This document shows, one piece after another, positions 1-64,000 of a stretch of 64,000 nucleotides of DNA. The stretch covers positions 1-64,000 of the forward strand of contig CASEOO010000002.1 in assembly GCA_949289565.1 (NCBI GenBank), in the 5' to 3' direction. Below the pieces are notes generated by a model. That model was not told the origin of the DNA. It made no database searches and was given only the letters and a program-made list of their open reading frames with translations. This DNA comes from an uncultured Bacteroidales bacterium (lineage in GTDB: Bacteria; Bacteroidota; Bacteroidia; Bacteroidales; UBA932). How positions within the stretch are numbered: the stretch's first letter is position 1; every line of letters begins with the position of its first letter. The translations under genes and the position numbers were made by a program.

Positions 1-117
1 AATGTCTGGGGTATAATCCTGAAAGAATGGAAAGGCGTGTCCCCGAAGACATCCGCCGTGCTGGTATGCGGTCTGGCGATACTGATATTCTCTCTGGTTT
101 TCCCGAATATCTTCTGA
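1..117 (+). CDS. rhaT: L-rhamnose/H+ symporter, C-terminal end (partial)
   Basis: The first 38 codons of the window are open in frame 1 and end at TGA 115-117; the gene begins outside the window. The visible peptide has a basic loop (KEWKGVSPKTS) followed by one hydrophobic helix and ends in PNIF. This matches the last membrane span of the RhaT family, which imports L-rhamnose with a proton across the inner membrane. The assignment rests on that short match and on the next gene, rhaD; in Bacteroides the order rhaK-rhaI-rhaT-rhaD is usual. It would be co-transcribed with rhaD, 70 bases downstream. Confidence 0.72.
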   Translation, partial: NVWGIILKEWKGVSPKTSAVLVCGLAILIFSLVFPNIF

Positions 118-187
118 GTCGGGAGAGAGGTGCCGCAAAAGGACGCTTTCGGCAACTTGTAACTGGTTAATTTAAAATTTAAGATAT

Positions 188-1000
188 ATGGACAAATCAA
201 TACTTGAAGGACGTCCTGCCCTGGCCAGGCAGATAGAAGACGTGGCTGAGGTAGCCGGCTATCTCTGGCAGAAAGGCTGGGCGGAAAGAAACGGTGGAAA
301 CATCACCGTGAATATCACTGAATACGTGGATGATTCCATGCGGGCTATGCCTGCCATAGGTGCTCCTGTACAGATAGGTCTCACTCTGCCCCGCCTGAAA
401 GGCTGCTGGTTTTTCTGCAAGGGAACGAACAAAAGGATGCGTGATCTTGCCAGGAGGCCGATGGAGAACGGGTCCGTCATCAGGATACTGGACGACTGCT
501 CCAGCTATGAGATTGTGGCGGATCTCCCGGTGAAGCCTACATCGGAACTTCCTTCGCATCTGGCTGTGCACAATGATTTCGTGGAGAGGGGACTGGACTA
601 CAAGGCTTCGCTCCATACACATCCTATCGAGCTTGTAGCCATGTCGCACACGGACAAGTTCCTGAAAAAGGATGTCCTTTCGAATCTGCTGTGGAGCATG
701 ATTCCCGAGACCAAGGCTTTCTGTCCGAGAGGGCTGGGAATTGTGGACTACAAGCTGCCAGGCTCTCTTGATCTGGCTGCATCGACCATCAGCGAACTGG
801 AGGACTATGATGTGGTCATGTGGGAAAAACATGGCGTCTTCGCCGTGGGCTGCGATATCATGGAAGCCTTCGACCAGGTGGATGTGCTGAACAAGTCCGC
901 GCAGATTTACATTGCCTCCAGGTGCATGGGATATGAACCTGACGGCATGACGCTGGAACAGATGAAGGAAATGTCCGTCGCCTTCAATCTTCCGAAATAG
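188..1000 (+). CDS. rhaD: rhamnulose-1-phosphate aldolase
   Basis: Class II aldolase (270 aa, full length) that splits L-rhamnulose 1-phosphate into dihydroxyacetone phosphate and L-lactaldehyde, the last step of the rhamnose pathway in the cytoplasm. The phosphate-binding NGGN lies at residues 35-38. The zinc ligands are His143 and His145 in SLHTHPIEL and His215 in WEKHGVF. Glu120 in TSELPSH fits the catalytic glutamate of E. coli RhaD. The start at 188 has an AT-rich upstream and no Shine-Dalgarno site, as is normal in this phylum. It sits 70 bases after the rhaT tail and is followed by a hairpin-rich repeat element that may end transcription. Confidence 0.93.
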   Translation: MDKSILEGRPALARQIEDVAEVAGYLWQKGWAERNGGNITVNITEYVDDSMRAMPAIGAPVQIGLTLPRLKGCWFFCKGTNKRMRDLARRPMENGSVIRILDDCSSYEIVADLPVKPTSELPSHLAVHNDFVERGLDYKASLHTHPIELVAMSHTDKFLKKDVLSNLLWSMIPETKAFCPRGLGIVDYKLPGSLDLAASTISELEDYDVVMWEKHGVFAVGCDIMEAFDQVDVLNKSAQIYIASRCMGYEPDGMTLEQMKEMSVAFNLPK

Positions 1001-1010
1001 GGTTATATCG

Positions 1011-1228
1011 GCCTTAAATAATATTGAGGGTGGGTCAAAAGTCACGAAGTGACCGCGACTGGAAGGAGCGAGATCCCCCTAATAGGGGTCGAGAGCGGTT
1101 CTATGAGAATGTCCGGGGGACATTCGAAAGCGAGCAGAGGGGGTTAGGATGGGTTCAGTCTTTCGAAGAAAGACGTTTGAGGGTGACCAAAATGGGTCAC
1201 CCTCAATTTGTGCCTTTATGGCAAGTGG
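1011..1228. repeat. modular hairpin-array repeat, copy A
   Basis: A noncoding element built from short inverted repeats laid end to end: GTCAC/GTGAC (1041-1053), CCCCT-aat-AGGGG (1076-1088), GAATGTCC-ggg-GGACATTC (1107-1125), GTCTTTC-gaa-GAAAGAC (1158-1174) and a 12-bp-arm hairpin (1177-1188 with 1195-1206). The outer ends ATTGAGGGTG (1022-1031) and CACCCTCAAT (1198-1207) also pair. The flanks GCCTTAAATAATATTG (1011-1026) and CAATTTGTGCCTTTATGGC (1204-1222) recur around the hairpin at 3574-3644. Modules of the same kind recur at 9964-10020 and 41191-41362. It lies directly after rhaD and could act as its terminator. The 75-codon reading frame across it is not believed. Confidence 0.8.
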
Positions 1229-1280
1229 AACGAATATATTGTAGTTTTTGACCATCCGTAAAAATACGCTTTGCTTTTAA

Positions 1281-1388
1281 GCAGGTCGTAAATATTCGCT
1301 CCGGTAAATCCCTCTCACGCTTGCGGCGCGGGTCCCTCCCGTTCACGAGGCCACGGGCGGCCACGCCGTCCGAACTTTCACGACCTGC
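1281..1388. repeat. GC-rich segment with 9-bp terminal inverted repeats
   Basis: A GC-rich stretch of about 108 bp stands out inside AT-rich surroundings and is bounded by GCAGGTCGT (1281-1289) and its complement ACGACCTGC (1380-1388). It contains no convincing gene. It may be a small nonautonomous element, a structured RNA, or part of the leader of the gene at 1459. The rest of the gap between 1001 and 1458 holds only repeat copy A and AT-rich sequence. Confidence 0.45.
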
Positions 1389-1458
1389 AATCTTTTCCTG
1401 GGTAATAATGCGGATATGCATATTTTTCCTATATTTAAGGAGGATAATAAAAAATGCT

Positions 1459-3135
1459 ATGACAGCAAAAGAGCTTCAACAATACTTGATTCGTGAATTT
1501 CCGCAAGAGAATGCACGCTGTGAGTGGAAAGAAATGAAAAATCTTAAGAATTCCTTTGCCGGAGATGAAAAGAATGATGTCATTTCATATGTATCATCCA
1601 TAGCGAATATGGAGGGAGGACATCTTGTTATCGGTGTGCAGGATAAAACATTGGCAATTGTCGGGACAGATTTATCCAAGTTTAATTTGAATGCCCAATC
1701 TGCTGTATGGAAACTGATAGAGCATTGTACCAATCTTTCTTCCGAAGGCTTAAGTATTGACGAATATACTACAGAGGATACACATAAAACGGTTTGGATA
1801 ATCCATATTCCAAAACATTTACCTCGACGTCCGGTTTATGCTCATAAAAAAGCATGGCAGCGTGTCGAAGATTCGTTGGTGGAGATGACACAAGAACGGC
1901 TTGCCGTTATTCTAGAAGAACCTGTCTTTGAAGCCAAAGATTGGTCCGCTGAAATTGTTCCTAATGCGACAATAGCGGATTTGGATGAATTGGCTGTAGC
2001 GAAAGCCCGTATTATGTTCAAAAAGGTACATTCTTCTAATATTCCTTCTGAGGAAATTGATGCATGGACGGTGGAAGATTTTCTTTCCAATAGTGGAATA
2101 ATGATCGATGGGAAACTGACTCGTACAGCTATTATTCTGTTGGGAAAACCTGTTTCTGTATTTAAACTTCGTCCTGCTGTAGTTGAAGTTACATGGACTT
2201 TACGGGACGAATTCCAAAATGTCGTAGATTATGAACATTTCACTGCTCCATTTATTCTCACCGTTGACAAAATCTTGAGCAAGATACACAATCTGACAAT
2301 GAGAGAATTGCCAGGAGGAACACTGTTCCCGGAGACAATGAAGCAATATGACGACTACACTATTCGTGAGGCACTGCATAATGCTATTGCACATCAGGAT
2401 TATACTTTACAGCAGCGTATCAATTTTGTAGAAAATCCCGGATGGCTTTACTATGCAAATGGAGGTAGTTTTATTCCTGGTACTCTGCAAAAGGCTTTGG
2501 AAACCAAAGGACCTCAACGTCATTTCCGAAATGAGTGTCTTTGCCGTGCAATGGTGAATTTCAACATGATAGACACCGTAAGTCGTGGCATTAAAAAGAT
2601 GTTCAATGAACAAAGACGTCGTCATTTCCCGATGCCTGATTACGAAATAGATGTATTAAATAAAGAGGTTGGTGTGACAATATATGGGAATACAATCAAT
2701 GAAAAATATACACAGCTGCTCAAGGAAAACAACACATTGACATTGGAGGATTGTATTCTTTTGGACTCAGTGCAAAAAGGACGTCGAATTTCTGATGAGA
2801 ATGTGATAGATTTATTGAATAGAGGCCTTTTAGAGGGGACTGTTTCTGAATATAGCATATCCCTTGATATCGCTAAAAAGACAAAGCAGTTACCACATTA
2901 TACTCGCACCAGAGGACTGGATAAAGCAAAACTCCAACAAATGATTCTGCAGTATCTTCAAAATGCTGGTTCGGCAGGAACAAAACGAGACGCAATATTT
3001 GATTATCTCAAAGATGTACTTCCTAAAACCAAGACTTCGGAACAGCAGGAACGAATGGTTGGGAACATTCTTGTGGAAATGAAAGAAGCAGGGGCAATCA
3101 TTCTTAAAGGCAGGATGTGGTATGTTAAGTCATAA
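1459..3135 (+). CDS. AlbA_2 / divergent-ATPase (Schlafen-like) putative regulator
   Basis: A 558-aa protein. An AlbA_2 (Schlafen-type, formerly divergent AAA_4) domain covers about residues 20-150 with NMEGGHLVIGV near 50-60. A GHKL ATPase-like C-terminal segment carries REALHNAIAHQDY near 303-315 and a NGG turn at 334-336. Family members are annotated as putative DNA-binding regulators or ATPases; no precise function is known. The ATG at 1459 is chosen because AAGGAGGA lies just upstream (1437-1444), a strong Shine-Dalgarno rarely used by neighbours. An ATG at 1454 is out of frame, and an in-frame start at 1321 would add a low-complexity leader. The gene is visibly lower in G+C than its neighbours, suggesting acquisition. 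A 10-bp tandem array follows its stop. Confidence 0.82.
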   Translation: MTAKELQQYLIREFPQENARCEWKEMKNLKNSFAGDEKNDVISYVSSIANMEGGHLVIGVQDKTLAIVGTDLSKFNLNAQSAVWKLIEHCTNLSSEGLSIDEYTTEDTHKTVWIIHIPKHLPRRPVYAHKKAWQRVEDSLVEMTQERLAVILEEPVFEAKDWSAEIVPNATIADLDELAVAKARIMFKKVHSSNIPSEEIDAWTVEDFLSNSGIMIDGKLTRTAIILLGKPVSVFKLRPAVVEVTWTLRDEFQNVVDYEHFTAPFILTVDKILSKIHNLTMRELPGGTLFPETMKQYDDYTIREALHNAIAHQDYTLQQRINFVENPGWLYYANGGSFIPGTLQKALETKGPQRHFRNECLCRAMVNFNMIDTVSRGIKKMFNEQRRRHFPMPDYEIDVLNKEVGVTIYGNTINEKYTQLLKENNTLTLEDCILLDSVQKGRRISDENVIDLLNRGLLEGTVSEYSISLDIAKKTKQLPHYTRTRGLDKAKLQQMILQYLQNAGSAGTKRDAIFDYLKDVLPKTKTSEQQERMVGNILVEMKEAGAIILKGRMWYVKS

Positions 3136-3145
3136 TCGGTATTTT

Positions 3146-3205
3146 CGACTAAATACGCCGAATTACGACTATTTACGACTAAATAGAACCTATTACGACT
3201 AATTA
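3146..3205. repeat. six-unit tandem array with exact 10-bp period
   Basis: Six consecutive 10-bp units begin at 3146, 3156, 3166, 3176, 3186 and 3196. Four match CGACTAWWTA closely (3146, 3166, 3176, 3196); those at 3156 (CGCCGAATTA) and 3186 (GAACCTATTA) are degenerate. The period is about one helical turn, so the same DNA face is presented each time. The array lies 10 bases after the stop of the AlbA_2 gene and directly before a TonB fragment. A binding array for an oligomeric protein is the natural reading, but the function is unknown. Confidence 0.8.
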
Positions 3206-3206
3206 A

Positions 3207-3473
3207 TTGCCTAATTGTTTTTCTCAATGGGTAAACCAAAGGTTAGTGCATACTGAAAAAGAAACTGGGATCCAAGGTAGGGTAACACTTCAGTTTACAA
3301 TAGATATTGATGGAAGTGTAACAGATGTAAAAGTCCTTAATAGTGTTTCTCCTGGTCTTGATGCGGAAGCGGTGCGGGTGGTGTCTTCATCACCTAAGTG
3401 GACACCGGGAAAACTGGGCGGGAGAGTAGTACGGGTAACATGTACATTCCCTGTCATTTTCCAATTACGTTAG
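3207..3473 (+). pseudogene. TonB C-terminal domain fragment
   Basis: The 88 codons encode a nearly complete TonB C-terminal domain: GIQGRVTLQFTIDIDGSV, then LDAEAVRVVSSSPKWTPG, then an end in FPVIFQLR. This is the part of TonB that crosses the periplasm to touch outer-membrane receptors. The membrane anchor and Pro-rich spacer expected of a working TonB are absent; similarity begins at about codon 5, right after the 10-bp array. It is most likely the broken-off 3' end of a tonB gene. A stand-alone small protein is less likely, since it has no signal for reaching the periplasm. Confidence 0.75.
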
Positions 3474-3573
3474 AGCTGATAGGTTTCATTTAAATTGCGT
3501 CAGTGTGTCTTCACCCCCCCCTCCCATGTCGCAAAAACTGGAGTTTGTCGGTCAATAAGCAAAGGTATGATCA

Positions 3574-3644
3574 GCCTTAATAATATTGGCATGGCAGGAG
3601 TCTTGGATTCCTGCCATGCCAATTTGTGCCTTTAAGGCAAGTTG
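3574..3644. repeat. 15-bp-arm palindrome with repeat-copy-A flanks, copy B
   Basis: ATTGGCATGGCAGGA (3585-3599) and its exact complement (3609-3623) surround a 9-base loop. The left flank GCCTTAATAATATTG (3574-3588) and right flank CAATTTGTGCCTTTAAGGC (3620-3638) nearly equal the flanks of the element at 1011-1228, while the hairpin sequence between them differs. A run of eight C bases lies nearby at 3514-3521. The rest of the 3474-3772 gap holds the candidate promoter of the transporter gene. Confidence 0.75.
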
Positions 3645-3655
3645 CCGGCAAATAC

Positions 3656-3688
3656 TTTTGTTCAATGGTGAAAAATTTGTAACTTTCG
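3656..3688 (+). promoter_or_regulatory. candidate -33/-7 promoter of the transporter-ROK operon
   Basis: TTTTG at 3656-3660 and TAACTTTCG at 3680-3688 are separated by 19 bases. They resemble the Bacteroidetes sigma consensus TTTG-N19..21-TAnnTTTG with one mismatch. This would give a leader of roughly 80 bases before the ATG at 3773. Confidence 0.45.
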
Positions 3689-3772
3689 ACAATTTTTGAG
3701 GCTGACGAAATCCGTACTGGGCCTTGAATGGGACCGCAATTAATTAATAATTAAATAAAAAACTAATCAACA

Positions 3773-5065
3773 ATGAAAAAAAACGGTAATCTTGTCGCAA
3801 TCATCACCATGATCTTCCTTTTCGGAATGATTTCATTCGTGACGAATCTTGCGGCTCCTATTGGCGTGATCTGGAAACAGCAGCCCGGTATTGACGGTTC
3901 GAATGCTCTCGGAATGATGGGCAACATGATGAACTTCCTCGCATATCTTTTCATGGGTATCCCTGCAGGCAAGCTTATCATGAAAGTCGGCTATAAGAAA
4001 ACGGCCCTTCTCGCTATTGCCTTGGGTTTCTTCGGCGTGCTTATCCAGTTCCTTTCAGGAATCGTCGGTGTCGGTTCTGCCATTGCCGGTCTTCCGGCCA
4101 ACTGGTTCATATATCTTCTCGGTGCATTCGTGGCAGGTTTCTCGGTATGTATTCTCAATACGGTAGTGAATCCTATGCTGAACCTTCTCGGAGGCGGCGG
4201 TAAGAAAGGCAACCAGCTCGTCCAGATAGGCGGCACATTCAATTCTCTGCTCGGTACCATCACGCCTATGTTCGTGGGTGCGCTTATCGGTGCCGTGACC
4301 AAGGATACTGTCATCACTGATGTGAACCCTGTCATGTACATCGCGATGTGCGTATTCCTCCTGACTTTCCTCATCCTCGCATTCGTCCCTATCGAGAATC
4401 CTCAGTCCGCTGACCAGGGCGGCCGCGTGGAAAGTCCTTGGAAATACCGTCATTTCGTATTCGGTGTGATAGCAATATTCCTGTATGTGGGTGTGGAAGT
4501 AGGTATTCCTGGCACTCTGAATTTCTATCTTTCAGATGCCGAAAGCAGTGCAGGACTCGATCCTAAGACCGCTGCTACCATTGCAGGTTTCGTTGCTGGA
4601 ACATACTGGTTCCTGATGCTTATAGGACGTTTCGTGTCAAGCTTCATCAGCGGCGCCGTTTCCAGCCGGACACAGCTCGGCTGCGTATCTGCAGTGGCAG
4701 CAGTACTTGTTCTTGCAGCCATGTTCGTCCCTTCATCAGTCAGCACATCCATGCCGGTATTCACCGGTTCCGGTTTCGGAATGGTACAGGTACCTCTCTC
4801 CGCACTTCTTCTCGTGCTTTGCGGTCTCTGCACTTCTGTCATGTGGGGAACGATTTTCAACCTTGCTGTCGAGGGCCTCGGTTCTGCTACGGCTCTTGCT
4901 TCCGGCGCATTCATGATGATGGTGGTCGGCGGAGGTATCCTTCCTCTCCTTCAGAATGCCATCGCTGATGCTGCCGGTTATATGGTCAGCTATTGGGTAG
5001 TGGTCATCGCCATCCTGTATATCCTCTGGTATGCGGTGCTCGGTTCGAGAGTGAAGAAAGCGTAG
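3773..5065 (+). CDS. MFS sugar transporter (FucP-like)
   Basis: Inner-membrane protein of 430 aa with about 12 hydrophobic helices, of the major facilitator superfamily and closest in feel to FucP/GlcP-type sugar:proton symporters. The central loop before the second half carries VNPMLNLLGGGGKKGNQL near residues 135-152, also found in the second transporter at 6141. The substrate cannot be read from the sequence; the ROK kinase 16 bases downstream implies a free sugar such as glucose or an amino sugar that is phosphorylated after entry. The start at 3773 is preceded by AT-rich DNA and a candidate promoter at 3656-3688. It forms an operon with the ROK gene and probably with the second transporter. 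Confidence 0.85.
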   Translation: MKKNGNLVAIITMIFLFGMISFVTNLAAPIGVIWKQQPGIDGSNALGMMGNMMNFLAYLFMGIPAGKLIMKVGYKKTALLAIALGFFGVLIQFLSGIVGVGSAIAGLPANWFIYLLGAFVAGFSVCILNTVVNPMLNLLGGGGKKGNQLVQIGGTFNSLLGTITPMFVGALIGAVTKDTVITDVNPVMYIAMCVFLLTFLILAFVPIENPQSADQGGRVESPWKYRHFVFGVIAIFLYVGVEVGIPGTLNFYLSDAESSAGLDPKTAATIAGFVAGTYWFLMLIGRFVSSFISGAVSSRTQLGCVSAVAAVLVLAAMFVPSSVSTSMPVFTGSGFGMVQVPLSALLLVLCGLCTSVMWGTIFNLAVEGLGSATALASGAFMMMVVGGGILPLLQNAIADAAGYMVSYWVVVIAILYILWYAVLGSRVKKA

Positions 5066-5081
5066 ATTTAAATGAAATATC

Positions 5082-6062
5082 ATGATCATGAATACTGATA
5101 TTATAGAGAAACCTTATGTAGTCGGTATCGACATAGGCGGTCAGACTACCAAGATGGGTATTGTGGACATGAGAGGCCAGGTCCTCTCGCAGACGGTGAT
5201 CCGTACCGATACGCATACCGATGTTCAAGATTATGTTGAAGATGTGGCTGATGCCTTGACTAAAATCATCGCTGAATCAGGCTCTGAAGGGAAGATCCGC
5301 GGCATAGGCATCGGTGCACCAAATGCGAACTATTATACAGGAACTATAGAAAATGCAGTGAATCTGACGTGGGGAGGCAGCAAATCCATTCCATTCGCTG
5401 AACTGCTTTCATCGAGGATGAACGGGCTCAAAGTCGCTCTGACAAATGACGCCAATGCCGCCGCAGTAGGAGAGATGACTTACGGAGCGGCGAGAGGTAT
5501 GAAGAATTTCATTATGATCACTCTCGGCACAGGTGTCGGAAGCGGCATCGTGATAAATGGCGAAGTGGTCTATGGCCATGACGGTTTCGCAGGAGAGCTC
5601 GGGCATACATGTGCTGTGAGGAACAACGGCCGTCTGTGCAACTGCGGAAAAACCGGTTGCCTGGAGACTTATTGCTCGGCTACCGGTGTTGCCCGCACTG
5701 CCCGCGAATGGCTGACACTCAGCGATGAGCCGTCAGTTCTCAGAAGCCTGGACAGCATTTCTTCTAAGGATGTCTTTGAAGCCGCCAAGGAAGGAGACAA
5801 GCTTGCTTTGAAAATATTCGAGTTTACAGGCAAGATACTTGGGCAGGCTTTCGCTGACTTTGTGGCTTTCAGCGCACCTGAAGCAATTGTGCTTTTTGGC
5901 GGGCTGGCCCGTGCCAAAGAGTATCTTTATCAGCCTATAATGGATGCTATGAATGCAAACGTGCTTCCTTTGTGGCGTGGAAAGATAAAGATAGTCTTCT
6001 CACAGCTGAAAGAGTCTGACGCCGCTATTCTGGGCGCTTCCGCTCTGGCTTGGGAGCTGTAG
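5082..6062 (+). CDS. ROK-family sugar kinase (glucokinase-like)
   Basis: A 326-aa ROK protein. The ATP-phosphate motif GIDIGGQTTKMG is at residues 15-26, the catalytic aspartate is in TNDANAA (Asp123), and the second glycine loop TLGTGVGSGI is near 148-157. The ROK zinc site is His175 with Cys186, Cys188 and Cys193 in CNCGKTGCLE. It lacks the N-terminal helix-turn-helix of ROK repressors, so it should be an enzyme phosphorylating glucose or a related hexose in the cytoplasm. ATG at 5082 or 5088 could be the start. It lies between two paralogous sugar transporters; a hairpin follows it (6081-6110). Confidence 0.9.
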   Translation: MIMNTDIIEKPYVVGIDIGGQTTKMGIVDMRGQVLSQTVIRTDTHTDVQDYVEDVADALTKIIAESGSEGKIRGIGIGAPNANYYTGTIENAVNLTWGGSKSIPFAELLSSRMNGLKVALTNDANAAAVGEMTYGAARGMKNFIMITLGTGVGSGIVINGEVVYGHDGFAGELGHTCAVRNNGRLCNCGKTGCLETYCSATGVARTAREWLTLSDEPSVLRSLDSISSKDVFEAAKEGDKLALKIFEFTGKILGQAFADFVAFSAPEAIVLFGGLARAKEYLYQPIMDAMNANVLPLWRGKIKIVFSQLKESDAAILGASALAWEL

Positions 6063-6080
6063 CACTGCCAGGACGATTCA

Positions 6081-6110
6081 GGGTGGCCCATAAGAGATCT
6101 CGGGCCGCCC
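6081..6110. terminator. intercistronic hairpin after the ROK gene
   Basis: GGGTGGCCC (6081-6089) pairs with GGGCCGCCC (6102-6110) through one G-T pair, and TCCTTTGTGG follows. There is no strong T run, so it is either a weak terminator or an mRNA-stabilising hairpin between the kinase gene and the second transporter gene. Confidence 0.45.
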
Positions 6111-6140
6111 TCCTTTGTGGTAATTTAAAATCTGACTTTT

Positions 6141-7436
6141 ATGAAAATACGGAAATATTTGCCTGTCATTATCCTGTCTTATGTGCTTTTCTTCATGATA
6201 GCATTCGTGACAGGGCTTCAGAATCCGCTCGGAGTTATCGTGAAATCCCAGTACGGGGTGTCGATGGGCGTTGCTCAGTTAGGAAATTTCGCCAACTTCA
6301 TCGCATATGCCTGCATGGGTATTCCTGCCGGCTTGATGCTGAAGAAATATGGTTATAAATTTTCGTTGCTGGTGGCGGTCACTGTAGGTATTATCGGGCT
6401 TGGGCTTATGTTTTTCTCGGGTCAGATTTCCAGAGGCCTGTGGCTGTACTTCTGCGGAGCTTTTGTGGCAGGTTTCTCCATGTGCATGCTGAATACGGTG
6501 GTGAATCCGTTGCTGAATTCACTTGGCGGCGGCGGAAACAAAGGAAACCAGCTCATTCAGTGGGGAGGTGCCATGAACTCGATAGCCGCTACTATCGTGC
6601 CCTTTGTAGTCGGCCTTATCATGGGCCATTCCATCAAGGTCAGGGGGCTGGTGGACGGCATTCCTCATTTTGAAATTGCCGATGTGAATCCGATGTTCAT
6701 CATCATGGTTTCCATCTTTGCGCTTGCCATACTGGCTATTTTGTTCATTGATATTCCTGAGACAGAGAGGATTTCCGATACAAAGGCGGCGATGGACCAG
6801 CTGATAGCCCGTGACGGACAATACAGCTGTTTCTCTTTCCGGCATTTTGTACTCGGCGCTGTGGCTGTCTTCCTTTATACAGGCGTTGAGGTCAGCATCG
6901 CCAACATGACGAATATCTATCTGATTCATGAAGTGGGTGTAAGGCCTGGCGCCGCTGGCGCCATAGTGGCAATATACTGGTTCTGCATGTTTCTGGGCCG
7001 GCTGGTTGGAGGTTCGCTCGGTTCGAAATTCTCCAGCCGCGACATGCTCCAGTTCTCATCAGTGATGGCCATGATATTCATACTGATCACCATTTTCACT
7101 CCTGCTAAAATTACTATCGAGATAGGACGTTACAGTCTGGGCAACATTCCTGTAAACGTAGTGTTCCTGGTGTTGACTGGTCTTTTCACCTCTGTTATGT
7201 GGGGAAATATTTACAACCTTTCAGTCGAAGGGCTTGGAAAATATACCTCCACTGCGACGGGCTTCTTCATGATGATGGTCTGCGGCGGTGGTATAGTGCC
7301 TATCATACAGGGCCTTTTGGCAGACCTGGTAGGAGGCCGCGCTTCATACTGGATCATTATTGCCTGCCTCTGCTACCTTCTTTACTATGGCTCTACAGGT
7401 TACAAGAATGTGAACAGGAAAATCCCTGTTGACTAA
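6141..7436 (+). CDS. MFS sugar transporter, paralogue of the gene at 3773
   Basis: A 431-aa inner-membrane MFS protein with about 12 membrane spans. It shares the central motif VNPLLNSLGGGGNKGNQL and the late FTSVMWGNIYNLSVEGLG segment with the transporter at 3773, so the two arose by duplication around the ROK kinase gene. It should import a sugar with a proton. The two copies differ clearly through the second half, so they may have different substrates or affinities. The start at 6141 follows a stretch without Shine-Dalgarno. It is 78 bases after the kinase gene and ends before a strong bidirectional terminator at 7462-7516. Confidence 0.85.
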   Translation: MKIRKYLPVIILSYVLFFMIAFVTGLQNPLGVIVKSQYGVSMGVAQLGNFANFIAYACMGIPAGLMLKKYGYKFSLLVAVTVGIIGLGLMFFSGQISRGLWLYFCGAFVAGFSMCMLNTVVNPLLNSLGGGGNKGNQLIQWGGAMNSIAATIVPFVVGLIMGHSIKVRGLVDGIPHFEIADVNPMFIIMVSIFALAILAILFIDIPETERISDTKAAMDQLIARDGQYSCFSFRHFVLGAVAVFLYTGVEVSIANMTNIYLIHEVGVRPGAAGAIVAIYWFCMFLGRLVGGSLGSKFSSRDMLQFSSVMAMIFILITIFTPAKITIEIGRYSLGNIPVNVVFLVLTGLFTSVMWGNIYNLSVEGLGKYTSTATGFFMMMVCGGGIVPIIQGLLADLVGGRASYWIIIACLCYLLYYGSTGYKNVNRKIPVD

Positions 7437-7461
7437 GAGATTGTTATTAAAAAAAGAGTAT

Positions 7462-7516
7462 AAAAGGAGGCTCATTCCAGATTGCGTATTGCAAATAACG
7501 GAATGAGCCTCCTTTT
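7462..7516. terminator. bidirectional terminator
   Basis: Arms of 17 bp (7462-7478 and 7500-7516) flank a 21-base loop that itself contains TTGC/GCAA. The stem is bordered by A on the left and T on the right, so it can end transcription from both sides. It separates the transporter gene from the convergent decayed gene at 7532. Confidence 0.85.
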
Positions 7517-7531
7517 TCTGCTGTTCTTAAT

Positions 7532-8678
7532 TTAGTCCTGGACTATGACAAGAGGGAAACCTCCGTCATTGTTCTCTTCATAGCTCCATCCTGTCCCTGC
7601 CAGGGCAGAGTTCATGTCAGTCATGGCAGATGCCCAGCCGGTCTCATCCGTCACTTTTACGGCGTTTTTGTCAGTGCCGTTCACGCCGCCGATGCCATAT
7701 TGAGGAGGATTTGCAGCTCCTGTGGAGATGCTCCAGCAGCAGGCAGATGCCGTACCGCCAGTCTGTTCTCCGATGACTCCTCCGACCCTGTCATATCCGG
7801 CCACATCGCCGTCGGCTAAATAGGACGCCGTAATAGTCCCTGAATTCAAACCGGCCACACCTCCGACATAAGTCGGGGTCGTGTCCGACAAGCCATGGAT
7901 AATTCCGGAGGCGTAGCATGCCGTTATGGTACAGCCTGCGTTATTGTAGCCTGTGATGCCACCGGTATCGCCTTGAATAAAACACGCCGGCATTGACCTG
8001 TTGCCTGATATAGCCGAGGTCTTCGACAGTGGATATTATGTAAGGGTCCGTTTCAGTACCGTTTCCTGTCCAAAAGTCCCTGATTACGGTGAGTCTGTAC
8101 GTGCCGGTTACTTTTCCGTTTTCCAAAAGTGCCGCTTCCACCAATGCTTCGGAGCCCAAAGTCTCTGCCGTGAACACGAGTGTACCATCTTCGTCTTCTA
8201 CGGACCATCCTTCGCCTTCGAGGATGCGCACGGAGACCTTGCTTTCACCCGTTGCCGCGTATGATATATTGCCATTGGCAAGATTTACCGTTTCTGACAG
8301 GTCCGAAAGGAGAGCCCCGTTCAGGTAAAACGCTATGCCGTTTTCAATATATTTCGGGACATTGAATGCCGTCCCGTCAGACAAGGTGAAAATGACGTAA
8401 TCCTCGTTAGAGGAATCTACCGAAAGGAAAAATGAGTCCCCGTTCTCTCCTGAAACGCGTATCCATGTCTTGCCTTCATCCACGCTCAAATAAACGCCTT
8501 CATCCACGATGTCCTTATTGTCTGCGTCAGCGGCAATGCCTTGAGAAATCAGATCCTCTCCGGTGGAAAGCTGGGGAACAGCAATGTTGACCCGGAGAGG
8601 CTCGTCCTGGTCGCCAGTCAGGAGTTCTCCGTCCAATGTCCAGTACCAGTTTCCGTCATCTTCCTGTGTTATGTTTTT
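7532..8678 (-). pseudogene. decayed surface protein with DUF4988-like and GLUG-like segments
   Basis: On the minus strand the coding trace opens with ITQEDDGNWYWTLDGELL (8672 down to about 8619), typical of DUF4988-like domains of Bacteroidales cell-surface proteins. It has no start codon: an in-frame TAA stands at 8679-8681. After about 225 codons the frame is lost near 7985 and continues in another frame as a Gly/Thr-rich, GLUG-like repeat region (YVGGVAGLNSGTITASY, DRVGGVIGEQTGGTASACCW) to the stop at 7532. So both the 5' end (signal peptide) and the frame are missing. I read it as the remnant of a secreted or lipid-anchored protein. It abuts the end of the DUF1015 gene. Confidence 0.75.
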
Positions 8679-8687
8679 TTATGTTGT

Positions 8688-9926
8688 TTATTCCAATTTA
8701 TGAATGGCAAGTCCGCTGCGGAGCTTCGGCTCGAACCACGTGGTCTTAGGAGGCATGATATTGCCGGAATCGGCTATATCCACTATCTGTTTCATCGAGA
8801 CAGGATAGAGGGCGAAGGCCACGGCCATCTCTCCGCTGTCCACTCTTTTCGACAGCTCTCCGAGGCCGCGGATTCCGCCTACGAAGTCTATTCTCTTGTC
8901 AGTTCTCAGATCCTTGATGCCGAGTATCTTGTCCAGAACCAGGCTGGACAAGATGGTCACGTCAAGCACTCCGATAGGATCAGAATCATCATATCTTCCT
9001 TCCTTGGCCTCAAGTGAATACCATTCTCCTCCGAGGTACATGGAGAAATTGTGCAGATGGCCTGGCTTGTATATGCCGGCGCCTTTCTTTTCCACGATGA
9101 AATCTTTTTCCAGGGCTTTCAGGAAATCTTCAGGAGACAGACCGTTGAGGTCTTTGACTACGCGGTTGTAGTCTATGATGGTGAGCTGGCTTTCAGGGAA
9201 GGCCACGGCCATGAAGAAATTGTACTCTTCATCTCCAGTGTGCCCGGAATTCCCGGTGCGCTTTTCTGCTCCCACACGCGCGGCGGCCGCAGTTCTGTGA
9301 TGTCCGTCAGCGACATAAAAGGCCGGGATATCCTTGAATATCTCGGTGATGCGCTTTATCGTATCGTCATCGTCGATCACCCAGAAATGATGTCCGAAAC
9401 CGTCTTCAGCCGTGAAGTCATATTCCGGCTTCCCCGCAGTGTATTTCCTTACTATGGCATCGATTTCGGCATTGTCCGGATAGGAAAAGAATACCGGCTC
9501 GATATTCGCGTTCTGTATCCTGACATGAATCATCCTGTCGTCTTCCTTGTCTTTTCTGGTCAGCTCGTGCTTTTTGATTTTCCCTTCAGAGTAGTCGTCA
9601 GTGTGGGCACAGAGCACCAGCCCGTACTGGGTCTTGCCGTTCATGGTCTGCGCGTATATGTAGTAGCATGGCTTGCTGTCCTGCACCAGCCATCCTTTTT
9701 CCTGCCATTCCTTGAAATTCTTTACAGCCTGGTCATATACTTCCTGGCTGTGTTCGTCCGGCATGGGTTCAAAGTCTATTTCCGGTTTTGTAATATGCAG
9801 CAGAGACTTTTCAGAAGCTTCAGCCTTGGCTTCGGCTGAATTCAGCACATCATACGGACGTGCCGCTACCTCTTCTGCAATCTCCTTAGGCGGCCTTACT
9901 GCCGCAAATGGTTTGATTCGTACCAT
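8688..9926 (-). CDS. DUF1015 family protein
   Basis: A 412-aa cytoplasmic protein of the DUF1015 family, which has no settled function but is regularly found after serC-serA in Bacteroidales. Visible family features are VRIKPFAAVRPPKEIAEEV at the N terminus, VADGHHRTAAAARVG in the middle and LRTDKRIDFVGGIRGLGEL near the end. The ATG at 9926 fits the conserved beginning; an in-frame start at 10019 would translate the repeat copy C hairpin and is rejected. It is the third gene of the serC-serA-DUF1015 operon, separated from serA by 95 bases holding that repeat. The conserved neighbourhood suggests a link to serine metabolism, which is inference. Confidence 0.88.
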   Translation of the reverse strand: MVRIKPFAAVRPPKEIAEEVAARPYDVLNSAEAKAEASEKSLLHITKPEIDFEPMPDEHSQEVYDQAVKNFKEWQEKGWLVQDSKPCYYIYAQTMNGKTQYGLVLCAHTDDYSEGKIKKHELTRKDKEDDRMIHVRIQNANIEPVFFSYPDNAEIDAIVRKYTAGKPEYDFTAEDGFGHHFWVIDDDDTIKRITEIFKDIPAFYVADGHHRTAAAARVGAEKRTGNSGHTGDEEYNFFMAVAFPESQLTIIDYNRVVKDLNGLSPEDFLKALEKDFIVEKKGAGIYKPGHLHNFSMYLGGEWYSLEAKEGRYDDSDPIGVLDVTILSSLVLDKILGIKDLRTDKRIDFVGGIRGLGELSKRVDSGEMAVAFALYPVSMKQIVDIADSGNIMPPKTTWFEPKLRSGLAIHKLE

Positions 9927-9963
9927 AATCTTGATTATAAGTTTTGTGTTATTGGTCAAATCA

Positions 9964-10020
9964 GTCTTTCGGAGAAAGACGTTTGAGGGTGACCCAAAAC
10001 ATTTTCGGGTCACCCTCAAA
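9964..10020. repeat. modular hairpin repeat, copy C
   Basis: GTCTTTC-gga-GAAAGAC (9964-9980) is followed at once by a hairpin with 14-bp perfect arms (9982-9995 and 10007-10020) and an 11-base loop. CAGTCTTTCG, AGAAAGACG and TTTGAGGGTGACC are the same modules, in the same order, as at 1156-1188. It fills the space between serA and the DUF1015 gene inside one operon, touching the serA stop region, and could lower read-through into DUF1015. Confidence 0.85.
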
Positions 10021-10021
10021 A

Positions 10022-10942
10022 CTACTTGTTCACCTGGAATCTTGTGTTTCCGGTCGCGAAGAAATCCACAATTTGAGACGCCGCCGCAAGTCCGGCATTG
10101 ACATTGGCTTCAGCCGTCTCAGCGCCCATTTTTTTCGGCGTGGCAAACACCCTCTTCCCGAATTTTTCGTTCAGCTCAGCCTGGCAGTCAGCCGCGATGT
10201 CGGTGATATATTTCAAGTCAGGCCGGTCTGTCAGAGCTTTCACCAGTTCAGCCTCGTTGATGATTTCCTTGCGGGCTGTGTTCAGCAGGCATCCTCCGGC
10301 AGGCATCAGCGTGATGAGTCCGTAGCCGATGGACCTTTTGGTTTCAGGAGTGGCTGGTATGTGCAGAGATATGAAGTTGCACTCTTTGTACATCTGCTCA
10401 ATTGATTCAGCCGGTATCACTCCGTCTGCCGCCATCTTGTCTGCCGGCACATAAGGGTCGAATGCCATCACGTCCATGCCGAGGCATTTGGCTTTCTGCG
10501 CCACCAGCTTTCCAACATTCCCATAAGCCTGTATACCCAGCTTCTTCCCTTTGATTTCACTTCCTGTCCCTGGAGTGAACTGGTTCCGGGACATGTATAT
10601 CATCATGGAGACGGCCAGCTCTGCGACAGCGTTTGAGTTCTGCCCAGGAGTGTTCATGGCAACGATATTCTTTGCAGTGCAGGCCTCAAGATTGATATTG
10701 TCATATCCTGCACCGGCCCTTACCACGATTTTCAGATTTTTCGCGGCATCTATGACTTCGGCTGTGACTTTGTCAGACCTGACGATGAGCGCGTCCACGT
10801 CGGCCACGGCCTTGACGAGCTTTTCAGGAGAGTCATATTTTTCCAGCAGCAAGACTTCATGCCCGGCTTTCTGCGCTATTTCTTTCATTCCGTTGACAGC
10901 CGCGGCCGCGAACGGTTTTTCTGTGGCTATAAGTATTTTCAT
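10022..10942 (-). CDS. serA: D-3-phosphoglycerate dehydrogenase, short form
   Basis: Oxidises 3-phosphoglycerate with NAD+, the first step of serine synthesis. At 306 aa it contains only the substrate and nucleotide-binding domains; the C-terminal ACT domain that gives serine feedback in E. coli SerA is absent. RAGAGYDN (75-82) and the catalytic Arg224 in NTARKEI are present. The position where most D-2-hydroxyacid dehydrogenases have the catalytic TPH histidine reads ATPKKMG, with Lys270. The dinucleotide loop reads AYGNVG (139-144) instead of GxGxxG. A His-to-Lys change is known in the ACT-less type III enzymes (e.g. Entamoeba). It lies 6 bases after serC, so it is co-translated. Confidence 0.9.
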   Translation of the reverse strand: MKILIATEKPFAAAAVNGMKEIAQKAGHEVLLLEKYDSPEKLVKAVADVDALIVRSDKVTAEVIDAAKNLKIVVRAGAGYDNINLEACTAKNIVAMNTPGQNSNAVAELAVSMMIYMSRNQFTPGTGSEIKGKKLGIQAYGNVGKLVAQKAKCLGMDVMAFDPYVPADKMAADGVIPAESIEQMYKECNFISLHIPATPETKRSIGYGLITLMPAGGCLLNTARKEIINEAELVKALTDRPDLKYITDIAADCQAELNEKFGKRVFATPKKMGAETAEANVNAGLAAASQIVDFFATGNTRFQVNK

Positions 10943-10948
10943 GGTTGT

Positions 10949-12022
10949 TTACTTTTTCATTGATTCGAATTCCTGCATGCATTTTACCAGAGCTTCCACG
11001 CTCTCTACAGGGCAGGCATTGTAGATGGACGCCCTGAATCCGCCGACGGACCTGTGGCCTTTGATGCCCAGCATGCCCTGTCCTTTCGCGAACTCGAGGA
11101 ATTCGTCCTGCAGGCTCTCGTATCCCGGAGCCATCACGAAGCATACGTTCATGTCAGAACGGTCTTCCTTGGCCGCAGTTCCGATGAACAGAGGATTCCT
11201 GTCGATTTCAGCATACAGCATGTCGGCTTTTTTCCTGTTGATTTCATAGATTGCCTCCACTCCGCCGATTTCTTTCAGCCATTTCAGTGTCTCGTACATC
11301 ACATAGATAGGGAATACCGGAGGAGTGTTGAACATGGAGCCTCCGTCGATATGCGTCTGGTAATTCAGCATTGTAGGAATATAGCGGCTCACCTTCCCGA
11401 GAGCATCTTTCTTCACGATGGCGAAAGCGACTCCGGCAGGGCCGACATTCTTCTGGGCGCCTCCGTATACCAGCGCATATTTGCTGATGTCGCGAGGCCT
11501 GCTCATGATGTCTGACGACATGTCTGCGATGAGCGGCACCGGGCTGTCTATGTCTTCCTTGATCTGCGTCCCGTAGATGGTGTTGTTCGTGGTGATATGG
11601 AAGTAGTCCAGGTCAGAAGGAATCTCATATCCCTTAGGAATATAATTATATGTAGTGTCGGCTGACGATGCTACAGCGTAAGCTTCGCCTATGCCCTTGG
11701 CTTCTTTCATGGCTTTCTTTGCCCACACCCCTGTCTCCAGGTAGCCGGCCTTCTTCTCCAGGAAGTTCATAGCCACGCAGAGGAACTGCAGGCTGGCTCC
11801 GCCTCCCATGAACAGCACCTCGTGGGTGTCAGGAATGTGCAAAAGTTCTTTCCAAAGGGCGCGACAGTCATCCATTACCTGTACCCACTCCTTCGACCTG
11901 TGGGAAATGCTGATGACAGGCACTCCTGTGCCCTTGAAATCTTTCAATGCCTCGATAGCCTTGTCGACGGCCTGCTGCGGAAGCACGCAAGGACCGGCGA
12001 AGAAATTGTGAACTTTTTTCAT
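10949..12022 (-). CDS. serC: phosphoserine aminotransferase
   Basis: A 357-aa class V aminotransferase that converts 3-phosphohydroxypyruvate and glutamate to phosphoserine, using pyridoxal phosphate; second step of serine synthesis. The PLP lysine is Lys191 in [12 protein letters not shown]. The N terminus [10 protein letters not shown] and the substrate loop ISHRSKEW (39-46) are typical, and [15 protein letters not shown] sits near the C terminus. The length is normal for the family. It is the first gene of serC-serA-DUF1015. The start at 12022 is preceded by a very AT-rich stretch (12023-12070) that should contain the promoter. Confidence 0.95.
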
Positions 12023-12153
12023 AACCGATTTGATATTAAAATATCGATAAATTTAATAAAATTATTTCAATCTTGACTCCCGGCAATGCGGGTGATTGAT
12101 CCGAGCCTCCGGCCCTGTCCCTTCCTGACCTTTGCTTTGCCTGCATATCTTGA

Positions 12154-12612
12154 TCAGAACAGGCTTTTTATGTCTGACCGTTTCTCGCAATAATGGCACA
12201 GGAGCGTGGTCTCTCCATTTTCCTCGATGACAGTGAACCTCGTGCGGACAGGCTGGTGGTTCGTAATGCATTTCGGATTCATGCACTTTGCAATGCCTGT
12301 GATCTCATGAGGCATAGTCAGCTGTTTCTTTTCCACTACCCTGAAATCCTTGATGATGTTCACTGTGGCATGCGGCGCTATCAACGCCAGCTTGTTCAAT
12401 TCTTCATCCTGGAAAAACCGGTCAGCTATCTTTATGATGCCTTTCCTTCCGAACAGCTTGCTGTTCAAATTGATGCCTATGGTGATCTGGTTTTCTATCC
12501 CTTTCAGGCCCAGGATGTCCAGAGCCTTGTATACATTTTCAGCCGGTATGTGGTCCAGCACTGTCCCGTTTTCCAGGGCGCTGACTTTCAATTCCTTGTT
12601 TATGCTTTCCAT
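12154..12612 (-). CDS. pyrI: aspartate carbamoyltransferase regulatory subunit
   Basis: A 152-aa subunit that binds CTP or ATP and bridges the catalytic trimers of aspartate carbamoyltransferase, giving feedback control of pyrimidine synthesis. The allosteric domain opens with LKVSALENGTVLDHIP. The C-terminal zinc domain has its four cysteines in CMNPKC and CHYC. The start at 12612 is chosen because it matches the usual length; a longer frame from 12684 would overlap the end of pyrB and add residues unlike the family. It lies 50 bases after pyrB in the same operon. The gap 12023-12153 after it has a small CCCG/CGGG hairpin but no clear terminator. Confidence 0.93.
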   Translation of the reverse strand: MESINKELKVSALENGTVLDHIPAENVYKALDILGLKGIENQITIGINLNSKLFGRKGIIKIADRFFQDEELNKLALIAPHATVNIIKDFRVVEKKQLTMPHEITGIAKCMNPKCITNHQPVRTRFTVIEENGETTLLCHYCEKRSDIKSLF

Positions 12613-12662
12613 TGTGATCTGTATTCTGCGTGTGACAATAGCCATTTCTGCCAGGCATTCCG

Positions 12663-13568
12663 CTACCTGTATCCGAGCAGGCACGAGATGATGGCCATCC
12701 TGACATACAGACCGTTTTCGGCCTGTTTGAAATACCAGGCATACGGTGTCTCGTCTACGTCCTGGTCTATTTCATTCACTCTCGGAAGCGGATGCAGGAT
12801 TTTCATGTTAGGCCTCACACCTTCCAGCATGGAGGCTTTCAGCCTGTAAACATCCTTCACTTTCTCGTACTCCATCGGGTCTGTGAATCTTTCCTGCTGC
12901 ACCCTGGTCATATACAGGATGTCGCAGTCGTCCAGATGCTCCTCCAGAGACCTGGTCTCGGTATATTTGATACCTCTTTTGTCCAGAAAGTCCTTGTATT
13001 CCACGGGCATCCTGAGTTCATCAGGGGCGGTGAACACGAATTCAGGGCTGAAATGCGACATCGCCTGCAGCAGGGAATGCGTCGTCCTTCCGTATTTCAG
13101 GTCTCCGACCATGTTGATTTTCAGATGTTCCAGCCTGCCTTGCGTCTGCATGATGGTGTACAGGTCCAGCAGAGTTTGGGAAGGATGCTGGTTCGCTCCG
13201 TCGCCGGCGTTGACCACAGGGACGGAAGAAACCTCCGACGCGTATCTCGAGCTGCCTTCGAGAGGATGCCTCATGATGATCATATCCACATAGTTCGACA
13301 CCATTTTTATGGTATCTTTCAGTGTCTCTCCCTTGCTTACGCTGGTGTTGGCAGCGTCAGAGAACCCTATGACCTTCGCCCCGAGCCTGTTCACTGCCGT
13401 CTCGAAACTCAGCCTGGTCCTGGTGGACGGCTCGAAGAAGATACATGCTATCACCTTGCCTTCCAGAATATTCTGAACCCGGTTTTTCTCGAACTCCTTA
13501 GCCGTTTCGAGCACGTGCAGAATATCCTCCTTGCTGAAATCCTGGATTGAAATAAGACTTTTATTCAT
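12663..13568 (-). CDS. pyrB: aspartate carbamoyltransferase catalytic subunit
   Basis: A 301-aa enzyme joining carbamoyl phosphate and aspartate to carbamoyl aspartate, the committed step of pyrimidine synthesis. Key motifs are the carbamoyl-phosphate loop [11 protein letters not shown] near residues 51-61, [12 protein letters not shown] near 99-110, [11 protein letters not shown] near 128-138 and [10 protein letters not shown] near 262-271. The length is normal. It is the first gene of the pyrB-pyrI operon; with PyrI it should form the allosteric dodecamer. No attenuator or PyrR-like leader is visible in the 83 bases between its start and the next gene. Confidence 0.96.
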
Positions 13569-13651
13569 TGTGTTATCGCCGGTCCGGCGTGTTGTTTAAT
13601 ATGGTTTTATATTCCTGCTGCCCTTCGGGCAATGATAAATCTATCATAGGC

Positions 13652-14281
13652 TCAGCCTGACACTTTTTCAGCCAGGCAGCCGCCCGTTTTCTGTATCATG
13701 TCCAGAAAAGTGTCCACCAGCGACAGCCTCACATCAGTCTCCAGCCTGCATTCCATGCCGAAATCCTGGTTTCTGGCTGAAAGCCCGAGGTCTTTCAATA
13801 TTTTCATCACCCCGTTCATCTCCATATATCCGAAAGTCAGCCGGAAATGCTCTGCCGCCGTCTTTTCAATTATAGAGGCGTTTGCCAGGGCATCCGCCGC
13901 AGATGTCTTGTAAGCCCGTATAAGTCCCGGTATCCCCAGCTTGATGCCGCCGAAATACCTCACCACCACTATCAGGATGTCGCTCAGTTCCAGCGAGTCT
14001 ATCTGCCCCAGTATCGGCCTCCCCGCAGAAGATGACGGCTCTCCGTCGTCGTTCGCCCTGAATAGATCGCGCCTGTATCCCAGCCGCCATGCATAGCAAT
14101 GATGCCTGGCATCGTGGTATTCCTTCTTCAAGGATGCGACTATGTCTTTGATTTCCTGTTCGCTGGAAACCGGATACGCATGGGCAATGAATCTGCTTCC
14201 ATTGTCCTTGAAGAGCCCTTTGGAGGGCCCTTCAATGCTTCTGTATGTATCCTTGTGCGGTGTCGTCGCGTCCATAAGCAT
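13652..14281 (-). CDS. yigZ: YigZ/IMPACT family protein
   Basis: A 209-aa protein of the YigZ family (UPF0029/IMPACT N-terminal domain), related to eukaryotic IMPACT. The conserved core is YHDARHHCYAWRLG near residues 55-68, NDDGEPSSSAGRPIL near 77-91, and VVRYFGGIKLGIPGLIRAY near 106-124. A small C-terminal DUF1949-like domain follows. The cellular role is unsettled; a link to translation or nucleic-acid binding has been suggested for homologues. The start could be 14281 or the second Met at 14275. It is divergent from the gene at 14368 and shares its upstream region. Confidence 0.88.
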   Translation of the reverse strand: MLMDATTPHKDTYRSIEGPSKGLFKDNGSRFIAHAYPVSSEQEIKDIVASLKKEYHDARHHCYAWRLGYRRDLFRANDDGEPSSSAGRPILGQIDSLELSDILIVVVRYFGGIKLGIPGLIRAYKTSAADALANASIIEKTAAEHFRLTFGYMEMNGVMKILKDLGLSARNQDFGMECRLETDVRLSLVDTFLDMIQKTGGCLAEKVSG

Positions 14282-14305
14282 TCAAAAATAGTGTTTTTTA
14301 TATTA

Positions 14306-14339
14306 TTTTGCAACGGCAATGAAATATTTTGTACCTTTG
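14306..14339 (+). promoter_or_regulatory. consensus Bacteroidetes promoter
   Basis: TTTTG (14306-14310), a 21-base spacer and TACCTTTG (14332-14339) match the TTTG / TAnnTTTG consensus. Transcription would start about 20 bases before the ATG at 14368, which supports that start rather than an in-frame ATG at 14329 lying inside the promoter. Confidence 0.7.
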
Positions 14340-14367
14340 GTCTCCGATGCAAAATTATACGTTATTT

Positions 14368-14922
14368 ATGGTACTCAGATATAGGGTTTCTCTTCCGGGC
14401 ATAAAGGGTTTTGCCAGGATTTATGAAGTCAAGGACAGCATGACGCTGTATACTTTCCACAAGCAGATGAGAGCTGACATGGATTTTCCCCAGGACCAGA
14501 TGGTGCTTTTCAAGGCTCTGGACCAGGATGGTGCAGTAGTGGCGCGTTATGGCATTTTCGACCTTGGGGCAGGTACGATAGATTCAGTGACGCTTGCACA
14601 GACATTGAAGAAAGGTGTGTCGTCTTTCGTCTATTTCTACGATACTACGAATGCGAAAAGTGTCATAGTGACGTATGAGGGGGAAGCTGAGTCCCGTCCT
14701 GATGCAGTGTATCCTCTTCTTGTGGAATCGAAGGGCCCGAATCCTGTCGAATTTGAAAATGGGTATGTGGCTTATGAGGACCTGCCTGATGACAAGAAAA
14801 GAAAGCCTCTGGCAGATGACGGAGATGATGACGATTTCGATGACGACGATACGGACCTCGATGCTGAGGTTGACGATGATGAAGACGGGAAGGAGGTATA
14901 TGACGAGGATGAGGAGATATAG
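14368..14922 (+). CDS. plasmid pRiA4b ORF-3-like protein with acidic tail
   Basis: A 184-aa cytoplasmic protein whose first about 150 residues resemble the pRiA4b ORF-3 family (RYRVSLPGIKGFARIYEVKD, LYTFHKQM, FYDTTNAKSVIVTYEGE). That family is widespread and its function is not established. The last 45 residues are almost all Asp and Glu, giving a strongly acidic, probably disordered tail. The start at 14368 is chosen from the promoter at 14306-14339. It lies 12 bases before miaA, so the two are probably co-transcribed; this pairing is common in Bacteroidales. Confidence 0.82.
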   Translation: MVLRYRVSLPGIKGFARIYEVKDSMTLYTFHKQMRADMDFPQDQMVLFKALDQDGAVVARYGIFDLGAGTIDSVTLAQTLKKGVSSFVYFYDTTNAKSVIVTYEGEAESRPDAVYPLLVESKGPNPVEFENGYVAYEDLPDDKKRKPLADDGDDDDFDDDDTDLDAEVDDDEDGKEVYDEDEEI

Positions 14923-14934
14923 AAAGTCCCCGGC

Positions 14935-15798
14935 ATGGGCAGAAAACTGATTATAATACTGGGTCCGACAGCTGTCGGCAAGACTGAATACAGTATCAAG
15001 GAGGCTCTGAAATATGGGTCTCCTGTCATTTCATGCGATTCCAGGCAGATATACAGGGAGATGACTATCGGCACTGCAGTGCCTGATCCAGAGCAGCTTT
15101 CAGCCGTCAGGCACTATTTCATACATTCACATTCTGCTCAGAACCTGTATTCCGCAGGAAAATATGAGGTGGAAGCCATGGCCCTGGTGGAGCGGCTTTT
15201 TGAAGAGGGCCACGACACCCTGGTGATGGCCGGAGGGTCCGGCTTCTATATCGATGCATTCTGCCGTGGTCTGGACGACTTTCCCCCTGTGGATATGGAG
15301 CTCAGGGATTCGCTCAATTCCCGGCTCATGGAAGAGGGCGTGGAGTCTTTGCGCCTCGACCTGAAGCGCCTTGATCCGGATTCATACGCTTCTATAGATA
15401 TCGCAAACGGGCAGAGAGTTGTCAGAGCCCTGGAGGTATGTCTGTCTTCAGGACGGCCGTTTTCATCGTTCAAGACATCTCCGTCCAGAAAACGAAGCTT
15501 CGAGATAGAGAAAACAGGTCTGTCCAGACCCCGCGACGTACTGTATGACAGAATCAACAGGCGGGTGCTCCAGATGCTGGACTCCGGCCTTGTAGATGAG
15601 GTCAGAAGCCTGTCCGGCCTGCGCAGCCTGCCGGCGTTGAACACAGTAGGGTACAAGGAAATATTCCAGTACCTGGACGGGGATATCTCTTTGCCACGGG
15701 CTGTGGAGCTGATACAGAGAAACACCAGACATTATGCCAGGAAACAGCTCATATATTGGTCCCGTGACCCTGACATTGCCTGGAAAGAACTGGCGTGA
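14935..15798 (+). CDS. miaA: tRNA dimethylallyltransferase
   Basis: A 287-aa enzyme that adds a dimethylallyl group to N6 of A37 in tRNAs reading codons that begin with U. The P-loop GPTAVGKTEYS is at residues 9-19, the substrate motif DSRQIYREM at about 37-45, and NTVGYKEIFQYLDG near 238-251 with ARKQLIYW near the C terminus. The length is slightly short but normal for the phylum. It follows the pRiA4b-like gene by 12 bases and is convergent with sppA. Confidence 0.95.
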   Translation: MGRKLIIILGPTAVGKTEYSIKEALKYGSPVISCDSRQIYREMTIGTAVPDPEQLSAVRHYFIHSHSAQNLYSAGKYEVEAMALVERLFEEGHDTLVMAGGSGFYIDAFCRGLDDFPPVDMELRDSLNSRLMEEGVESLRLDLKRLDPDSYASIDIANGQRVVRALEVCLSSGRPFSSFKTSPSRKRSFEIEKTGLSRPRDVLYDRINRRVLQMLDSGLVDEVRSLSGLRSLPALNTVGYKEIFQYLDGDISLPRAVELIQRNTRHYARKQLIYWSRDPDIAWKELA

Positions 15799-15862
15799 TG
15801 CTGTGTTGTCGAGGGAACGGTCCAGAAGTAGTTCCGGGCCGCCCTCGCAGATGTCAGCTCCG

Positions 15863-17644
15863 TTATTTGATGACAAACTCGTATGGAAGTCTGGCGTAAA
15901 CTTTCCCGCTTTGGCTGGAATTCCAGGACATGAAAGCTTCTTCTGCATCTTCCAGCGGAGTGCCGGAAAATACGGAAGCCGAGGCTGAGCTGCCGTTAAG
16001 TGTCTTGACCAGTATTTCCATGGCAGTCAGCGGCGTCGGATATTCTGCTATATTCCAGTCAGACAGATCCGATGAGTCCGAACCGCTGGCTGATACAGCG
16101 TATCGCACAGCATCCATCAGCGTGCCTTTCTTGTCTGCGAGCTTAAGCCTGACGGCATCATCTCCCGCCCATACACGGCCCTGGCCGATTTCATCCACAT
16201 AACTTCTGTCCAGAGATCTCCCTTCGGCTACCACATCTGTGAAAGTTTCATAAATATTCTCCACTGAAGCCTGCATATATGCCAGCTCCTTTTCCGTCAT
16301 AGGTCTGAGGCATGAGTACAAGTCGCTGTGCCTGTTGGAATTGGCTGATGAGACATTTATGTGCGCTATGTCGTCCAGAGTCTGGCTGAAGTCCGGAATC
16401 ATGCTGAAAACCCCTATGGAGCCTGTGAGTGTGCCGCTGTTCGTGAAAATATAGTCGCACCCTGCTGAAATCCAGTAGCCTCCGGATGCGGCATAGTCTC
16501 CAAAAGATGCAATGACGGGTTTTTCTTCGCAAAGAAGCGCGATTTCATCCTTGATTTTTTCCGCAGCCAGCACGCTTCCTCCAGGAGAATTCACCCTGAG
16601 CACTACGGCTTTCACGTTCTCGTCTTTCCTGACGGATGAAATGATTCTGGCGAACCTGTCGCCTGTCACCTGCTGCTCGGCATCTCCGTCCAGGATATTC
16701 CCGTTTGCGAAGATGACAGCCACAGTGCTTCCGGCTCTGAAATTCGGCACGGCTGTCAGCGCCGCATAGTCAGAAAGAGATATCATGGATGCTTTTTCGA
16801 AACTTGTGGCCTGGAAATACTCAGTCAGCTTTTCTTTCAGCTGGTCGAGGGTGAGAAGCTCGTCCACCAGGCCTGCATCTACATAGTCCTGCGGAAAATT
16901 CAGCTCCAGATTGTCTATGGCTGCATTGAATTTTTCCTGGCTTATGCCACGGCTTTCCGCTATAGAGGACACCCATGAATTCCAGATGGCGTCAACCATC
17001 TCCTGATATTGGGCGGTGTTTTCAGGGCTGGGCTCATTCCTGACGAACATTTCGCCGGCCGACTTGTATTTCCCGTGGCGGATAAGCTGTACATTTATCC
17101 CCAGCTTGTCCAGCAAGTCCTTCAGGAAGAACATCTGTGTCGAGATGCCTGTCATCATGTTCATCCCTCCAGCGTGTGGAGTCATGTATATCTTGTCAGA
17201 TACAGACGCGAGGTAATATCCTGCGTTTGAAGGATTCTCCATATATGATATGACAGCCTTCCCGCTCATCCTGAAATTTACCAGCGCCTGCCTCAGTTCT
17301 TCAATTTCGGCCATGCCTCCGTACACCATGTCCGGCTTGAGGTAGATGTACTTGACAGCCGGATCAGCTGCCGCGTTTTCGATCGCCCTGACGGCATCGA
17401 GTATTCCGATCACCTTCATCTGCGACCCTGAAATTCCGGCCATCAGGCTCATGTCCTGAGTCTGTTCGGCAAGCTGCACCTCGGAAAGGTCTATCCTCAG
17501 TATCGCCGAACCGGGCATTACCGGCTCGGATTTCCCGAGCAATGACAGGGATTCTATCACCCCGAAAAAGACAAAAAGTTTTACAATGCCTAAAATAAGG
17601 CAGCCGACAATGACTGCCAATGTGATTTTGAGAAAATCTTTCAT
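15863..17644 (-). CDS. sppA: signal peptide peptidase SppA, 67K type
   Basis: A 593-aa membrane-anchored serine protease that degrades cleaved signal peptides. One N-terminal transmembrane helix (about residues 5-30) is followed by tandem crotonase-like domains, as in the long E. coli form. The lysine of the Ser/Lys dyad fits RHGKYKSAGE in the first half; the nucleophilic serine fits SGTLTGSIGV in the second half, after NSPGGSVLAAEKI and DYAASGGYW. The ATG at 17644 (KDFLKITLAVIVG) is preferred to an upstream frame start at 17680. It is convergent with miaA, with an imperfect GAGGG/CCCTC hairpin in the 64-base gap. Confidence 0.93.
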   Translation of the reverse strand: MKDFLKITLAVIVGCLILGIVKLFVFFGVIESLSLLGKSEPVMPGSAILRIDLSEVQLAEQTQDMSLMAGISGSQMKVIGILDAVRAIENAAADPAVKYIYLKPDMVYGGMAEIEELRQALVNFRMSGKAVISYMENPSNAGYYLASVSDKIYMTPHAGGMNMMTGISTQMFFLKDLLDKLGINVQLIRHGKYKSAGEMFVRNEPSPENTAQYQEMVDAIWNSWVSSIAESRGISQEKFNAAIDNLELNFPQDYVDAGLVDELLTLDQLKEKLTEYFQATSFEKASMISLSDYAALTAVPNFRAGSTVAVIFANGNILDGDAEQQVTGDRFARIISSVRKDENVKAVVLRVNSPGGSVLAAEKIKDEIALLCEEKPVIASFGDYAASGGYWISAGCDYIFTNSGTLTGSIGVFSMIPDFSQTLDDIAHINVSSANSNRHSDLYSCLRPMTEKELAYMQASVENIYETFTDVVAEGRSLDRSYVDEIGQGRVWAGDDAVRLKLADKKGTLMDAVRYAVSASGSDSSDLSDWNIAEYPTPLTAMEILVKTLNGSSASASVFSGTPLEDAEEAFMSWNSSQSGKVYARLPYEFVIK

Positions 17645-17704
17645 AACCGCTGTAAACCAAATTCCCCCAAAGATAATCAAAATCGTCTACATTTCTTCAT
17701 GATT

Positions 17705-18604
17705 TCAGTTTCTGTTTGCTATGACTTCCGCATGTTTCCTGATTTCATTCCTGAGATGTTCAGGTGACAATACTTCCACTTCGCATCCGTGTGAAAGAAT
17801 CTCCTGAAGAAAATCGTATGTCGGGGAAAGATAATACCTGAACACCGCGTAATCATCACCGTTTTCAATCTCTGTCTGTGAATGATGCAGCGGCAGCGTC
17901 CTGAAATACTCTTTTTGCGTTCCATACACCTTCAGGTCTATTGTTTCAGGCGGACAGTCGTCTTGTGATATTATGCCGAATGAATTGTAAAAATACTCTT
18001 CAGGACTGAAGTCCTTGGGCATCGCAAACTTATTCTCTGTCTGAAGCAGTCCGTGTATACGGTCAAGGGCATATATCCTTATGGCATCCTTGGTCTTGTT
18101 TCTGGCTATCAGATACCATCTTTGTCTGAATACTTTTACAAAATATGGTTCCACCTCCGTCGTATATTCCGTCTGTTTCCAGAAACTTTTGTACGTTATT
18201 TCTATCGACAGCCCGTCGCGCATGGCTTCGATAATAGGAGTCAGGAATTTCTGCCCGGACGGAATCTGCTCGAACACTATCCTTCGTTTCAAATGATGGC
18301 TTTCGTTAATGAGATTATTCACGGCAAAGGTATTGAGAAGCCATGTCCGCACTCCACCCTTTTCCATATCATCGGCATTTTCTATGTAATAGCGGTAGCC
18401 TCCCTTTTTGTCACAGACAATATTTATGTCAAACATATCCTCGATGGCATGCCTGTGGTTGTGAAAAGTCTTCAAAGGAAGATCATTTCCCTCGCTCATG
18501 CTGTTCCTGAGCCACTTTTCGTTGATTTCCTCGAAAGTGATGCGCCCGGCGCGGTATATGGTATCCACGAGCCATATATACCTGTTGAATAAATCCTTAG
18601 CCAT
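17705..18604 (-). CDS. WYL-domain transcriptional regulator
   Basis: A 299-aa protein. The N-terminal helix-turn-helix region covers about residues 5-70 (FNRYIWLVDTIYRAGRITFEEINE). A WYL domain follows in the middle with RQRWYLIARNKTKDAIRIYALDRI near 154-177, and then a C-terminal WCX-like segment. WYL proteins sense a ligand, often nucleic acid-related, and control stress, DNA repair or phage-defence genes. No intact target operon is adjacent: upstream lies a deleted AAA_14 gene. A pair of inverted 16-bp boxes at 18644-18659 and 18748-18763 in its own upstream region suggests autoregulation. The start at 18604 gives the family's usual length. Confidence 0.88.
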   Translation of the reverse strand: MAKDLFNRYIWLVDTIYRAGRITFEEINEKWLRNSMSEGNDLPLKTFHNHRHAIEDMFDINIVCDKKGGYRYYIENADDMEKGGVRTWLLNTFAVNNLINESHHLKRRIVFEQIPSGQKFLTPIIEAMRDGLSIEITYKSFWKQTEYTTEVEPYFVKVFRQRWYLIARNKTKDAIRIYALDRIHGLLQTENKFAMPKDFSPEEYFYNSFGIISQDDCPPETIDLKVYGTQKEYFRTLPLHHSQTEIENGDDYAVFRYYLSPTYDFLQEILSHGCEVEVLSPEHLRNEIRKHAEVIANRN

Positions 18605-18643
18605 ATCAATTCCTCTATTTTAACACAAATATAGCATGAGCTT

Positions 18644-18763
18644 GTGCTAAAACATGACATATCTTTGAAAAATTCTACATAAATCCTGCTCTTTACAGCC
18701 AGATACAGAATAGTTGTGTTAGAAATAACAGTAAATATTTTCACCTGTGACATGTTTTGGCGC
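18644..18763. promoter_or_regulatory. pair of inverted 16-bp boxes upstream of the WYL regulator
   Basis: GTGCTAAAACATGACA (18644-18659) recurs in inverted orientation as TGACATGTTTTGGCGC (18748-18763), with 13 of 16 positions identical when one is reversed and complemented. They are about 104 bp apart, close to ten helical turns, in the AT-rich upstream region. This is what looped operators of an autoregulated repressor look like. Confidence 0.5.
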
Positions 18764-18817
18764 AGCCACAATCTAATTTTGCAACAGAATCAATACTGAT
18801 AACAGATATCATGGCTA

Positions 18818-19194
18818 TTATTCAAGAATGTCGTGTAGGTGCCTGTAATTCAACAGTTTTATTTCTCCAGAAGTGTTCTCTAAAGAACCTGCATAGATGA
18901 CAGCCTTTCCGAGTACAGGCTCGCTCACCCATCCGGACATCTGTTTCAAAGCTTTTTCAAAGTCTGCGTGATAGGTCATGGCGGATTTGATCTCTATACC
19001 GTACAGTCCGGAACTCTTTTTCAATATAAGATCTATTTCATTTTGGTGGGAATCACGGTAAAAATAAAGGTTGCTCTCCTTGCCTGTGTTGTTTTTCCGA
19101 ACTGTCGTGGCCCGGTAATCGTTACGACCGGGAAATAACGTGCCGCTTCTTCAATGATTCCGGACAATTCCCGTTGAATATAAGACTGTTTCAT
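18818..19194 (-). pseudogene. AAA_14/DUF4143 ATPase gene with a large internal deletion
   Basis: The start (19194) encodes KQSYIQRELSGIIEEAARYF followed by the Walker A motif TGPRQFGKTT, as in AAA_14 ATPases. A few codons later the frame breaks near 19080. The other side of the junction is the end of the same family: NLYFYRDSHQNEIDLILKK and GIEIKSAMTYHADFEKAL of DUF4143, running to the stop at 18818. A full gene has about 380-400 codons; about 270 codons between Walker A and the C-terminal domain are missing. I read it as inactivated by one internal deletion. The 19195-19509 gap before the next gene shows only AT-rich DNA with a possible -7 box (TAATTTTG, 19412-19419). Confidence 0.82.
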
Positions 19195-19509
19195 ATTGTT
19201 TGTGTAAATTTGAAGTGCAACTGCAAAATTGCACAAATATTTTACCTGACCAAACATTTTTGTGCTGATGCCGGAACCATCTTGAAGACGGGTCGTTAGA
19301 AAAAATGTCATCTTGCTGAAATGCGGTTTACATGTCTCACTTTGATTACGGTAAAAAAACAGGCTGATGGCATGCCAAAACATGGCATAACGTGAGTTCT
19401 GTAAAATTGATTAATTTTGCAATTTGTTTTTGTCTCCGATTGCCGTGAGTGAGAGACCAGTAAATGAGGATTAAATGACCGGGGGCTTTGTTCATGAAAA
19501 CTGATTGCG

Positions 19510-21654
19510 ATGAAGATTATAAGCAGGATAATGGCATTGGTGCTGGCGGGCATGGCAGCGGTTTTGCCGTCAGCAGCGCAGGCCATTGGCCCGTCAGGGC
19601 AAGTGATAGATACATCTGGAATATACAAAGACAGAAGCGACAGCCTGGAGGCTGCGGTTTTCATGGCGAGACAGGACGGGAATTATCTGTCAAAGGGGAA
19701 GCAGGTCAGGACGGAGGTGATTTCTTCCGCCGGACTAAACAAGATGGCTTGCTGCAGCCTGGCTGAGAGTTTCGAGAATTCTGCGAGCGTGACTTCGGGG
19801 TATTCGGATGCCGTCACAGGAGCTCGGCAGATCCGGCTTCTGGGGCTGTCAGGAGTGTATACCCAGATGCTGGACGAGGCGAGGCCGGTGATGCGCGGTC
19901 TTGCAGCCCCTTTCGGGCTTTCATACGTTCCGGGACAGTGGCTGGAGAGCATACAGATAGCAAAGGGCGCTTCATCGGTGGTCAGCGGGGTAGAAGCCGT
20001 CACCGGGCAGATAAATCTGGAGCACAGGAAACCTACGGATGAGAAGCCGCTTTTCCTGAATGCTTCCGTGATGAGCGACACCAGGATGGATTTGAACATT
20101 TCCTCCTCTCTGCAGATGGGGCCGTCATGGAGCACAGTCATCCTTGGCCATGTCTCGGGAAATGTAAAGAGCTTTGACCACAATCATGATGGATTTCTGG
20201 ATGCTCCGGAGCAGCTTCAGTTCAATCTTTCGAACCGCTGGCTGTATTTCGGACAGAACGGCGTGCAGGTGCGTTTCGGTTTCAGGGCGTTGCAGGACAC
20301 CCGTCATGGAGGGCAGGAGGGCTATGATCATGAAACATTTTCCATTTATGCCCCGGAAGAGCCTGGGGCTGATCCATGGGGCTCGGACATAGTGAACCGG
20401 TCGCTGAACGGATATCTGAAAGTGGGCATACCGCTGTCTGAGGACAATTCTCAGAATATCGCCATAGTAGCAGACTATACTTTCCAGGATATGGATTCAT
20501 GGTTCGGAGCCACATCATATATGGGGCGGCAGCATTCTGCATACTTGAATATCCTGTATCAGAACGAGCTGAACCAGAGTCATAAATTCGTGGCAGGGCT
20601 GAACGGCGTGTTTGACAGGTATGACGAGTCGCTGGACAGGACTTTATGGATTCTGGGCCCGGTAAGCACGGTGTCAGACAGTGTGGAAAATTTCGGGAAT
20701 GCAGGCATATTCGGTGAATATACCTTTCATGCTGGAGACAAGTTCACAGCCATAGCAGGTCTGAGGGGCGACTGGTACAGCGGCTCAGGTTTCAAATTCA
20801 TCCCGCGCGTGTCGCTGAAATATTCACCTGCAGAGCCGATAGTGGTCAGGGCAGGAGCTGGCCGGGGACTCAGGCATGCCATGCCGCTGGTGGACAATAT
20901 CGGCGTCTTTTCGACGGGAAAATCTTTCCGTGGAGATTTTTCAAGCCTCACTCTGGAAGATGCATGGACTTTCGGAGGGAATGTCACATATTATTTCCCT
21001 TTCGGAGCGTCTTCGGATGCATATTTGAGTTTCGATTATTTCCGTACTCAGTTCGTCCAGCAGATGGTGGCGGATTATGAGCTGGGGATGAATTCGATAT
21101 GGTTCTACAATCTGGACGGAGGCAGGTCCTGGACGGACAATTTCCAGCTGGATTTTTCCATGTCCCCTCTGGAGCGGTTCACGGTATCTCTCACCTGCAG
21201 ATATACGGATGCCAAGATAGAGCTGCGGGGACGAGGTCTGGCTGAGAAACCTATGACGAGCCGGTTCAAAGGTGTGCTGAATCTTCAGTATGCCACGAGG
21301 CTAAACAAGTGGATTTTCGATTTTACGGCGTCTCTGAACGGTTCCTGCAGGGTGTATGATTTCATGCTGGATGCCAAGGATGCCGGAGGGAGTCTCCTCT
21401 ATGAGAACGGACGCACGCCAGTGTATCCGCTTCTGTATGCCCAGGTCACCAGGCGCTTCAAGGGCGTGGATATATACATAGGAGGGGAGAATTTGACGAA
21501 TTTCAGGCAGAAGGATGTCATTCTGGGCACCAGAGGTGCGGACGGCTTCGTGAATCCGAGGCTGCAGTCTTTCGATGCGAGTGCAGTATGGGGGCCTATC
21601 ATGGGGGTCAGGGTTTATGCAGGGGTTCGTTTCACACTGTGGAAGAATTCGTGA
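19510..21654 (+). CDS. TonB-dependent outer-membrane receptor, probably for a metal or metal complex
   Basis: A 714-aa receptor with a signal peptide (residues 1 to about 25, ending in SAAQA). A short plug domain follows with RQIRLLGLSGVYTQMLDEARPV and SGVEAVTGQINLEHRKP, and then a beta-barrel rich in alternating aromatic residues. The C terminus is VYAGVRFTLWKNS rather than the usual aromatic F. No carboxypeptidase-like N-terminal domain is present, so it is not SusC type. The next gene encodes a secreted heavy-metal-associated domain, which points to copper or another metal as cargo; this is inference. Energy would come from a TonB encoded elsewhere. The start at 19510 gives a normal signal peptide. 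Confidence 0.88.
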   Translation: MKIISRIMALVLAGMAAVLPSAAQAIGPSGQVIDTSGIYKDRSDSLEAAVFMARQDGNYLSKGKQVRTEVISSAGLNKMACCSLAESFENSASVTSGYSDAVTGARQIRLLGLSGVYTQMLDEARPVMRGLAAPFGLSYVPGQWLESIQIAKGASSVVSGVEAVTGQINLEHRKPTDEKPLFLNASVMSDTRMDLNISSSLQMGPSWSTVILGHVSGNVKSFDHNHDGFLDAPEQLQFNLSNRWLYFGQNGVQVRFGFRALQDTRHGGQEGYDHETFSIYAPEEPGADPWGSDIVNRSLNGYLKVGIPLSEDNSQNIAIVADYTFQDMDSWFGATSYMGRQHSAYLNILYQNELNQSHKFVAGLNGVFDRYDESLDRTLWILGPVSTVSDSVENFGNAGIFGEYTFHAGDKFTAIAGLRGDWYSGSGFKFIPRVSLKYSPAEPIVVRAGAGRGLRHAMPLVDNIGVFSTGKSFRGDFSSLTLEDAWTFGGNVTYYFPFGASSDAYLSFDYFRTQFVQQMVADYELGMNSIWFYNLDGGRSWTDNFQLDFSMSPLERFTVSLTCRYTDAKIELRGRGLAEKPMTSRFKGVLNLQYATRLNKWIFDFTASLNGSCRVYDFMLDAKDAGGSLLYENGRTPVYPLLYAQVTRRFKGVDIYIGGENLTNFRQKDVILGTRGADGFVNPRLQSFDASAVWGPIMGVRVYAGVRFTLWKNS

Positions 21655-21808
21655 TTTAAGGATTTTCCAGAGTTTTTCAAGCCTTTTTGAACGGATATTG
21701 AAACTATTTCTTAAATTTGTCAAATGTGTGCCGGCCGGAAACGCGGCCTCGTACAGGAAGAGATTCTGAAAAGAATCATTATATAAAACGGACTTAAGAC
21801 TTCTGAAA

Positions 21809-22168
21809 ATGAAAAGTATGATCATGTCGGCATTGGCGGCCGCCACCCTTTTCCTGATGATTCCCGGAGCGGCGGCATATGCAGAGCCTTGCTTCGTCAA
21901 GATGGCAGGGGCTTTAAATGCCAAACCGAAGAAAGAACTTAAAGAGGTGACTTTTTCCGTGTCCATGCATTGCGAGAAATGCGTGGCGAAGATTACGGAG
22001 AATATATCTTTCGAGAAGGGAGTCAAGGATCTGAAGGTATCCCTGGACCAGCATACGGTATGGATCAAGTATGATGCTTCCAAGACTTCATGGCAGGCTC
22101 TTAAGTCTGCTGTAGAAAAACTGGGGTATGAAGCGTCTGTCTTGCAGGAGGCAGGGCAGGAATCCTGA
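21809..22168 (+). CDS. secreted heavy-metal-associated (HMA) domain protein
   Basis: A 119-aa protein with an N-terminal signal peptide (about residues 1-27, AAAYAEP) and one HMA ferredoxin-like domain. The metal-binding pair is in MHCEKCVAKI, near residues 52-61. This is the MxCxxC fold of copper chaperones such as CopZ or Atx1 and of MerP, with His in place of the usual Thr or Gly. It should bind copper(I), or another soft metal, in the periplasm. It is 154 bases after the TonB-dependent receptor and likely hands on or scavenges the same metal. The intergenic stretch has no strong terminator. Confidence 0.87.
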   Translation: MKSMIMSALAAATLFLMIPGAAAYAEPCFVKMAGALNAKPKKELKEVTFSVSMHCEKCVAKITENISFEKGVKDLKVSLDQHTVWIKYDASKTSWQALKSAVEKLGYEASVLQEAGQES

Positions 22169-22186
22169 AACTGAAAAACCGGTATC

Positions 22187-23035
22187 ATGTATAAAATATT
22201 GACTAAAGAGATGCTTTCGCCTGCGATATGCAGGATGAAAGTGCTGGCTCCGCGGGTGGCTTCTTCTGCACACCCGGGGCAGTTCCTGATAGTGAGGGTG
22301 AATGAACATGGTGAACGTATACCGCTTACTATAAGTGATTTCGACGCGGAAGAAGGTACAGTGACCATAGTCACTCAGAAAATTGGCGCTTCCACGAAGG
22401 AAATCTGCGCCCTGGAGGCAGGCGAGTCTTTCGAGGATGTAGTCGGGCCGCTGGGCCTGCCGTCGGATTTCGTGGAGAAGTCTGACGAGGAGTTGAAAAA
22501 GAGCCGCTACATATTCATTGCCGGTGGCGTGGGCACTGCCCCTGTATATCCTCAGGTGAAGTATCTGAAGTCTCATGGCGCTTACGTGGACGTGATTATA
22601 GGCGCCAAGACAGCAGACCTTGTCATATACAAGGAGGAAATGGCGGCAGTGTGCGATCATTTGTATATCTGCACCGATGACGGCAGCGAAGGTTTTAAGG
22701 GCATGGTCACAGGGCTGCTGGAAAAGGTAGTTCTCGAAGACGGGAACAAATATGACCAGGCTGTGGCTATCGGTCCGATGATCATGATGAAATTCGCGAC
22801 TCTCACTGCGAAAAAGCTTGGCCTGCCGATTATTGTCAGCCTGAATACACTGATGGTGGACGGCACGGGGATGTGCGGCGCGTGCCGTGTGACAGTGGCC
22901 GGAAAGACCAGGTTCGCATGTGTCGAAGGCCCTGAGTTCAATGGATATGACGTGGATTTCGATGAAGCCATGAGGCGTCAGGGAATGTACCGTCGGGAAG
23001 AAATCGAGGAAGATCACAAGTGTAAGATCAGATAG
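22187..23035 (+). CDS. nfnA: NADH-dependent ferredoxin:NADP+ oxidoreductase, subunit A
   Basis: A 282-aa flavoprotein of the ferredoxin reductase/PyrK-like family. Residues 1-95 form the FAD domain with HPGQFLIVRV, and an NAD-binding loop FIAGGVGTAPVYP is at 110-122. The [2Fe-2S] site is at Asp225 and Cys230, Cys233 and Cys245 (DGTGMCGACRV, FACVEG), with one Asp and three Cys as in the Thermotoga NfnA. With NfnB it forms a bifurcating complex that couples NADH and reduced ferredoxin to NADP+ reduction in the cytoplasm. It lies 18 bases after the HMA gene and 34 before nfnB. An older name is sulfide dehydrogenase subunit. Confidence 0.88.
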   Translation: MYKILTKEMLSPAICRMKVLAPRVASSAHPGQFLIVRVNEHGERIPLTISDFDAEEGTVTIVTQKIGASTKEICALEAGESFEDVVGPLGLPSDFVEKSDEELKKSRYIFIAGGVGTAPVYPQVKYLKSHGAYVDVIIGAKTADLVIYKEEMAAVCDHLYICTDDGSEGFKGMVTGLLEKVVLEDGNKYDQAVAIGPMIMMKFATLTAKKLGLPIIVSLNTLMVDGTGMCGACRVTVAGKTRFACVEGPEFNGYDVDFDEAMRRQGMYRREEIEEDHKCKIR

Positions 23036-23069
23036 TCCGGAACAGTTCCGGTTTTAAAAAGGATTTGTT

Positions 23070-24455
23070 ATGGCGAACAAGATACCAAGAGTCCCTGTGA
23101 GGGAACAGGACCCGAAAGTCAGGGCGGCGAATTTTGAGGAAGTGTGCTATGGCTACAATGAGGAGGAAGCGGTGCTGGAGGCTTCGAGATGCCTGCATTG
23201 CAAGAATCCGCGCTGTGTGTCGGCATGCCCGGTTTCAGTGAAGATTCCTGAGTTCATTGCCGCTGTAGCGGCACATGATTTTGAGACGGCGGCTTCGGTG
23301 ATTGCCGAGGATTCGTCTTTGCCGGCGGTGTGCGGCCGCGTGTGTCCCCAGGAAACACAGTGCGAGGGCAGCTGCATTCTCGGAGTGAAGGGCGAGCCGG
23401 TGGCTGTCGGGAAACTGGAGCGTTTCGTGGCGGACTGGTCACGGGAACACGGAGCGAAAAAAGTGGAGAAGGCTCAGCCGAACGGGCACAAGGTGGCTGT
23501 CGTCGGAAGCGGTCCGGCCGGTCTGGCATGTGCGTATGACTTGGCGAAGTGGGGGTATGAGGTGACGGTGTTCGAGGCGCTTCACAAACCTGGCGGGGTG
23601 CTGGAGTATGGCATTCCTGAGTTCAGGCTTCCGAAAGAAAGGGTGGTGGCCGCTGAAATAGCTGATGTGAAGGCCATGGGAGTCAAGATCGAGACGAATG
23701 TCGTGGTCGGCCGCACTGTGACGATAGATTCGCTTTTCGACAAGGAAGGCTTTTCTGCAGTGTTCATCGGTTCGGGTGCGGGGCTTCCGCGTTTCATGAA
23801 TATTCCAGGAGAGAATCTGAACGGTGTCTTTTCCGCGAATGAATTCCTGACGAGGAACAATCTGATGGATGCCTACAGGGATGATTATCTGACCCCTGTC
23901 ATGCATGCGAAGAAAGTAGTGGTGGTTGGAGGTGGAAATGTGGCGATGGATGCCGCGCGTACTGCTCTGCGGTTGGGCGCCGAGGTGACGATAGTGTACC
24001 GCAGGACAGAGGTTGAGCTGCCTGCCCGCCGCGAGGAGGTGCATCACGCTAAGGAGGAAGGTGTCGAATTCCGGATGTTGTCGAATCCTGTCGAAATCAT
24101 AGGTGACGAGAAAGGCTGGGTGAACGGTATCAGGTGCATAAGAATGGAACTGGGCGAGCCTGACGAGAGCGGCAGGAGGTCTCCTGTTCCTGTGCCCGGC
24201 TCGGAGTTCGAGATCGAGGCGGATTCCGTCATCATGGCTTTGGGCACTTCCCCTAATCCGTTGATAGCCAGAACTACTGCCGGACTGGATACTACGCGGC
24301 GCGGCTGTCTGGTCGCAGACGAGGACGGGGTGACTACCAGGCCTGGCGTGTTCGCTGGCGGTGATGCCGTGACAGGAGCGGCGACTGTCATTCTCGCCAT
24401 GGGGGCAGGCCGCAAGGCCGCGGCCGCCATAGACCGTTATATCAAGAGTTTGTAA
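23070..24455 (+). CDS. nfnB: NADH-dependent ferredoxin:NADP+ oxidoreductase, subunit B (GltD/GltA-like)
   Basis: A 461-aa subunit related to the small subunit of glutamate synthase. Eight cysteines for two [4Fe-4S] clusters lie at 41, 44, 49 and 53 (CLHCKNPRCVSAC) and at 88, 92, 98 and 102 (CGRVCPQETQCEGSC). An FAD fold starts at VAVVGSGPAGLACAYDLA near 144, and the NADPH fold at VVVVGGGNVAMDAARTA near 286. The C terminus GVFAGGDAVTGAATVILAMG binds FAD. With NfnA it makes NADPH from NADH and reduced ferredoxin; no glutamate synthase large subunit is next to it, which supports NfnB over GltD. A bidirectional terminator (24484-24514) follows. Confidence 0.9.
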   Translation: MANKIPRVPVREQDPKVRAANFEEVCYGYNEEEAVLEASRCLHCKNPRCVSACPVSVKIPEFIAAVAAHDFETAASVIAEDSSLPAVCGRVCPQETQCEGSCILGVKGEPVAVGKLERFVADWSREHGAKKVEKAQPNGHKVAVVGSGPAGLACAYDLAKWGYEVTVFEALHKPGGVLEYGIPEFRLPKERVVAAEIADVKAMGVKIETNVVVGRTVTIDSLFDKEGFSAVFIGSGAGLPRFMNIPGENLNGVFSANEFLTRNNLMDAYRDDYLTPVMHAKKVVVVGGGNVAMDAARTALRLGAEVTIVYRRTEVELPARREEVHHAKEEGVEFRMLSNPVEIIGDEKGWVNGIRCIRMELGEPDESGRRSPVPVPGSEFEIEADSVIMALGTSPNPLIARTTAGLDTTRRGCLVADEDGVTTRPGVFAGGDAVTGAATVILAMGAGRKAAAAIDRYIKSL

Positions 24456-24483
24456 AATCCGCTGGATTCTGTCAGCAGAAAAT

Positions 24484-24514
24484 AAAAATTGGGCGGCCAG
24501 ACCGCCCAATTTTT
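24484..24514. terminator. bidirectional terminator between nfnB and the PUL
   Basis: AAAAATTGGGCGG (24484-24496) and its complement (24502-24514) enclose a 5-base loop. A and T runs sit on both ends, so it works in either direction. It ends nfnAB and the PUL operon that converges on it. Confidence 0.92.
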
Positions 24515-24526
24515 ATCTAACCGACA

Positions 24527-26449
24527 TTAATTTTTCTGGACTGTGAGATCCATTGTGTCTGTATTGATGGTGACAGTGTAGTTGCCGTCTTCTGCTACTT
24601 GGTATTTTGTGTCGTTAATCATATCAGTCCGGACTACGATTTTCCATCCGTCTGCTTCGTTTCCGGTCACAAGGAATCCGTTGTCGAAAGAGAGTGCAGG
24701 AGTGCCTTCTGCACTAAGGTACATTCCTCCGAATGCGAACTTGAATTCTCCGGGGACGAGGTCTCCTGTCCACGAATATGTGATCCCGTCGGAAGATGCG
24801 AGTTTCTGAGTTTCATCTGCTGCAGTTTTTACCAAATCCCATTCATATCCTGTCGCGTCTCCATAGATGTAGATTTCGGCTGGGTTTTCACCAGTCATTT
24901 TCTTGACTTCATAGTCCCAGTATTTTGTATCCACCTTTATTGAATACATACCGTTCTCCTTGATTCTGTTGTATTTCCTGTCTGAGCCTCCATACCATAT
25001 ACTGCTGAGTCCCCATGCAAACTGGTATCCTGAATTGAAGTCCAAGCCTGAATGAGTGTTCAGGAATTTGAATCCGGCCTCTCCTTCTACGGATCCGAGA
25101 CGGGTAACCATGTAGAAGACCCCTTCTCCGTCTGCATTATTTTCAAACTTCAGATCCGGACGTTTTACCATCTTTTCCCCGCGCTCAATATACCATTGTG
25201 CGCCTGTGCCGTTGCCGAACAGATAGAGGTTTTCGGGAACCGGATATTCTTCGACAGTCCTGATGTCGAATGTGAGCTTGTTTACATTGATGGTGATTTC
25301 ATATTTGCCAGGAGTCCCGATGGTAAGTTTCGGATCGTATCCGCTTATTTGTTCCGGATAGTATATCAGTTTGTCTCCTTCAACACCGAAGAAATTCTGG
25401 ATGATGTCGGCATTCCACGGGAATTTGAAAGTGCCGGGAGCGAGGACTCCTGTCCATGTGTATATTCCGTTTTCACCTTTTGTGAATTCAGATGTCCATT
25501 CGGAACCTGCAGGATTCTCAACCATTATTTTCGTGTTCCATGGCTCGTAGAATGTCCCGTCTCCGATGATGTAAATGTGTTCGAAGTCAGAAGCATAGAC
25601 TCCCATGGTACCGCCGAAATTTTTCACGGTTCCGGCTGTCAGTACAGACTCGGCTTCGGCAGTGGTGATGACAGTCGTCTTACCTGCGTCATCGGTCACG
25701 GTGATTTTGAAACCTTTTGAATATGTGCCCGGGGCTACGATGAAACGGAATTCGGTGGCTGAGGCTGTAAGCTGCACAGGCTCTGTACAGGTAAGTGTGA
25801 CTGAAGCGGATTCCGTCGCTGTCATCACCGGAGTTTCCCCGTTGAAATCCACTGTGGCTGCACCTGCCAGTTTTTCCCCTCCTGCAGCCTCGATAGAGAT
25901 GGTTTTCACTGCTGCGTCACCGACTAGGCTGAGATCAAGCACTGTAGCCAGGTTTACGAAGGAATACTTTTCTCCGTCAGATGATACTGCAGCCATCGGA
26001 TATGAGACAGGAAAATCGCTTCCGTTGTATGTCTGTGCCTCGGGAATCGATGTGGAGATGACCCCTTCTGAAACTGTGGCCTCGGGGACTGCCGGATATA
26101 TGGCGTATCTGTACCCTTCTTCAGGCATGGTTTCAGTCTGGAAATCTCCGCTGGTCTGGCCTCCGTCTCCTGTCAGTGTGTATGTGCAGGTCTGTCCGTC
26201 AGCATTGAACAGCGAAAGCTGGTCACCTTTGCTCCAGAGGATCTGAAGACCGTCGAGGCTGGTTTTTGTAGCTGTGGAAGATGCCTTGATCACCTGATGC
26301 GGTGTGAGGACAGCCCCGTCATTGCCTGGCTTCTGGATTTCAGAGCCTGTCATTTCTTGAGAAGTCTCCGGCTCGATGTTTTCTTTTGAACAGCCGGCCA
26401 TAATGCCTGCCACGGCTGCGCAGGCGGCGATGAATATGTATTTTTTCAT
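24527..26449 (-). CDS. fimbrillin-like/SusF-like hybrid surface lipoprotein
   Basis: A 640-aa lipoprotein with lipobox Cys19 (AGIMAGC). Residues about 50-285 resemble the fimbrillin/Mfa-like family (TKTSLDGLQILWSKGDQLSLF, YAIYPA, APGTYSKGFKITVTD). The rest consists of three SusE/SusF-type beta modules, each opening like YIIGDGT, YLFGNGTGAQW or YIYGDATGYEWD and closing with Y.VTIN-type strands. So an adhesin-type N terminus is joined to glycan-binding modules. As the last gene of the PUL it probably holds alpha-glucan at the cell surface. It follows the 42-aa peptide gene by 24 bases. I have no named family that covers the whole length. Confidence 0.8.
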   Translation of the reverse strand: MKKYIFIAACAAVAGIMAGCSKENIEPETSQEMTGSEIQKPGNDGAVLTPHQVIKASSTATKTSLDGLQILWSKGDQLSLFNADGQTCTYTLTGDGGQTSGDFQTETMPEEGYRYAIYPAVPEATVSEGVISTSIPEAQTYNGSDFPVSYPMAAVSSDGEKYSFVNLATVLDLSLVGDAAVKTISIEAAGGEKLAGAATVDFNGETPVMTATESASVTLTCTEPVQLTASATEFRFIVAPGTYSKGFKITVTDDAGKTTVITTAEAESVLTAGTVKNFGGTMGVYASDFEHIYIIGDGTFYEPWNTKIMVENPAGSEWTSEFTKGENGIYTWTGVLAPGTFKFPWNADIIQNFFGVEGDKLIYYPEQISGYDPKLTIGTPGKYEITINVNKLTFDIRTVEEYPVPENLYLFGNGTGAQWYIERGEKMVKRPDLKFENNADGEGVFYMVTRLGSVEGEAGFKFLNTHSGLDFNSGYQFAWGLSSIWYGGSDRKYNRIKENGMYSIKVDTKYWDYEVKKMTGENPAEIYIYGDATGYEWDLVKTAADETQKLASSDGITYSWTGDLVPGEFKFAFGGMYLSAEGTPALSFDNGFLVTGNEADGWKIVVRTDMINDTKYQVAEDGNYTVTINTDTMDLTVQKN

Positions 26450-26473
26450 TTTTTTCTGTTTTTCAGGTTCTAC

Positions 26474-26602
26474 TTACCAGCGTATATCATAGCTGTCTTC
26501 ATTCAGATTCTGGGTGCTGAAAGCAAACCCGTGTTCGACTTTGACATTGTCAGTCCGGATTTCAGGACTGACATACATGGTTTTCTTTTCTTCTTTTTTC
26601 AT
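26474..26602 (-). CDS. 42-aa conserved-type small peptide
   Basis: A short frame of 42 codons begins KKEEKKTMYVSPEIRTDNV, continues through an SPEI and FAFST motif, and ends in SYDIRW. Bacteroidales carry many such peptides, with a lysine-rich start, a (Y)xSPEI motif and a C-terminal aromatic, beside fimbrillin or surface-lipoprotein genes; their role is not known. Here it sits between the GH97 gene and the fimbrillin/SusF hybrid, 24 bases from each, and so is translated from the PUL transcript. An in-frame ATG at 26623 would add seven residues. There is no signal peptide. Confidence 0.68.
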   Translation of the reverse strand: MKKEEKKTMYVSPEIRTDNVKVEHGFAFSTQNLNEDSYDIRW

Positions 26603-26625
26603 AGTTGAATTTTTTGGTAACATGA

Positions 26626-28794
<2,169 letters not shown>

Positions 28795-28825
28795 TTAAAT
28801 ACATCAAACCAATGCGGATCATTTC

Positions 28826-30607
28826 TCATTCATATTCCAGCACGAGCATATCCCAATATTTAAGGGAAGGCACAACGAGAGTGACAGTTTGTCCTTCCTG
28901 GGTGAAAGCCAGAGTTCTGGACGCACCGCATTCTATGTCTGGAGATGCTGTCCAGGCTGACTCCACTGTCTTGTTTTCAGGGAGCTGTATTGTGACGGAG
29001 AGATTGTTGACTTCAGAAGGTTCAGGCATAGTGCCGTTCAGGTCTCTCCAGCTGGTGGAATCCGCATTCAGGAAATTGAGGAAATGGATTGTCTGCCGGT
29101 TTCCGACTTCTTTGGCGAGGGTGATGATATTGCCGGCGGCCGGCTCCCAGGATTTGAATGCATAAGTGCCGTCTGAAGAAGAGACTGCCACATCATTGAA
29201 TGTTCCTCCGTCGCGGAGCAGGTTCTGGTAGGCTGTCATGAAGTCATAATAAGCTATGATGGCGTTCTCCAGCTCTGCCGACATTCCGAGGTTGCTGTTA
29301 GGGAAATATTCCTTGCACAGCATGTGCTCTCCCATTTCCAGGTGAGAGCCGCCGAGGGCAAACATGACCGCATCGGTGAGCAGGATTCCAGGAGTGTTGA
29401 ACGAGCCGGGGTTGTTTGCCTTGTCGTAGTTCATATAGGCTGCGAAGACAGTCTTCATATTTTCTCCGCCATAGCTGATGTTGGCGTCTATGACTTTTTT
29501 CAGGTCGGAAAACTGGGCCTCGCTTTCCCAGAGTTCGTTGTAAGCGAATGCAGTTTTACCGGTGCCGAGTATCTGCTGGGCGCCGAAAGACGATACGGCG
29601 TTCATGATCAGGTCTTTCTCCGGCTGCAGCTTCTTCATCTCGTTTATGAATGCCGCATAGCCGGCCGCCAGGTCGATTTCTTCTCCGTTGTAGTCGTACA
29701 ACGTGCCTCTTCCGCCGAGCTGGTCTATCTGGTATCCGTCGAATTCAAGAGTCTTGTATACATCATCTGTCTTTTCTCCGATATAGCTGAGCCATTCCGC
29801 GTTGGCAGGGTTCACGAGATAGATGGAGCTCTTGAAAGGCGCGCCGAGTTCATGCATGTCTATGGTCTGATGGTCCTGGTCTTTGTACATGTACCAGTCG
29901 TCTTTCACCCCGTCTTCTCCTGCATCATCGAGGGCTCCGAAGCAGAGGTTGTAGAATATGGCTTTCATTCCGTACTTGTGGCATGAAGCTATGTAGTTCC
30001 GCAGAGTCTGCAATGATGTGTTCCTGCTGGCTATGTCGATATATGTTTCGAGCGGTGCTCCCGTGACCTTGTCCTGGGCTAAAGGCCAGTGATGCTTCCA
30101 GTGCCAGTCCTGAAACTGGACTCCGTTTATGTGCAGGCGGTTCAGGTCGCGGACGATTCCGTCGCAGGTCTCAGCATCCATTTCTCCGAATGTGGCGAGG
30201 AAGCCGTAGCGCGGAAACCTGCTCCAGTCGCTTGACACATCGACGGCGATGGTGGCGAGGATGCGGTCTCCTTCTGTGCTTTTCTGGTAGACTTCAGCCA
30301 TATAGCCTTTGAAATCTTCTGCCGGGGCAGTCCATGTCCAGGTGTTCCCTGTGAGGGCCTGTTCTGTTCCGAGCTGCTCGCCGAGATGCTTGTATCTCAC
30401 GTAGATGGCGCCCTCAGGCATGGAGCTGGCTGAAAAGTTCACCGTTTCTCCGGCCTTGTACACCGCCTTGTCTGTGCTGAGGCTGATCTCGGCAGACGCG
30501 GCGGCATCCTGGTCTACAAAACCTGTGTAGCCGAGCTCTTTCTGGCATGCGGCTGATACCGTCAGGACCAGTCCCAATGCTATTGTATTGAATATCATTC
30601 TTTTCAT
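28826..30607 (-). CDS. GH66 endo-dextranase, surface lipoprotein
   Basis: A 593-aa protein with lipobox Cys21 (VSAAC) and therefore likely at the outer surface. An N-terminal beta domain (about 35-125) precedes a barrel of the GH66 family. The nucleophile fits Asp295 in FDGYQIDQLGGRG and the acid/base fits Glu358 in AYNELWESE. GH66 enzymes cut alpha-1,6-glucan (dextran) or make cyclic isomaltooligosaccharides; no CBM35 insertion of the cyclising type is visible, so dextranase is preferred. It determines the predicted substrate of the whole PUL. It lies between the SusE/F-like gene and the GH97 gene; a strong hairpin (30623-30657) precedes it. Confidence 0.92.
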   Translation of the reverse strand: MKRMIFNTIALGLVLTVSAACQKELGYTGFVDQDAAASAEISLSTDKAVYKAGETVNFSASSMPEGAIYVRYKHLGEQLGTEQALTGNTWTWTAPAEDFKGYMAEVYQKSTEGDRILATIAVDVSSDWSRFPRYGFLATFGEMDAETCDGIVRDLNRLHINGVQFQDWHWKHHWPLAQDKVTGAPLETYIDIASRNTSLQTLRNYIASCHKYGMKAIFYNLCFGALDDAGEDGVKDDWYMYKDQDHQTIDMHELGAPFKSSIYLVNPANAEWLSYIGEKTDDVYKTLEFDGYQIDQLGGRGTLYDYNGEEIDLAAGYAAFINEMKKLQPEKDLIMNAVSSFGAQQILGTGKTAFAYNELWESEAQFSDLKKVIDANISYGGENMKTVFAAYMNYDKANNPGSFNTPGILLTDAVMFALGGSHLEMGEHMLCKEYFPNSNLGMSAELENAIIAYYDFMTAYQNLLRDGGTFNDVAVSSSDGTYAFKSWEPAAGNIITLAKEVGNRQTIHFLNFLNADSTSWRDLNGTMPEPSEVNNLSVTIQLPENKTVESAWTASPDIECGASRTLAFTQEGQTVTLVVPSLKYWDMLVLEYE

Positions 30608-30622
30608 ATTTTGCTTTTCTTT

Positions 30623-30657
30623 TTGTCCGGAGCAGGTTATCTGCCTGCTCCGGACAA
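30623..30657 (-). promoter_or_regulatory. intercistronic hairpin inside the PUL operon
   Basis: TTGTCCGGAGCAGG (30623-30636) and its exact complement (30644-30657) enclose a 7-base loop between the SusE/F-like gene and the GH66 gene. On the transcribed (minus) strand it is followed by A-rich, not U-rich, sequence. So it is more likely a processing or stability element that uncouples susCDE from the enzyme genes than a terminator. Confidence 0.7.
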
Positions 30658-30665
30658 TTGGTTTA

Positions 30666-32501
30666 TCAGTTCTTTGTCACAGTCATAGTGGAAGTCATCT
30701 GGTTGATGGCTATGGTATAGTTTCCTGTTTCCGTGAGATTCCAGTTCCTGTCTATGGATTGGGTTTCCTCCGATCCCCTGTCAACAAGGGAAATTGCCTT
30801 GTTTTCGCCTGCAGAGAATCCTTCTCCTGCATTTTGCGGCATATACCATGTGCCGAAGAAAGATTTGTCAAGATCACAGCTGATTTTGAACTCTCCGGCG
30901 ACAATCTCTCCCGTCCATCTGAAAATATGATGATTGTGCTCGTCCGGGAACATCACATATTTGTTTGTCGCATCCTCTTCTACCGTATCAAATGACCATT
31001 CGTTCAGTTTTCCCATTATCCATAGCTTCTCGAATGGTGTGAAGCCAGTCTTTGTCAGGGTTACAAACAGATTCTTGGTATCGGCAGTGACAGTGTATTC
31101 ACCTGCTTCGGTGATGGTGAATGATATGTCCTGTTCAGTAGGAAGAGACTTGTCTGAGTAGACTATTGACATGTCGCAATTATCGTTGGAAGCCTTCCAG
31201 TATCCAGGTGCATAGGTCTGGTTGCCGTTGTTGACAACGAATCTGAACGGACCGGCCTTGAGTTCTCCTGTCCACGTGTATACTCCATCCGCTGTCATCT
31301 GCATCTCAACAGCATTCTCCGTAGTCCATCCTGCAGATGTGGCGTCTCCAATCAGATACAATTTGCTGAACTCAGCTTCACCTGTCTTTGAGTATGATAT
31401 GGTCAGGTCAAAAAGATTCACACTGACAGTGTATTCACCGATTTCGCTGATCTTGAATTTGAGGTCCTCGCCGCTTTCGCTTCCCGGATCAGATGCGAAA
31501 TATTCGATGGACATGTCTGCAGGGTCTTCATTCGCCTTGACATATCCAGGCCAGAAATCATGGCCAGTCACGAATTTGAAGCCTTCTCCGTTTGTCGTGA
31601 GATTTCCGGTCCAGGTAAACAGCCCTTTCCCTGTGTTCTCCATCTTTGTGAGATTGTCAAGCGACCATCCTCCAGGAGTGGCGTCTCCGATTAAATACAG
31701 TTCGTTTATCATGATGTCTTCAATCGTCACCGTCATTTCCAGCAGGTTCACCGTGATACGGTAGTTTGACTTTTCCGTGACGCTGAAGTTGATGTCATCG
31801 GCAGAAGCCGGAGCGGACTCTGCATATGTGATTCCGTTCTGGCTGCCGGCAGTCTTGATGTATGCCGGCCATTCATTCCCGGCAGCAGATATGAACCTGA
31901 ATTCATCTCCGGCTTCCATGATGCCTTCGAATGTGAAGATTCCGCCTGCTGTCCTGGTCATCTGCGTGGCCTTTGCCGCATCCCATCCTCCTTCAGTGGC
32001 ATCGCCTGTGATGTACAGAACGGATGGTGCAGGATTGTATGACGTCGCCGTGAAACTGAACTCGGAATACTGCTCCATTTCAGGGTAGTCAGTCACTGAT
32101 GCCCTGATTCTGCCCTTGTATTCTCCGGATGTGCCATGCTTGGCGCCCAGTCCGGCCACTATGTTGTTCAGTTCTTCCACGGTTATATCCCGGCTGTAGA
32201 TTCTTTTGCCGAGAGATTCAGTATAGCATTCCGTCCAGTCTCCTTCAGCATGGTCTATATCAAGAGTGTAGGAGATGGAATTGCCTGTGCCGAAATTGCT
32301 GCCGGAAGTCCATGTCAGGCCTATGGCCGTCTCCAGGCTGTTCTTTTCCTGCAGGACTATCGGGTCCTCAGCCTGGGCCGTGACCTTCAGCTCTTCGCCT
32401 CCTTCAGGATCGCCTGCCTTGTATTCATCTATGTCGATGCCGCATCCGGTGATGCAGAAAGCAATGGCGGACAATGTCAGTATTGTATTTAATTTTTTCA
32501 T
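30666..32501 (-). CDS. SusE/SusF-like glycan-binding surface lipoprotein
   Basis: A 611-aa lipoprotein (lipobox Cys20, FCITGC). The first about 150 residues resemble the SusE N-terminal fold (VLQEKNSLETAIGLTWTSG, SISYTLDID). Four beta modules follow in series; each opens like LYITGDATEGGWD, LYLIGDATPGGWS, LYLIGDATSAGWT or LWIMGKLNEWS and has aromatic-rich ligand loops. In the starch system such modules bind starch at the cell surface. Here the neighbours indicate an alpha-1,6-glucan ligand. It follows susD by 48 bases. The three near-identical GDAT-GGW openings point to module duplication within the gene. Confidence 0.88.
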   Translation of the reverse strand: MKKLNTILTLSAIAFCITGCGIDIDEYKAGDPEGGEELKVTAQAEDPIVLQEKNSLETAIGLTWTSGSNFGTGNSISYTLDIDHAEGDWTECYTESLGKRIYSRDITVEELNNIVAGLGAKHGTSGEYKGRIRASVTDYPEMEQYSEFSFTATSYNPAPSVLYITGDATEGGWDAAKATQMTRTAGGIFTFEGIMEAGDEFRFISAAGNEWPAYIKTAGSQNGITYAESAPASADDINFSVTEKSNYRITVNLLEMTVTIEDIMINELYLIGDATPGGWSLDNLTKMENTGKGLFTWTGNLTTNGEGFKFVTGHDFWPGYVKANEDPADMSIEYFASDPGSESGEDLKFKISEIGEYTVSVNLFDLTISYSKTGEAEFSKLYLIGDATSAGWTTENAVEMQMTADGVYTWTGELKAGPFRFVVNNGNQTYAPGYWKASNDNCDMSIVYSDKSLPTEQDISFTITEAGEYTVTADTKNLFVTLTKTGFTPFEKLWIMGKLNEWSFDTVEEDATNKYVMFPDEHNHHIFRWTGEIVAGEFKISCDLDKSFFGTWYMPQNAGEGFSAGENKAISLVDRGSEETQSIDRNWNLTETGNYTIAINQMTSTMTVTKN

Positions 32502-32549
32502 TGTATTTTCGTTTATATTGACGTAAGTCAGATGAAAATTCCTCTCCTG

Positions 32550-34067
32550 TTAATATCCCGGGTTCTGGGTCATGAGGTTGTTGGAGTCTATCTCTGTCAG
32601 AGGAATAGGCAAGAGCAGCCGGTTTCTGTCGACATTCTTCCCGATGCCTTTCAGAAATTCGAGGGCGTAGTCGCCGTTGTCTATCCTGACCATGTCGAAC
32701 CATCTGTGGCCTTCGAATGCCAGTTCCATGCGGCGCTCGTGTATTATTTTTTCCTTCATCCATGCCTGTCCTTCCTCAGAGTCAAGTGTGATATCAGACG
32801 GAAGAAGAGTCTGGATTTCCGGCAGCCCCGCACGTTTGCGGACTATGTTGAGCGGAGCGCAGGCTTCTTCAGTGAGCCCCTGCCCGTTCAGGGCTTCCGC
32901 TTTTTTCAGCAGGACATCAGCATATCTGTAGACCACGAAATCAGCTGAGCTGGTGTTGTATTCAGGTGAATCGGTCTTGGTGACCAGGAATTTCCTGACA
33001 TTGTATCCCGTGTTGGACCAGCTGTCATCATACGACATATTGTCGAAAGCAGGGCATCCGTCATAGAATACGGTCACATCTTTCCTGAGGTCTCCGTCTT
33101 CCCACTCATCCATGAATTCCTGTGTAGGGAGATTCCATCCGTAGGCCCCGGCCACCATGCCTGAGTTCCTCGGCCCCATGAAAGCGGAAAGCCATGATGA
33201 CTGGTTGTCGCCGCTCCAGAAGTCATACTGAGTGTCGCCAGAGTAGCCGACAGTGAAAAGAGCTTCCTGGCTGTTCTGCGCTTCCATACCGAAATTGTCA
33301 GCATAGTCGTACTGCGACAGGTCGTAGCCCATGTCTTCTATCTGTTCGCAGATATTCACCACCTCGGCGTAGTTCTGTTCAGGATGGTAGGTGAGCAATA
33401 TGTCAGCCAGCATGCAGAGGGCCGCGTCACGGCTGGCTCTGTTGTAGTCATCGCCAGTGTAGGATCTCTTTTCAGGAAGGAGAGTTACCGCCTGCCTGCA
33501 GTCCTTGATGATTTGTTCGTAGCATGCATCCAGCGTCGCACGTTCGGAGTCGGTGTTGTCATCGGCTTCATGAGGCTCAAGGATGAGAGGCACGCCTCCG
33601 AACAGCCTCACCAGTATGTAGTAGTAATGCGCTCTCAGGAAATAAGCCTCTCCCAGGCATCTGTTCCCGATTCCCTCGGAAGTCTGGTTGCCTTCTCCCG
33701 TGAGAGACTGGATCACAGTGTTGCACTGTCCTATTCCCACCCATGGCGAACGCCATACGTAGAGTGCGAAAGCATTTGAAGCATCAGCCGCGAAATTGGC
33801 GCACTGGACAGTCTCTATGCCGTCTTCTCCTCCGCCTGCACCCACTTCTGAATTACCTGCTATGATATCCAGAGACCATATCCTCTGGTTGTACAGATTC
33901 GATGACTGCAGAGGCACATAGCATCCGTTGGTCAACGCTATGGCTACAGAGTCCGATACTGAAACATTTATGTCTACCGCATATGGCGGGAAACTGTCGA
34001 GAAAGTCCGAACATGATACGGACAGGGCCGCCGCCGCGGCAATGATCAAGGTTTTTATCGTTTTCAT
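32550..34067 (-). CDS. susD: SusD/RagB-family glycan-binding lipoprotein
   Basis: A 505-aa outer-membrane lipoprotein (lipobox Cys19, SVSC, then SDFLDSFPP) that forms the lid on the SusC barrel and binds the incoming oligosaccharide. TPR-like helices appear through the middle (GEAYFLRAHYYYILVRLFGG). The C terminus has the usual HERRMELAFEGHRWFDMVR and ends NLMTQNPGY. The start at 34067 gives a clean lipoprotein signal; an in-frame ATG four codons upstream (34079) abuts the SusC stop. It is translated directly after susC. The substrate is inferred from the adjacent GH66 and GH97 genes. Confidence 0.95.
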   Translation of the reverse strand: MKTIKTLIIAAAAALSVSCSDFLDSFPPYAVDINVSVSDSVAIALTNGCYVPLQSSNLYNQRIWSLDIIAGNSEVGAGGGEDGIETVQCANFAADASNAFALYVWRSPWVGIGQCNTVIQSLTGEGNQTSEGIGNRCLGEAYFLRAHYYYILVRLFGGVPLILEPHEADDNTDSERATLDACYEQIIKDCRQAVTLLPEKRSYTGDDYNRASRDAALCMLADILLTYHPEQNYAEVVNICEQIEDMGYDLSQYDYADNFGMEAQNSQEALFTVGYSGDTQYDFWSGDNQSSWLSAFMGPRNSGMVAGAYGWNLPTQEFMDEWEDGDLRKDVTVFYDGCPAFDNMSYDDSWSNTGYNVRKFLVTKTDSPEYNTSSADFVVYRYADVLLKKAEALNGQGLTEEACAPLNIVRKRAGLPEIQTLLPSDITLDSEEGQAWMKEKIIHERRMELAFEGHRWFDMVRIDNGDYALEFLKGIGKNVDRNRLLLPIPLTEIDSNNLMTQNPGY

Positions 34068-34080
34068 GATTCCAGCCATT

Positions 34081-37074
34081 TTAGAAATTGAAATTCAGTC
34101 CCAGGCTCAATGTCCGTGAAATAGGGTAGCGGTTTCCGTCGATTCCGTTTATACCTACTTCAGGGTCGAATCCCGAGTATTTGGTCAGTGTAGCCACATT
34201 TTCGCATGAAAGGAAGATCCTGGCATTCTCCACTGAAATCTTTTCCATCCAGCGTGACGGGAAAGTGTAGCTCAGAGTGATGTTCTTCAGCCTCAGGTAT
34301 GATCCGTCTTCGACAAACCTGTCGGAAAGCCTGGCATTGTGGTTAGGGTCTCCGTACACTGCACGCGGCATTACGGTGCTGGTGCCGTAGCCTACCCAGC
34401 GGTATTTGACTGAGGCAGTCTGGTTGTGTGCTGATGACATGCCTTCGTTGGATATGCTGGCGGCATTGAATATGTCGTTCCCGGCCACGCCCTGAAGATA
34501 GATGGACAGGTCGAATCCCTTGTAAGAGAAAGTGTTCGACATGGAGAATATCCAGTCTGGATTCGGGTCTCCTATGACTGTGCGGTCGTCTTCATTGATG
34601 ACTCCGTCGTTGTTCAGGTCCTTGAACCTGATGTCTCCCGGAGCAGTGCCTGTTTCCTGGAATGCATGTGCATCCACTTCCGCCTGAGTCTGGAAAAGCC
34701 CGTCGGTCACATATCCATAGAATACGTTGATAGGCAGCCCGTTCTTCTGCATGGTGATATATGCTCCTGCATTCTCGTTCTGATAGAGCGGAGTGTCACT
34801 GTTCAGGCTGACAATCCTGTTGCTGTTGTACGTGGCTGTGAGGGAAGTTTCCCATCTGAAGCCGCCTGTAGTGCTTTCGAAATTTACGGAAGTCAAGGTC
34901 AGCTCGGCGCCCTTGTTGGAAACCTTTCCAGCATTTGTGTATGTAGTGGAGGTGTCCTCATATCCTGAAGTGATAGGAATCGCCGCTTTCACCAGCATGT
35001 CCGTGGTATTCTTGATATAGCCGTCGAGAGACAGTGTCAGGCGGGAGTTCCACAGGCTGAGGTCGACACCGATATTTCCCTGGCGTACTTCCTCCCAGTG
35101 TATGCTCGGATTGGCCATAGTCTTGGCCATCAGTGTGGTCGCCACATCATCTCCGAAAATATACGCCCCTGTATTATAGGTCTGGATATAGGCGTATGAG
35201 CCTATCTTGTCATTACCTGTCACACCATATCCGCCTCTCAGCTTGAGGTCGTTTATGACGAAGCCGTTCTGAGGAAACCATGGCTCTTTGGATATCCTCC
35301 AGGCGGCGGATGCTGACGGGAAGTTTCCCCATCTGTGGTCAGGACCGAATCGCGATGAACCGTCCCGGCGGAATGTCACTGTGAGCAGATACCTGTCATC
35401 ATAAGAGTAATTGGCCCTGGCCATGAACGAGAACATGGCCCAGTCGCTGGATGAACCTCCGAGGTCCTTGATGTCTGTGCCGTTGTCGAACTCATGCACG
35501 CTGTCGAAGAGAAAGCCGCCTTTCGTGCCGTTGAATGCCGAAGCCCTGTTCCACTGGGCTGAAGTACCGGCCATTACGTTCAGATAGTGTTTTTCCTTGA
35601 AAGTATGGTCGAAAGTCAGATAGTTGTCGGACAGATACGTGAAAGCCTTGTTTGCATCCTGGTATCTGGTCGTTTCCTCTACAGGAGACGGCTTGTACGG
35701 ATAGGCGTAAGTCATGTTGTCGTTGAACCAAAGCTTGGCGTCATATCCGAACGTGCTCTTGAATTTCAGCCATTTCGTGAAAGTGATTTCCGCAGAGATG
35801 TTGGCGAGGAAATTGTACCCGTTTGTCTTGTTCTCGTTCGTGTACAATGTACCTATAGGGTTTCTGACATCTCCATACCAGTAAGAGTTCCCGCTAGGAC
35901 CGCTCCAGCCTCCGTCGGCATCCTTTACCGGCTGGGTAGGAAGGGCGTTCATGGCATCGGAAACCGAATACGAACCTCCTGTCTTCACATCTGTGGAGAA
36001 AGTGATGTTGTTCGTGAATTTCAGCCATTTGAGTACCTGGGCGTCATTGTTGTTCTGGAAAGTGAATCTCTGGTAGCCGATGGTCTTGACAGTACCTTTC
36101 TGGTCCGAGAATCCTCCGGACACATAGTAATGCGCTTTTTCGTTTCCTCCGGAATAGCTGACCGTGTAGTTCTGCATGAATCCTGTCTGGAACATTTCGT
36201 CCAGCCAGTCAGTGCCTTTCCCGAGCGATTCCGGCCTGCTCCATTCCGGATTCAGGGAAAGCCCGGCCGCTGACAGCATGTCGTTCGAGTAGGCGGCATA
36301 TTCAGAGGCGTTCAGCATTTCAGGCACATAAGCCACGTTCTGCATCGCCCAGTTGGCAGACACATTCAGCTTCCCTTCTCCGGACTGGCCTCTTTTGGTT
36401 GTGACCATCACCACTCCGTTCGCACCTCTGGAACCATATATGGCGGTGGCGGAAGCGTCTTTCAGCACGTCTATCCTGTCTATGTCGGCAGTGTTCAGCG
36501 ATGACAGGCCGAGATCTGTAGGCACACCGTCTATGACCACCAGAGGGTCGCTGTCGTTGATAGTGCCCAGACCGCGGATCTTGATGGAGACATTGTCACC
36601 AGGCTTGGCCGCATCCACGATGTACACACCTGAGACCTTTCCCTGGAGAGCCTGGCCTACATTGGATACAGGGGCATCCTTGATATCCCTGTCCGATACT
36701 GAAGACACGGCTCCTGTCAGATCCCTTTTCCTTACTGTACCATAACCGATCACCACGACTTCATCGAGGTATTCGCTGTCCTGCTCCATGACGACGTTCA
36801 TCTGAGAGAAGGATGTGACCGGCACCGTGATGGTCTGAAATCCCAGATAAGAGATTTCGAGAGAGGTTCCTATATTGACGGAAATGGAAAAATTTCCGTC
36901 AATGTCGGTAAGAGCTCCGGAACTTCTGTCCTGAGTGTCGATAACGGCGGCCCCTATGATAGGCACTCCCGTATTGTCGAGGACGGTTCCGCTTACAATT
37001 CCTGTCTGTGCAAAGGCCGCCGAGCTGACGAGCATAAAGACGGCCGCACAAATGAATGCTTGCATCCGTTTCAT
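34081..37074 (-). CDS. susC: SusC/RagA-family TonB-linked outer-membrane transporter
   Basis: A 997-aa receptor with a signal peptide (to about residue 23, AFAQ). A carboxypeptidase-D-like domain covers about 25-110 (GIVSGTVLDNTGVPIIGAAV), and the TonB box region is DEVVVIGYGTVRKRDLTGAV. A plug domain contains IRGLGTINDSDPLVVIDGVP and KDASATAIYGSRGANGVV. The beta-barrel ends in the aromatic tail LSLGLNFNF. It imports oligosaccharides across the outer membrane with SusD as lid. It is the first structural gene of the PUL. A hairpin with 13-bp arms (37099-37135) lies 25 bases upstream of its start, in the leader. Confidence 0.96.
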   Translation of the reverse strand: MKRMQAFICAAVFMLVSSAAFAQTGIVSGTVLDNTGVPIIGAAVIDTQDRSSGALTDIDGNFSISVNIGTSLEISYLGFQTITVPVTSFSQMNVVMEQDSEYLDEVVVIGYGTVRKRDLTGAVSSVSDRDIKDAPVSNVGQALQGKVSGVYIVDAAKPGDNVSIKIRGLGTINDSDPLVVIDGVPTDLGLSSLNTADIDRIDVLKDASATAIYGSRGANGVVMVTTKRGQSGEGKLNVSANWAMQNVAYVPEMLNASEYAAYSNDMLSAAGLSLNPEWSRPESLGKGTDWLDEMFQTGFMQNYTVSYSGGNEKAHYYVSGGFSDQKGTVKTIGYQRFTFQNNNDAQVLKWLKFTNNITFSTDVKTGGSYSVSDAMNALPTQPVKDADGGWSGPSGNSYWYGDVRNPIGTLYTNENKTNGYNFLANISAEITFTKWLKFKSTFGYDAKLWFNDNMTYAYPYKPSPVEETTRYQDANKAFTYLSDNYLTFDHTFKEKHYLNVMAGTSAQWNRASAFNGTKGGFLFDSVHEFDNGTDIKDLGGSSSDWAMFSFMARANYSYDDRYLLTVTFRRDGSSRFGPDHRWGNFPSASAAWRISKEPWFPQNGFVINDLKLRGGYGVTGNDKIGSYAYIQTYNTGAYIFGDDVATTLMAKTMANPSIHWEEVRQGNIGVDLSLWNSRLTLSLDGYIKNTTDMLVKAAIPITSGYEDTSTTYTNAGKVSNKGAELTLTSVNFESTTGGFRWETSLTATYNSNRIVSLNSDTPLYQNENAGAYITMQKNGLPINVFYGYVTDGLFQTQAEVDAHAFQETGTAPGDIRFKDLNNDGVINEDDRTVIGDPNPDWIFSMSNTFSYKGFDLSIYLQGVAGNDIFNAASISNEGMSSAHNQTASVKYRWVGYGTSTVMPRAVYGDPNHNARLSDRFVEDGSYLRLKNITLSYTFPSRWMEKISVENARIFLSCENVATLTKYSGFDPEVGINGIDGNRYPISRTLSLGLNFNF

Positions 37075-37098
37075 TTGATTAGTTTTAATGCTATGGTT

Positions 37099-37135
37099 AA
37101 ACCTTTCCCAAAGTAAGACGGATTGGGAAAGGTTT
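37099..37135 (-). promoter_or_regulatory. hairpin in the susC leader
   Basis: AAACCTTTCCCAA (37099-37111) pairs exactly with 37123-37135 across an 11-base loop. On the minus strand it lies between the regulator stop (37228) and the susC start (37074) and is followed by TTAACC and A-rich DNA, not a T run. It could terminate or stabilise the regulator mRNA, or act in the susC leader. No confident promoter was recognised in this gap. Confidence 0.6.
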
Positions 37136-37227
37136 CAAAGCTGTGGTATTCATTTAGTAGTGCCAGGGGAGAGCCTGTCGAGATTAAGGCATTGCATGAC
37201 AATGAAATAGCTGATAACTGCGAGACC

Positions 37228-38865
37228 TTAAATAGTAGTGTTTTGTGCGAGCCTTCCTATGTGCATTATCTGTTTTTCGAACTCTTCCCGGTCAGAAAGA
37301 GCGGAATTTCTCATCTTTACGCGGTAGTTGTATATGGTCGATACCGACCGCCTGAGGAAATAGGCTATCTTCACAGAATCGGTGACTCCCAGTCTGATCA
37401 ATGCCGCTACCCGGAGCTCTGTATTCAGTATGCCGTCTTTTGACTTGCACTCTATCCTCTTGTCCGGCTGCAGCAGTTCATTGAGCTGTTCCACGAAGTC
37501 AGGGAAGAGATTCAGGAAGGATGCATCGAACTGGGCATAGAATTCATTCAGCTCCTTGTCTATGAAATCGCTGGACTTGAGCATTTCGTTCACTTCCTGG
37601 AATCCTCCGTTTTTCGCGCTTTTGCGCAGGGCGCTCCTGTATCTTTCCAGTCCTCCTATATAATATGAGCACATGTCCAGATAGCGTCCTATATAAGATT
37701 CCTTGATGTTGTTTGATTCCTGGAGCAGGCTGACATATTCCTTCAGCTGTGCGTTGGCCTGCGAAATCTTCTTGTTGCCCCTGATGGTGAAGAATATGGC
37801 TATGGCCAGAGCTATGGACAGCAGGCTGATTCCTGCCAGCGAATTCCGCATCAGCCTGTGGTTTTTCATGATTTCCCGGTTGTATGATCCGGATATGATG
37901 GGCAGGATGGAGGTTATAGACTGGATGTTTATCACCGCGTTCGCGGCAATGGCGTCGTCCACCGACCGGGTTATGTATCTGTACGCCCTTCGTATATCGC
38001 CGGATTTGTACATCATTCCGGCCAGTTCGTACAGCGACTTGTATTCTTTTACAGGTGTTTCGAGGTCCAGTCGCGCGCTTGTGGCCATATAATACACTGC
38101 CTGCATCTCGTCTCCGCATATCTGATAGGCTTTCGCCAGGATGTACGACAATATCCCTTTCTCATGCGTAGTCAGAGTCCCCGATTCCATAAGCGGTTCC
38201 AGCTTTTCCACTATTTCACACCCGCGGCCTTCTTCGCGCATGATTTCCGTCTTGACATACACTCTGGATATATCGTTCTCACCGAGGGAGCTGCACAGCT
38301 CTTTCCTGTATTTTTCCTTTTCAGCTTTATATTCCTGTGCCAGGGAGATGTCATCGGAAGTCGTTTCCAGTCCTTCATAGACATTGCTGTAAATATGGAA
38401 ATATGCCGGCCTCTGGTCTGTATCCAAGTCAGATGGATTTATTTCATCCATGATTTCAAGGACTTCCATGTACATGCCTGACAGGGAATACCTGTCTGCC
38501 AGATCGAACATGGCGTCGGTCATGATTCTTTCCGATTCCAGCTGCCTGGCAAGCCCGAGCTTGGCTCTGGCGTAAAATATCGCCGAGTCTATGTCATACT
38601 GATAAAATTCCGAGTACAGCTGGTCCAGGATTTCATATTTCTCCTCTGGAGAATCTGCCGTGGAGAGCAGGGAATGCTTCTGCCTGATGCTTTCGTCTTT
38701 CGCCGTTTCGATCACTCCTTTTCTGCTGATGACCTCATCCAGCCTTTCAAGTGCGTCATTTACATTGGGGGGGGGTAGGATACTGTTGCTTTCAGTGCAG
38801 GAAACTGCAAATGACAGCGTCAGCGCCATCAGTGTCCATGCTATCTTTCCCATCATTCTCTGCAT
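37228..38865 (-). CDS. SusR-like membrane regulator of the PUL (DUF6377 family)
   Basis: A 545-aa protein with a lipoprotein-like or signal-anchor N terminus (VSC at about 21-23). A periplasmic helical/TPR region follows to about 325, then one transmembrane helix near 330-352 (AGISLLSIALAIAIFF) and a cytoplasmic part with a C-terminal helix-turn-helix (LGVTDSVKIAYFLRRSVSTI, then YNYRVKMRN). This is the layout of SusR, which senses oligosaccharide in the periplasm and activates its sus operon. The start at 38865 is chosen; the frame extends far upstream without similarity. Codons near 31-33 (PPP) are encoded by an uninterrupted run of nine C bases (38767-38775 as G on the plus strand). It is upstream of susC, same strand. 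Confidence 0.88.
   Translation of the reverse strand: MQRMMGKIAWTLMALTLSFAVSCTESNSILPPPNVNDALERLDEVISRKGVIETAKDESIRQKHSLLSTADSPEEKYEILDQLYSEFYQYDIDSAIFYARAKLGLARQLESERIMTDAMFDLADRYSLSGMYMEVLEIMDEINPSDLDTDQRPAYFHIYSNVYEGLETTSDDISLAQEYKAEKEKYRKELCSSLGENDISRVYVKTEIMREEGRGCEIVEKLEPLMESGTLTTHEKGILSYILAKAYQICGDEMQAVYYMATSARLDLETPVKEYKSLYELAGMMYKSGDIRRAYRYITRSVDDAIAANAVINIQSITSILPIISGSYNREIMKNHRLMRNSLAGISLLSIALAIAIFFTIRGNKKISQANAQLKEYVSLLQESNNIKESYIGRYLDMCSYYIGGLERYRSALRKSAKNGGFQEVNEMLKSSDFIDKELNEFYAQFDASFLNLFPDFVEQLNELLQPDKRIECKSKDGILNTELRVAALIRLGVTDSVKIAYFLRRSVSTIYNYRVKMRNSALSDREEFEKQIMHIGRLAQNTTI
38767..38775 (-). repeat. C9 homopolymer in the PUL regulator gene
   Basis: Nine G on the plus strand encode three prolines just after the signal segment of the SusR-like regulator. 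A gain or loss of one base would truncate the protein near residue 35. In other bacteria such runs act as phase-variation switches by slipped-strand mispairing; here that is inference. Confidence 0.7.
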
Positions 38866-38994
38866 CGCTTGGTTGTTCTTTTCTTCAAATTTAACAAAAA
38901 TTCTTATTCTGCAGGCTTTTGATGCCGCAGTGATTCCAAATTGATGAAAAACCTTTATATTTGAGAAAAATTTCAGGATTTGAAAAAGAGGAAA

Positions 38995-39210
38995 ATGAGC
39001 TTGAACGTTTCTCCTGATTTTCTGAGCCGGGAAAAGGCGTCCATGGTCAGGAAGAACAGACAAGTAATATATTTGAATGATAAAGAAATGGCTGCAATAA
39101 ATGAATATTGCAGCCGTTTCAAGGTCAATACCAAATCCGTTTTTTTCCGTCAGGCTGTCATGGAGAAAGTCCTGAAAGAACTGGACTCCAATCCTCCGAC
39201 TCTGTTTTAG
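38995..39210 (+). CDS. small conserved protein, possible ribbon-helix-helix type
   Basis: A 71-aa protein with a strand-like segment RQVIYLNDKEMAAINEYC followed by two predicted helices (KSVFFRQAVMEKVLKELD) and the end NPPTLF. The layout resembles ribbon-helix-helix DNA-binding proteins, but I do not recognise a named family with certainty; similar short proteins occur in other Bacteroidales. The ATG at 38995 is preferred to a TTG 15 bases upstream. It is divergent from the PUL regulator, with 129 bases between them, and its stop overlaps the last codon of the convergent peptidase gene. Confidence 0.6.
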   Translation: MSLNVSPDFLSREKASMVRKNRQVIYLNDKEMAAINEYCSRFKVNTKSVFFRQAVMEKVLKELDSNPPTLF

Positions 39211-39869
39211 TCTCTGCGGGCAAGCCCTATATAGTAAAGCAGTGTGGCAAGCGAGCCTATGGCGGCTATCACATAAGTATAGGCCGCCCATTTCAGTGCA
39301 TCCACGGCCATAGACTGGGTGTGCATGTCTGTGATTCCTGCTTTATTCAGCCATGACACAGCCCTCGCGCTTGCATTTATTTCCACAGGAAGAGTGGCGA
39401 AGCTGAACAGTGTGGTCACTGCGAAAAGAGCGATGCCGAACCACAGCAGCCCAGGGAATACATTCATCAGAATTACGCCCAGAAGCAGCACCCACTGCAC
39501 GATGTTAGATGCGAAATTCACCATAGGGACCAGCGCTGTCCTGAATTTCAGCGGAGCATAGCCTTTTGCATGCTGGACTGCATGCCCGCATTCATGTGCG
39601 GCTACAGCGGCGGCCGCGATGGAAGCGCTCGAGTAGACGCCTTCGCTCAGCGCCACTGTCTTGTTTGCAGGATTGTAGAAATCGGTGAGCATGCCCCGCG
39701 TAGGCACTACCTGAACATCGTAAATGCCGTTGTCGTGAAGCATTTTCGTGGCGATTTCCGCCCCTGTCATTCCTGCAGGCACTTTGGAATATTTGTTGAA
39801 CCTGCTGGTCAGCATGCCTTGGACTATCATGCTGAGAATGAATGTTGCTATGAGTATAAGCCAAATCAT
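39207..39869 (-). CDS. membrane zinc metallopeptidase, YugP family
   Basis: A 220-aa inner-membrane protein. The first helix (about residues 1-20) is followed by the zinc motif HECGHAVQH near residues 91-99. Two hydrophobic segments follow (IVQWVLLLGVILMNVFPGLLWFGIALF), and then a last membrane span. VEINASARAVSWL supplies the third-ligand region. The YugP/DUF2268-like peptidases have no well defined substrate. The ATG at 39869 fits the family's usual N terminus; an open frame continues upstream to 40046 without similarity. It is divergent from alr. Confidence 0.85.
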   Translation of the reverse strand: MIWLILIATFILSMIVQGMLTSRFNKYSKVPAGMTGAEIATKMLHDNGIYDVQVVPTRGMLTDFYNPANKTVALSEGVYSSASIAAAAVAAHECGHAVQHAKGYAPLKFRTALVPMVNFASNIVQWVLLLGVILMNVFPGLLWFGIALFAVTTLFSFATLPVEINASARAVSWLNKAGITDMHTQSMAVDALKWAAYTYVIAAIGSLATLLYYIGLARRD

Positions 39870-39976
39870 AATAAGTATTCTTTTGTTAGCAAAATTTATC
39901 CGAAGCCAGATTTCCATACAAAAATTGAGCCTGTCAGCCATGTCATGAAACGATGTCAGCCATTGCCTTAAAAAAA

Positions 39977-40016
39977 TTGGAACGGAGTGCAAAAATTGAT
40001 AATTTTGCACTCCGTT
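39977..40016. promoter_or_regulatory. perfect 14-bp-arm palindrome over the candidate alr promoter
   Basis: AACGGAGTGCAAAA (39981-39994) and its complement (40003-40016) flank 8 bases. A candidate -7 box TAATTTTG (40000-40007) lies inside it, with TTGG (39977-39980) 19 bases upstream. The palindrome is 70 bases before the alr start, in the divergent gap to the peptidase gene. It could be an operator or a terminator-like hairpin. Confidence 0.55.
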
Positions 40017-40085
40017 TTTCAAGAGGTGAAGGAGATTGTCTTCCATTGGCCGGCAGAGCCGGACACCTCGTTTAATTTTGGTCGG

Positions 40086-41192
40086 ATGAGGGAAAATGAT
40101 TTTTCAAGGCTGGAGATAAATTTGCCGAACTGTCTCCGGAATTATCAGTATTTCAGGTCGAGACTGAAGCCTGAAACGAAACTCCTGGTGCTGGTGAAAG
40201 CCAATGCATATGGCCATGGGGCTGTCGAGTTCGCGTCTATGATGGAAAAGGCGGGAGCTGACTATCTGGCAGTGGCCTATCCTGTCGAGGGCGTGGAATT
40301 GAGAAAGGCCGGCATCTGGTCGCCTATTCTGGTGCTGACAGCCGGAACAGATTTTTTCGATGAGATTATAGACAATGCTCTGGAGCCGGGCATACCGAAT
40401 CTGGTGACATTGAAAGAGTTCTGCAAAGTGCTGGAAGCCAGGGGACTGGAGAACTTTCCGGTGCATATCAAGCTGGATACCGGGATGCACAGGCTGGGGT
40501 TCATGACCAGCGAGCTGCCAGAGCTGTCAGAGTTTTTAAGGACATGCAAAAATGTCAGGGTCAAGTCTGTATATTCCCATCTGGCGGCCGCGGAAGATCC
40601 GTCCAGCGACGAGTTCACTCTCGGGCAGATAGATATGTTCCGCAGAAATGCGGATTCCCTGACGGAAGTACTGGGTTACAGACCTATGTACCATATATTG
40701 AATTCTGCAGGCATAGAGCGTTTCCCTCAGTATCAGTTCGACATGGTGCGCCTGGGGATAGGAATCTACGGGGTGAGCGCTCTTCCTGACGTGCGTCTGG
40801 CCCCGGTGGCTTCTTTCAAGTGCAAGATACTTCAGATCAAGCATCTGACTGCCCAGGACGGGACTATCGGCTATGGCCGTCACGGGCATATTTCTCCGGC
40901 CGGCACAGTGATAGCCACTATCCCTGTAGGGTATGCCGACGGTGTGGACAGGCGGCTGGGGAACGGGGCAGTGTCTTTCATGCTGAACGGCCATAGGGTC
41001 CCTACGATCGGCAATATATGCATGGATATGTGCATGCTTGATATCACCGGTGTGCCTGCAGAGGTGGGCGATACCGTGACTGTCTTCGGAGAAGAGCCTG
41101 CGGCTTCGGAGTTAGCGGACATTCTCGGTACTATACCTTACGAGATCTTCACTTCCGTTCCGCGCCGTATTGAACGAGTGATAGTAAAATAG
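40086..41192 (+). CDS. alr: alanine racemase
   Basis: A 368-aa PLP enzyme interconverting L- and D-alanine for peptidoglycan synthesis. The PLP lysine is in LVKANAYGHGA (near residues 36-46). The C-terminal domain has IGYGRHGHISP with the catalytic tyrosine, and GYADGVDRRLGNG near 281-293; PTIGNICMDMCMLDI is the usual dimer segment. The length is normal. The ATG at 40086 (RENDFSRLEINL) is preferred over a long open frame from 39987 that runs through the promoter palindrome. Its stop codon overlaps a perfect palindrome (41191-41218), the first hairpin of repeat copy D. Confidence 0.94.
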   Translation: MRENDFSRLEINLPNCLRNYQYFRSRLKPETKLLVLVKANAYGHGAVEFASMMEKAGADYLAVAYPVEGVELRKAGIWSPILVLTAGTDFFDEIIDNALEPGIPNLVTLKEFCKVLEARGLENFPVHIKLDTGMHRLGFMTSELPELSEFLRTCKNVRVKSVYSHLAAAEDPSSDEFTLGQIDMFRRNADSLTEVLGYRPMYHILNSAGIERFPQYQFDMVRLGIGIYGVSALPDVRLAPVASFKCKILQIKHLTAQDGTIGYGRHGHISPAGTVIATIPVGYADGVDRRLGNGAVSFMLNGHRVPTIGNICMDMCMLDITGVPAEVGDTVTVFGEEPAASELADILGTIPYEIFTSVPRRIERVIVK

Positions 41193-41362
41193 AGAGGGTG
41201 CCCGCGGGCACCCTCTCTATCGTCTTTCTGCGAAAGACTGGACCTTCTTAACCCCCGTAGACTAACGTCTACGACCCCTATTAGGGGTATCTTGAGCCTC
41301 CGGCTCAGTCCCTTTGGGACTTTCGGGGCACCCTCTCTATCGTCTTTCTGCGAAAGACTGGG
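41191..41362. repeat. modular hairpin-array repeat, copy D
   Basis: At least six hairpins lie back to back with almost no spacer: a 28-bp perfect palindrome (41191-41218), GTCTTTC-tgc-GAAAGAC (41222-41238), CGTAGAC-taac-GTCTACG (41256-41273), ACCCCTATTAGGGGT (41274-41288), TGAGCC-tcc-GGCTCA (41293-41307) and GTCCC-ttt-GGGAC (41308-41320). The first 36-bp block (41206-41241) then returns exactly at 41326-41361, a period of 120. Read on the minus strand, the order CCCCTAATAGGGG, GGGGGTTA, CAGTCTTTCG, AGAAAGACG, GAGGGTG is the same as in copy A. It separates convergent alr and the DJ-1-family gene. Confidence 0.88.
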
Positions 41363-41363
41363 T

Positions 41364-41939
41364 TTACAGCATCATTCCAGCCTTCACTTCTGCGGCTGTC
41401 CCGCTGTCTTTCAGATAAGCCAGAATCGCCAGGCCGAAATCTATCGACAGTCCTGGACCGCGGCCTGTGATGATGCGCCCGTCTGTCTCCACATCGTTCC
41501 CGGCATATTTCACACCCTGGTCTGTGAGAGGTTTTTCAAACCCGTCGTAGCAGGTCATTTTTTTGCCGGAAAGATCAGGAAGCTGTCCCAGCACCACGCT
41601 TGGAGCCGCGCAGATAGCGGCGACAGAGCCCCCTTCTGCATAATGCTTCTGCATGATTTCCATCAGTTCCGCATTCTCAGCCAGATTCGTGGAGCCTGGC
41701 ATGCCTCCAGGGAAAATCATCATGTCGTTTTTCCCTGAGACTCCTGTGCAGGCCTCCTTCTTGAATTCGCCGAATGTCATATCGGCGATGACTGTTACAT
41801 TGTGCGAGCTGGTCACATGGCTGTCTCCATAGATGGACACCATTTTGACTGGCACTCCGCCTCTTTTCAGCACATCAGCTGTCGCAAGAGCCTCGGTCTC
41901 CTCGAAACCATTGGCCAGAAAAAGATATACTCCTTTCAT
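41364..41939 (-). CDS. DJ-1/PfpI family protein
   Basis: A 191-aa protein of the DJ-1/YajL branch. The conserved acidic residue is in ANGFEETEALATADVL (about residues 9-24), and the nucleophilic cysteine is in AAICAAPSVV near residue 110. MMIFPGGMPGS and TGRGPG complete the fold. Members act in protection against glyoxal-type damage or as chaperone-like proteins; which applies here is open. It lies 25 bases after infB in the opposite sense of reading order on the minus strand (upstream of it in transcription is infB's far end), and it starts just downstream of the repeat's other border. Confidence 0.88.
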   Translation of the reverse strand: MKGVYLFLANGFEETEALATADVLKRGGVPVKMVSIYGDSHVTSSHNVTVIADMTFGEFKKEACTGVSGKNDMMIFPGGMPGSTNLAENAELMEIMQKHYAEGGSVAAICAAPSVVLGQLPDLSGKKMTCYDGFEKPLTDQGVKYAGNDVETDGRIITGRGPGLSIDFGLAILAYLKDSGTAAEVKAGMML

Positions 41940-41964
41940 ATTTGAAATCCTCCTGATTTCCGGA

Positions 41965-44886
41965 TTACAATGTCCTCTTGATTTCGACTATGGTGTAAGC
42001 CTCCACTGTGTCACCTGTCTTGATGTCGTTGTAGCCGGCGATGTTCAGACCGCAGTCTAGACCGCTGGCCACTTCCTTCACATCGTCCTTGAATCTCTTG
42101 AGAGAGCCGAGCTCGCCAGTGTAGACTACGATGCCGTCCCTGATCACACGGACTTTGGCATTCCTTGTCAGCTTGCCTTCGCGGACGATACATCCGGCGA
42201 TGGTGCCGACTTTGGAAATCTTGAATGTCTCCATGACTTCAGCAGTCGCAGTGACTTCTTCCTTCTCTTCAGGCGCCAGCATACCCTCAATACCGCTCTT
42301 CACCTCGTTTATGGCATCGTAGATGACAGAGTAGAGCCTGATTTCGATTTCCTCTTTTTCAGCAAGTCTTCTCGCATTGGCCGAAGGCCTTACCTGGAAA
42401 CCTATGATGATGGCGTCTGATGCCGCCGCCAGCAGTACATCTGACTCTGATATCGCGCCCACAGCCTTGTGGATGACGTTCACCCTGACTTCCTCAGTGG
42501 AGAGCTTGATGAGTGAATCAGACAATGCTTCGATAGATCCGTCCACGTCGCCCTTGACTATGATGTTGAGCTCCTTGAAGTTGCCTATTGCGATGCGTCG
42601 TCCTATCTCTTCGAGGGTCATGTGCTTCTGGGTCTTGATGCCCTGGATTCTCAGCAGCTGCTCCCTCTTGTTCGCTATGTCCTTCGCCTCTTTTTCATCA
42701 GCCATCACGTTGAACGAGTCACCTGCAGTCGGAGCTCCGTTGAGTCCCAGCACTGATACCGGGGTGGATGGCCCTGCTTCCTCGACTTTCTGTCCACGCT
42801 CGTTGAACATCGCCTTGACCCTTCCGGTGAAGCATCCGCTCAGCATGATGTCTCCGACATGAAGTGAGCCGTTCTGTACCAGCACAGTGGCCAGGTAGCC
42901 GCGCCCCTTGTCCAGAGATGATTCTATCACAGCTCCGGAAGCGCGTCTGTGAGGATTTGCCTTCAAGTCGAGAAGTTCGGCTTCGAGCAGCACCTTGTCG
43001 AGCAGCTTGTCTACATTGATGCCTTTCTTCGCGGATATTTCCTGGCACTGGTATTTGCCTCCCCAGTCTTCCACGAGGATGTTCATGTTCGCCAGCTGCT
43101 CCCTGATTTTGTCAGGGTTTGCGCCAGGCTTGTCTATCTTGTTGATGGCAAATATCATAGGCACACCTGCCGCCTGAGCATGGTTGATGGCTTCCACTGT
43201 CTGAGGCATGATCGCATCGTCAGCGGCGATGATGATGATGGCCAGGTCTGTCATCTTCGCACCGCGGGCACGCATGGCAGTGAATGCCTCATGTCCAGGG
43301 GTGTCGAGGAAAGTGATTCTCTGACCGTCAGGGAGCACGACATTGTAGGCTCCTATATGCTGGGTGATGCCTCCAGCCTCTCCGGCTATGACATTGGACT
43401 TCCTTATGTAGTCAAGCAGGGAAGTCTTTCCATGGTCGACGTGTCCCATGACAGTGATTACAGGCGGTCTTGGCTCGAGATCTCTGTCATCGTCCGTCTC
43501 CTGTTCGATGGCTTCAGTCAGGTCAGCAGTCACGAATTCTATCTCATATCCGAATTCTTCCGCCACCAGCACGAGGGCTTCGGCGTCCAGCCTCTGATTG
43601 ATCGACACCATCAGGCCGAGGTTCATGCACGCCGCGATGACTTTAGTGACAGGAGTGTTGTTCATCAGGGTGGCGAGGTCGTTGACAGTCACGAACTCGG
43701 TCACCTTGAGGACTTTCTTGTCCATTTCCTTCATCTCGTTCTCTTCCTGGATCTTCTGCGATGCCAGCTCTCTCTTCTCCCTCCTGTGCTTTGCCCCGAG
43801 ATTTGTCTTGTTCTTCATCTCGTTCATGCGGGCGTATGTCTCCTTGATCTGCTTCTGGATTTCCTTCTGCATCTCCTCCGCCTCGGCTTCTGTCATCTGT
43901 TTGAAGCGGTCTCTCTTCTTCCCTCCTTTTCCGGAAGCGCCGCGGTCGGAATTGTTCTTCCCGGCATTGTCGCCGCCGCGATTTTTCTTCTTGTCTTTCT
44001 TTACAGAATTGTCCTGTTCGTCGCCCAGCTTGTTGACATCCACTTTCTGGCTGCCTCCCTTGGCTATTCTCTCCCTTTTCTTGTTTTTCTTTTTCGTGTC
44101 GAACTGGGACAGATCTATCTTGTCCACAATTTTCGGCCCTTGCAGCTTCTCCACTTCTATCTTTATCTCCCGCACTTCATGATGCTTCTCCTCAGATGCC
44201 GCAGAAACATTCTGAGCCTCATTTTTGCCGGATATGTTTTCAGATTCATTTGCCGGAGTCTTTTCCTCAGGCTGAGCCGCCGCGGCGATGTCTGCCTTCT
44301 GCTCTGGAGCTTCCGTTTTCGGAGCTTCCGGCATGGCAGGCTCTTCTTTCCTGGCAGTTTCTGCACTTTCTTTCACAGGTGTATTCTCTTTGGTTTTAGG
44401 TTTCTTTTCAAACTGCGACAAGTCTATCTTGTCCACAATCTTAGGGCCCTGGAACTTCTCGGCAGGAGCGGCCGGCGCTGGCTCTGCGGCTTCCTGAACC
44501 GCCTCCGCCTCCGCCTCAGCTGTGTCCACGCTCTCCCTTGCCTCTTCTGCCGGCGCAGAGAAGCCTCCCTGTCCGGCCGGTGTTTCAGAAGACAGGTTTG
44601 ACTTGATGATCACCTCTTTCACGCCGCTGTCCTGGTCCTCTTCCGCAGTCTTCTTCTTGGCGCCGAGCTCGATGATTTCTTTCAGCTTGATGGCCACCTT
44701 CTCTGAATCCTGCTTGAGCTTCTGTTCTTCACCGAACTTGGCTTCTATGGCTGGCAGATATGAATCGGAAATCTTGGCATTCGGATTCATTTCCACTTCG
44801 GCCCCTTTCTCCTTCAGAAAATCCACGAGGGTCTGAAGGCCGATGTTGAATTGTCTTGTAAGTTTGCTTAATCTTATTTCTGCCAT
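41965..44886 (-). CDS. infB: translation initiation factor IF-2
   Basis: A 973-aa GTPase that brings fMet-tRNA to the 30S subunit. The N terminus ([20 protein letters not shown]) is the IF2_N domain. A long charged linker follows (about 60-390) in which [13 protein letters not shown] occurs twice, an internal duplication. The G domain starts with G1 [18 protein letters not shown] (G3) and NKIDKPGA (G4) follow. Domains II-IV reach the C terminus, with [20 protein letters not shown]. The length is typical for Bacteroidetes. It is the third gene of rimP-nusA-infB. An intercistronic hairpin (44914-44948) separates it from nusA. Confidence 0.97.
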
Positions 44887-44913
44887 ATATAAAGTTTAAT
44901 ATTCAACCATACT

Positions 44914-44948
44914 GCGGGGTGGCTCAAAAGGGCTTTTGACCCGCCCGC
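44914..44948 (-). promoter_or_regulatory. hairpin between nusA and infB
   Basis: TCAAAAG (44924-44930) and CTTTTGA (44933-44939) are enclosed by GCGGG (44914-44918) and CCCGC (44944-44948). It has no T run on the transcribed strand. GGTGGCTCAAAAG resembles GGTGGGTCAAAAG in repeat copy A (1029-1041), so this may be another small relative of that repeat family. Confidence 0.5.
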
Positions 44949-44954
44949 ATGTCT

Positions 44955-46196
44955 TTATTCTTCAAATTCCGAGCGGAGAATCTTGAAAACCTCAGCCACG
45001 GTTTCATCCTCCAGGTCAGCTCTTTTCGCAATGTCGGCAGGAGACAGCGCCAGCACGCTTTTCGCAGTGTCGCATCCGATAGACTGGAGCTTTTCGATAA
45101 TCCAAGGCTCTATTTCATTTTCAAATTCGCTCAGAAGCACATCTTCCTCTTCCTCATCCTGCTTAGGCAGCTCTCTCCACACTTCTATCTCCTGGCCCAC
45201 AAGCATGCCTGCCAGCTTGATATTGCATCCGCCTTTTCCGATACCTTTCTTCACTTCGTCAGGCAGCATATACACTCTGATCTTGCCATCCTCTCCGGTC
45301 ACTATAGAGGAAATCTTGGCAGGGCTGAGAGCTCTCTGGATCAGAAGCTGAGTATTGCTCGTCCACTGGAGCACATCGATATTTTCGTTTCTCAGCTCTC
45401 TCACGATACCGATGATACGCGCTCCTTTCACTCCGATGCAGGCTCCTATAGGGTCGATTCTCTCGTCATAAGACTCTACAGCGACCTTCGCTCTCTCTCC
45501 AGGTATCCTGACCACCTTCTTGATAGTGATAAGCCCGTCATAAATCTCAGGAACTTCCTGCTCGAACAGCTTTTCGAGGAATTCATTGGATGTTCTTGAA
45601 AGCACTATGTACGGAGTCGTGTTGTTTTTCATCTCCACGCTCTTGATGATGGCCTTCACTGTATCGTTCTTCTTGAAATGCTCGCCAGGAATCTGCTCTG
45701 ATTTCGGCAGGCGGAGCTCATTCCCTTCCTCATCCAGGATAAGCACCTCTTTTGACCATGTCTGATAGACCTCCCCTGTGAAGATTTCTCCGATTTTGGC
45801 TATGTACTTGTTGTACAGGTTCGCCTTCTCTATATCCATTATACGCCCCTGAAGGTTCTGCCTGATATTCAGGATGCCCCTGCGGCCGAAGCTCTTCATC
45901 TCCACCTTCTCGGCATAAGTCTCCCCGATTTCATATTCATCGGAGTCCTTGTTCACTTCCGAAAGCGCTATCTGCGTGTCTGGATCCTCGACATTCTCGA
46001 CCACTTCACGGTTTCTGTAAATCTCGCAGTCACCCTTGTCGATATTTATGATGATGTCGAAATTGTCCGATGTGCCGTATGTCTTGGCCAGCTGAGTCTT
46101 GAAAACATCTTCCAGCACACCCATCATAGTCGGCCTGTCGATGTTCTTCAGATTCTTGAATTCTGCAAAAGCGTCTTTGAGTTCTGTCTTTTCCAT
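44955..46196 (-). CDS. nusA: transcription termination/antitermination factor NusA
   Basis: A 413-aa protein binding RNA polymerase and nascent RNA. An N-terminal domain (about 1-125) is followed by an S1 domain starting near 130 (GEIFTGEVYQTWSKEVLILD), and two KH domains (RERIDPIGACIGVKGARI-type segment near 235-255 and GKGGCNIKLAGMLVG near 305-320). A short acidic C-terminal helical segment ends in RSEFEE. The ATG at 46196 (EKTELKDAFAEF) is preferred to an in-frame start at 46265 that overlaps rimP's end. It lies 55 bases after rimP. A terminator-like hairpin in the operon leader could be its own target. Confidence 0.96.
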   Translation of the reverse strand: MEKTELKDAFAEFKNLKNIDRPTMMGVLEDVFKTQLAKTYGTSDNFDIIINIDKGDCEIYRNREVVENVEDPDTQIALSEVNKDSDEYEIGETYAEKVEMKSFGRRGILNIRQNLQGRIMDIEKANLYNKYIAKIGEIFTGEVYQTWSKEVLILDEEGNELRLPKSEQIPGEHFKKNDTVKAIIKSVEMKNNTTPYIVLSRTSNEFLEKLFEQEVPEIYDGLITIKKVVRIPGERAKVAVESYDERIDPIGACIGVKGARIIGIVRELRNENIDVLQWTSNTQLLIQRALSPAKISSIVTGEDGKIRVYMLPDEVKKGIGKGGCNIKLAGMLVGQEIEVWRELPKQDEEEEDVLLSEFENEIEPWIIEKLQSIGCDTAKSVLALSPADIAKRADLEDETVAEVFKILRSEFEE

Positions 46197-46251
46197 TTTA
46201 TAATTGATACTTATTTTAATATGTCTTTCCATGTGGCCTTCCGGCCAATGC

Positions 46252-46719
46252 TCAATCGATGTCAATCACAGGAATGACGCCGTTGACGGCATCCATTCCG
46301 AAAAAGTCCTCGTGCTCGACCAGCTCTTTCCTTTTCCTACCCTCCACGGCCTCCTTCACAGAATATTTCAGCCTGATGCCTTCATCAGACGCGCCGGTCA
46401 GCACCCCTTTCAGCTTCCGCCCGTCCTTCAGCAGCGCCTGCACCTCAGTCCCTATGGCCTTCTGATACTGTTTCAGCACCTTGAACGGCTGGTCAAGCCC
46501 GGCAGAGCCCACGGTGATGGAATAGTCTTCCTTTTCCCTGTCGAATTTCTCCTCGAATTTATGGCTGAGCTCTACGCAGTCATCCAGCGTGACGATCCCG
46601 TCTTCGGATTCTATGACCAGTTCCACGTCGTTGTCTCTGCTGACTGTTACGTCTACAAGAAAACAGTTCCGTGCAACGATTTCATCCTGCATTGCATCTA
46701 TAATCTCTGAAATTTTCAT
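46252..46719 (-). CDS. rimP: ribosome maturation factor RimP
   Basis: A 155-aa factor needed for 30S subunit maturation. The N-terminal domain includes DNDVELVIESEDGIVTLDDC (about 28-47) and ITVGSAGLDQPFK near 69-81. The C-terminal SH3-like domain starts at about 85 (GTEVQALLKDGRKLKGVLTG). The ATG at 46719 fits the family; seven extra codons to 46740 are unlikely. It is the first gene of rimP-nusA-infB. Its leader contains the hairpin at 46743-46765 followed on the transcribed strand by TTTTGTTT. Confidence 0.94.
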   Translation of the reverse strand: MKISEIIDAMQDEIVARNCFLVDVTVSRDNDVELVIESEDGIVTLDDCVELSHKFEEKFDREKEDYSITVGSAGLDQPFKVLKQYQKAIGTEVQALLKDGRKLKGVLTGASDEGIRLKYSVKEAVEGRKRKELVEHEDFFGMDAVNGVIPVIDID

Positions 46720-46742
46720 ACAAATGACCTGTATAAACAAAA

Positions 46743-46765
46743 TTAGGGGACTCCCCGTCCCCTAA
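46743..46765 (-). terminator. terminator-like hairpin in the rimP-nusA-infB leader
   Basis: TTAGGGGAC (46743-46751) pairs exactly with GTCCCCTAA (46757-46765) around a 5-base loop. On the minus strand, the direction of rimP transcription, TTTTGTTTATA follows directly and the rimP ATG is 23 bases further on. A stem plus T run in the leader of the nusA operon looks like an attenuator. Confidence 0.6.
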
Positions 46766-46898
46766 ATCAAACTCACGGGGCAAATGTAAGAATAATTTCA
46801 GAATAATGAAAATATTGACGATTAATTTCGTATTTATACATAAAAATGTTTTATTTGCAAGATTATATTGACATCAACTAATTCGAGAGATACAGCTT

Positions 46899-47888
46899 AT
46901 GGAATTTAAAGCAAAAGAGATAGCTGAAATACTGAAGGGTACGGTAGAGGGGGATCCGGAGGCCGCGGTTTCCACATTCGCCAGGATCGAAAGCGGCAAG
47001 CCAGGCGCGATCTGCTTTTTCGCAAATCCAAAATATGAACATTATGTATATGACTGCGCCGCCAGCATCATCATTGTGAACAATGACTTTGTCCCTCAGC
47101 GCCAGGTCAAAGCCACCATGGTGAGAGTCCCGAATGCTTATGCGGCAGTGGCATCTCTTCTGGACTATGTGACTGCGGCCAAGCGTTCGTACAAAAGGCA
47201 CAGAGGCTGCCACATCACCAGGTTCTTTTCAACGAAGATCGGCCGCAAAGTCTATATAGGCAGCGGCTGTTATCTGGGCAGGAAGGCTTCCATAGGCGAC
47301 TATTCGAAGATATACGAGCAGGTATACATAGGCGACGGCGTTAAGATAGGGAAGAAATGCATCATCTATCCCGGGGTGAAGATATATCCGGGCATGGAGA
47401 TAGGCGACAATGTCATCATCCACGCGAATGCAGTCATAGGTGCTGACGGATTCGGGTTTGCACCGCTTCCTGACGGTTCATACAAAAAGATAGAGCACAC
47501 GGGCAACGTCATCATCGAAGACGATGTGGAAATCGGCGCAAACACCACTGTCGACAAATCCCAGATGGGCTCCACTGTCATACGAAAGGGCGCCAAGATC
47601 GACAATCTCTGCCAGATAGCCCACAATGTGGAGATAGGAGAAAACACGGTGATGGCGGCGCAGACAGGCATAGCCGGTTCCACCAAGATAGGCAAGCAAT
47701 GCATCATAGGCGGCCAGGTGGGCATAGCGGGGCACTTGACTATAGCGGACCGCACCACTCTGGCGGCGCAGACAGGAGTCATAAGCAGCATCAGGAAAGA
47801 AGGCGAGGTCCTCCTCGGCAGCCCTGCATTGCCTCATAAACAGTTCCTCCGCGCATATGCGGTGTTCAGAAGAAACGGAAAAGAATAG
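46899..47888 (+). CDS. lpxD: UDP-3-O-acylglucosamine N-acyltransferase
   Basis: A 329-aa enzyme adding the second hydroxyacyl chain in lipid A synthesis, on the cytoplasmic face. The N-terminal uridine-binding domain covers about 1-100 ([17 protein letters not shown]). A left-handed beta-helix of hexapeptide repeats follows ([19 protein letters not shown] and on). The catalytic histidine fits [18 protein letters not shown] near residue 200. The length is normal. It is the first of the lpxD-lpxC-lpxA-WbqC group and is divergent from rimP. TTTTATTTG, about 45 bases upstream, could be its -7 box. Confidence 0.96.
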
Positions 47889-47896
47889 TCTATAAA

Positions 47897-47927
47897 TATG
47901 GACATAAAGATTTTTTATATATCTTTG
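47897..47927 (+). promoter_or_regulatory. candidate promoter of lpxC
   Basis: TATG (47897-47900), 19 bases and TATCTTTG (47920-47927) resemble the -33/-7 boxes, with a perfect -7. A start site near 47934 would leave a very short leader before the lpxC ATG at 47949 or 47943. Confidence 0.5.
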
Positions 47928-47942
47928 CCGTCCGAATTTTAA

Positions 47943-48866
47943 TTGGAGATGAAACAGTTGCAGCAGACATTAAGGAAAAGCTATTCTTTTGAAGGGAAGG
48001 GACTGCATACAGGAAAAATAGCCAGGATGACTTTGAATCCTGCACCGGAGAACACCGGGATACTCTTCCGCAGGACAGATATCAGCAAGGATCTTTATAT
48101 TGAAGCTCTGGCAGAATACGTATCCAGCACAGACAGAAGCACGACACTTACGAAAGACGGCGTGTCTGTGGCGACTGTGGAGCATTTGCTGTCAGCATTG
48201 ACAGGCATGGGCATTGACAATGCCGTCATCGATATCGACAATATAGAGATTCCTATTCTGGACGGCAGTGCGAAGCCTTATATAGACGCGGTCTGGAAAT
48301 CAGGCATTGTCTTGCAGAACGCTCCCAGGAAATATATCGAGCTTGACCGCGAAATCACTGTCTCCAGCGAGAAGACAGGTTCATCCATAGTCATCACCCC
48401 GGCGCAGTCTCCGTCTTTCGATGTGAAGATTGATTTCAATTCAAAAGTTCTCGGGCTTCAGAATGCACATTGGGACAAGTCTGTAATATATGCTGAAGAG
48501 ATAGGCGTCTGCAGGACTTTTGTATTTTTCCACGAAATAGAATACCTCTTCAAGAACAATCTAATAAAAGGCGGGGATGTGGACAACGCCATTGTCATCG
48601 TAGAGCATCCCGTATCGAAGGAGCAGCTGGAGCACATGTCGCAGCTTTTCAACGTGCCTATGCTTGAACGGTGTGAAAACGGCTATCTGAACAATCTCCA
48701 GCTCCGTTTCCCGAATGAATGCGCCAGGCACAAGCTCCTGGATCTCATAGGTGATTTCCGTCTTGCGGGAGGATTCCTCAAAGCAGACGTGAAGGCAGTC
48801 AGGTCAGGGCACACCATCAATACAAATGCCGCTAAAGAGATAAGAAAGCACATGCTTTCAATATAG
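47943..48866 (+). CDS. lpxC: UDP-3-O-acyl-N-acetylglucosamine deacetylase, not fused to FabZ
   Basis: A 307-aa zinc hydrolase that makes the committed step of lipid A synthesis. The zinc ligands fit the His of VEHLLSALTG (near residue 81) and the His and Asp of HKLLDLIGD near 262-270; SGHTINTN near the C terminus supplies the catalytic His. In Bacteroides and most relatives LpxC is fused to a C-terminal FabZ dehydratase (about 460 aa in all). Here the frame ends at HMLSI with a clean stop, and lpxA starts 44 bases later, so no FabZ is present in the cluster. The start is at 47943 (MEMKQL) or 47949. Confidence 0.95.
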   Translation: MEMKQLQQTLRKSYSFEGKGLHTGKIARMTLNPAPENTGILFRRTDISKDLYIEALAEYVSSTDRSTTLTKDGVSVATVEHLLSALTGMGIDNAVIDIDNIEIPILDGSAKPYIDAVWKSGIVLQNAPRKYIELDREITVSSEKTGSSIVITPAQSPSFDVKIDFNSKVLGLQNAHWDKSVIYAEEIGVCRTFVFFHEIEYLFKNNLIKGGDVDNAIVIVEHPVSKEQLEHMSQLFNVPMLERCENGYLNNLQLRFPNECARHKLLDLIGDFRLAGGFLKADVKAVRSGHTINTNAAKEIRKHMLSI

Positions 48867-48909
48867 TTAAAGACAAATATCGTCAGACAGACGTAAAACT
48901 GTAGAAATT

Positions 48910-49725
48910 ATGAGCAGCAATATTCATCCGTTGGCATCAGTGCATCCGAATGCAAAGGTAGGGGAGAATGTGGAGATAGGTCCATATGCATTCATTGACG
49001 AGTTCGTGGAGATAGGAGACGGATGCCAGATCATGCCGCATGCCACAGTGTTCAATTATGTGAAGATGGGCAAAAATTGCCGTATATTCCCTGGAGCTGT
49101 GGTCGGCGCTATTCCTCAGGATTTGAAATTCGAGGGTGAAGTCACATATGTAGAGCTGGGTGACAATGTCACTGTAAGGGAATGCGCCACTATCAACAGG
49201 GGCACCAAAGCCAGCGGCAAAGGTGTGACGAAGGTCGGCGACAACACTCTCCTCATGTCATATACCCACGTGGCGCATGACTGCCATATCGGTTCCCACT
49301 GCATCCTGGTCAGCTATACCGGCGTAGCCGGCGAGACTGAAGTGGAAGACTGGGCCATACTTGGAGGCGGCACCCTGTCCCACCAGTTCTCCAAGATAGG
49401 CCAGCATGCGATGGTCGGCGGAGGCTCGAAGATAAACAAGGATGTCCCTCCGTTCATACTCTGCGGAAGAGATCCGCTTTCATATGCCGGAATCAACATA
49501 GTGGGGCTTAGAAGAAGGGGATTCACATCCGACCAGATACGTTCCATCAAGGACATGTACGACATGATATACAACGCCGGCATGAACGTAAGCGATGCCT
49601 GCGCGAAGATAGAGGCCGGTTTCCCTCAGTCTCCTGAAAGGGATGCCATTCTGAATTTCATCAAGAATTCGAAGCGCGGAATAGTGCGCGGAATGACTTC
49701 GAATTCTAAAGGCGAAGTGGAATAG
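48910..49725 (+). CDS. lpxA: UDP-N-acetylglucosamine acyltransferase
   Basis: A 271-aa enzyme for the first acylation of lipid A synthesis. Hexapeptide beta-helix repeats run from the N terminus (HPNAKVGENVEIGPYAFID) to about 190. The catalytic histidine is in LLMSYTHVAHDCHIGS (near residues 118-133), and the C-terminal helical domain begins at GLRRRGFTSDQIRSIKDMY. It is a normal-length trimeric cytoplasmic enzyme. It follows lpxC by 43 bases and its TAG shares a base with the GTG start of the next gene. Confidence 0.96.
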   Translation: MSSNIHPLASVHPNAKVGENVEIGPYAFIDEFVEIGDGCQIMPHATVFNYVKMGKNCRIFPGAVVGAIPQDLKFEGEVTYVELGDNVTVRECATINRGTKASGKGVTKVGDNTLLMSYTHVAHDCHIGSHCILVSYTGVAGETEVEDWAILGGGTLSHQFSKIGQHAMVGGGSKINKDVPPFILCGRDPLSYAGINIVGLRRRGFTSDQIRSIKDMYDMIYNAGMNVSDACAKIEAGFPQSPERDAILNFIKNSKRGIVRGMTSNSKGEVE

Positions 49726-50390
49726 TGCCGGTGCTTCTGAATACGGCGTATTTTCCGCCGATAGGATATTTCGCCCTGATGGCGAAGGAATTTACCCTGT
49801 CTCCGGACAGGGTAATTCCGTCTATAGTCTATATCGAGGGTTGCGAAAACTATCAGAAGCAGTCTTACAGGAACCGCTGCCGGTACTATGCCGCCGATGG
49901 CGCGCAGACATTGTCTTTTCCGATAGTCCATGTGGACGGTTCGCACAACAATATCCCGATATGTGAAGTGAAAGTGGACTATACCGCGGACTGGGTGTCC
50001 AGGCATGAGCGGGCCATAGAGTCGGCATACAGGACATCTGCGTATTTCGACTATTACGCAGATGAGCTTTTTGCTGTGCTTGACAGCCGTCCTGAAACTC
50101 TTTTCAGCCTGAACATGCAGATCACGGAATTTTTTATCAGGAAAATCGGCATGGCTGTGGATCTGCGCCTGACGGAAGATTTTGTGCCTGGCGGTTCTTC
50201 TGTGTACGGCGAGGATTTCAGGGAAAAGATACATCCGAAACGGCCTGACACTATACTGCATGACCTGAATCTGGAAAAGCCGTACTTCCAGGTCTTTTCC
50301 GGGAAGTACGGCTTCATTTCAAATCTGTCTGTCATGGACCTCCTCTTCAATGAAGGGCCGGACAGCATATTGTATCTCAAGAATCTTTGA
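49725..50390 (+). CDS. WbqC family protein
   Basis: A 221-aa protein of the WbqC family. A GTG start overlaps the last base of the lpxA stop, so translation is coupled; a second GTG at 49731 is possible. Typical features are TAYFPPIGYFALMAKEF near the N terminus, NRCRYYAADGAQTLSFPI near 45-62 (with the basic YRNR segment), and ILHDLNLEKPYFQVFSGKYGF near 185-205. Homologues appear in surface-polysaccharide gene clusters and are suspected to be enzymes, but the reaction is unknown. The position after lpxA fits a role in lipopolysaccharide or glycan assembly. Confidence 0.85.
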   Translation: MPVLLNTAYFPPIGYFALMAKEFTLSPDRVIPSIVYIEGCENYQKQSYRNRCRYYAADGAQTLSFPIVHVDGSHNNIPICEVKVDYTADWVSRHERAIESAYRTSAYFDYYADELFAVLDSRPETLFSLNMQITEFFIRKIGMAVDLRLTEDFVPGGSSVYGEDFREKIHPKRPDTILHDLNLEKPYFQVFSGKYGFISNLSVMDLLFNEGPDSILYLKNL

Positions 50391-50401
50391 CGCCCGCAGT
50401 G

Positions 50402-52081
50402 TCAGAACCTGAACCCGATGGTGAGCATTATGTTCCAGAGGCTTCTCTTGTGCAGGATTTCAGGGGTGAGACTATAGCCGTTGTCGTCGAAAGCATAGTC
50501 ATCATACGGGTATATGTATTCATCTGCATATTTCGTATAGCTGCATGCTGCATCGGCGAAGAACGATCCGTTCGAACTGTAGCCGAGGCCGAAAGAGCCC
50601 TTGTGGGTCATGGTATTCTCGGCGATATTGCTGACATAGACCAGATTCCCGTATTCATTCAGGGCTTTTTCCGGCGAGGTAGTGAGTCCGTAACCCGCCC
50701 TGATGGCGAACTGCGGTACAGGCTTGAGCTCAATGCCTGCCCTGAGCATGTGGGAAGTCCCCATGAAATCTTTGATGTCTGCATTCTGATATTCGAACTC
50801 CCCAGTCTGCATGGCATTCATTTCCTTGAATTTCATGGCGCTGTAGTCGCAGATTTCGTAGTCCAAGCTGATCAGCCCGAATGTGCCGAATGTCCACGCT
50901 GCTCCGAAATTGGCCCTGAAAGGGGATATCAGCTTGTATTGGTACTCTCCCACAGGAGATTCCGAACTTGCATTGAATTCAGGATTGTCGAAAGTGGTGG
51001 AGCCGCTTTCGCTCCAGCTTTCGGATATGGTGGTGCTGGTCGGTGTCTGGACAGCCGCTCCCAGCCTCAGCCCTTTGATCGGAGTGACGATGATTCCGAA
51101 TTTCCCGTACACTCCGGCTCCTGTGGCGGAATATCTGTAGTCGTACATCATGTCGTTGAAATACGTGGTCACATCCTGTTCGTCCACGGTGAAGATATTC
51201 TCGAAATCAGCGGGATTCACGGCCTTTTCCATATACCGTATGTCGGAATTGTAGTTGAATGACGTGATTCCGAGATTCGCTCCCACATAAACAAAGTCGG
51301 AGATATTGAAGCCGAGATTGATCACATAGTCGTATTTGAATCCTGAGGTCAGCCTCTGGTAGCTCTGGTCCAGCGGCCCTCCGGTATAAGTATGTATGGT
51401 CACATTGTCAGGGTCGGAATCATTTATGTCGTATTTCTCCGTAGCCCCGACATAAACGCTTGGGTAGTCGGTCAGGGGAGTGATCATCCCGGACTGAGCC
51501 GCCATGATTGTTTTCCATGGCGCAGAATAGTAGTTGTATGCGTCAGATGCCAGAAGTGAATTATAGTCATAGCCAGCATTTGATGCATAAGCCGCTTCCG
51601 CTCCCATGAATGATGTCCAGTTGTGCTCTCCTGATGTCATCAGGCTTTCCTGGAATCTGTTTGTGGTGTTGACTACAAACCCGAGGCTCACATTCTTGAT
51701 TCCGCTTGTCCTGTGGGTGTCGAAGTTCATGGAAACGCCGAAGTTAGGCACATTGAATCTGCTCCAGCTGTTTTTGATGCTGTTCCCGAAACCGAGCGGA
51801 GTCGTTTCGCCAGGAAGTGCAGTGCCTCCGGCCGTGTTCACAGAGACATTCACGCCAGGGGATACAGTGATCTGTGAATACTTCGCCACTGCAGACCCTG
51901 CAGGATTTATGGTTATGCCGCCCAAGTCGCCTCCCAGAGCTGTAAAGGCATTTCCCATCGCCAGTGATCTGGCGGTGCCTTCGTAGTGGTTCTCGCTGAA
52001 CCGCAGAGCGTCATATATGGTCTGAGCCTCCATGCTGAACGCGGCCGCGGACAGTAAAAGTATCAATGCTGTTTTTTTCAT
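50402..52081 (-). CDS. OmpP1/FadL-like outer-membrane protein
   Basis: A 559-aa protein with a signal peptide (about residues 1-19, FSMEAQ) and a long-chain hydrophobic-substrate transporter fold. The N terminus ALRFSENHYEGTARSLAMGN and AFTALGGDLGGITINPAG is characteristic of Bacteroidetes FadL/TodX-like barrels. Regular aromatic beta-strands run through to the C-terminal NIMLTIGFRF. The cargo is unknown; fatty acids or aromatic compounds are handled by related proteins. The ATG at 52081 (KKTALILLL) is preferred to one at 52090. It converges with the WbqC gene, with 11 bases between the stops. Confidence 0.86.
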   Translation of the reverse strand: MKKTALILLLSAAAFSMEAQTIYDALRFSENHYEGTARSLAMGNAFTALGGDLGGITINPAGSAVAKYSQITVSPGVNVSVNTAGGTALPGETTPLGFGNSIKNSWSRFNVPNFGVSMNFDTHRTSGIKNVSLGFVVNTTNRFQESLMTSGEHNWTSFMGAEAAYASNAGYDYNSLLASDAYNYYSAPWKTIMAAQSGMITPLTDYPSVYVGATEKYDINDSDPDNVTIHTYTGGPLDQSYQRLTSGFKYDYVINLGFNISDFVYVGANLGITSFNYNSDIRYMEKAVNPADFENIFTVDEQDVTTYFNDMMYDYRYSATGAGVYGKFGIIVTPIKGLRLGAAVQTPTSTTISESWSESGSTTFDNPEFNASSESPVGEYQYKLISPFRANFGAAWTFGTFGLISLDYEICDYSAMKFKEMNAMQTGEFEYQNADIKDFMGTSHMLRAGIELKPVPQFAIRAGYGLTTSPEKALNEYGNLVYVSNIAENTMTHKGSFGLGYSSNGSFFADAACSYTKYADEYIYPYDDYAFDDNGYSLTPEILHKRSLWNIMLTIGFRF

Positions 52082-52177
52082 AAAATTCAAATTTTCTCAT
52101 TACGGTTTCTCCGGAATACCGTCTGCCTCATGTGTCACACCCTTCCGGAATTCATCATGTCACCGGCTTCCAGGGCC

Positions 52178-53443
52178 TTATCTTCTGCTGCGCGATACTG
52201 AGCCTCCGCCGCGTGAACCTCCGGAGAAGCCTGATGAAGACCTGTTGTAGCTCGGTGCAGAAGAACTTCTGCTGACAGAGCTGCTCCTGCCGCTGTTATA
52301 GGACGGCGTTCTGTTATATGAGCCGCCGCGGCTGGTGCCATATGAACTGCTTCGCGAAGTGCTGGATGAGCCTCTGCTGTAGCTGGATGATCTGGATGTG
52401 CCGCTTGACGGCCTGCTATAGCTGGAGCTGGCTGCCGGCTTCCTGTATGAGGATACTGAGGCGGCCCTGTTTCCTGTGCTTCTGGAAACCGTTCCTGAAG
52501 AGCGTCCGGCCGATGTGCCTGAACTCCTGTATGCTGTTCCTGACGACCTGGAGACTGTTCCTGAAGAGCGGCTCACAGATGTCCCTGAACTGCGTGATAC
52601 AGTCCCGGATGACCTGGAAACAGTTCCTGAAGAGCGGCTCACTGACGTTCCTGAACTGCGTGATACAGTCCCGGATGAACGTGTCACCTGTCTCAGCCCT
52701 GATGTAGAGCTCCTGGACACTGCTGAACTGCGGGATGCTCCTGAAGCCAGATTCCTGGACACCGTAGATCCGGTCGAACTTCTGCTCCTGCCCACTGCAG
52801 AGCTTCTGGAGCCGAAAGAGCCTGTCGAATTCCTCGAGCCGTAGTAAACATCTCGTCCATGCCAGCGGTGATCCCATATTCCCGGGTGATGGTGGTGATG
52901 ATGGTGATGCCAATACGGGTCATAGCTCCAGTATGGCCTGTGATAATACCAAGGGTCCCAGTACCACGGATTCCAGTACCAAGGGTCCCGCCATCGTCCG
53001 CTGTACCATGGGTTTCTGTACCATGAGGCTCCGTAATACCAAGGGTTCCAGTACCACGGATCCCACCATGTGCTCCAGGTGACAGCCCAAGCCGTGACAG
53101 GCAGCAGTGCATAGCCGGAATACCATGCCTGCTCGAACGGGTCGTCAGTGATGGTTATGGAGCTGATGGCCGAATTGTTGAAATTTATGACCGCCGATTT
53201 GTTCTCCGGTATCACGACAGTGTCGGCTTTTTCATTTCCGAACAAATATATTTCAGATTCTTTGGTGCGTGCCACGAGATCATTGACCTCCTGGTCGTCT
53301 GTCTGGACGCTGACAGGCTTTTTGTCCTGGCCGGCATAGTAGATGCCGTCATTGAATCTCTGTCCGGAGGACAGGGCGGCTGTACTGCCGCATCCTGCGG
53401 CGGCGATGATAGCCGGAATCATCAGATAAAGACTCTTTTTCAT
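52178..53443 (-). CDS. lipoprotein with Trp/Tyr/His-rich and Ser-Arg repeat regions
   Basis: A 421-aa protein with a lipobox at Cys18 (IAAAGC). Residues about 25-105 look like an ordinary folded domain. Residues about 115-200 are packed with DPWYWNPWY units and then eight histidines in a row. The last about 215 residues are repeated R-S-S-G-T-V-S and SRSS units, ending SVSRSRR. The DNA has a 66-bp (22-residue) repeat, nearly identical in copies at about 52558 and 52624. The aromatic/His stretch could bind metal or a glycan; the Ser-rich part looks disordered. I recognise no named family. It converges on nothing; the 5' neighbour is proS, divergent. Confidence 0.7.
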   Translation of the reverse strand: MKKSLYLMIPAIIAAAGCGSTAALSSGQRFNDGIYYAGQDKKPVSVQTDDQEVNDLVARTKESEIYLFGNEKADTVVIPENKSAVINFNNSAISSITITDDPFEQAWYSGYALLPVTAWAVTWSTWWDPWYWNPWYYGASWYRNPWYSGRWRDPWYWNPWYWDPWYYHRPYWSYDPYWHHHHHHHHPGIWDHRWHGRDVYYGSRNSTGSFGSRSSAVGRSRSSTGSTVSRNLASGASRSSAVSRSSTSGLRQVTRSSGTVSRSSGTSVSRSSGTVSRSSGTVSRSSGTSVSRSSGTVSRSSGTAYRSSGTSAGRSSGTVSRSTGNRAASVSSYRKPAASSSYSRPSSGTSRSSSYSRGSSSTSRSSSYGTSRGGSYNRTPSYNSGRSSSVSRSSSAPSYNRSSSGFSGGSRGGGSVSRSRR

Positions 53444-53659
53444 AGCTGCGCCTCCTTTTATTTGTGATGAAATTCGTATGCCTCATTTCATCGAATTCAC
53501 GTAAAATTTAGTACCTTCGCGGTTTTAATGGCTGAGCCATCATGCAGTCAATCTGCAATAGTAGGACCAAACTCCTGATAAAAGATGCAGAATGCTGTTT
53601 ATTTGTGACTGAAGCCAATATTTGAGAGTAAATATAATACAAAATAAATAAAACAGAAA

Positions 53660-55138
53660 ATGGCAAAAGAGGTTACTAAGAGATCGGAGAATTATTCTCA
53701 GTGGTATGACAACCTGGTCGTGAAAGCTGATCTGGCAGAACGTTCTGCCGTGAGGGGCTGCATGGTCATCAAACCATACGGATATGCCATATGGGAAAAA
53801 ATGCAGCATATCCTGGATACGAAATTCAAGGAGACAGGGCATCAGAATGCCTATTTCCCGCTTTTCATACCGAAATCTTTCCTGAGCCGCGAGGCTGAGC
53901 ATGTGGAAGGCTTCGCCAAAGAGTGTGCAGTGGTGACACACCACAGGCTTATGGCGAACCCTGACGGCCCTGGCGTGGTGGTAGACCCTTCAGCGAAACT
54001 TGAGGAAGAACTTGTGGTCAGGCCAACTTCTGAAACCATTATATGGAATACTTACAAGAACTGGGTGACTTCATGGCGTGACCTCCCTATCCTGTGCAAC
54101 CAATGGGCAAATGTCGTCAGGTGGGAGATGAGGACGCGTCTCTTCCTCCGTACAGCTGAGTTTCTCTGGCAGGAGGGGCATACAGCGCACGCCACCAGCG
54201 AGGAGGCGATAGCCGAGGCCACGAAGATGGTCAATGTCTATGCGGACTTTGCCAGAAGCTATATGGCGATGCCTGTGGTCGTAGGCCACAAAAGCCCGAA
54301 CGAGAGATTCGCCGGAGCTCTTGACACATTGACGATAGAGGCCATGATGCAGGACGGAAAAGCCTTGCAGGCAGGCACTTCGCATTTCCTCGGACAGAAT
54401 TTCGCCAAGGCATTCGACGTCCAGTTCACTAACAGGGAAGGAAAGCAGGAGTATGTCTGGGCTACGTCATGGGGAGTTTCCACACGCCTCATGGGGGCGC
54501 TTATCATGGCTCATGGAGATGACAACGGGCTGGTTTTGCCTCCGAAGCTGGCTCCTATACAGGTGGTGATGGTCCCTATCTACAAGAGTCCGGAGGAGAG
54601 GGCCGCCATCCTGGAGAAAATGGATGAGCTGAAGAAAGAGCTTGAAACTCACGGGCACACAGTCAAAATCGATGACAGGGATACTCTCAGACCAGGATTC
54701 AAGTTTGCCGAGTGGGAGCTTAAAGGCGTTCCTGTGAGAGTGGCCATAGGCGGCCGCGACATGGCCAACGGCACTGTGGAGCTCGCCAGAAGGGATACTT
54801 TGGAAAAGTCATCTGTGCCTCAGGAGGGCCTTGGAAAAAGAATCGAGGACTTGCTCGAGGAAATCCAGTCGAATATATATGCGAAGGCTCTTCAGTTCAG
54901 GGACGAGCATATCATCAAGGTCGATACATGGGATGATTTCAAAGAGAAGATAGAGCAGGGCGGATTCCTCCTCTGCCACTGGGACGGCACTGCAGAGACA
55001 GAAGAAAAAATCAAAGAGGAGACAAAGGCTACCATCAGGTGCATCCCTATAGATTCCGCTGTATGTGAAGAAGAAGGCAAGTGCATTTACAGCGGGAAGC
55101 CGTCGCATAGAAGAGTCCTTTTCGCCAGGTCATATTGA
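53660..55138 (+). CDS. proS: prolyl-tRNA synthetase, archaeal/eukaryotic type
   Basis: A 492-aa class II enzyme charging tRNA-Pro. The N terminus ([20 protein letters not shown]) and the lack of the bacterial editing insertion place it in the archaeal/eukaryotic ProS group that Bacteroidetes also use. Motif 2 is [20 protein letters not shown] near residues 154-173, motif 3 is in [20 protein letters not shown] near 271-290. The C-terminal zinc-like domain ends with [19 protein letters not shown] -7-like TACCTTCG is at 53512-53519; an inverted GATGAAAT/ATTTCATC pair lies at about 53466-53492 in the same 216-base gap. Confidence 0.96.
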
Positions 55139-55178
55139 CCTGCATTTGAAGAAGCATTTCCATATTTAATCCGAAATA

Positions 55179-56285
55179 ATGAGAATGAAAAAACTGTTTT
55201 TGCTGCTCCTTATACTGGTGCCGGCTCTGGCCTCAGCCCAGGAAACGGAGCAGCCGAACCCTCTGAAAGTTTTGAATGAAGCCGCGGAAGCTGTAGAGTC
55301 AGCTCCGAAAGTGGAAGTGTCCGCGACTCCGAAGCCGAGATATTGGAAGAATTCCCTGCAGACCAAGCTTGATTTTGGCCAGACTTCGCTGACCAACTGG
55401 GCCGCGGGCGGTTACAATACGATTTCTCTCAAGACCTTCATAGATGCGAACGCGAATTACGAGAAGGACAAAATGTTCTGGAGCAACCGCCTGCAGCTTG
55501 ACTATGGCTTCCTTTACTCTGCAGACAAGCCTGTGCTTCAGAAAAGCGATGACAGAATCTATCTGGAGAGCAAGTGGGGATATCAGGCGAAGAATGAACT
55601 TTACTACTCGGTGAACTTCAGTTTCAGGTCGCAGTTTTCAAACACTTTCGAGTTCCCGACGCCTTCGAAGAAAGCTGACGGGTCTGCACTCCCTGACGGA
55701 GAAGAATACAATACCCAGGACTGGAAGGCCGCGAGCGTCCTGAAATCAGGACTTATGTCGCCGGCATACACGAACCTGGCTCTCGGTCTTGATTACAAGC
55801 CGCTGAGCTGGCTGTCAGTGAACCTGGCCCCATTGACCGGAGGTCTGGTCATAGTGGACAATCCTCTTTTGAGGTCATCCTACAGCCAGCCTCTGAAAAA
55901 AGAGTATGAAGATGTGGCTGACCTGCCGAAACTGGAGGACGGAACTACTGACGGGACGGTCTACAAGGCTGTGAAGTTCGAGTTCGGTGCCCAGCTGAAA
56001 GTGGATTTCAAGGTGAATGTGAATGACAATTTCGCTTTTTCATCACAGGTGGTCCTCTTTTCAGACTATCTGGACAAGCCTCAGAATCTGCGTGTGAACT
56101 GGGATACCAGATTCGACTGGAAATTGACGAAATTCTTTTCGTTTACATTTATCACGAACCTTATTTATGATGACAATGTCATGATAGTGACTCCGGAAGA
56201 GAAGGCCGCAGGGCTTCCGGGCAAGCAGCGTGTCCAGTTCAAGGAGTCTCTTTCCTTCGGCTTTGTCTATACATTCGCGAGATAG
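55179..56285 (+). CDS. DUF3078 family protein
   Basis: A 368-aa protein with a signal peptide (about 1-20, ASAQE). The DUF3078 domain starts at YWKNSLQTKLDFGQTSLTNW (near 52-71) with the GGYNTISLKTF segment after it, and beta-strands alternating aromatic residues run to the C-terminal SFGFVYTFAR, like an outer-membrane beta-barrel. The function is unknown; it is common in Bacteroidetes. It lies 40 bases after proS and 26 before tilS and is probably co-transcribed. Confidence 0.88.
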   Translation: MRMKKLFLLLLILVPALASAQETEQPNPLKVLNEAAEAVESAPKVEVSATPKPRYWKNSLQTKLDFGQTSLTNWAAGGYNTISLKTFIDANANYEKDKMFWSNRLQLDYGFLYSADKPVLQKSDDRIYLESKWGYQAKNELYYSVNFSFRSQFSNTFEFPTPSKKADGSALPDGEEYNTQDWKAASVLKSGLMSPAYTNLALGLDYKPLSWLSVNLAPLTGGLVIVDNPLLRSSYSQPLKKEYEDVADLPKLEDGTTDGTVYKAVKFEFGAQLKVDFKVNVNDNFAFSSQVVLFSDYLDKPQNLRVNWDTRFDWKLTKFFSFTFITNLIYDDNVMIVTPEEKAAGLPGKQRVQFKESLSFGFVYTFAR

Positions 56286-56311
56286 GCCTTCTCCGATGGC
56301 TGACGTTATTT

Positions 56312-57745
56312 ATGTATCACGAATTTTCAGATATATTGGCCCGGATGGGCCTCTGGAATGATGCCGGCACTGTGCTTCTGGCTGTGAGCGGAGGAATGGA
56401 TTCGATGTGCATGGCTGACCTTTTCCGCAGGACCGGCCTGCAGTTCGCTGTGGCTCATTGCAATTTTCATCTCCGCGGAGATGAGAGCGACGGAGATGAG
56501 GCTATGGTCAGGGAATGGGCGGACAAATGCGGAGCCAGATTCCATAAGGCAGATTTTGATACGGAATCTTTTGCATCTGAAAATGGCGCGAGCATAGAGA
56601 TGGCGGCACGTGAGCTCCGCTATAAATGGTTTGCCAGGCTATGCCTGGAAAATGGCTATTCTGCGTTGTGCGTGGCTCACAATGCCAATGACAATGCGGA
56701 GACTCTTTTCCTGAATCTGGTGCGCGGCACCGGTCTGCGCGGTCTTTCCGGAATGGGGGAAGAGTCTGTGTCCCCGTATCCTGCGGGCGAAGTGCAGGTG
56801 AGGCTTCTCCGTCCTCTTCTATCTTTTACCAGAAAGCAGATAGAGGGATATGTGAGGCGGTATTCCATACCATACCGGGATGACAGCACGAATGCCGGCA
56901 CTGAGTATAAGCGGAACAAGATCCGCCATCTGGTATTTCCTGTCCTGGAACAGATGAATCCGTCCTTCATATCGACAGTTTCTGAAGAAATGAGACATTT
57001 CGCCCAGGCGGAGGCCATAGCTGACACATACTGCAAGTCTGTCGAGGATTCCATCGCCAGGCAAGAAGGAGGGGATATAGTGCTGGACCAGTCTTCCCTG
57101 CTGAATGCCGCCCACTGGGAGTATGTCCTGTACAATTTCCTGGACAGATTCGGATTCCATGGCTCTGTGTCCGGAGCAGTGGCATCTCTGCTTAAAAGCG
57201 ACAGAACTGTGCCAGGGAAAAAATTCACCTCAGCCGGTTTCATGCTTTTGACAGCTTCCGGGAAGCTGATACTCCGTCCGCTCGCCGAAGTCCATGCCAG
57301 GAGTTCCATCCAGTCATTTTCTCTCAGCCATGATATATTCACAGTCGTCAGAGGCGATGGAGGCTATCGCTGCAATGGAGTTGAATTTACTGTTTCCACC
57401 ATGCCCAGGTCCGAAATCAAGTCGCTCAAGCAGCCTCCGGGCGTTTTGATTTTCGATGCCTCAGCTCTTAAATTCCCCTTCGTATGCCGTCCATGGCGAG
57501 ACGGGGACTGGTTTGTCCCTTTCGGAATGAAAGGCCGGAAAAAAATCAGCGATTTCTTTACAGACATGAAATACGACCTGTTCCGCAAGTCCGGTGCAGT
57601 GATGGTGGTGGATGCATCGGACCTGAACCGTGATGAAAGCAGGGTGGCCGCAGTGCTGGGCGAGCGTATTGATGACCGTTATAAAGTGACGCCGGCGACG
57701 TCTTCGGTGCTGATGATAAAAATAGGCTTTCGTTGTGGAATTTGA
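56312..57745 (+). CDS. tilS: tRNA(Ile)-lysidine synthetase
   Basis: A 477-aa enzyme that puts lysidine at C34 of the tRNA-Ile that reads AUA. The ATP pyrophosphatase loop AVSGGMDSMCMADL is at residues 24-37. AHCNFHLRGDESDGDEAMV near 48-66 and AHNANDNAETLFLNLVRGTGLRGLSGM near 120-146 are family signatures, and a C-terminal substrate-binding region carries CRPWRDGDWFVPFGMKGRKK. The length is normal. ATG at 56312 is in a reasonable context. A perfect palindromic terminator follows (57811-57837). Confidence 0.94.
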   Translation: MYHEFSDILARMGLWNDAGTVLLAVSGGMDSMCMADLFRRTGLQFAVAHCNFHLRGDESDGDEAMVREWADKCGARFHKADFDTESFASENGASIEMAARELRYKWFARLCLENGYSALCVAHNANDNAETLFLNLVRGTGLRGLSGMGEESVSPYPAGEVQVRLLRPLLSFTRKQIEGYVRRYSIPYRDDSTNAGTEYKRNKIRHLVFPVLEQMNPSFISTVSEEMRHFAQAEAIADTYCKSVEDSIARQEGGDIVLDQSSLLNAAHWEYVLYNFLDRFGFHGSVSGAVASLLKSDRTVPGKKFTSAGFMLLTASGKLILRPLAEVHARSSIQSFSLSHDIFTVVRGDGGYRCNGVEFTVSTMPRSEIKSLKQPPGVLIFDASALKFPFVCRPWRDGDWFVPFGMKGRKKISDFFTDMKYDLFRKSGAVMVVDASDLNRDESRVAAVLGERIDDRYKVTPATSSVLMIKIGFRCGI

Positions 57746-57810
57746 CATCTGCAAACAAGCCTGATCGTTTTGTGACGATAAAAAATCGAGGGTTATAACT
57801 TATAATAAAA

Positions 57811-57837
57811 AGAGAGGAAGGCGCCGCCTTCCTCTCT
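57811..57837. terminator. bidirectional terminator between tilS and the DUF3127 gene
   Basis: Two perfect 13-bp arms (57811-57823 and 57825-57837) are separated by a single base, with A-rich sequence on the left and a T run to the right (57838 on). It serves both convergent genes. Confidence 0.88.
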
Positions 57838-57870
57838 TCAATTTTCTGCGAGGTCATTCTCTGGCCTCTG

Positions 57871-58308
57871 TCAGAATGGCAAATCGTCTTCTGCCGCTTC
57901 GCCGGTGTTCCCTTCCCCGATAAAGCCGTGCTTGGTGCTGGCCGCATCCACAGGGTCAGGAGTGTTGGCCGCCCCGGAGCCTACCATGCCTGTCGGAGCA
58001 TAGTCGGTGGTGTAGTTTTCCTGAACAGGGGCTTCTCCTTCGATTTTCCATGCACGCAGGTCAGTGTACCATCTGTTGTTGTATTCACGGCTGCTGATGT
58101 TGAAAGACACTTTGACTGTGTCGCCTATCTGGAATTTTTCCAGATCCTTGACCTTGTCAGGTCCCCAGACGCTCAGGCAGGCTTGAGACGGATAGTTTCC
58201 TTCCTGGTATTCGATGACGAATTCCTGTTTTGACCACTCGCCCCTGGCGGATGTGCCGCTCTGGACACTCAGCTTTCTGATGATTTTGCCTTCGAGTTCT
58301 AAAGCCAT
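57871..58308 (-). CDS. DUF3127 protein with an SSB-like acidic tail
   Basis: A 145-aa protein. Residues 1 to about 95 form a DUF3127 domain (LEGKIIRKLSVQSGTSARGEW, QFVIEYQEGNYPS, YTDLRAWKIEGEA), thought to be an OB-fold-type domain by its similarity of layout to single-stranded-DNA-binding proteins. A linker follows, and the C terminus is AEDDLPF, matching the DDDIPF/DDLPF tip by which SSB recruits repair proteins. So it may be an SSB-related protein, which is inference. It lies 28 bases from the FKBP gene, same strand, and could be co-transcribed with it. Confidence 0.82.
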   Translation of the reverse strand: MALELEGKIIRKLSVQSGTSARGEWSKQEFVIEYQEGNYPSQACLSVWGPDKVKDLEKFQIGDTVKVSFNISSREYNNRWYTDLRAWKIEGEAPVQENYTTDYAPTGMVGSGAANTPDPVDAASTKHGFIGEGNTGEAAEDDLPF

Positions 58309-58336
58309 AGTTTAGTTTGTTTTATGTCAGAGTGAA

Positions 58337-59119
58337 TTATTTCTTCTCTTCGTCAGCTTTCTCTTCCACTTTGTTCACCTTCACCAGGTTCACGTCAAAA
58401 ATAAGTGCTGAATTCGGTTTGATAGTGCCTGCGCCGCGCTGGCCATATCCGAGGTCGGAAGGAATGTAAAGCTTGATTCTTCCGCCTTCACCGATCAGCT
58501 GAAGGCCTTCTGTCCAGCCTTTGATGACACGGTTCATGATCATGCGCACAGGGTCTTTCTCAGGATCTGAGGCGTCGAACTCTGTGCCGTCGATCAATGT
58601 GCCTGTATAGTGGACATATACGGTGTCCTTTTCTCCAGGTTTCACATCATTTCCTGCTTCCACGATTTGATACTGCAGGCCGCTTTCAGTAGTGATGATG
58701 CCGTCTTTCTGAGCATTTTCCTTCAGGAAAGCCTCGCTGGCCGCCTTGTTGCTTTCAGACTCGAAGTTCCTTCTGGCGGAAATATACTTGTTGAAAAGCT
58801 GGTTCATTTCATCAGGGCTGATCTCGAACTGCTCGTTGAATTCAGGCGAGTTCATGTTTCCTTCTGACTTGATGAAATCCATCATGCCTTTCTTTATCTT
58901 TGCATAGTTCAGGTCTTCACCGAAGTTGTTAGCTTTGATGAAATATCCGAAGTTGATACCTACCAGATAGCTTACAGAGTCTGTGAGAGCCGCATCCGGC
59001 ATTGAAATAGTGGTGGTTTCCCCGTCTTTTTCTACAGTGATGCTCTTAGGAGCTGTCGTGCAGCTTGCCGCCATTGCTGCAACAGCGGCTGCCGCCATAA
59101 GGATTTTGATAGTTTTCAT
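58337..59119 (-). CDS. FKBP-type peptidyl-prolyl isomerase lipoprotein
   Basis: A 260-aa lipoprotein (lipobox Cys20, AASC). The N-terminal helical dimerisation part is like FkpA/Mip (residues about 40-140). The C-terminal FKBP domain has VHYTGTLIDGTEFDAS near 168-183, VIKGWTEGLQLIGEGG near 199-214 and IPSDLGYGQRGAG near 220-232. It catalyses proline isomerisation in proteins folding in the periplasm. The last residues are Lys/Glu rich. It is divergent from recQ with 202 bases between. Confidence 0.92.
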   Translation of the reverse strand: MKTIKILMAAAAVAAMAASCTTAPKSITVEKDGETTTISMPDAALTDSVSYLVGINFGYFIKANNFGEDLNYAKIKKGMMDFIKSEGNMNSPEFNEQFEISPDEMNQLFNKYISARRNFESESNKAASEAFLKENAQKDGIITTESGLQYQIVEAGNDVKPGEKDTVYVHYTGTLIDGTEFDASDPEKDPVRMIMNRVIKGWTEGLQLIGEGGRIKLYIPSDLGYGQRGAGTIKPNSALIFDVNLVKVNKVEEKADEEKK

Positions 59120-59289
59120 AATATTTTGAATATTTATAACTTTCCTGTGTCAGACGTTCAACGTCATATTTTGCAAATATCGTAAATTTATTTCAGATAT
59201 TGTACCGAAGATGCTGACTCTTATAATTATTTTCTCATTTTTTATCTTTTTAATGATTCTTCGGAAAATAGTTTGCGAAGGTGAAAATA

Positions 59290-59309
59290 AATTCTAACTT
59301 AGTAGAATT
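59290..59309. promoter_or_regulatory. palindrome upstream of recQ
   Basis: AATTCTA (59290-59296) and TAGAATT (59303-59309) surround six bases, 12 bases before the recQ ATG. TAGTTTG at 59270-59276 is a candidate -7 box just upstream. An operator is possible, for example of a damage-responsive regulator, but nothing identifies it. Confidence 0.4.
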
Positions 59310-59321
59310 AAAATCTCTGCT

Positions 59322-61520
59322 ATGGCTATTGATTCTCGACAACTGCATTCAAAACTGAAGGAATTTTTCGGTTTTGACTCGTTCAAAGGCGACCAGGAAA
59401 AGATTATTTCATATCTGGTGTCAGGCCATGATGCTTTTGTGCTGATGCCAACTGGAGGGGGCAAGTCCCTCTGCTATCAGCTGCCTGCCCTGGTGATGGA
59501 GGGTACGGCCATAGTGATATCTCCGCTCATAGCTCTGATGAAAAACCAGGTGGATGCCATCCGAGGCTTTGTAGCCGGCAATGACGGGATTGCGCATTTC
59601 CTGAATTCTTCTCTTTCCAAGGCGCAGATTGCCGAGGTGAAGGATGATCTCCTGTCGGGGGTGACGAAGCTGCTGTATGTGGCTCCTGAGTCCCTGACCA
59701 AGCCGGAGAATGTGGAAATGCTGAAGGAAATCAAGATTTCATTCTATGCTGTGGACGAGGCTCACTGCATATCCGAGTGGGGGCACGATTTCAGGCCTGA
59801 ATACAGGAGAATCAAGGATATCATGGATTCAATAGGGGCTGCACCTGTCATCGCCCTGACAGCCACGGCTACTCCTAAGGTGCAGAGCGACATCCTGAAA
59901 AATCTCGGCATACCGGATGCAAAGGTTTTCAAATCTTCGTTCAACAGGCCGAACCTTTATTACGAGGTGCGTGACAAATCCGATCCGAAAAGAGACATCA
60001 TCAAGTTTATCAAGCAGAATCCGGGGAAGTCAGGCATCATATACTGCCTGAGCAGAAAGAAAGTGGAGGAGCTCGCCACTCTCCTTAATATAAACGGCAT
60101 CAAGGCTCTTCCTTATCATGCAGGCTTAGATGCGAAAACCAGGGCGGAGAACCAGGACAAGTTCCTGATGGAGGAGATAGACGTGATAGTGGCCACCATC
60201 GCTTTCGGCATGGGCATAGACAAGCCGGATGTGCGGTTCGTCATACATTATGACATACCGAAGAGCCTCGAAGGCTATTACCAGGAGACCGGCAGGGCAG
60301 GAAGAGACGGCGGGGAAGGCAAGTGCATAGCCTTCTACAGCTACAAGGACATCGTGAAACTGGAAAAATTCATGCAGGGGAAGCCGGTGTCTGAACAGGA
60401 AATCGGCAAGCAGCTCCTGCTGGAGACTGTGGCATACGCTGAGTCTAACCAGTGCAGAAGAAAGCTTCTTCTGAATTACTTCGGAGAAGACTACACCCAG
60501 GAAAACTGCGGCTCCTGCGACAACTGCCTGAATCCTAAAAAGCAGTTTGACGGGCAGGAAGAGATGGCCCTTATCATAGAACTGGTGGAATCCATGCCAG
60601 AGCATTTCAAGCTGGAGCACCTGGCCAATATCCTTTCCGGGGAGTCAAATGCCATGATCAAGTCATATGAGCATGACAAGCTGGACTTTTTCGGGGCGGG
60701 GAAGGACCATTCGTTCAGGTTCTGGTGCGATGTCATCCATCAGGGAATAGTCTTGCATTTCCTGGAAAAGGATATAGAGTCGTACGGGCTGATTTATGTC
60801 ACAGAGAAAGGACGGGAGTTCAACGAGAAGCCATATCCTGTGATGCTGACTGAAGAAAGGCATTTCGCGGAAGGTGTGGATGATGATGACGAGGCAGGCC
60901 CGGGCCCGAAAGCCGGAGGCGGCGGAGACCAGGTTCTTCTGTCCATGCTTAAAGATCTGAGGTCTGACATGTCGAAGAAACTGAAGCTCCAGCCGTGGAT
61001 TATTTTCGGCGACCCTGCCCTGGAAGATATGTCCATCACTTATCCTGTCTCGCTTGACGAGCTCAAGAGCTGCCAGGGAGTGGGAGAAGGAAAGGCAAAA
61101 AAATTCGGAAAGCCGTTTATCGACCTTATAGCAAAATATGTTGAAGAGAATGAAATCCAGCGGCCTGATGATTTCGTGCTGAAATCAGTAGGGAATTCAT
61201 CCACTGCGAACAAGGTGTTCATCATTCAGGGCGTGGACAGGAAGCTGCCTCTGGATGACATCGCGAGTGCCAAGAGCATGGAGATGGACGAGCTTCTGAG
61301 CGAGATAGAGACCATCGTGGCATCAGGGACAAAGCTCGACCTTAATTATTATATAGAGCAGGTGGTCGACGATGATGTAGTGGACGAAATATATGATTAT
61401 TTCAAAGAGGAAGCACAGTCAGACTCTCTCGAGGACGCTCTGTCCGAACTCGGTCCGGACTATGAGGAATTTGAAGTCCGCCTTGTACGCCTGAAATTCC
61501 TCTGCGAGGTGGCTAACTGA
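59322..61520 (+). CDS. recQ: ATP-dependent DNA helicase RecQ
   Basis: A 732-aa 3'-5' helicase used in recombination and repair. Motif I is LMPTGGGKSLCYQLP near residues 40-54, motif II is DEAH in AVDEAHCISEWGHDF near 146-160, and motif VI is ETGRAGRDGGEG near 326-337. The RQC zinc cysteines are in NQCRRKLLLNYF and NCGSCDNCL. A winged-helix domain follows, then an HRDC-like domain (LKSCQGVGEGKAKKFG near 583-598). A C-terminal acidic extension of about 130 residues is longer than in E. coli. A bidirectional terminator (61543-61573) follows. Confidence 0.95.
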   Translation: MAIDSRQLHSKLKEFFGFDSFKGDQEKIISYLVSGHDAFVLMPTGGGKSLCYQLPALVMEGTAIVISPLIALMKNQVDAIRGFVAGNDGIAHFLNSSLSKAQIAEVKDDLLSGVTKLLYVAPESLTKPENVEMLKEIKISFYAVDEAHCISEWGHDFRPEYRRIKDIMDSIGAAPVIALTATATPKVQSDILKNLGIPDAKVFKSSFNRPNLYYEVRDKSDPKRDIIKFIKQNPGKSGIIYCLSRKKVEELATLLNINGIKALPYHAGLDAKTRAENQDKFLMEEIDVIVATIAFGMGIDKPDVRFVIHYDIPKSLEGYYQETGRAGRDGGEGKCIAFYSYKDIVKLEKFMQGKPVSEQEIGKQLLLETVAYAESNQCRRKLLLNYFGEDYTQENCGSCDNCLNPKKQFDGQEEMALIIELVESMPEHFKLEHLANILSGESNAMIKSYEHDKLDFFGAGKDHSFRFWCDVIHQGIVLHFLEKDIESYGLIYVTEKGREFNEKPYPVMLTEERHFAEGVDDDDEAGPGPKAGGGGDQVLLSMLKDLRSDMSKKLKLQPWIIFGDPALEDMSITYPVSLDELKSCQGVGEGKAKKFGKPFIDLIAKYVEENEIQRPDDFVLKSVGNSSTANKVFIIQGVDRKLPLDDIASAKSMEMDELLSEIETIVASGTKLDLNYYIEQVVDDDVVDEIYDYFKEEAQSDSLEDALSELGPDYEEFEVRLVRLKFLCEVAN

Positions 61521-61542
61521 AACAGTAAATTTCTGATATATA

Positions 61543-61573
61543 ATAAAATTGGCCGGATTCCGGCCAATTTTAT
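61543..61573. terminator. bidirectional terminator after recQ
   Basis: ATAAAATTGGCCGG (61543-61556) and its complement (61560-61573) enclose three bases, with T-rich DNA to the right. It overlaps the stop of the convergent PHP gene (61570) and serves both genes. Confidence 0.88.
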
Positions 61574-62394
61574 ATTTTTTCCAGAATAAGTTTCCTTTTG
61601 GAAAAGTGGGCGGTGTTTTTGTATCCGCATGATTTGACGAACTCTGCGTAGAGCGCGATTTTGTCCCCGGTGCGTTCCGGAAAATGCGAATCTGAGCCCA
61701 GGCTTACCGCCTCGCCTCCGAACTCTCTGAATCTCAGCAGAATATTCCTGTCGAGCACGGGCGTGCGCCCGTTGTAGTCCTGGTATGTCTTCGTGTTTAT
61801 TTCGAGAGCTTTCCCGTTCTCAGCCAGATATTTGAGTATGCTGTCCAGCTGGTCAGGGAAGTCTTTGTAGAATATGCTGCATTCAGGATACGGGGCATAT
61901 CTCGCCACGTAGTCGAAGTGCCCGGCGATATCGAAATCTCCGAGCCAGGTCATTTCATTGTAAATGGTCTCCAGATAGTGACCGTATGCGGTTTTCCAGT
62001 CTTTCCCCTGGTAGTATCCTCCCCAGAACGGATCTGTGTCGTCGAGATAGTGCACTGATGCCAACACTTCGTCGAATTCATTCTCTTCAAGCAGTTTCCT
62101 GATCTGTCCGCGGCATCTTTCCTCCATGCCGATTTCTATCCCTTTGAAGATTTCTATCCCCGGGACTGCATCCCTGACTCTGTCTATTTCGGCCTGCTGA
62201 GCCTGTATGTCAAACTGCTCCGGCACCAGGTGCTCATGTTCGGCTTTCATCGGAGGCACATAAAAGTCGCAGTGGTCGGTGAAGCACAGTCCTGCCAGCC
62301 CTGCAGAAGCGGCGGCTCTGGCAGAGGCCTCAATTGATGCCTTTTTCCCGTCGAAAGAGAATTGGCTGTGATTGTGATTGTCGTAAAGTTTCAT
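61570..62394 (-). CDS. PHP-domain phosphatase (histidinol-phosphatase-like)
   Basis: A 274-aa metal-dependent hydrolase of the PHP family. Metal ligands appear in DNHNHSQFSFDG (5-16), FTDHCDFY (39-46) with the His/Asp pair, and in GIEIGME, SVHYLDD and GSDSHFPE (near 240). This arrangement is that of the HisK/HisJ-type histidinol phosphatase, which releases phosphate in histidine synthesis; other PHP members act on different phosphoesters, so the substrate is not certain. No other histidine gene is in the window. It is transcribed after fhs with 30 bases between. Confidence 0.82.
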   Translation of the reverse strand: MKLYDNHNHSQFSFDGKKASIEASARAAASAGLAGLCFTDHCDFYVPPMKAEHEHLVPEQFDIQAQQAEIDRVRDAVPGIEIFKGIEIGMEERCRGQIRKLLEENEFDEVLASVHYLDDTDPFWGGYYQGKDWKTAYGHYLETIYNEMTWLGDFDIAGHFDYVARYAPYPECSIFYKDFPDQLDSILKYLAENGKALEINTKTYQDYNGRTPVLDRNILLRFREFGGEAVSLGSDSHFPERTGDKIALYAEFVKSCGYKNTAHFSKRKLILEKI

Positions 62395-62424
62395 TCTGAT
62401 GACTCTTTTTGCCGGCCGCCTGAA

Positions 62425-64000
62425 TCAGCTGAGACCGTCTATCTGCCCGTCCACTATGTCTATGTTCAATGCCTGCGGTGCTTTCGGCAGCCCTGGCATC
62501 CTGATGATGTCTCCTGCAATGCCTACTATCATTTCTGCCCCGGTGTTGATGACCAGGTCTCTGATTTCAAATTCGAAGCCTGACGGAGCCCCGTATTTTT
62601 TAGCATCCTGTGAAAAGGAATACTGTGTCTTGGCTATGCAGACGGGATATCCGGAAAGCCCCAGTTTTTCTATCAGCGCCAGTTTCTTGCGGCAGGCCGC
62701 GCTGAAAACCACTGAGCCTGCGCCATATATTTTTTTCGCCACAGCTTCTATCTTTCCCTCAATGCTTTCATCATTTTCATAGGTGAACTTGAGCGGTCCG
62801 GACGGGTCTTTTTCGATGATATCCACTACTTGGGCCGCGAGGCTGGCCGCGCCCTCGCCTCCATGCGCATAGGCGTCATTGATTCCGAAATACACTCCGA
62901 GTTCGCGGCAGTGCTCTGCCACTATGTTTATTTCTTCTTCAGTGTCGGATGCGAATTTGTTGAAGCAGACCATGACTGTCTGCCCGAAGCCTTGGAGATT
63001 TCTGATATGCCTGTCCAGGTTCGCAAAGCCTCTGCGTACACCTTCGATGTCCGGCTCCTTGATCTTTTCAAGAGGCACGTCTCCGTGCATTTTCAGACCC
63101 TGCAGTGTGGCCACGAGCAGTGTCAGCTTGGGGCACAGCCCGCTTTTGCGGCATTTTATATTGAAAAATTTCTCTGCCCCGAGGTCTGCTCCGAAGCCGG
63201 CTTCCGTGATGACATAGTCTGCAAATGTCATGGCTTCCTTCGTGGCTATGATGGAGTTGCATCCATGCGCTATGTTGGCGAACGGCCCGCCGTGGACGAT
63301 GGCCGCCGACCCCTCTGTGGTCTGGACGAGGTTCGGCTTGATGGCATCCGCCATCAGGGCGGCCATGGCTCCTGCCACGCCCATGTCGTTAACAGTGAAC
63401 GGCTTGTCATCGAATGTATATCCCAGCGTGATATTCCCTATCCGTCTTTTCATATCCTCCAGGTCTTTCGCCAGGCAGAGTATCGCCATGATTTCAGAAG
63501 CAGGCGTGATGTCGAAGCCGGATTCCTGCACCAGCCCGTTGGTCCGCGGGCCGAGCCCTGTGACAATGCTGCGCAGAGACCTGTCGTTCACGTCCAGGAC
63601 TCTTTTCCACACGACCTCTTTCAGAGCGAAACCTTCGGCCTGATGCTGGTACAGATAGTTGTCCAGCAGAGCTGCTATCATGTTGTGCGTGGAAGTCACG
63701 GCGTGGAAATCGCCTGTGAAATGGAGGTTGATTTTCTCCATCGGGAGCACCTGTGCATACCCGCCTCCGGCGGCGCCGCCTTTCATTCCGAAGCATGGCC
63801 CGAGCGACGGTTCGCGGAGCGCGACCGCCGCGTTCTTTCCTATCTTGTTGAGTCCGAGAGCCAGTCCTATGGAAGCAGTCGTCTTGCCTATGCCTGCCTT
63901 GGTGGCTGTGATGGCTGTCACCAGTATCAGCTTGCTTTTCTTCACCTTTTCCTCATCTGTCAGCTCCACTGGGATTTTGGCCATATAATGTCCGTATGGT
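62425..64000 (-). CDS. fhs: formate-tetrahydrofolate ligase (5' end outside the window)
   Basis: The enzyme that uses ATP to join formate to tetrahydrofolate. About 525 residues are visible. The reading frame stays open to the window edge, and the codons before the Met at 63984 read PYGHY, which fits the family N terminus (YGHYKAK type); therefore the true start lies beyond 64000 and that Met is internal. [29 protein letters not shown] and [14 protein letters not shown] are diagnostic. The ATP loop reads [10 protein letters not shown] where the family normally has PTPAGEGKTT. The protein would be of normal length, about 555. Confidence 0.93.

Follow-up and report, generated by a model that had tools for sequence, protein, structure and literature searches.

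The window, that is, the whole stretch of 64,000 nucleotides that was analysed, contains close to its start an aldolase-family gene (positions 188-1000) that, in our reading, is probably rhaD-like and for which matches were found in two uncultured Bacteroidales MAGs (98%) and in Candidatus Cryptobacteroides intestinipullorum (86%); judging by sequence, the source organism can be assigned to the Cryptobacteroides-type Bacteroidales MAGs. Contig C14 of this genome ends in a second copy of window positions 1-472, 89% identical. Next to the aldolase-family gene lies copy A of the repeat element described here, a row of small hairpins (Table 1). The first-pass annotation placed it at 1011-1228 within a frame of ATTGAGGGTG and CACCCTCAAT; both framing sequences are present (1023-1032 and 1198-1207) but the true limits are narrower, and inside its ATTG/CAAT frame copy A spans 1026-1204. 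The five inverted repeats noted in that annotation were all found, namely GTCAC/GTGAC, CCCC/GGGG, GAATGTCC/GGACATTC (the H4 arms, at 1107-1125), GTCTTTC/GAAAGAC and TTGAGGGTGACC/GGTCACCCTCAA. In the window orientation, the components follow each other in the order left end G[AT]GGGTGGGTC, S, H2, P, H4, GGGGGTTAGGATGG, T and terminal hairpin; in relatives, module H2 is a perfect GCGACTGGGAGTCGC, GCACCGGGTAGGTGC or GAGCCGTAGGCTC. Folded as RNA, the whole of copy A beats 200 of 200 shuffles on each strand (z -3.5 and -5.3), a terminator scan makes a call on the minus strand only, and no Rfam family matched in the window.

The modules of copy A return at both of the places to which attention had been drawn: near 41.3 kb in the same order but on the opposite strand (copy B), and near 9.97 kb in part, with the last two modules standing alone (copy C). 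Copy B sits between convergent genes for alanine racemase and a DJ-1/PfpI protein, and a 36-nt end sequence is found on both flanks of its core. The interval of copy C holds a different, terminator-like hairpin in both G364 and G341, which are the nearest relatives (about 92% identity over window positions 1-1000).

Table 1. Coordinates in the window of the element copies, the modules of copy A and a paralogous form of its 3' region
Feature	Position	Strand	Basis
Copy A, complete element, long variant, framing ATTG/CAAT	1023..1207	+	Limits set by the hairpin of the relative at this site and by the paralogous hairpin 3585-3623
Left end GAGGGTGGGTC, imperfect inverted match to right end	1026..1036	+	Left ends compared across copies
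Module S, hairpin GTCAC-GAA-GTGAC	1041..1053	+	Covariation alignment
Module H2 (GCGACTGGAAGGAGCG), degenerate hairpin in copy A	1055..1070	+	Comparison with relatives and covariation alignment
Module P, hairpin CCCC-TAATA-GGGG	1076..1088	+	Anchor scan and covariation alignment
Module H4, long variant, hairpin GAATGTCC-GGG-GGACATTC	1089..1138	+	Copy comparison
Module T, hairpin GTCTTTC-GAA-GAAAGAC	1158..1174	+	Anchor scan and covariation alignment
Terminal hairpin TTGAGGGTGACC-AAAATG-GGTCACCCTCAA	1177..1206	+	Sequence differs among copies, pairing kept
Paralogous 'empty' form of the copy A 3' region, hairpin ATTGGCATGGCAGGA..TCCTGCCATGCCAAT with copy A flanks	3585..3623	+	Repeat D20
Copy B, complete	41189..41361	-	Modules of copy A, read in the window
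Copy C, partial: module T and terminal hairpin only	9961..10019	+	Modules of copy A, read in the window

Copies, distribution and location of the element

The element is modular and non-coding, with a length of 140-190 bp. In the source genome (G000; 2.54 Mb in 46 contigs, 96% complete), a BLAST search with copy A gave 72 matches, of which the second-best (1.7e-80) is not attributable to chance, and anchor scans combined with reading identified at least 43 full or partial copies, a lower bound for which the stretches around the copies were examined. As in repeats of the BOX and SPRITE type, the modules keep a fixed order and the internal ones are variable. Module H4 is represented by GTGCA, by a short hairpin or by a form of about 50 nt, and at one orthologous site differs between two species, being long in G341 and short in G364 (L319 and L301, respectively), so that modules are exchanged in place. 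A piece of about 75 nt splits module T in three copies of the source genome; in G245 (L309), a piece of roughly 75 nt lies within the P loop with TAA on both sides. In several relatives, H4 is the only module that matches, with 67-117 matches. That its form of about 50 nt occurs in several genomes apart from the other modules (L157-L159, L171, L172, L174 and L213) suggests a repeat in its own right.

Matches to copy A are present in 16 of the 151 genomes of the genus, mostly with tens of matches in each of the nearest relatives. In the order-wide sample, only two of the 393 genomes match, both from the same genus, and 391 lack the element, which thus appears, within this sampling, to be confined to a single genus of the Bacteroidales. 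The compared genomes are MAGs or of unstated origin (all relatives identified by name are MAGs), and in some of them the copies often lie near contig ends. Phage and plasmid collections searched with the element yielded no match, and an origin from either was rejected on this ground. In G057, five near-identical copies have different flanks, which indicates recent multiplication. The many further copies that the first-pass annotation named as supporting evidence are therefore there, dozens of them in the source genome, and together with the covariation described below, they support its distinction between a family of small-hairpin repeats and ordinary terminators.

The element is found mainly at the 3' ends of genes and between convergent genes. 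According to simple ORF calls, which for copy A automatically chose a wrong antisense ORF, 20 of about 40 copies are located between convergent genes, an arrangement that accounts for 17% of gene pairs (p about 1e-6) and for 22% of intergenic bases (p about 1e-4). The copies between codirectional genes occur in both orientations without strand preference, an observation that is neutral with regard to an RNA role. The bases before the copies are A-rich (0.43) and the first 6 bases after them are T-rich (0.44), against 0.27. For transcripts arriving from either side, the element would probably serve as a terminator-like structure. One copy is in frame within a gene (L055 7704-7820, minus strand of G000:C9), where it adds roughly 37 residues after a start resembling a signal peptide and before the conserved mature portion (GRHEFSAGTGI); this arrangement resembles the Rickettsia palindromic elements found in genes.

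Resident hairpins at orthologous sites

The flanks of the copies in the source genome were located in G364 and G341. At most sites where both flanks could be aligned, the element is absent from the relative, and another hairpin, mostly terminator-like, often occupies the interval. A hairpin with a folding z <= -2 is present in 15 of 22 orthologous intervals, a figure to be read against the hairpins that are expected at gene ends anyway; folding z-scores were used because a count of perfect stems was too strict, missing stems with mismatches or large loops.

Near-exact replacement of a hairpin by the element is seen at three sites only, most intergenic sites being too diverged for the junctions to be placed. 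The first is the site of copy A, where a CATGGCAGGAGTCTTGGATTCCTGCCATG hairpin lies between the same flanks in G341 and is also retained in the paralogous region of the window (Table 1); in both places, the hairpin (CATGGCAGGA) stands between almost the same ATTG and CAAT as the element. The second site (C32:1650) lies within a gene for a low-molecular-weight phosphatase. In G341 and G364, the gene is intact and contains TGTCCGC-ATATTTCA-GCGGACA; in the source genome, the element occupies the interval of this hairpin to within one base and without duplication. The interrupted gene (L017 1546-1854, G000:C32) also carries a 144-bp in-frame deletion compared with the relatives and, given this deletion, may already have been in decay.

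The third site is within R2, a second modular hairpin repeat (AACGTGAATTCGATGAAATGAATGG..GTAACGTCAGTTC) in whose inner hairpin slot the element occurs. The genomes G130, G364 and G341 each have at least 40 matches to R2, with identities reaching 99% in G130 (loci in relatives are L183, L313, L314 and L344-L373), and there are a few copies in the source genome (G000:C30:57453-57614, G000:C43:193944-194107 and G000:C28:71924-72077). In at least 40 copies of R2, the slot contains TTCTCCCCTACGCAGGGGAGAA between GTAAG and TTTAAG, or a close variant. In L313 and L314 (G130) and in L377 (G362, another R2 subtype), a complete element replaces this hairpin foot to foot; the other occupants of the slot are partial elements. 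The composites of R2 and the element may descend from one or two events, and independent replacements are few overall. At all three resolved sites, the resident hairpin is lost and no target duplication is present.

Other sites show different histories. At C27:5935, comparison with G364 reveals a clean gain, with the core inserted into a pre-existing partial element and flanked by a direct repeat of about 20 nt; this gain can be explained by ordinary recombination between copies. Comparison of G364 with G341 over one contig gave few direct pairs of empty and filled sites. At the site of the copy C16:138080, G341 has another long, repeat-like insert, GTTGGCGATTAAAAAG..CTTTTTAGTCGCCAAC (L288, G341:C35), and G364 a short spacer without a hairpin. 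The idea that every copy sits between the arms of a host hairpin found no support, since a permutation test on host inverted repeats just outside the copies was not significant (p = 0.11).

The loss of the hairpins bears directly on the possibility that the element is an ordinary MITE, with terminal inverted repeats recognised by a transposase encoded elsewhere and small deletions at some of the insertion sites. Such an origin, which is possible although we consider it doubtful, is compatible with a short, non-coding, multicopy element with defined ends, with the 16-bp inverted ends GAGGGTGACCCAAAAG/CTTTTGGGTCACCCTC of the near-identical copies in G057 (those of the source genome are imperfect and variable), with the AT-rich bases directly at both ends and with the interruption of the phosphatase gene. 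However, none of the three resolved sites has a target duplication and each has lost its hairpin; the ends differ among copies of one genome. Furthermore, the element is GC-rich (0.547 against 0.498 for the window), whereas MITEs are typically AT-rich (PMC10969869), and among the loci that were read there is no larger, gene-bearing relative. One spacing of element ends that could have represented a parental IS, in G122 (L160), held no recognisable transposase, and this candidate was discarded.

Covariation and rewritten stem arms

An alignment of 37 copies from several element-bearing genomes shows that pairing in the stems is maintained under sequence change. Base pairs are formed in 93.5% of the cells, 10 pairs are double-changed compared with 4.3 in shuffles, and 40 cells are changed on both sides compared with 15. 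The covariation score is 0.092, against 0.044 for shuffled alignments, none of which reached the observed value, and 0.011-0.029 for slid controls; as the alignment includes related copies from which the structure itself was derived, these controls are guides rather than probabilities. In module S, for instance, the AC/GT part is changed to CC/GG in other species (column pair 8-14: AU 20, CG 17). Covariation is strongest in the terminal stem, for which, in a count that needs no alignment, 34 distinct left arms are found among 53 contexts with a pairing score of at least 10.

At one site or more, one arm of a stem looks like a copy of the other arm and of the host gene end. A plain terminator, AAAAAGCGTGGAA..TTCCACGCTTTTTccatac, is present in the relatives at C2:99162. 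The copy in the source genome has a shorter loop, and its right arm, TCCACGCTTTTTTCATTTGACT, exactly repeats in inverse orientation the left arm of the stem together with the last codons of the gene, whose end is unchanged; this arm is then joined to the core of the element. The copy C20:47612, for which no ortholog was found, has the same design. At C31:34010, one and the same difference from the relative (CCCGGTGCCG against CCCTGTGCCT) is seen in the left repeat and in each of the two right arms. DNA template switching is an established route to simultaneous compensatory changes and to exact inverse-copy arms (PMC8794818) and could also account for covariation of the element stems. The compensatory stem changes that had been named as support were thus found, but selection for structure, to which they were to be ascribed, is just one reading of them, the rewriting of arms being another.

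Selection on RNA would be the main force if the element were a structured RNA or a 3' UTR terminator that evolved by compensatory substitution, with its copies spread by ordinary recombination. Covariation, strong folding on both strands, placement at 3' ends and the A-rich and T-rich flanks all fit this explanation, which nevertheless seems improbable: copies between codirectional genes show no strand preference, the great majority of the sampled genomes of the genus lack the element, close relatives hold unrelated hairpins in its place, and an arm that copies the end of a host gene is hard to obtain by stepwise compensation.

Relationship to known repeats and possible route of spread

Mobilisation of a REP/REPIN-type element by a RAYT (Y1 transposase) is very unlikely: the element is palindromic, extragenic, non-autonomous, hairpin-forming and present in many copies, like REP and REPINs (PMC3116915), and the source genome encodes a single detected RAYT-like transposase (L051 7000-8650, G000:C25), but this gene has, on either side, arrays of a different REP-type repeat (GACTAAAGCCGCG..GTAGTTAGTC / GACTAAAGCCGCG..GTAGTTAGTCGC), 20 RAYT loci from related genomes lack any element module, and no RAYT match was detected in the element-bearing genomes G362, G130, G406, G155, G057, G126 and G119. 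The caution of the first-pass annotation against a REP or BIME assignment was accordingly well placed. A repeat related to the RAYT-flanking array follows the element copy at C28:139218.

The closest parallels, drawn from published descriptions of structure and placement and across a phylum boundary, are with repeats of Streptococcus pneumoniae. The BOX elements (boxA-boxB-boxC) are likewise small, modular repeats with variable internal modules and predicted stem-loops, over-represented between convergent genes, occasionally disrupting genes and nested with other repeat families (PMC3049150). However, BOX is reported to have terminal inverted repeats and target duplications (PMC3049150), in contrast to the loss of a hairpin without duplication at the three sites resolved here. 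SPRITE, a repeat similar to rho-independent terminators, and RUP share with the present element a terminator-like hairpin between A-rich and T-rich ends and a convergent location (PMC3049150); the element differs in that it consists of some five hairpin modules, with terminal stems that vary, and no IS with matching ends was found in the loci read. The hairpin-forming and double-hairpin elements of sponge and Allomyces mitochondria are also rows of hairpins that spread rapidly and are occasionally inserted in frame into genes, those of Allomyces without flanking duplications (PMC2800124). They are mitochondrial, and the portion of the source consulted does not describe the replacement of one hairpin by another (PMC2800124).

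Taken together, these features suggest, with a probability that we put at roughly one half, that the element is a non-autonomous, modular interspersed repeat of the BOX/SPRITE/MITE kind that settles at the 3' ends of genes, replaces hairpins already there, often terminators, and spreads mainly by DNA copying rather than by cut-and-paste. It would be a new family of this kind, and its hairpin-replacing spread is probably unusual. In a possible scenario, a replication or repair fork stalls at a hairpin foot, whereupon the nascent strand would copy a distant element between the terminal feet of that element and rejoin beyond the old hairpin, which would be lost. Template switching, the same process, would rewrite one arm of a stem from the other, and recombination between copies would swap modules in place. 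Template-switch mutations, through which perfect hairpins are created or repaired, account for compensatory changes and inverse-copy arms but have been studied as local events (PMC8794818), whereas the present scenario would need an entire element from elsewhere to take the place of a hairpin. The three replacements and the rewritten arms are, as a set, best accounted for by copying from hairpin to hairpin in the course of replication or repair; a hairpin-specific enzyme is a less likely alternative. The copying route, like the absence of a dedicated enzyme, is inferred. More tentatively, the element might exemplify a class of mobile DNA without a dedicated transposase, in which a larger hairpin element takes over, foot to foot, the place of a hairpin in the recipient while this is being replicated, with the stems re-templated at the same time.

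The question of how REP, BOX and other hairpin repeats spread without an obvious transposase is a long-standing one. R2, of which well over a hundred copies were detected in the compared genomes, is a ready target in which the empty and filled states of the slot can be compared, so that the idea of hairpin replacement is directly testable. If true, hairpin replacement would explain the fast turnover of terminators at gene ends with pairing kept, and covariation in such stems would by itself be no proof of selection on RNA.
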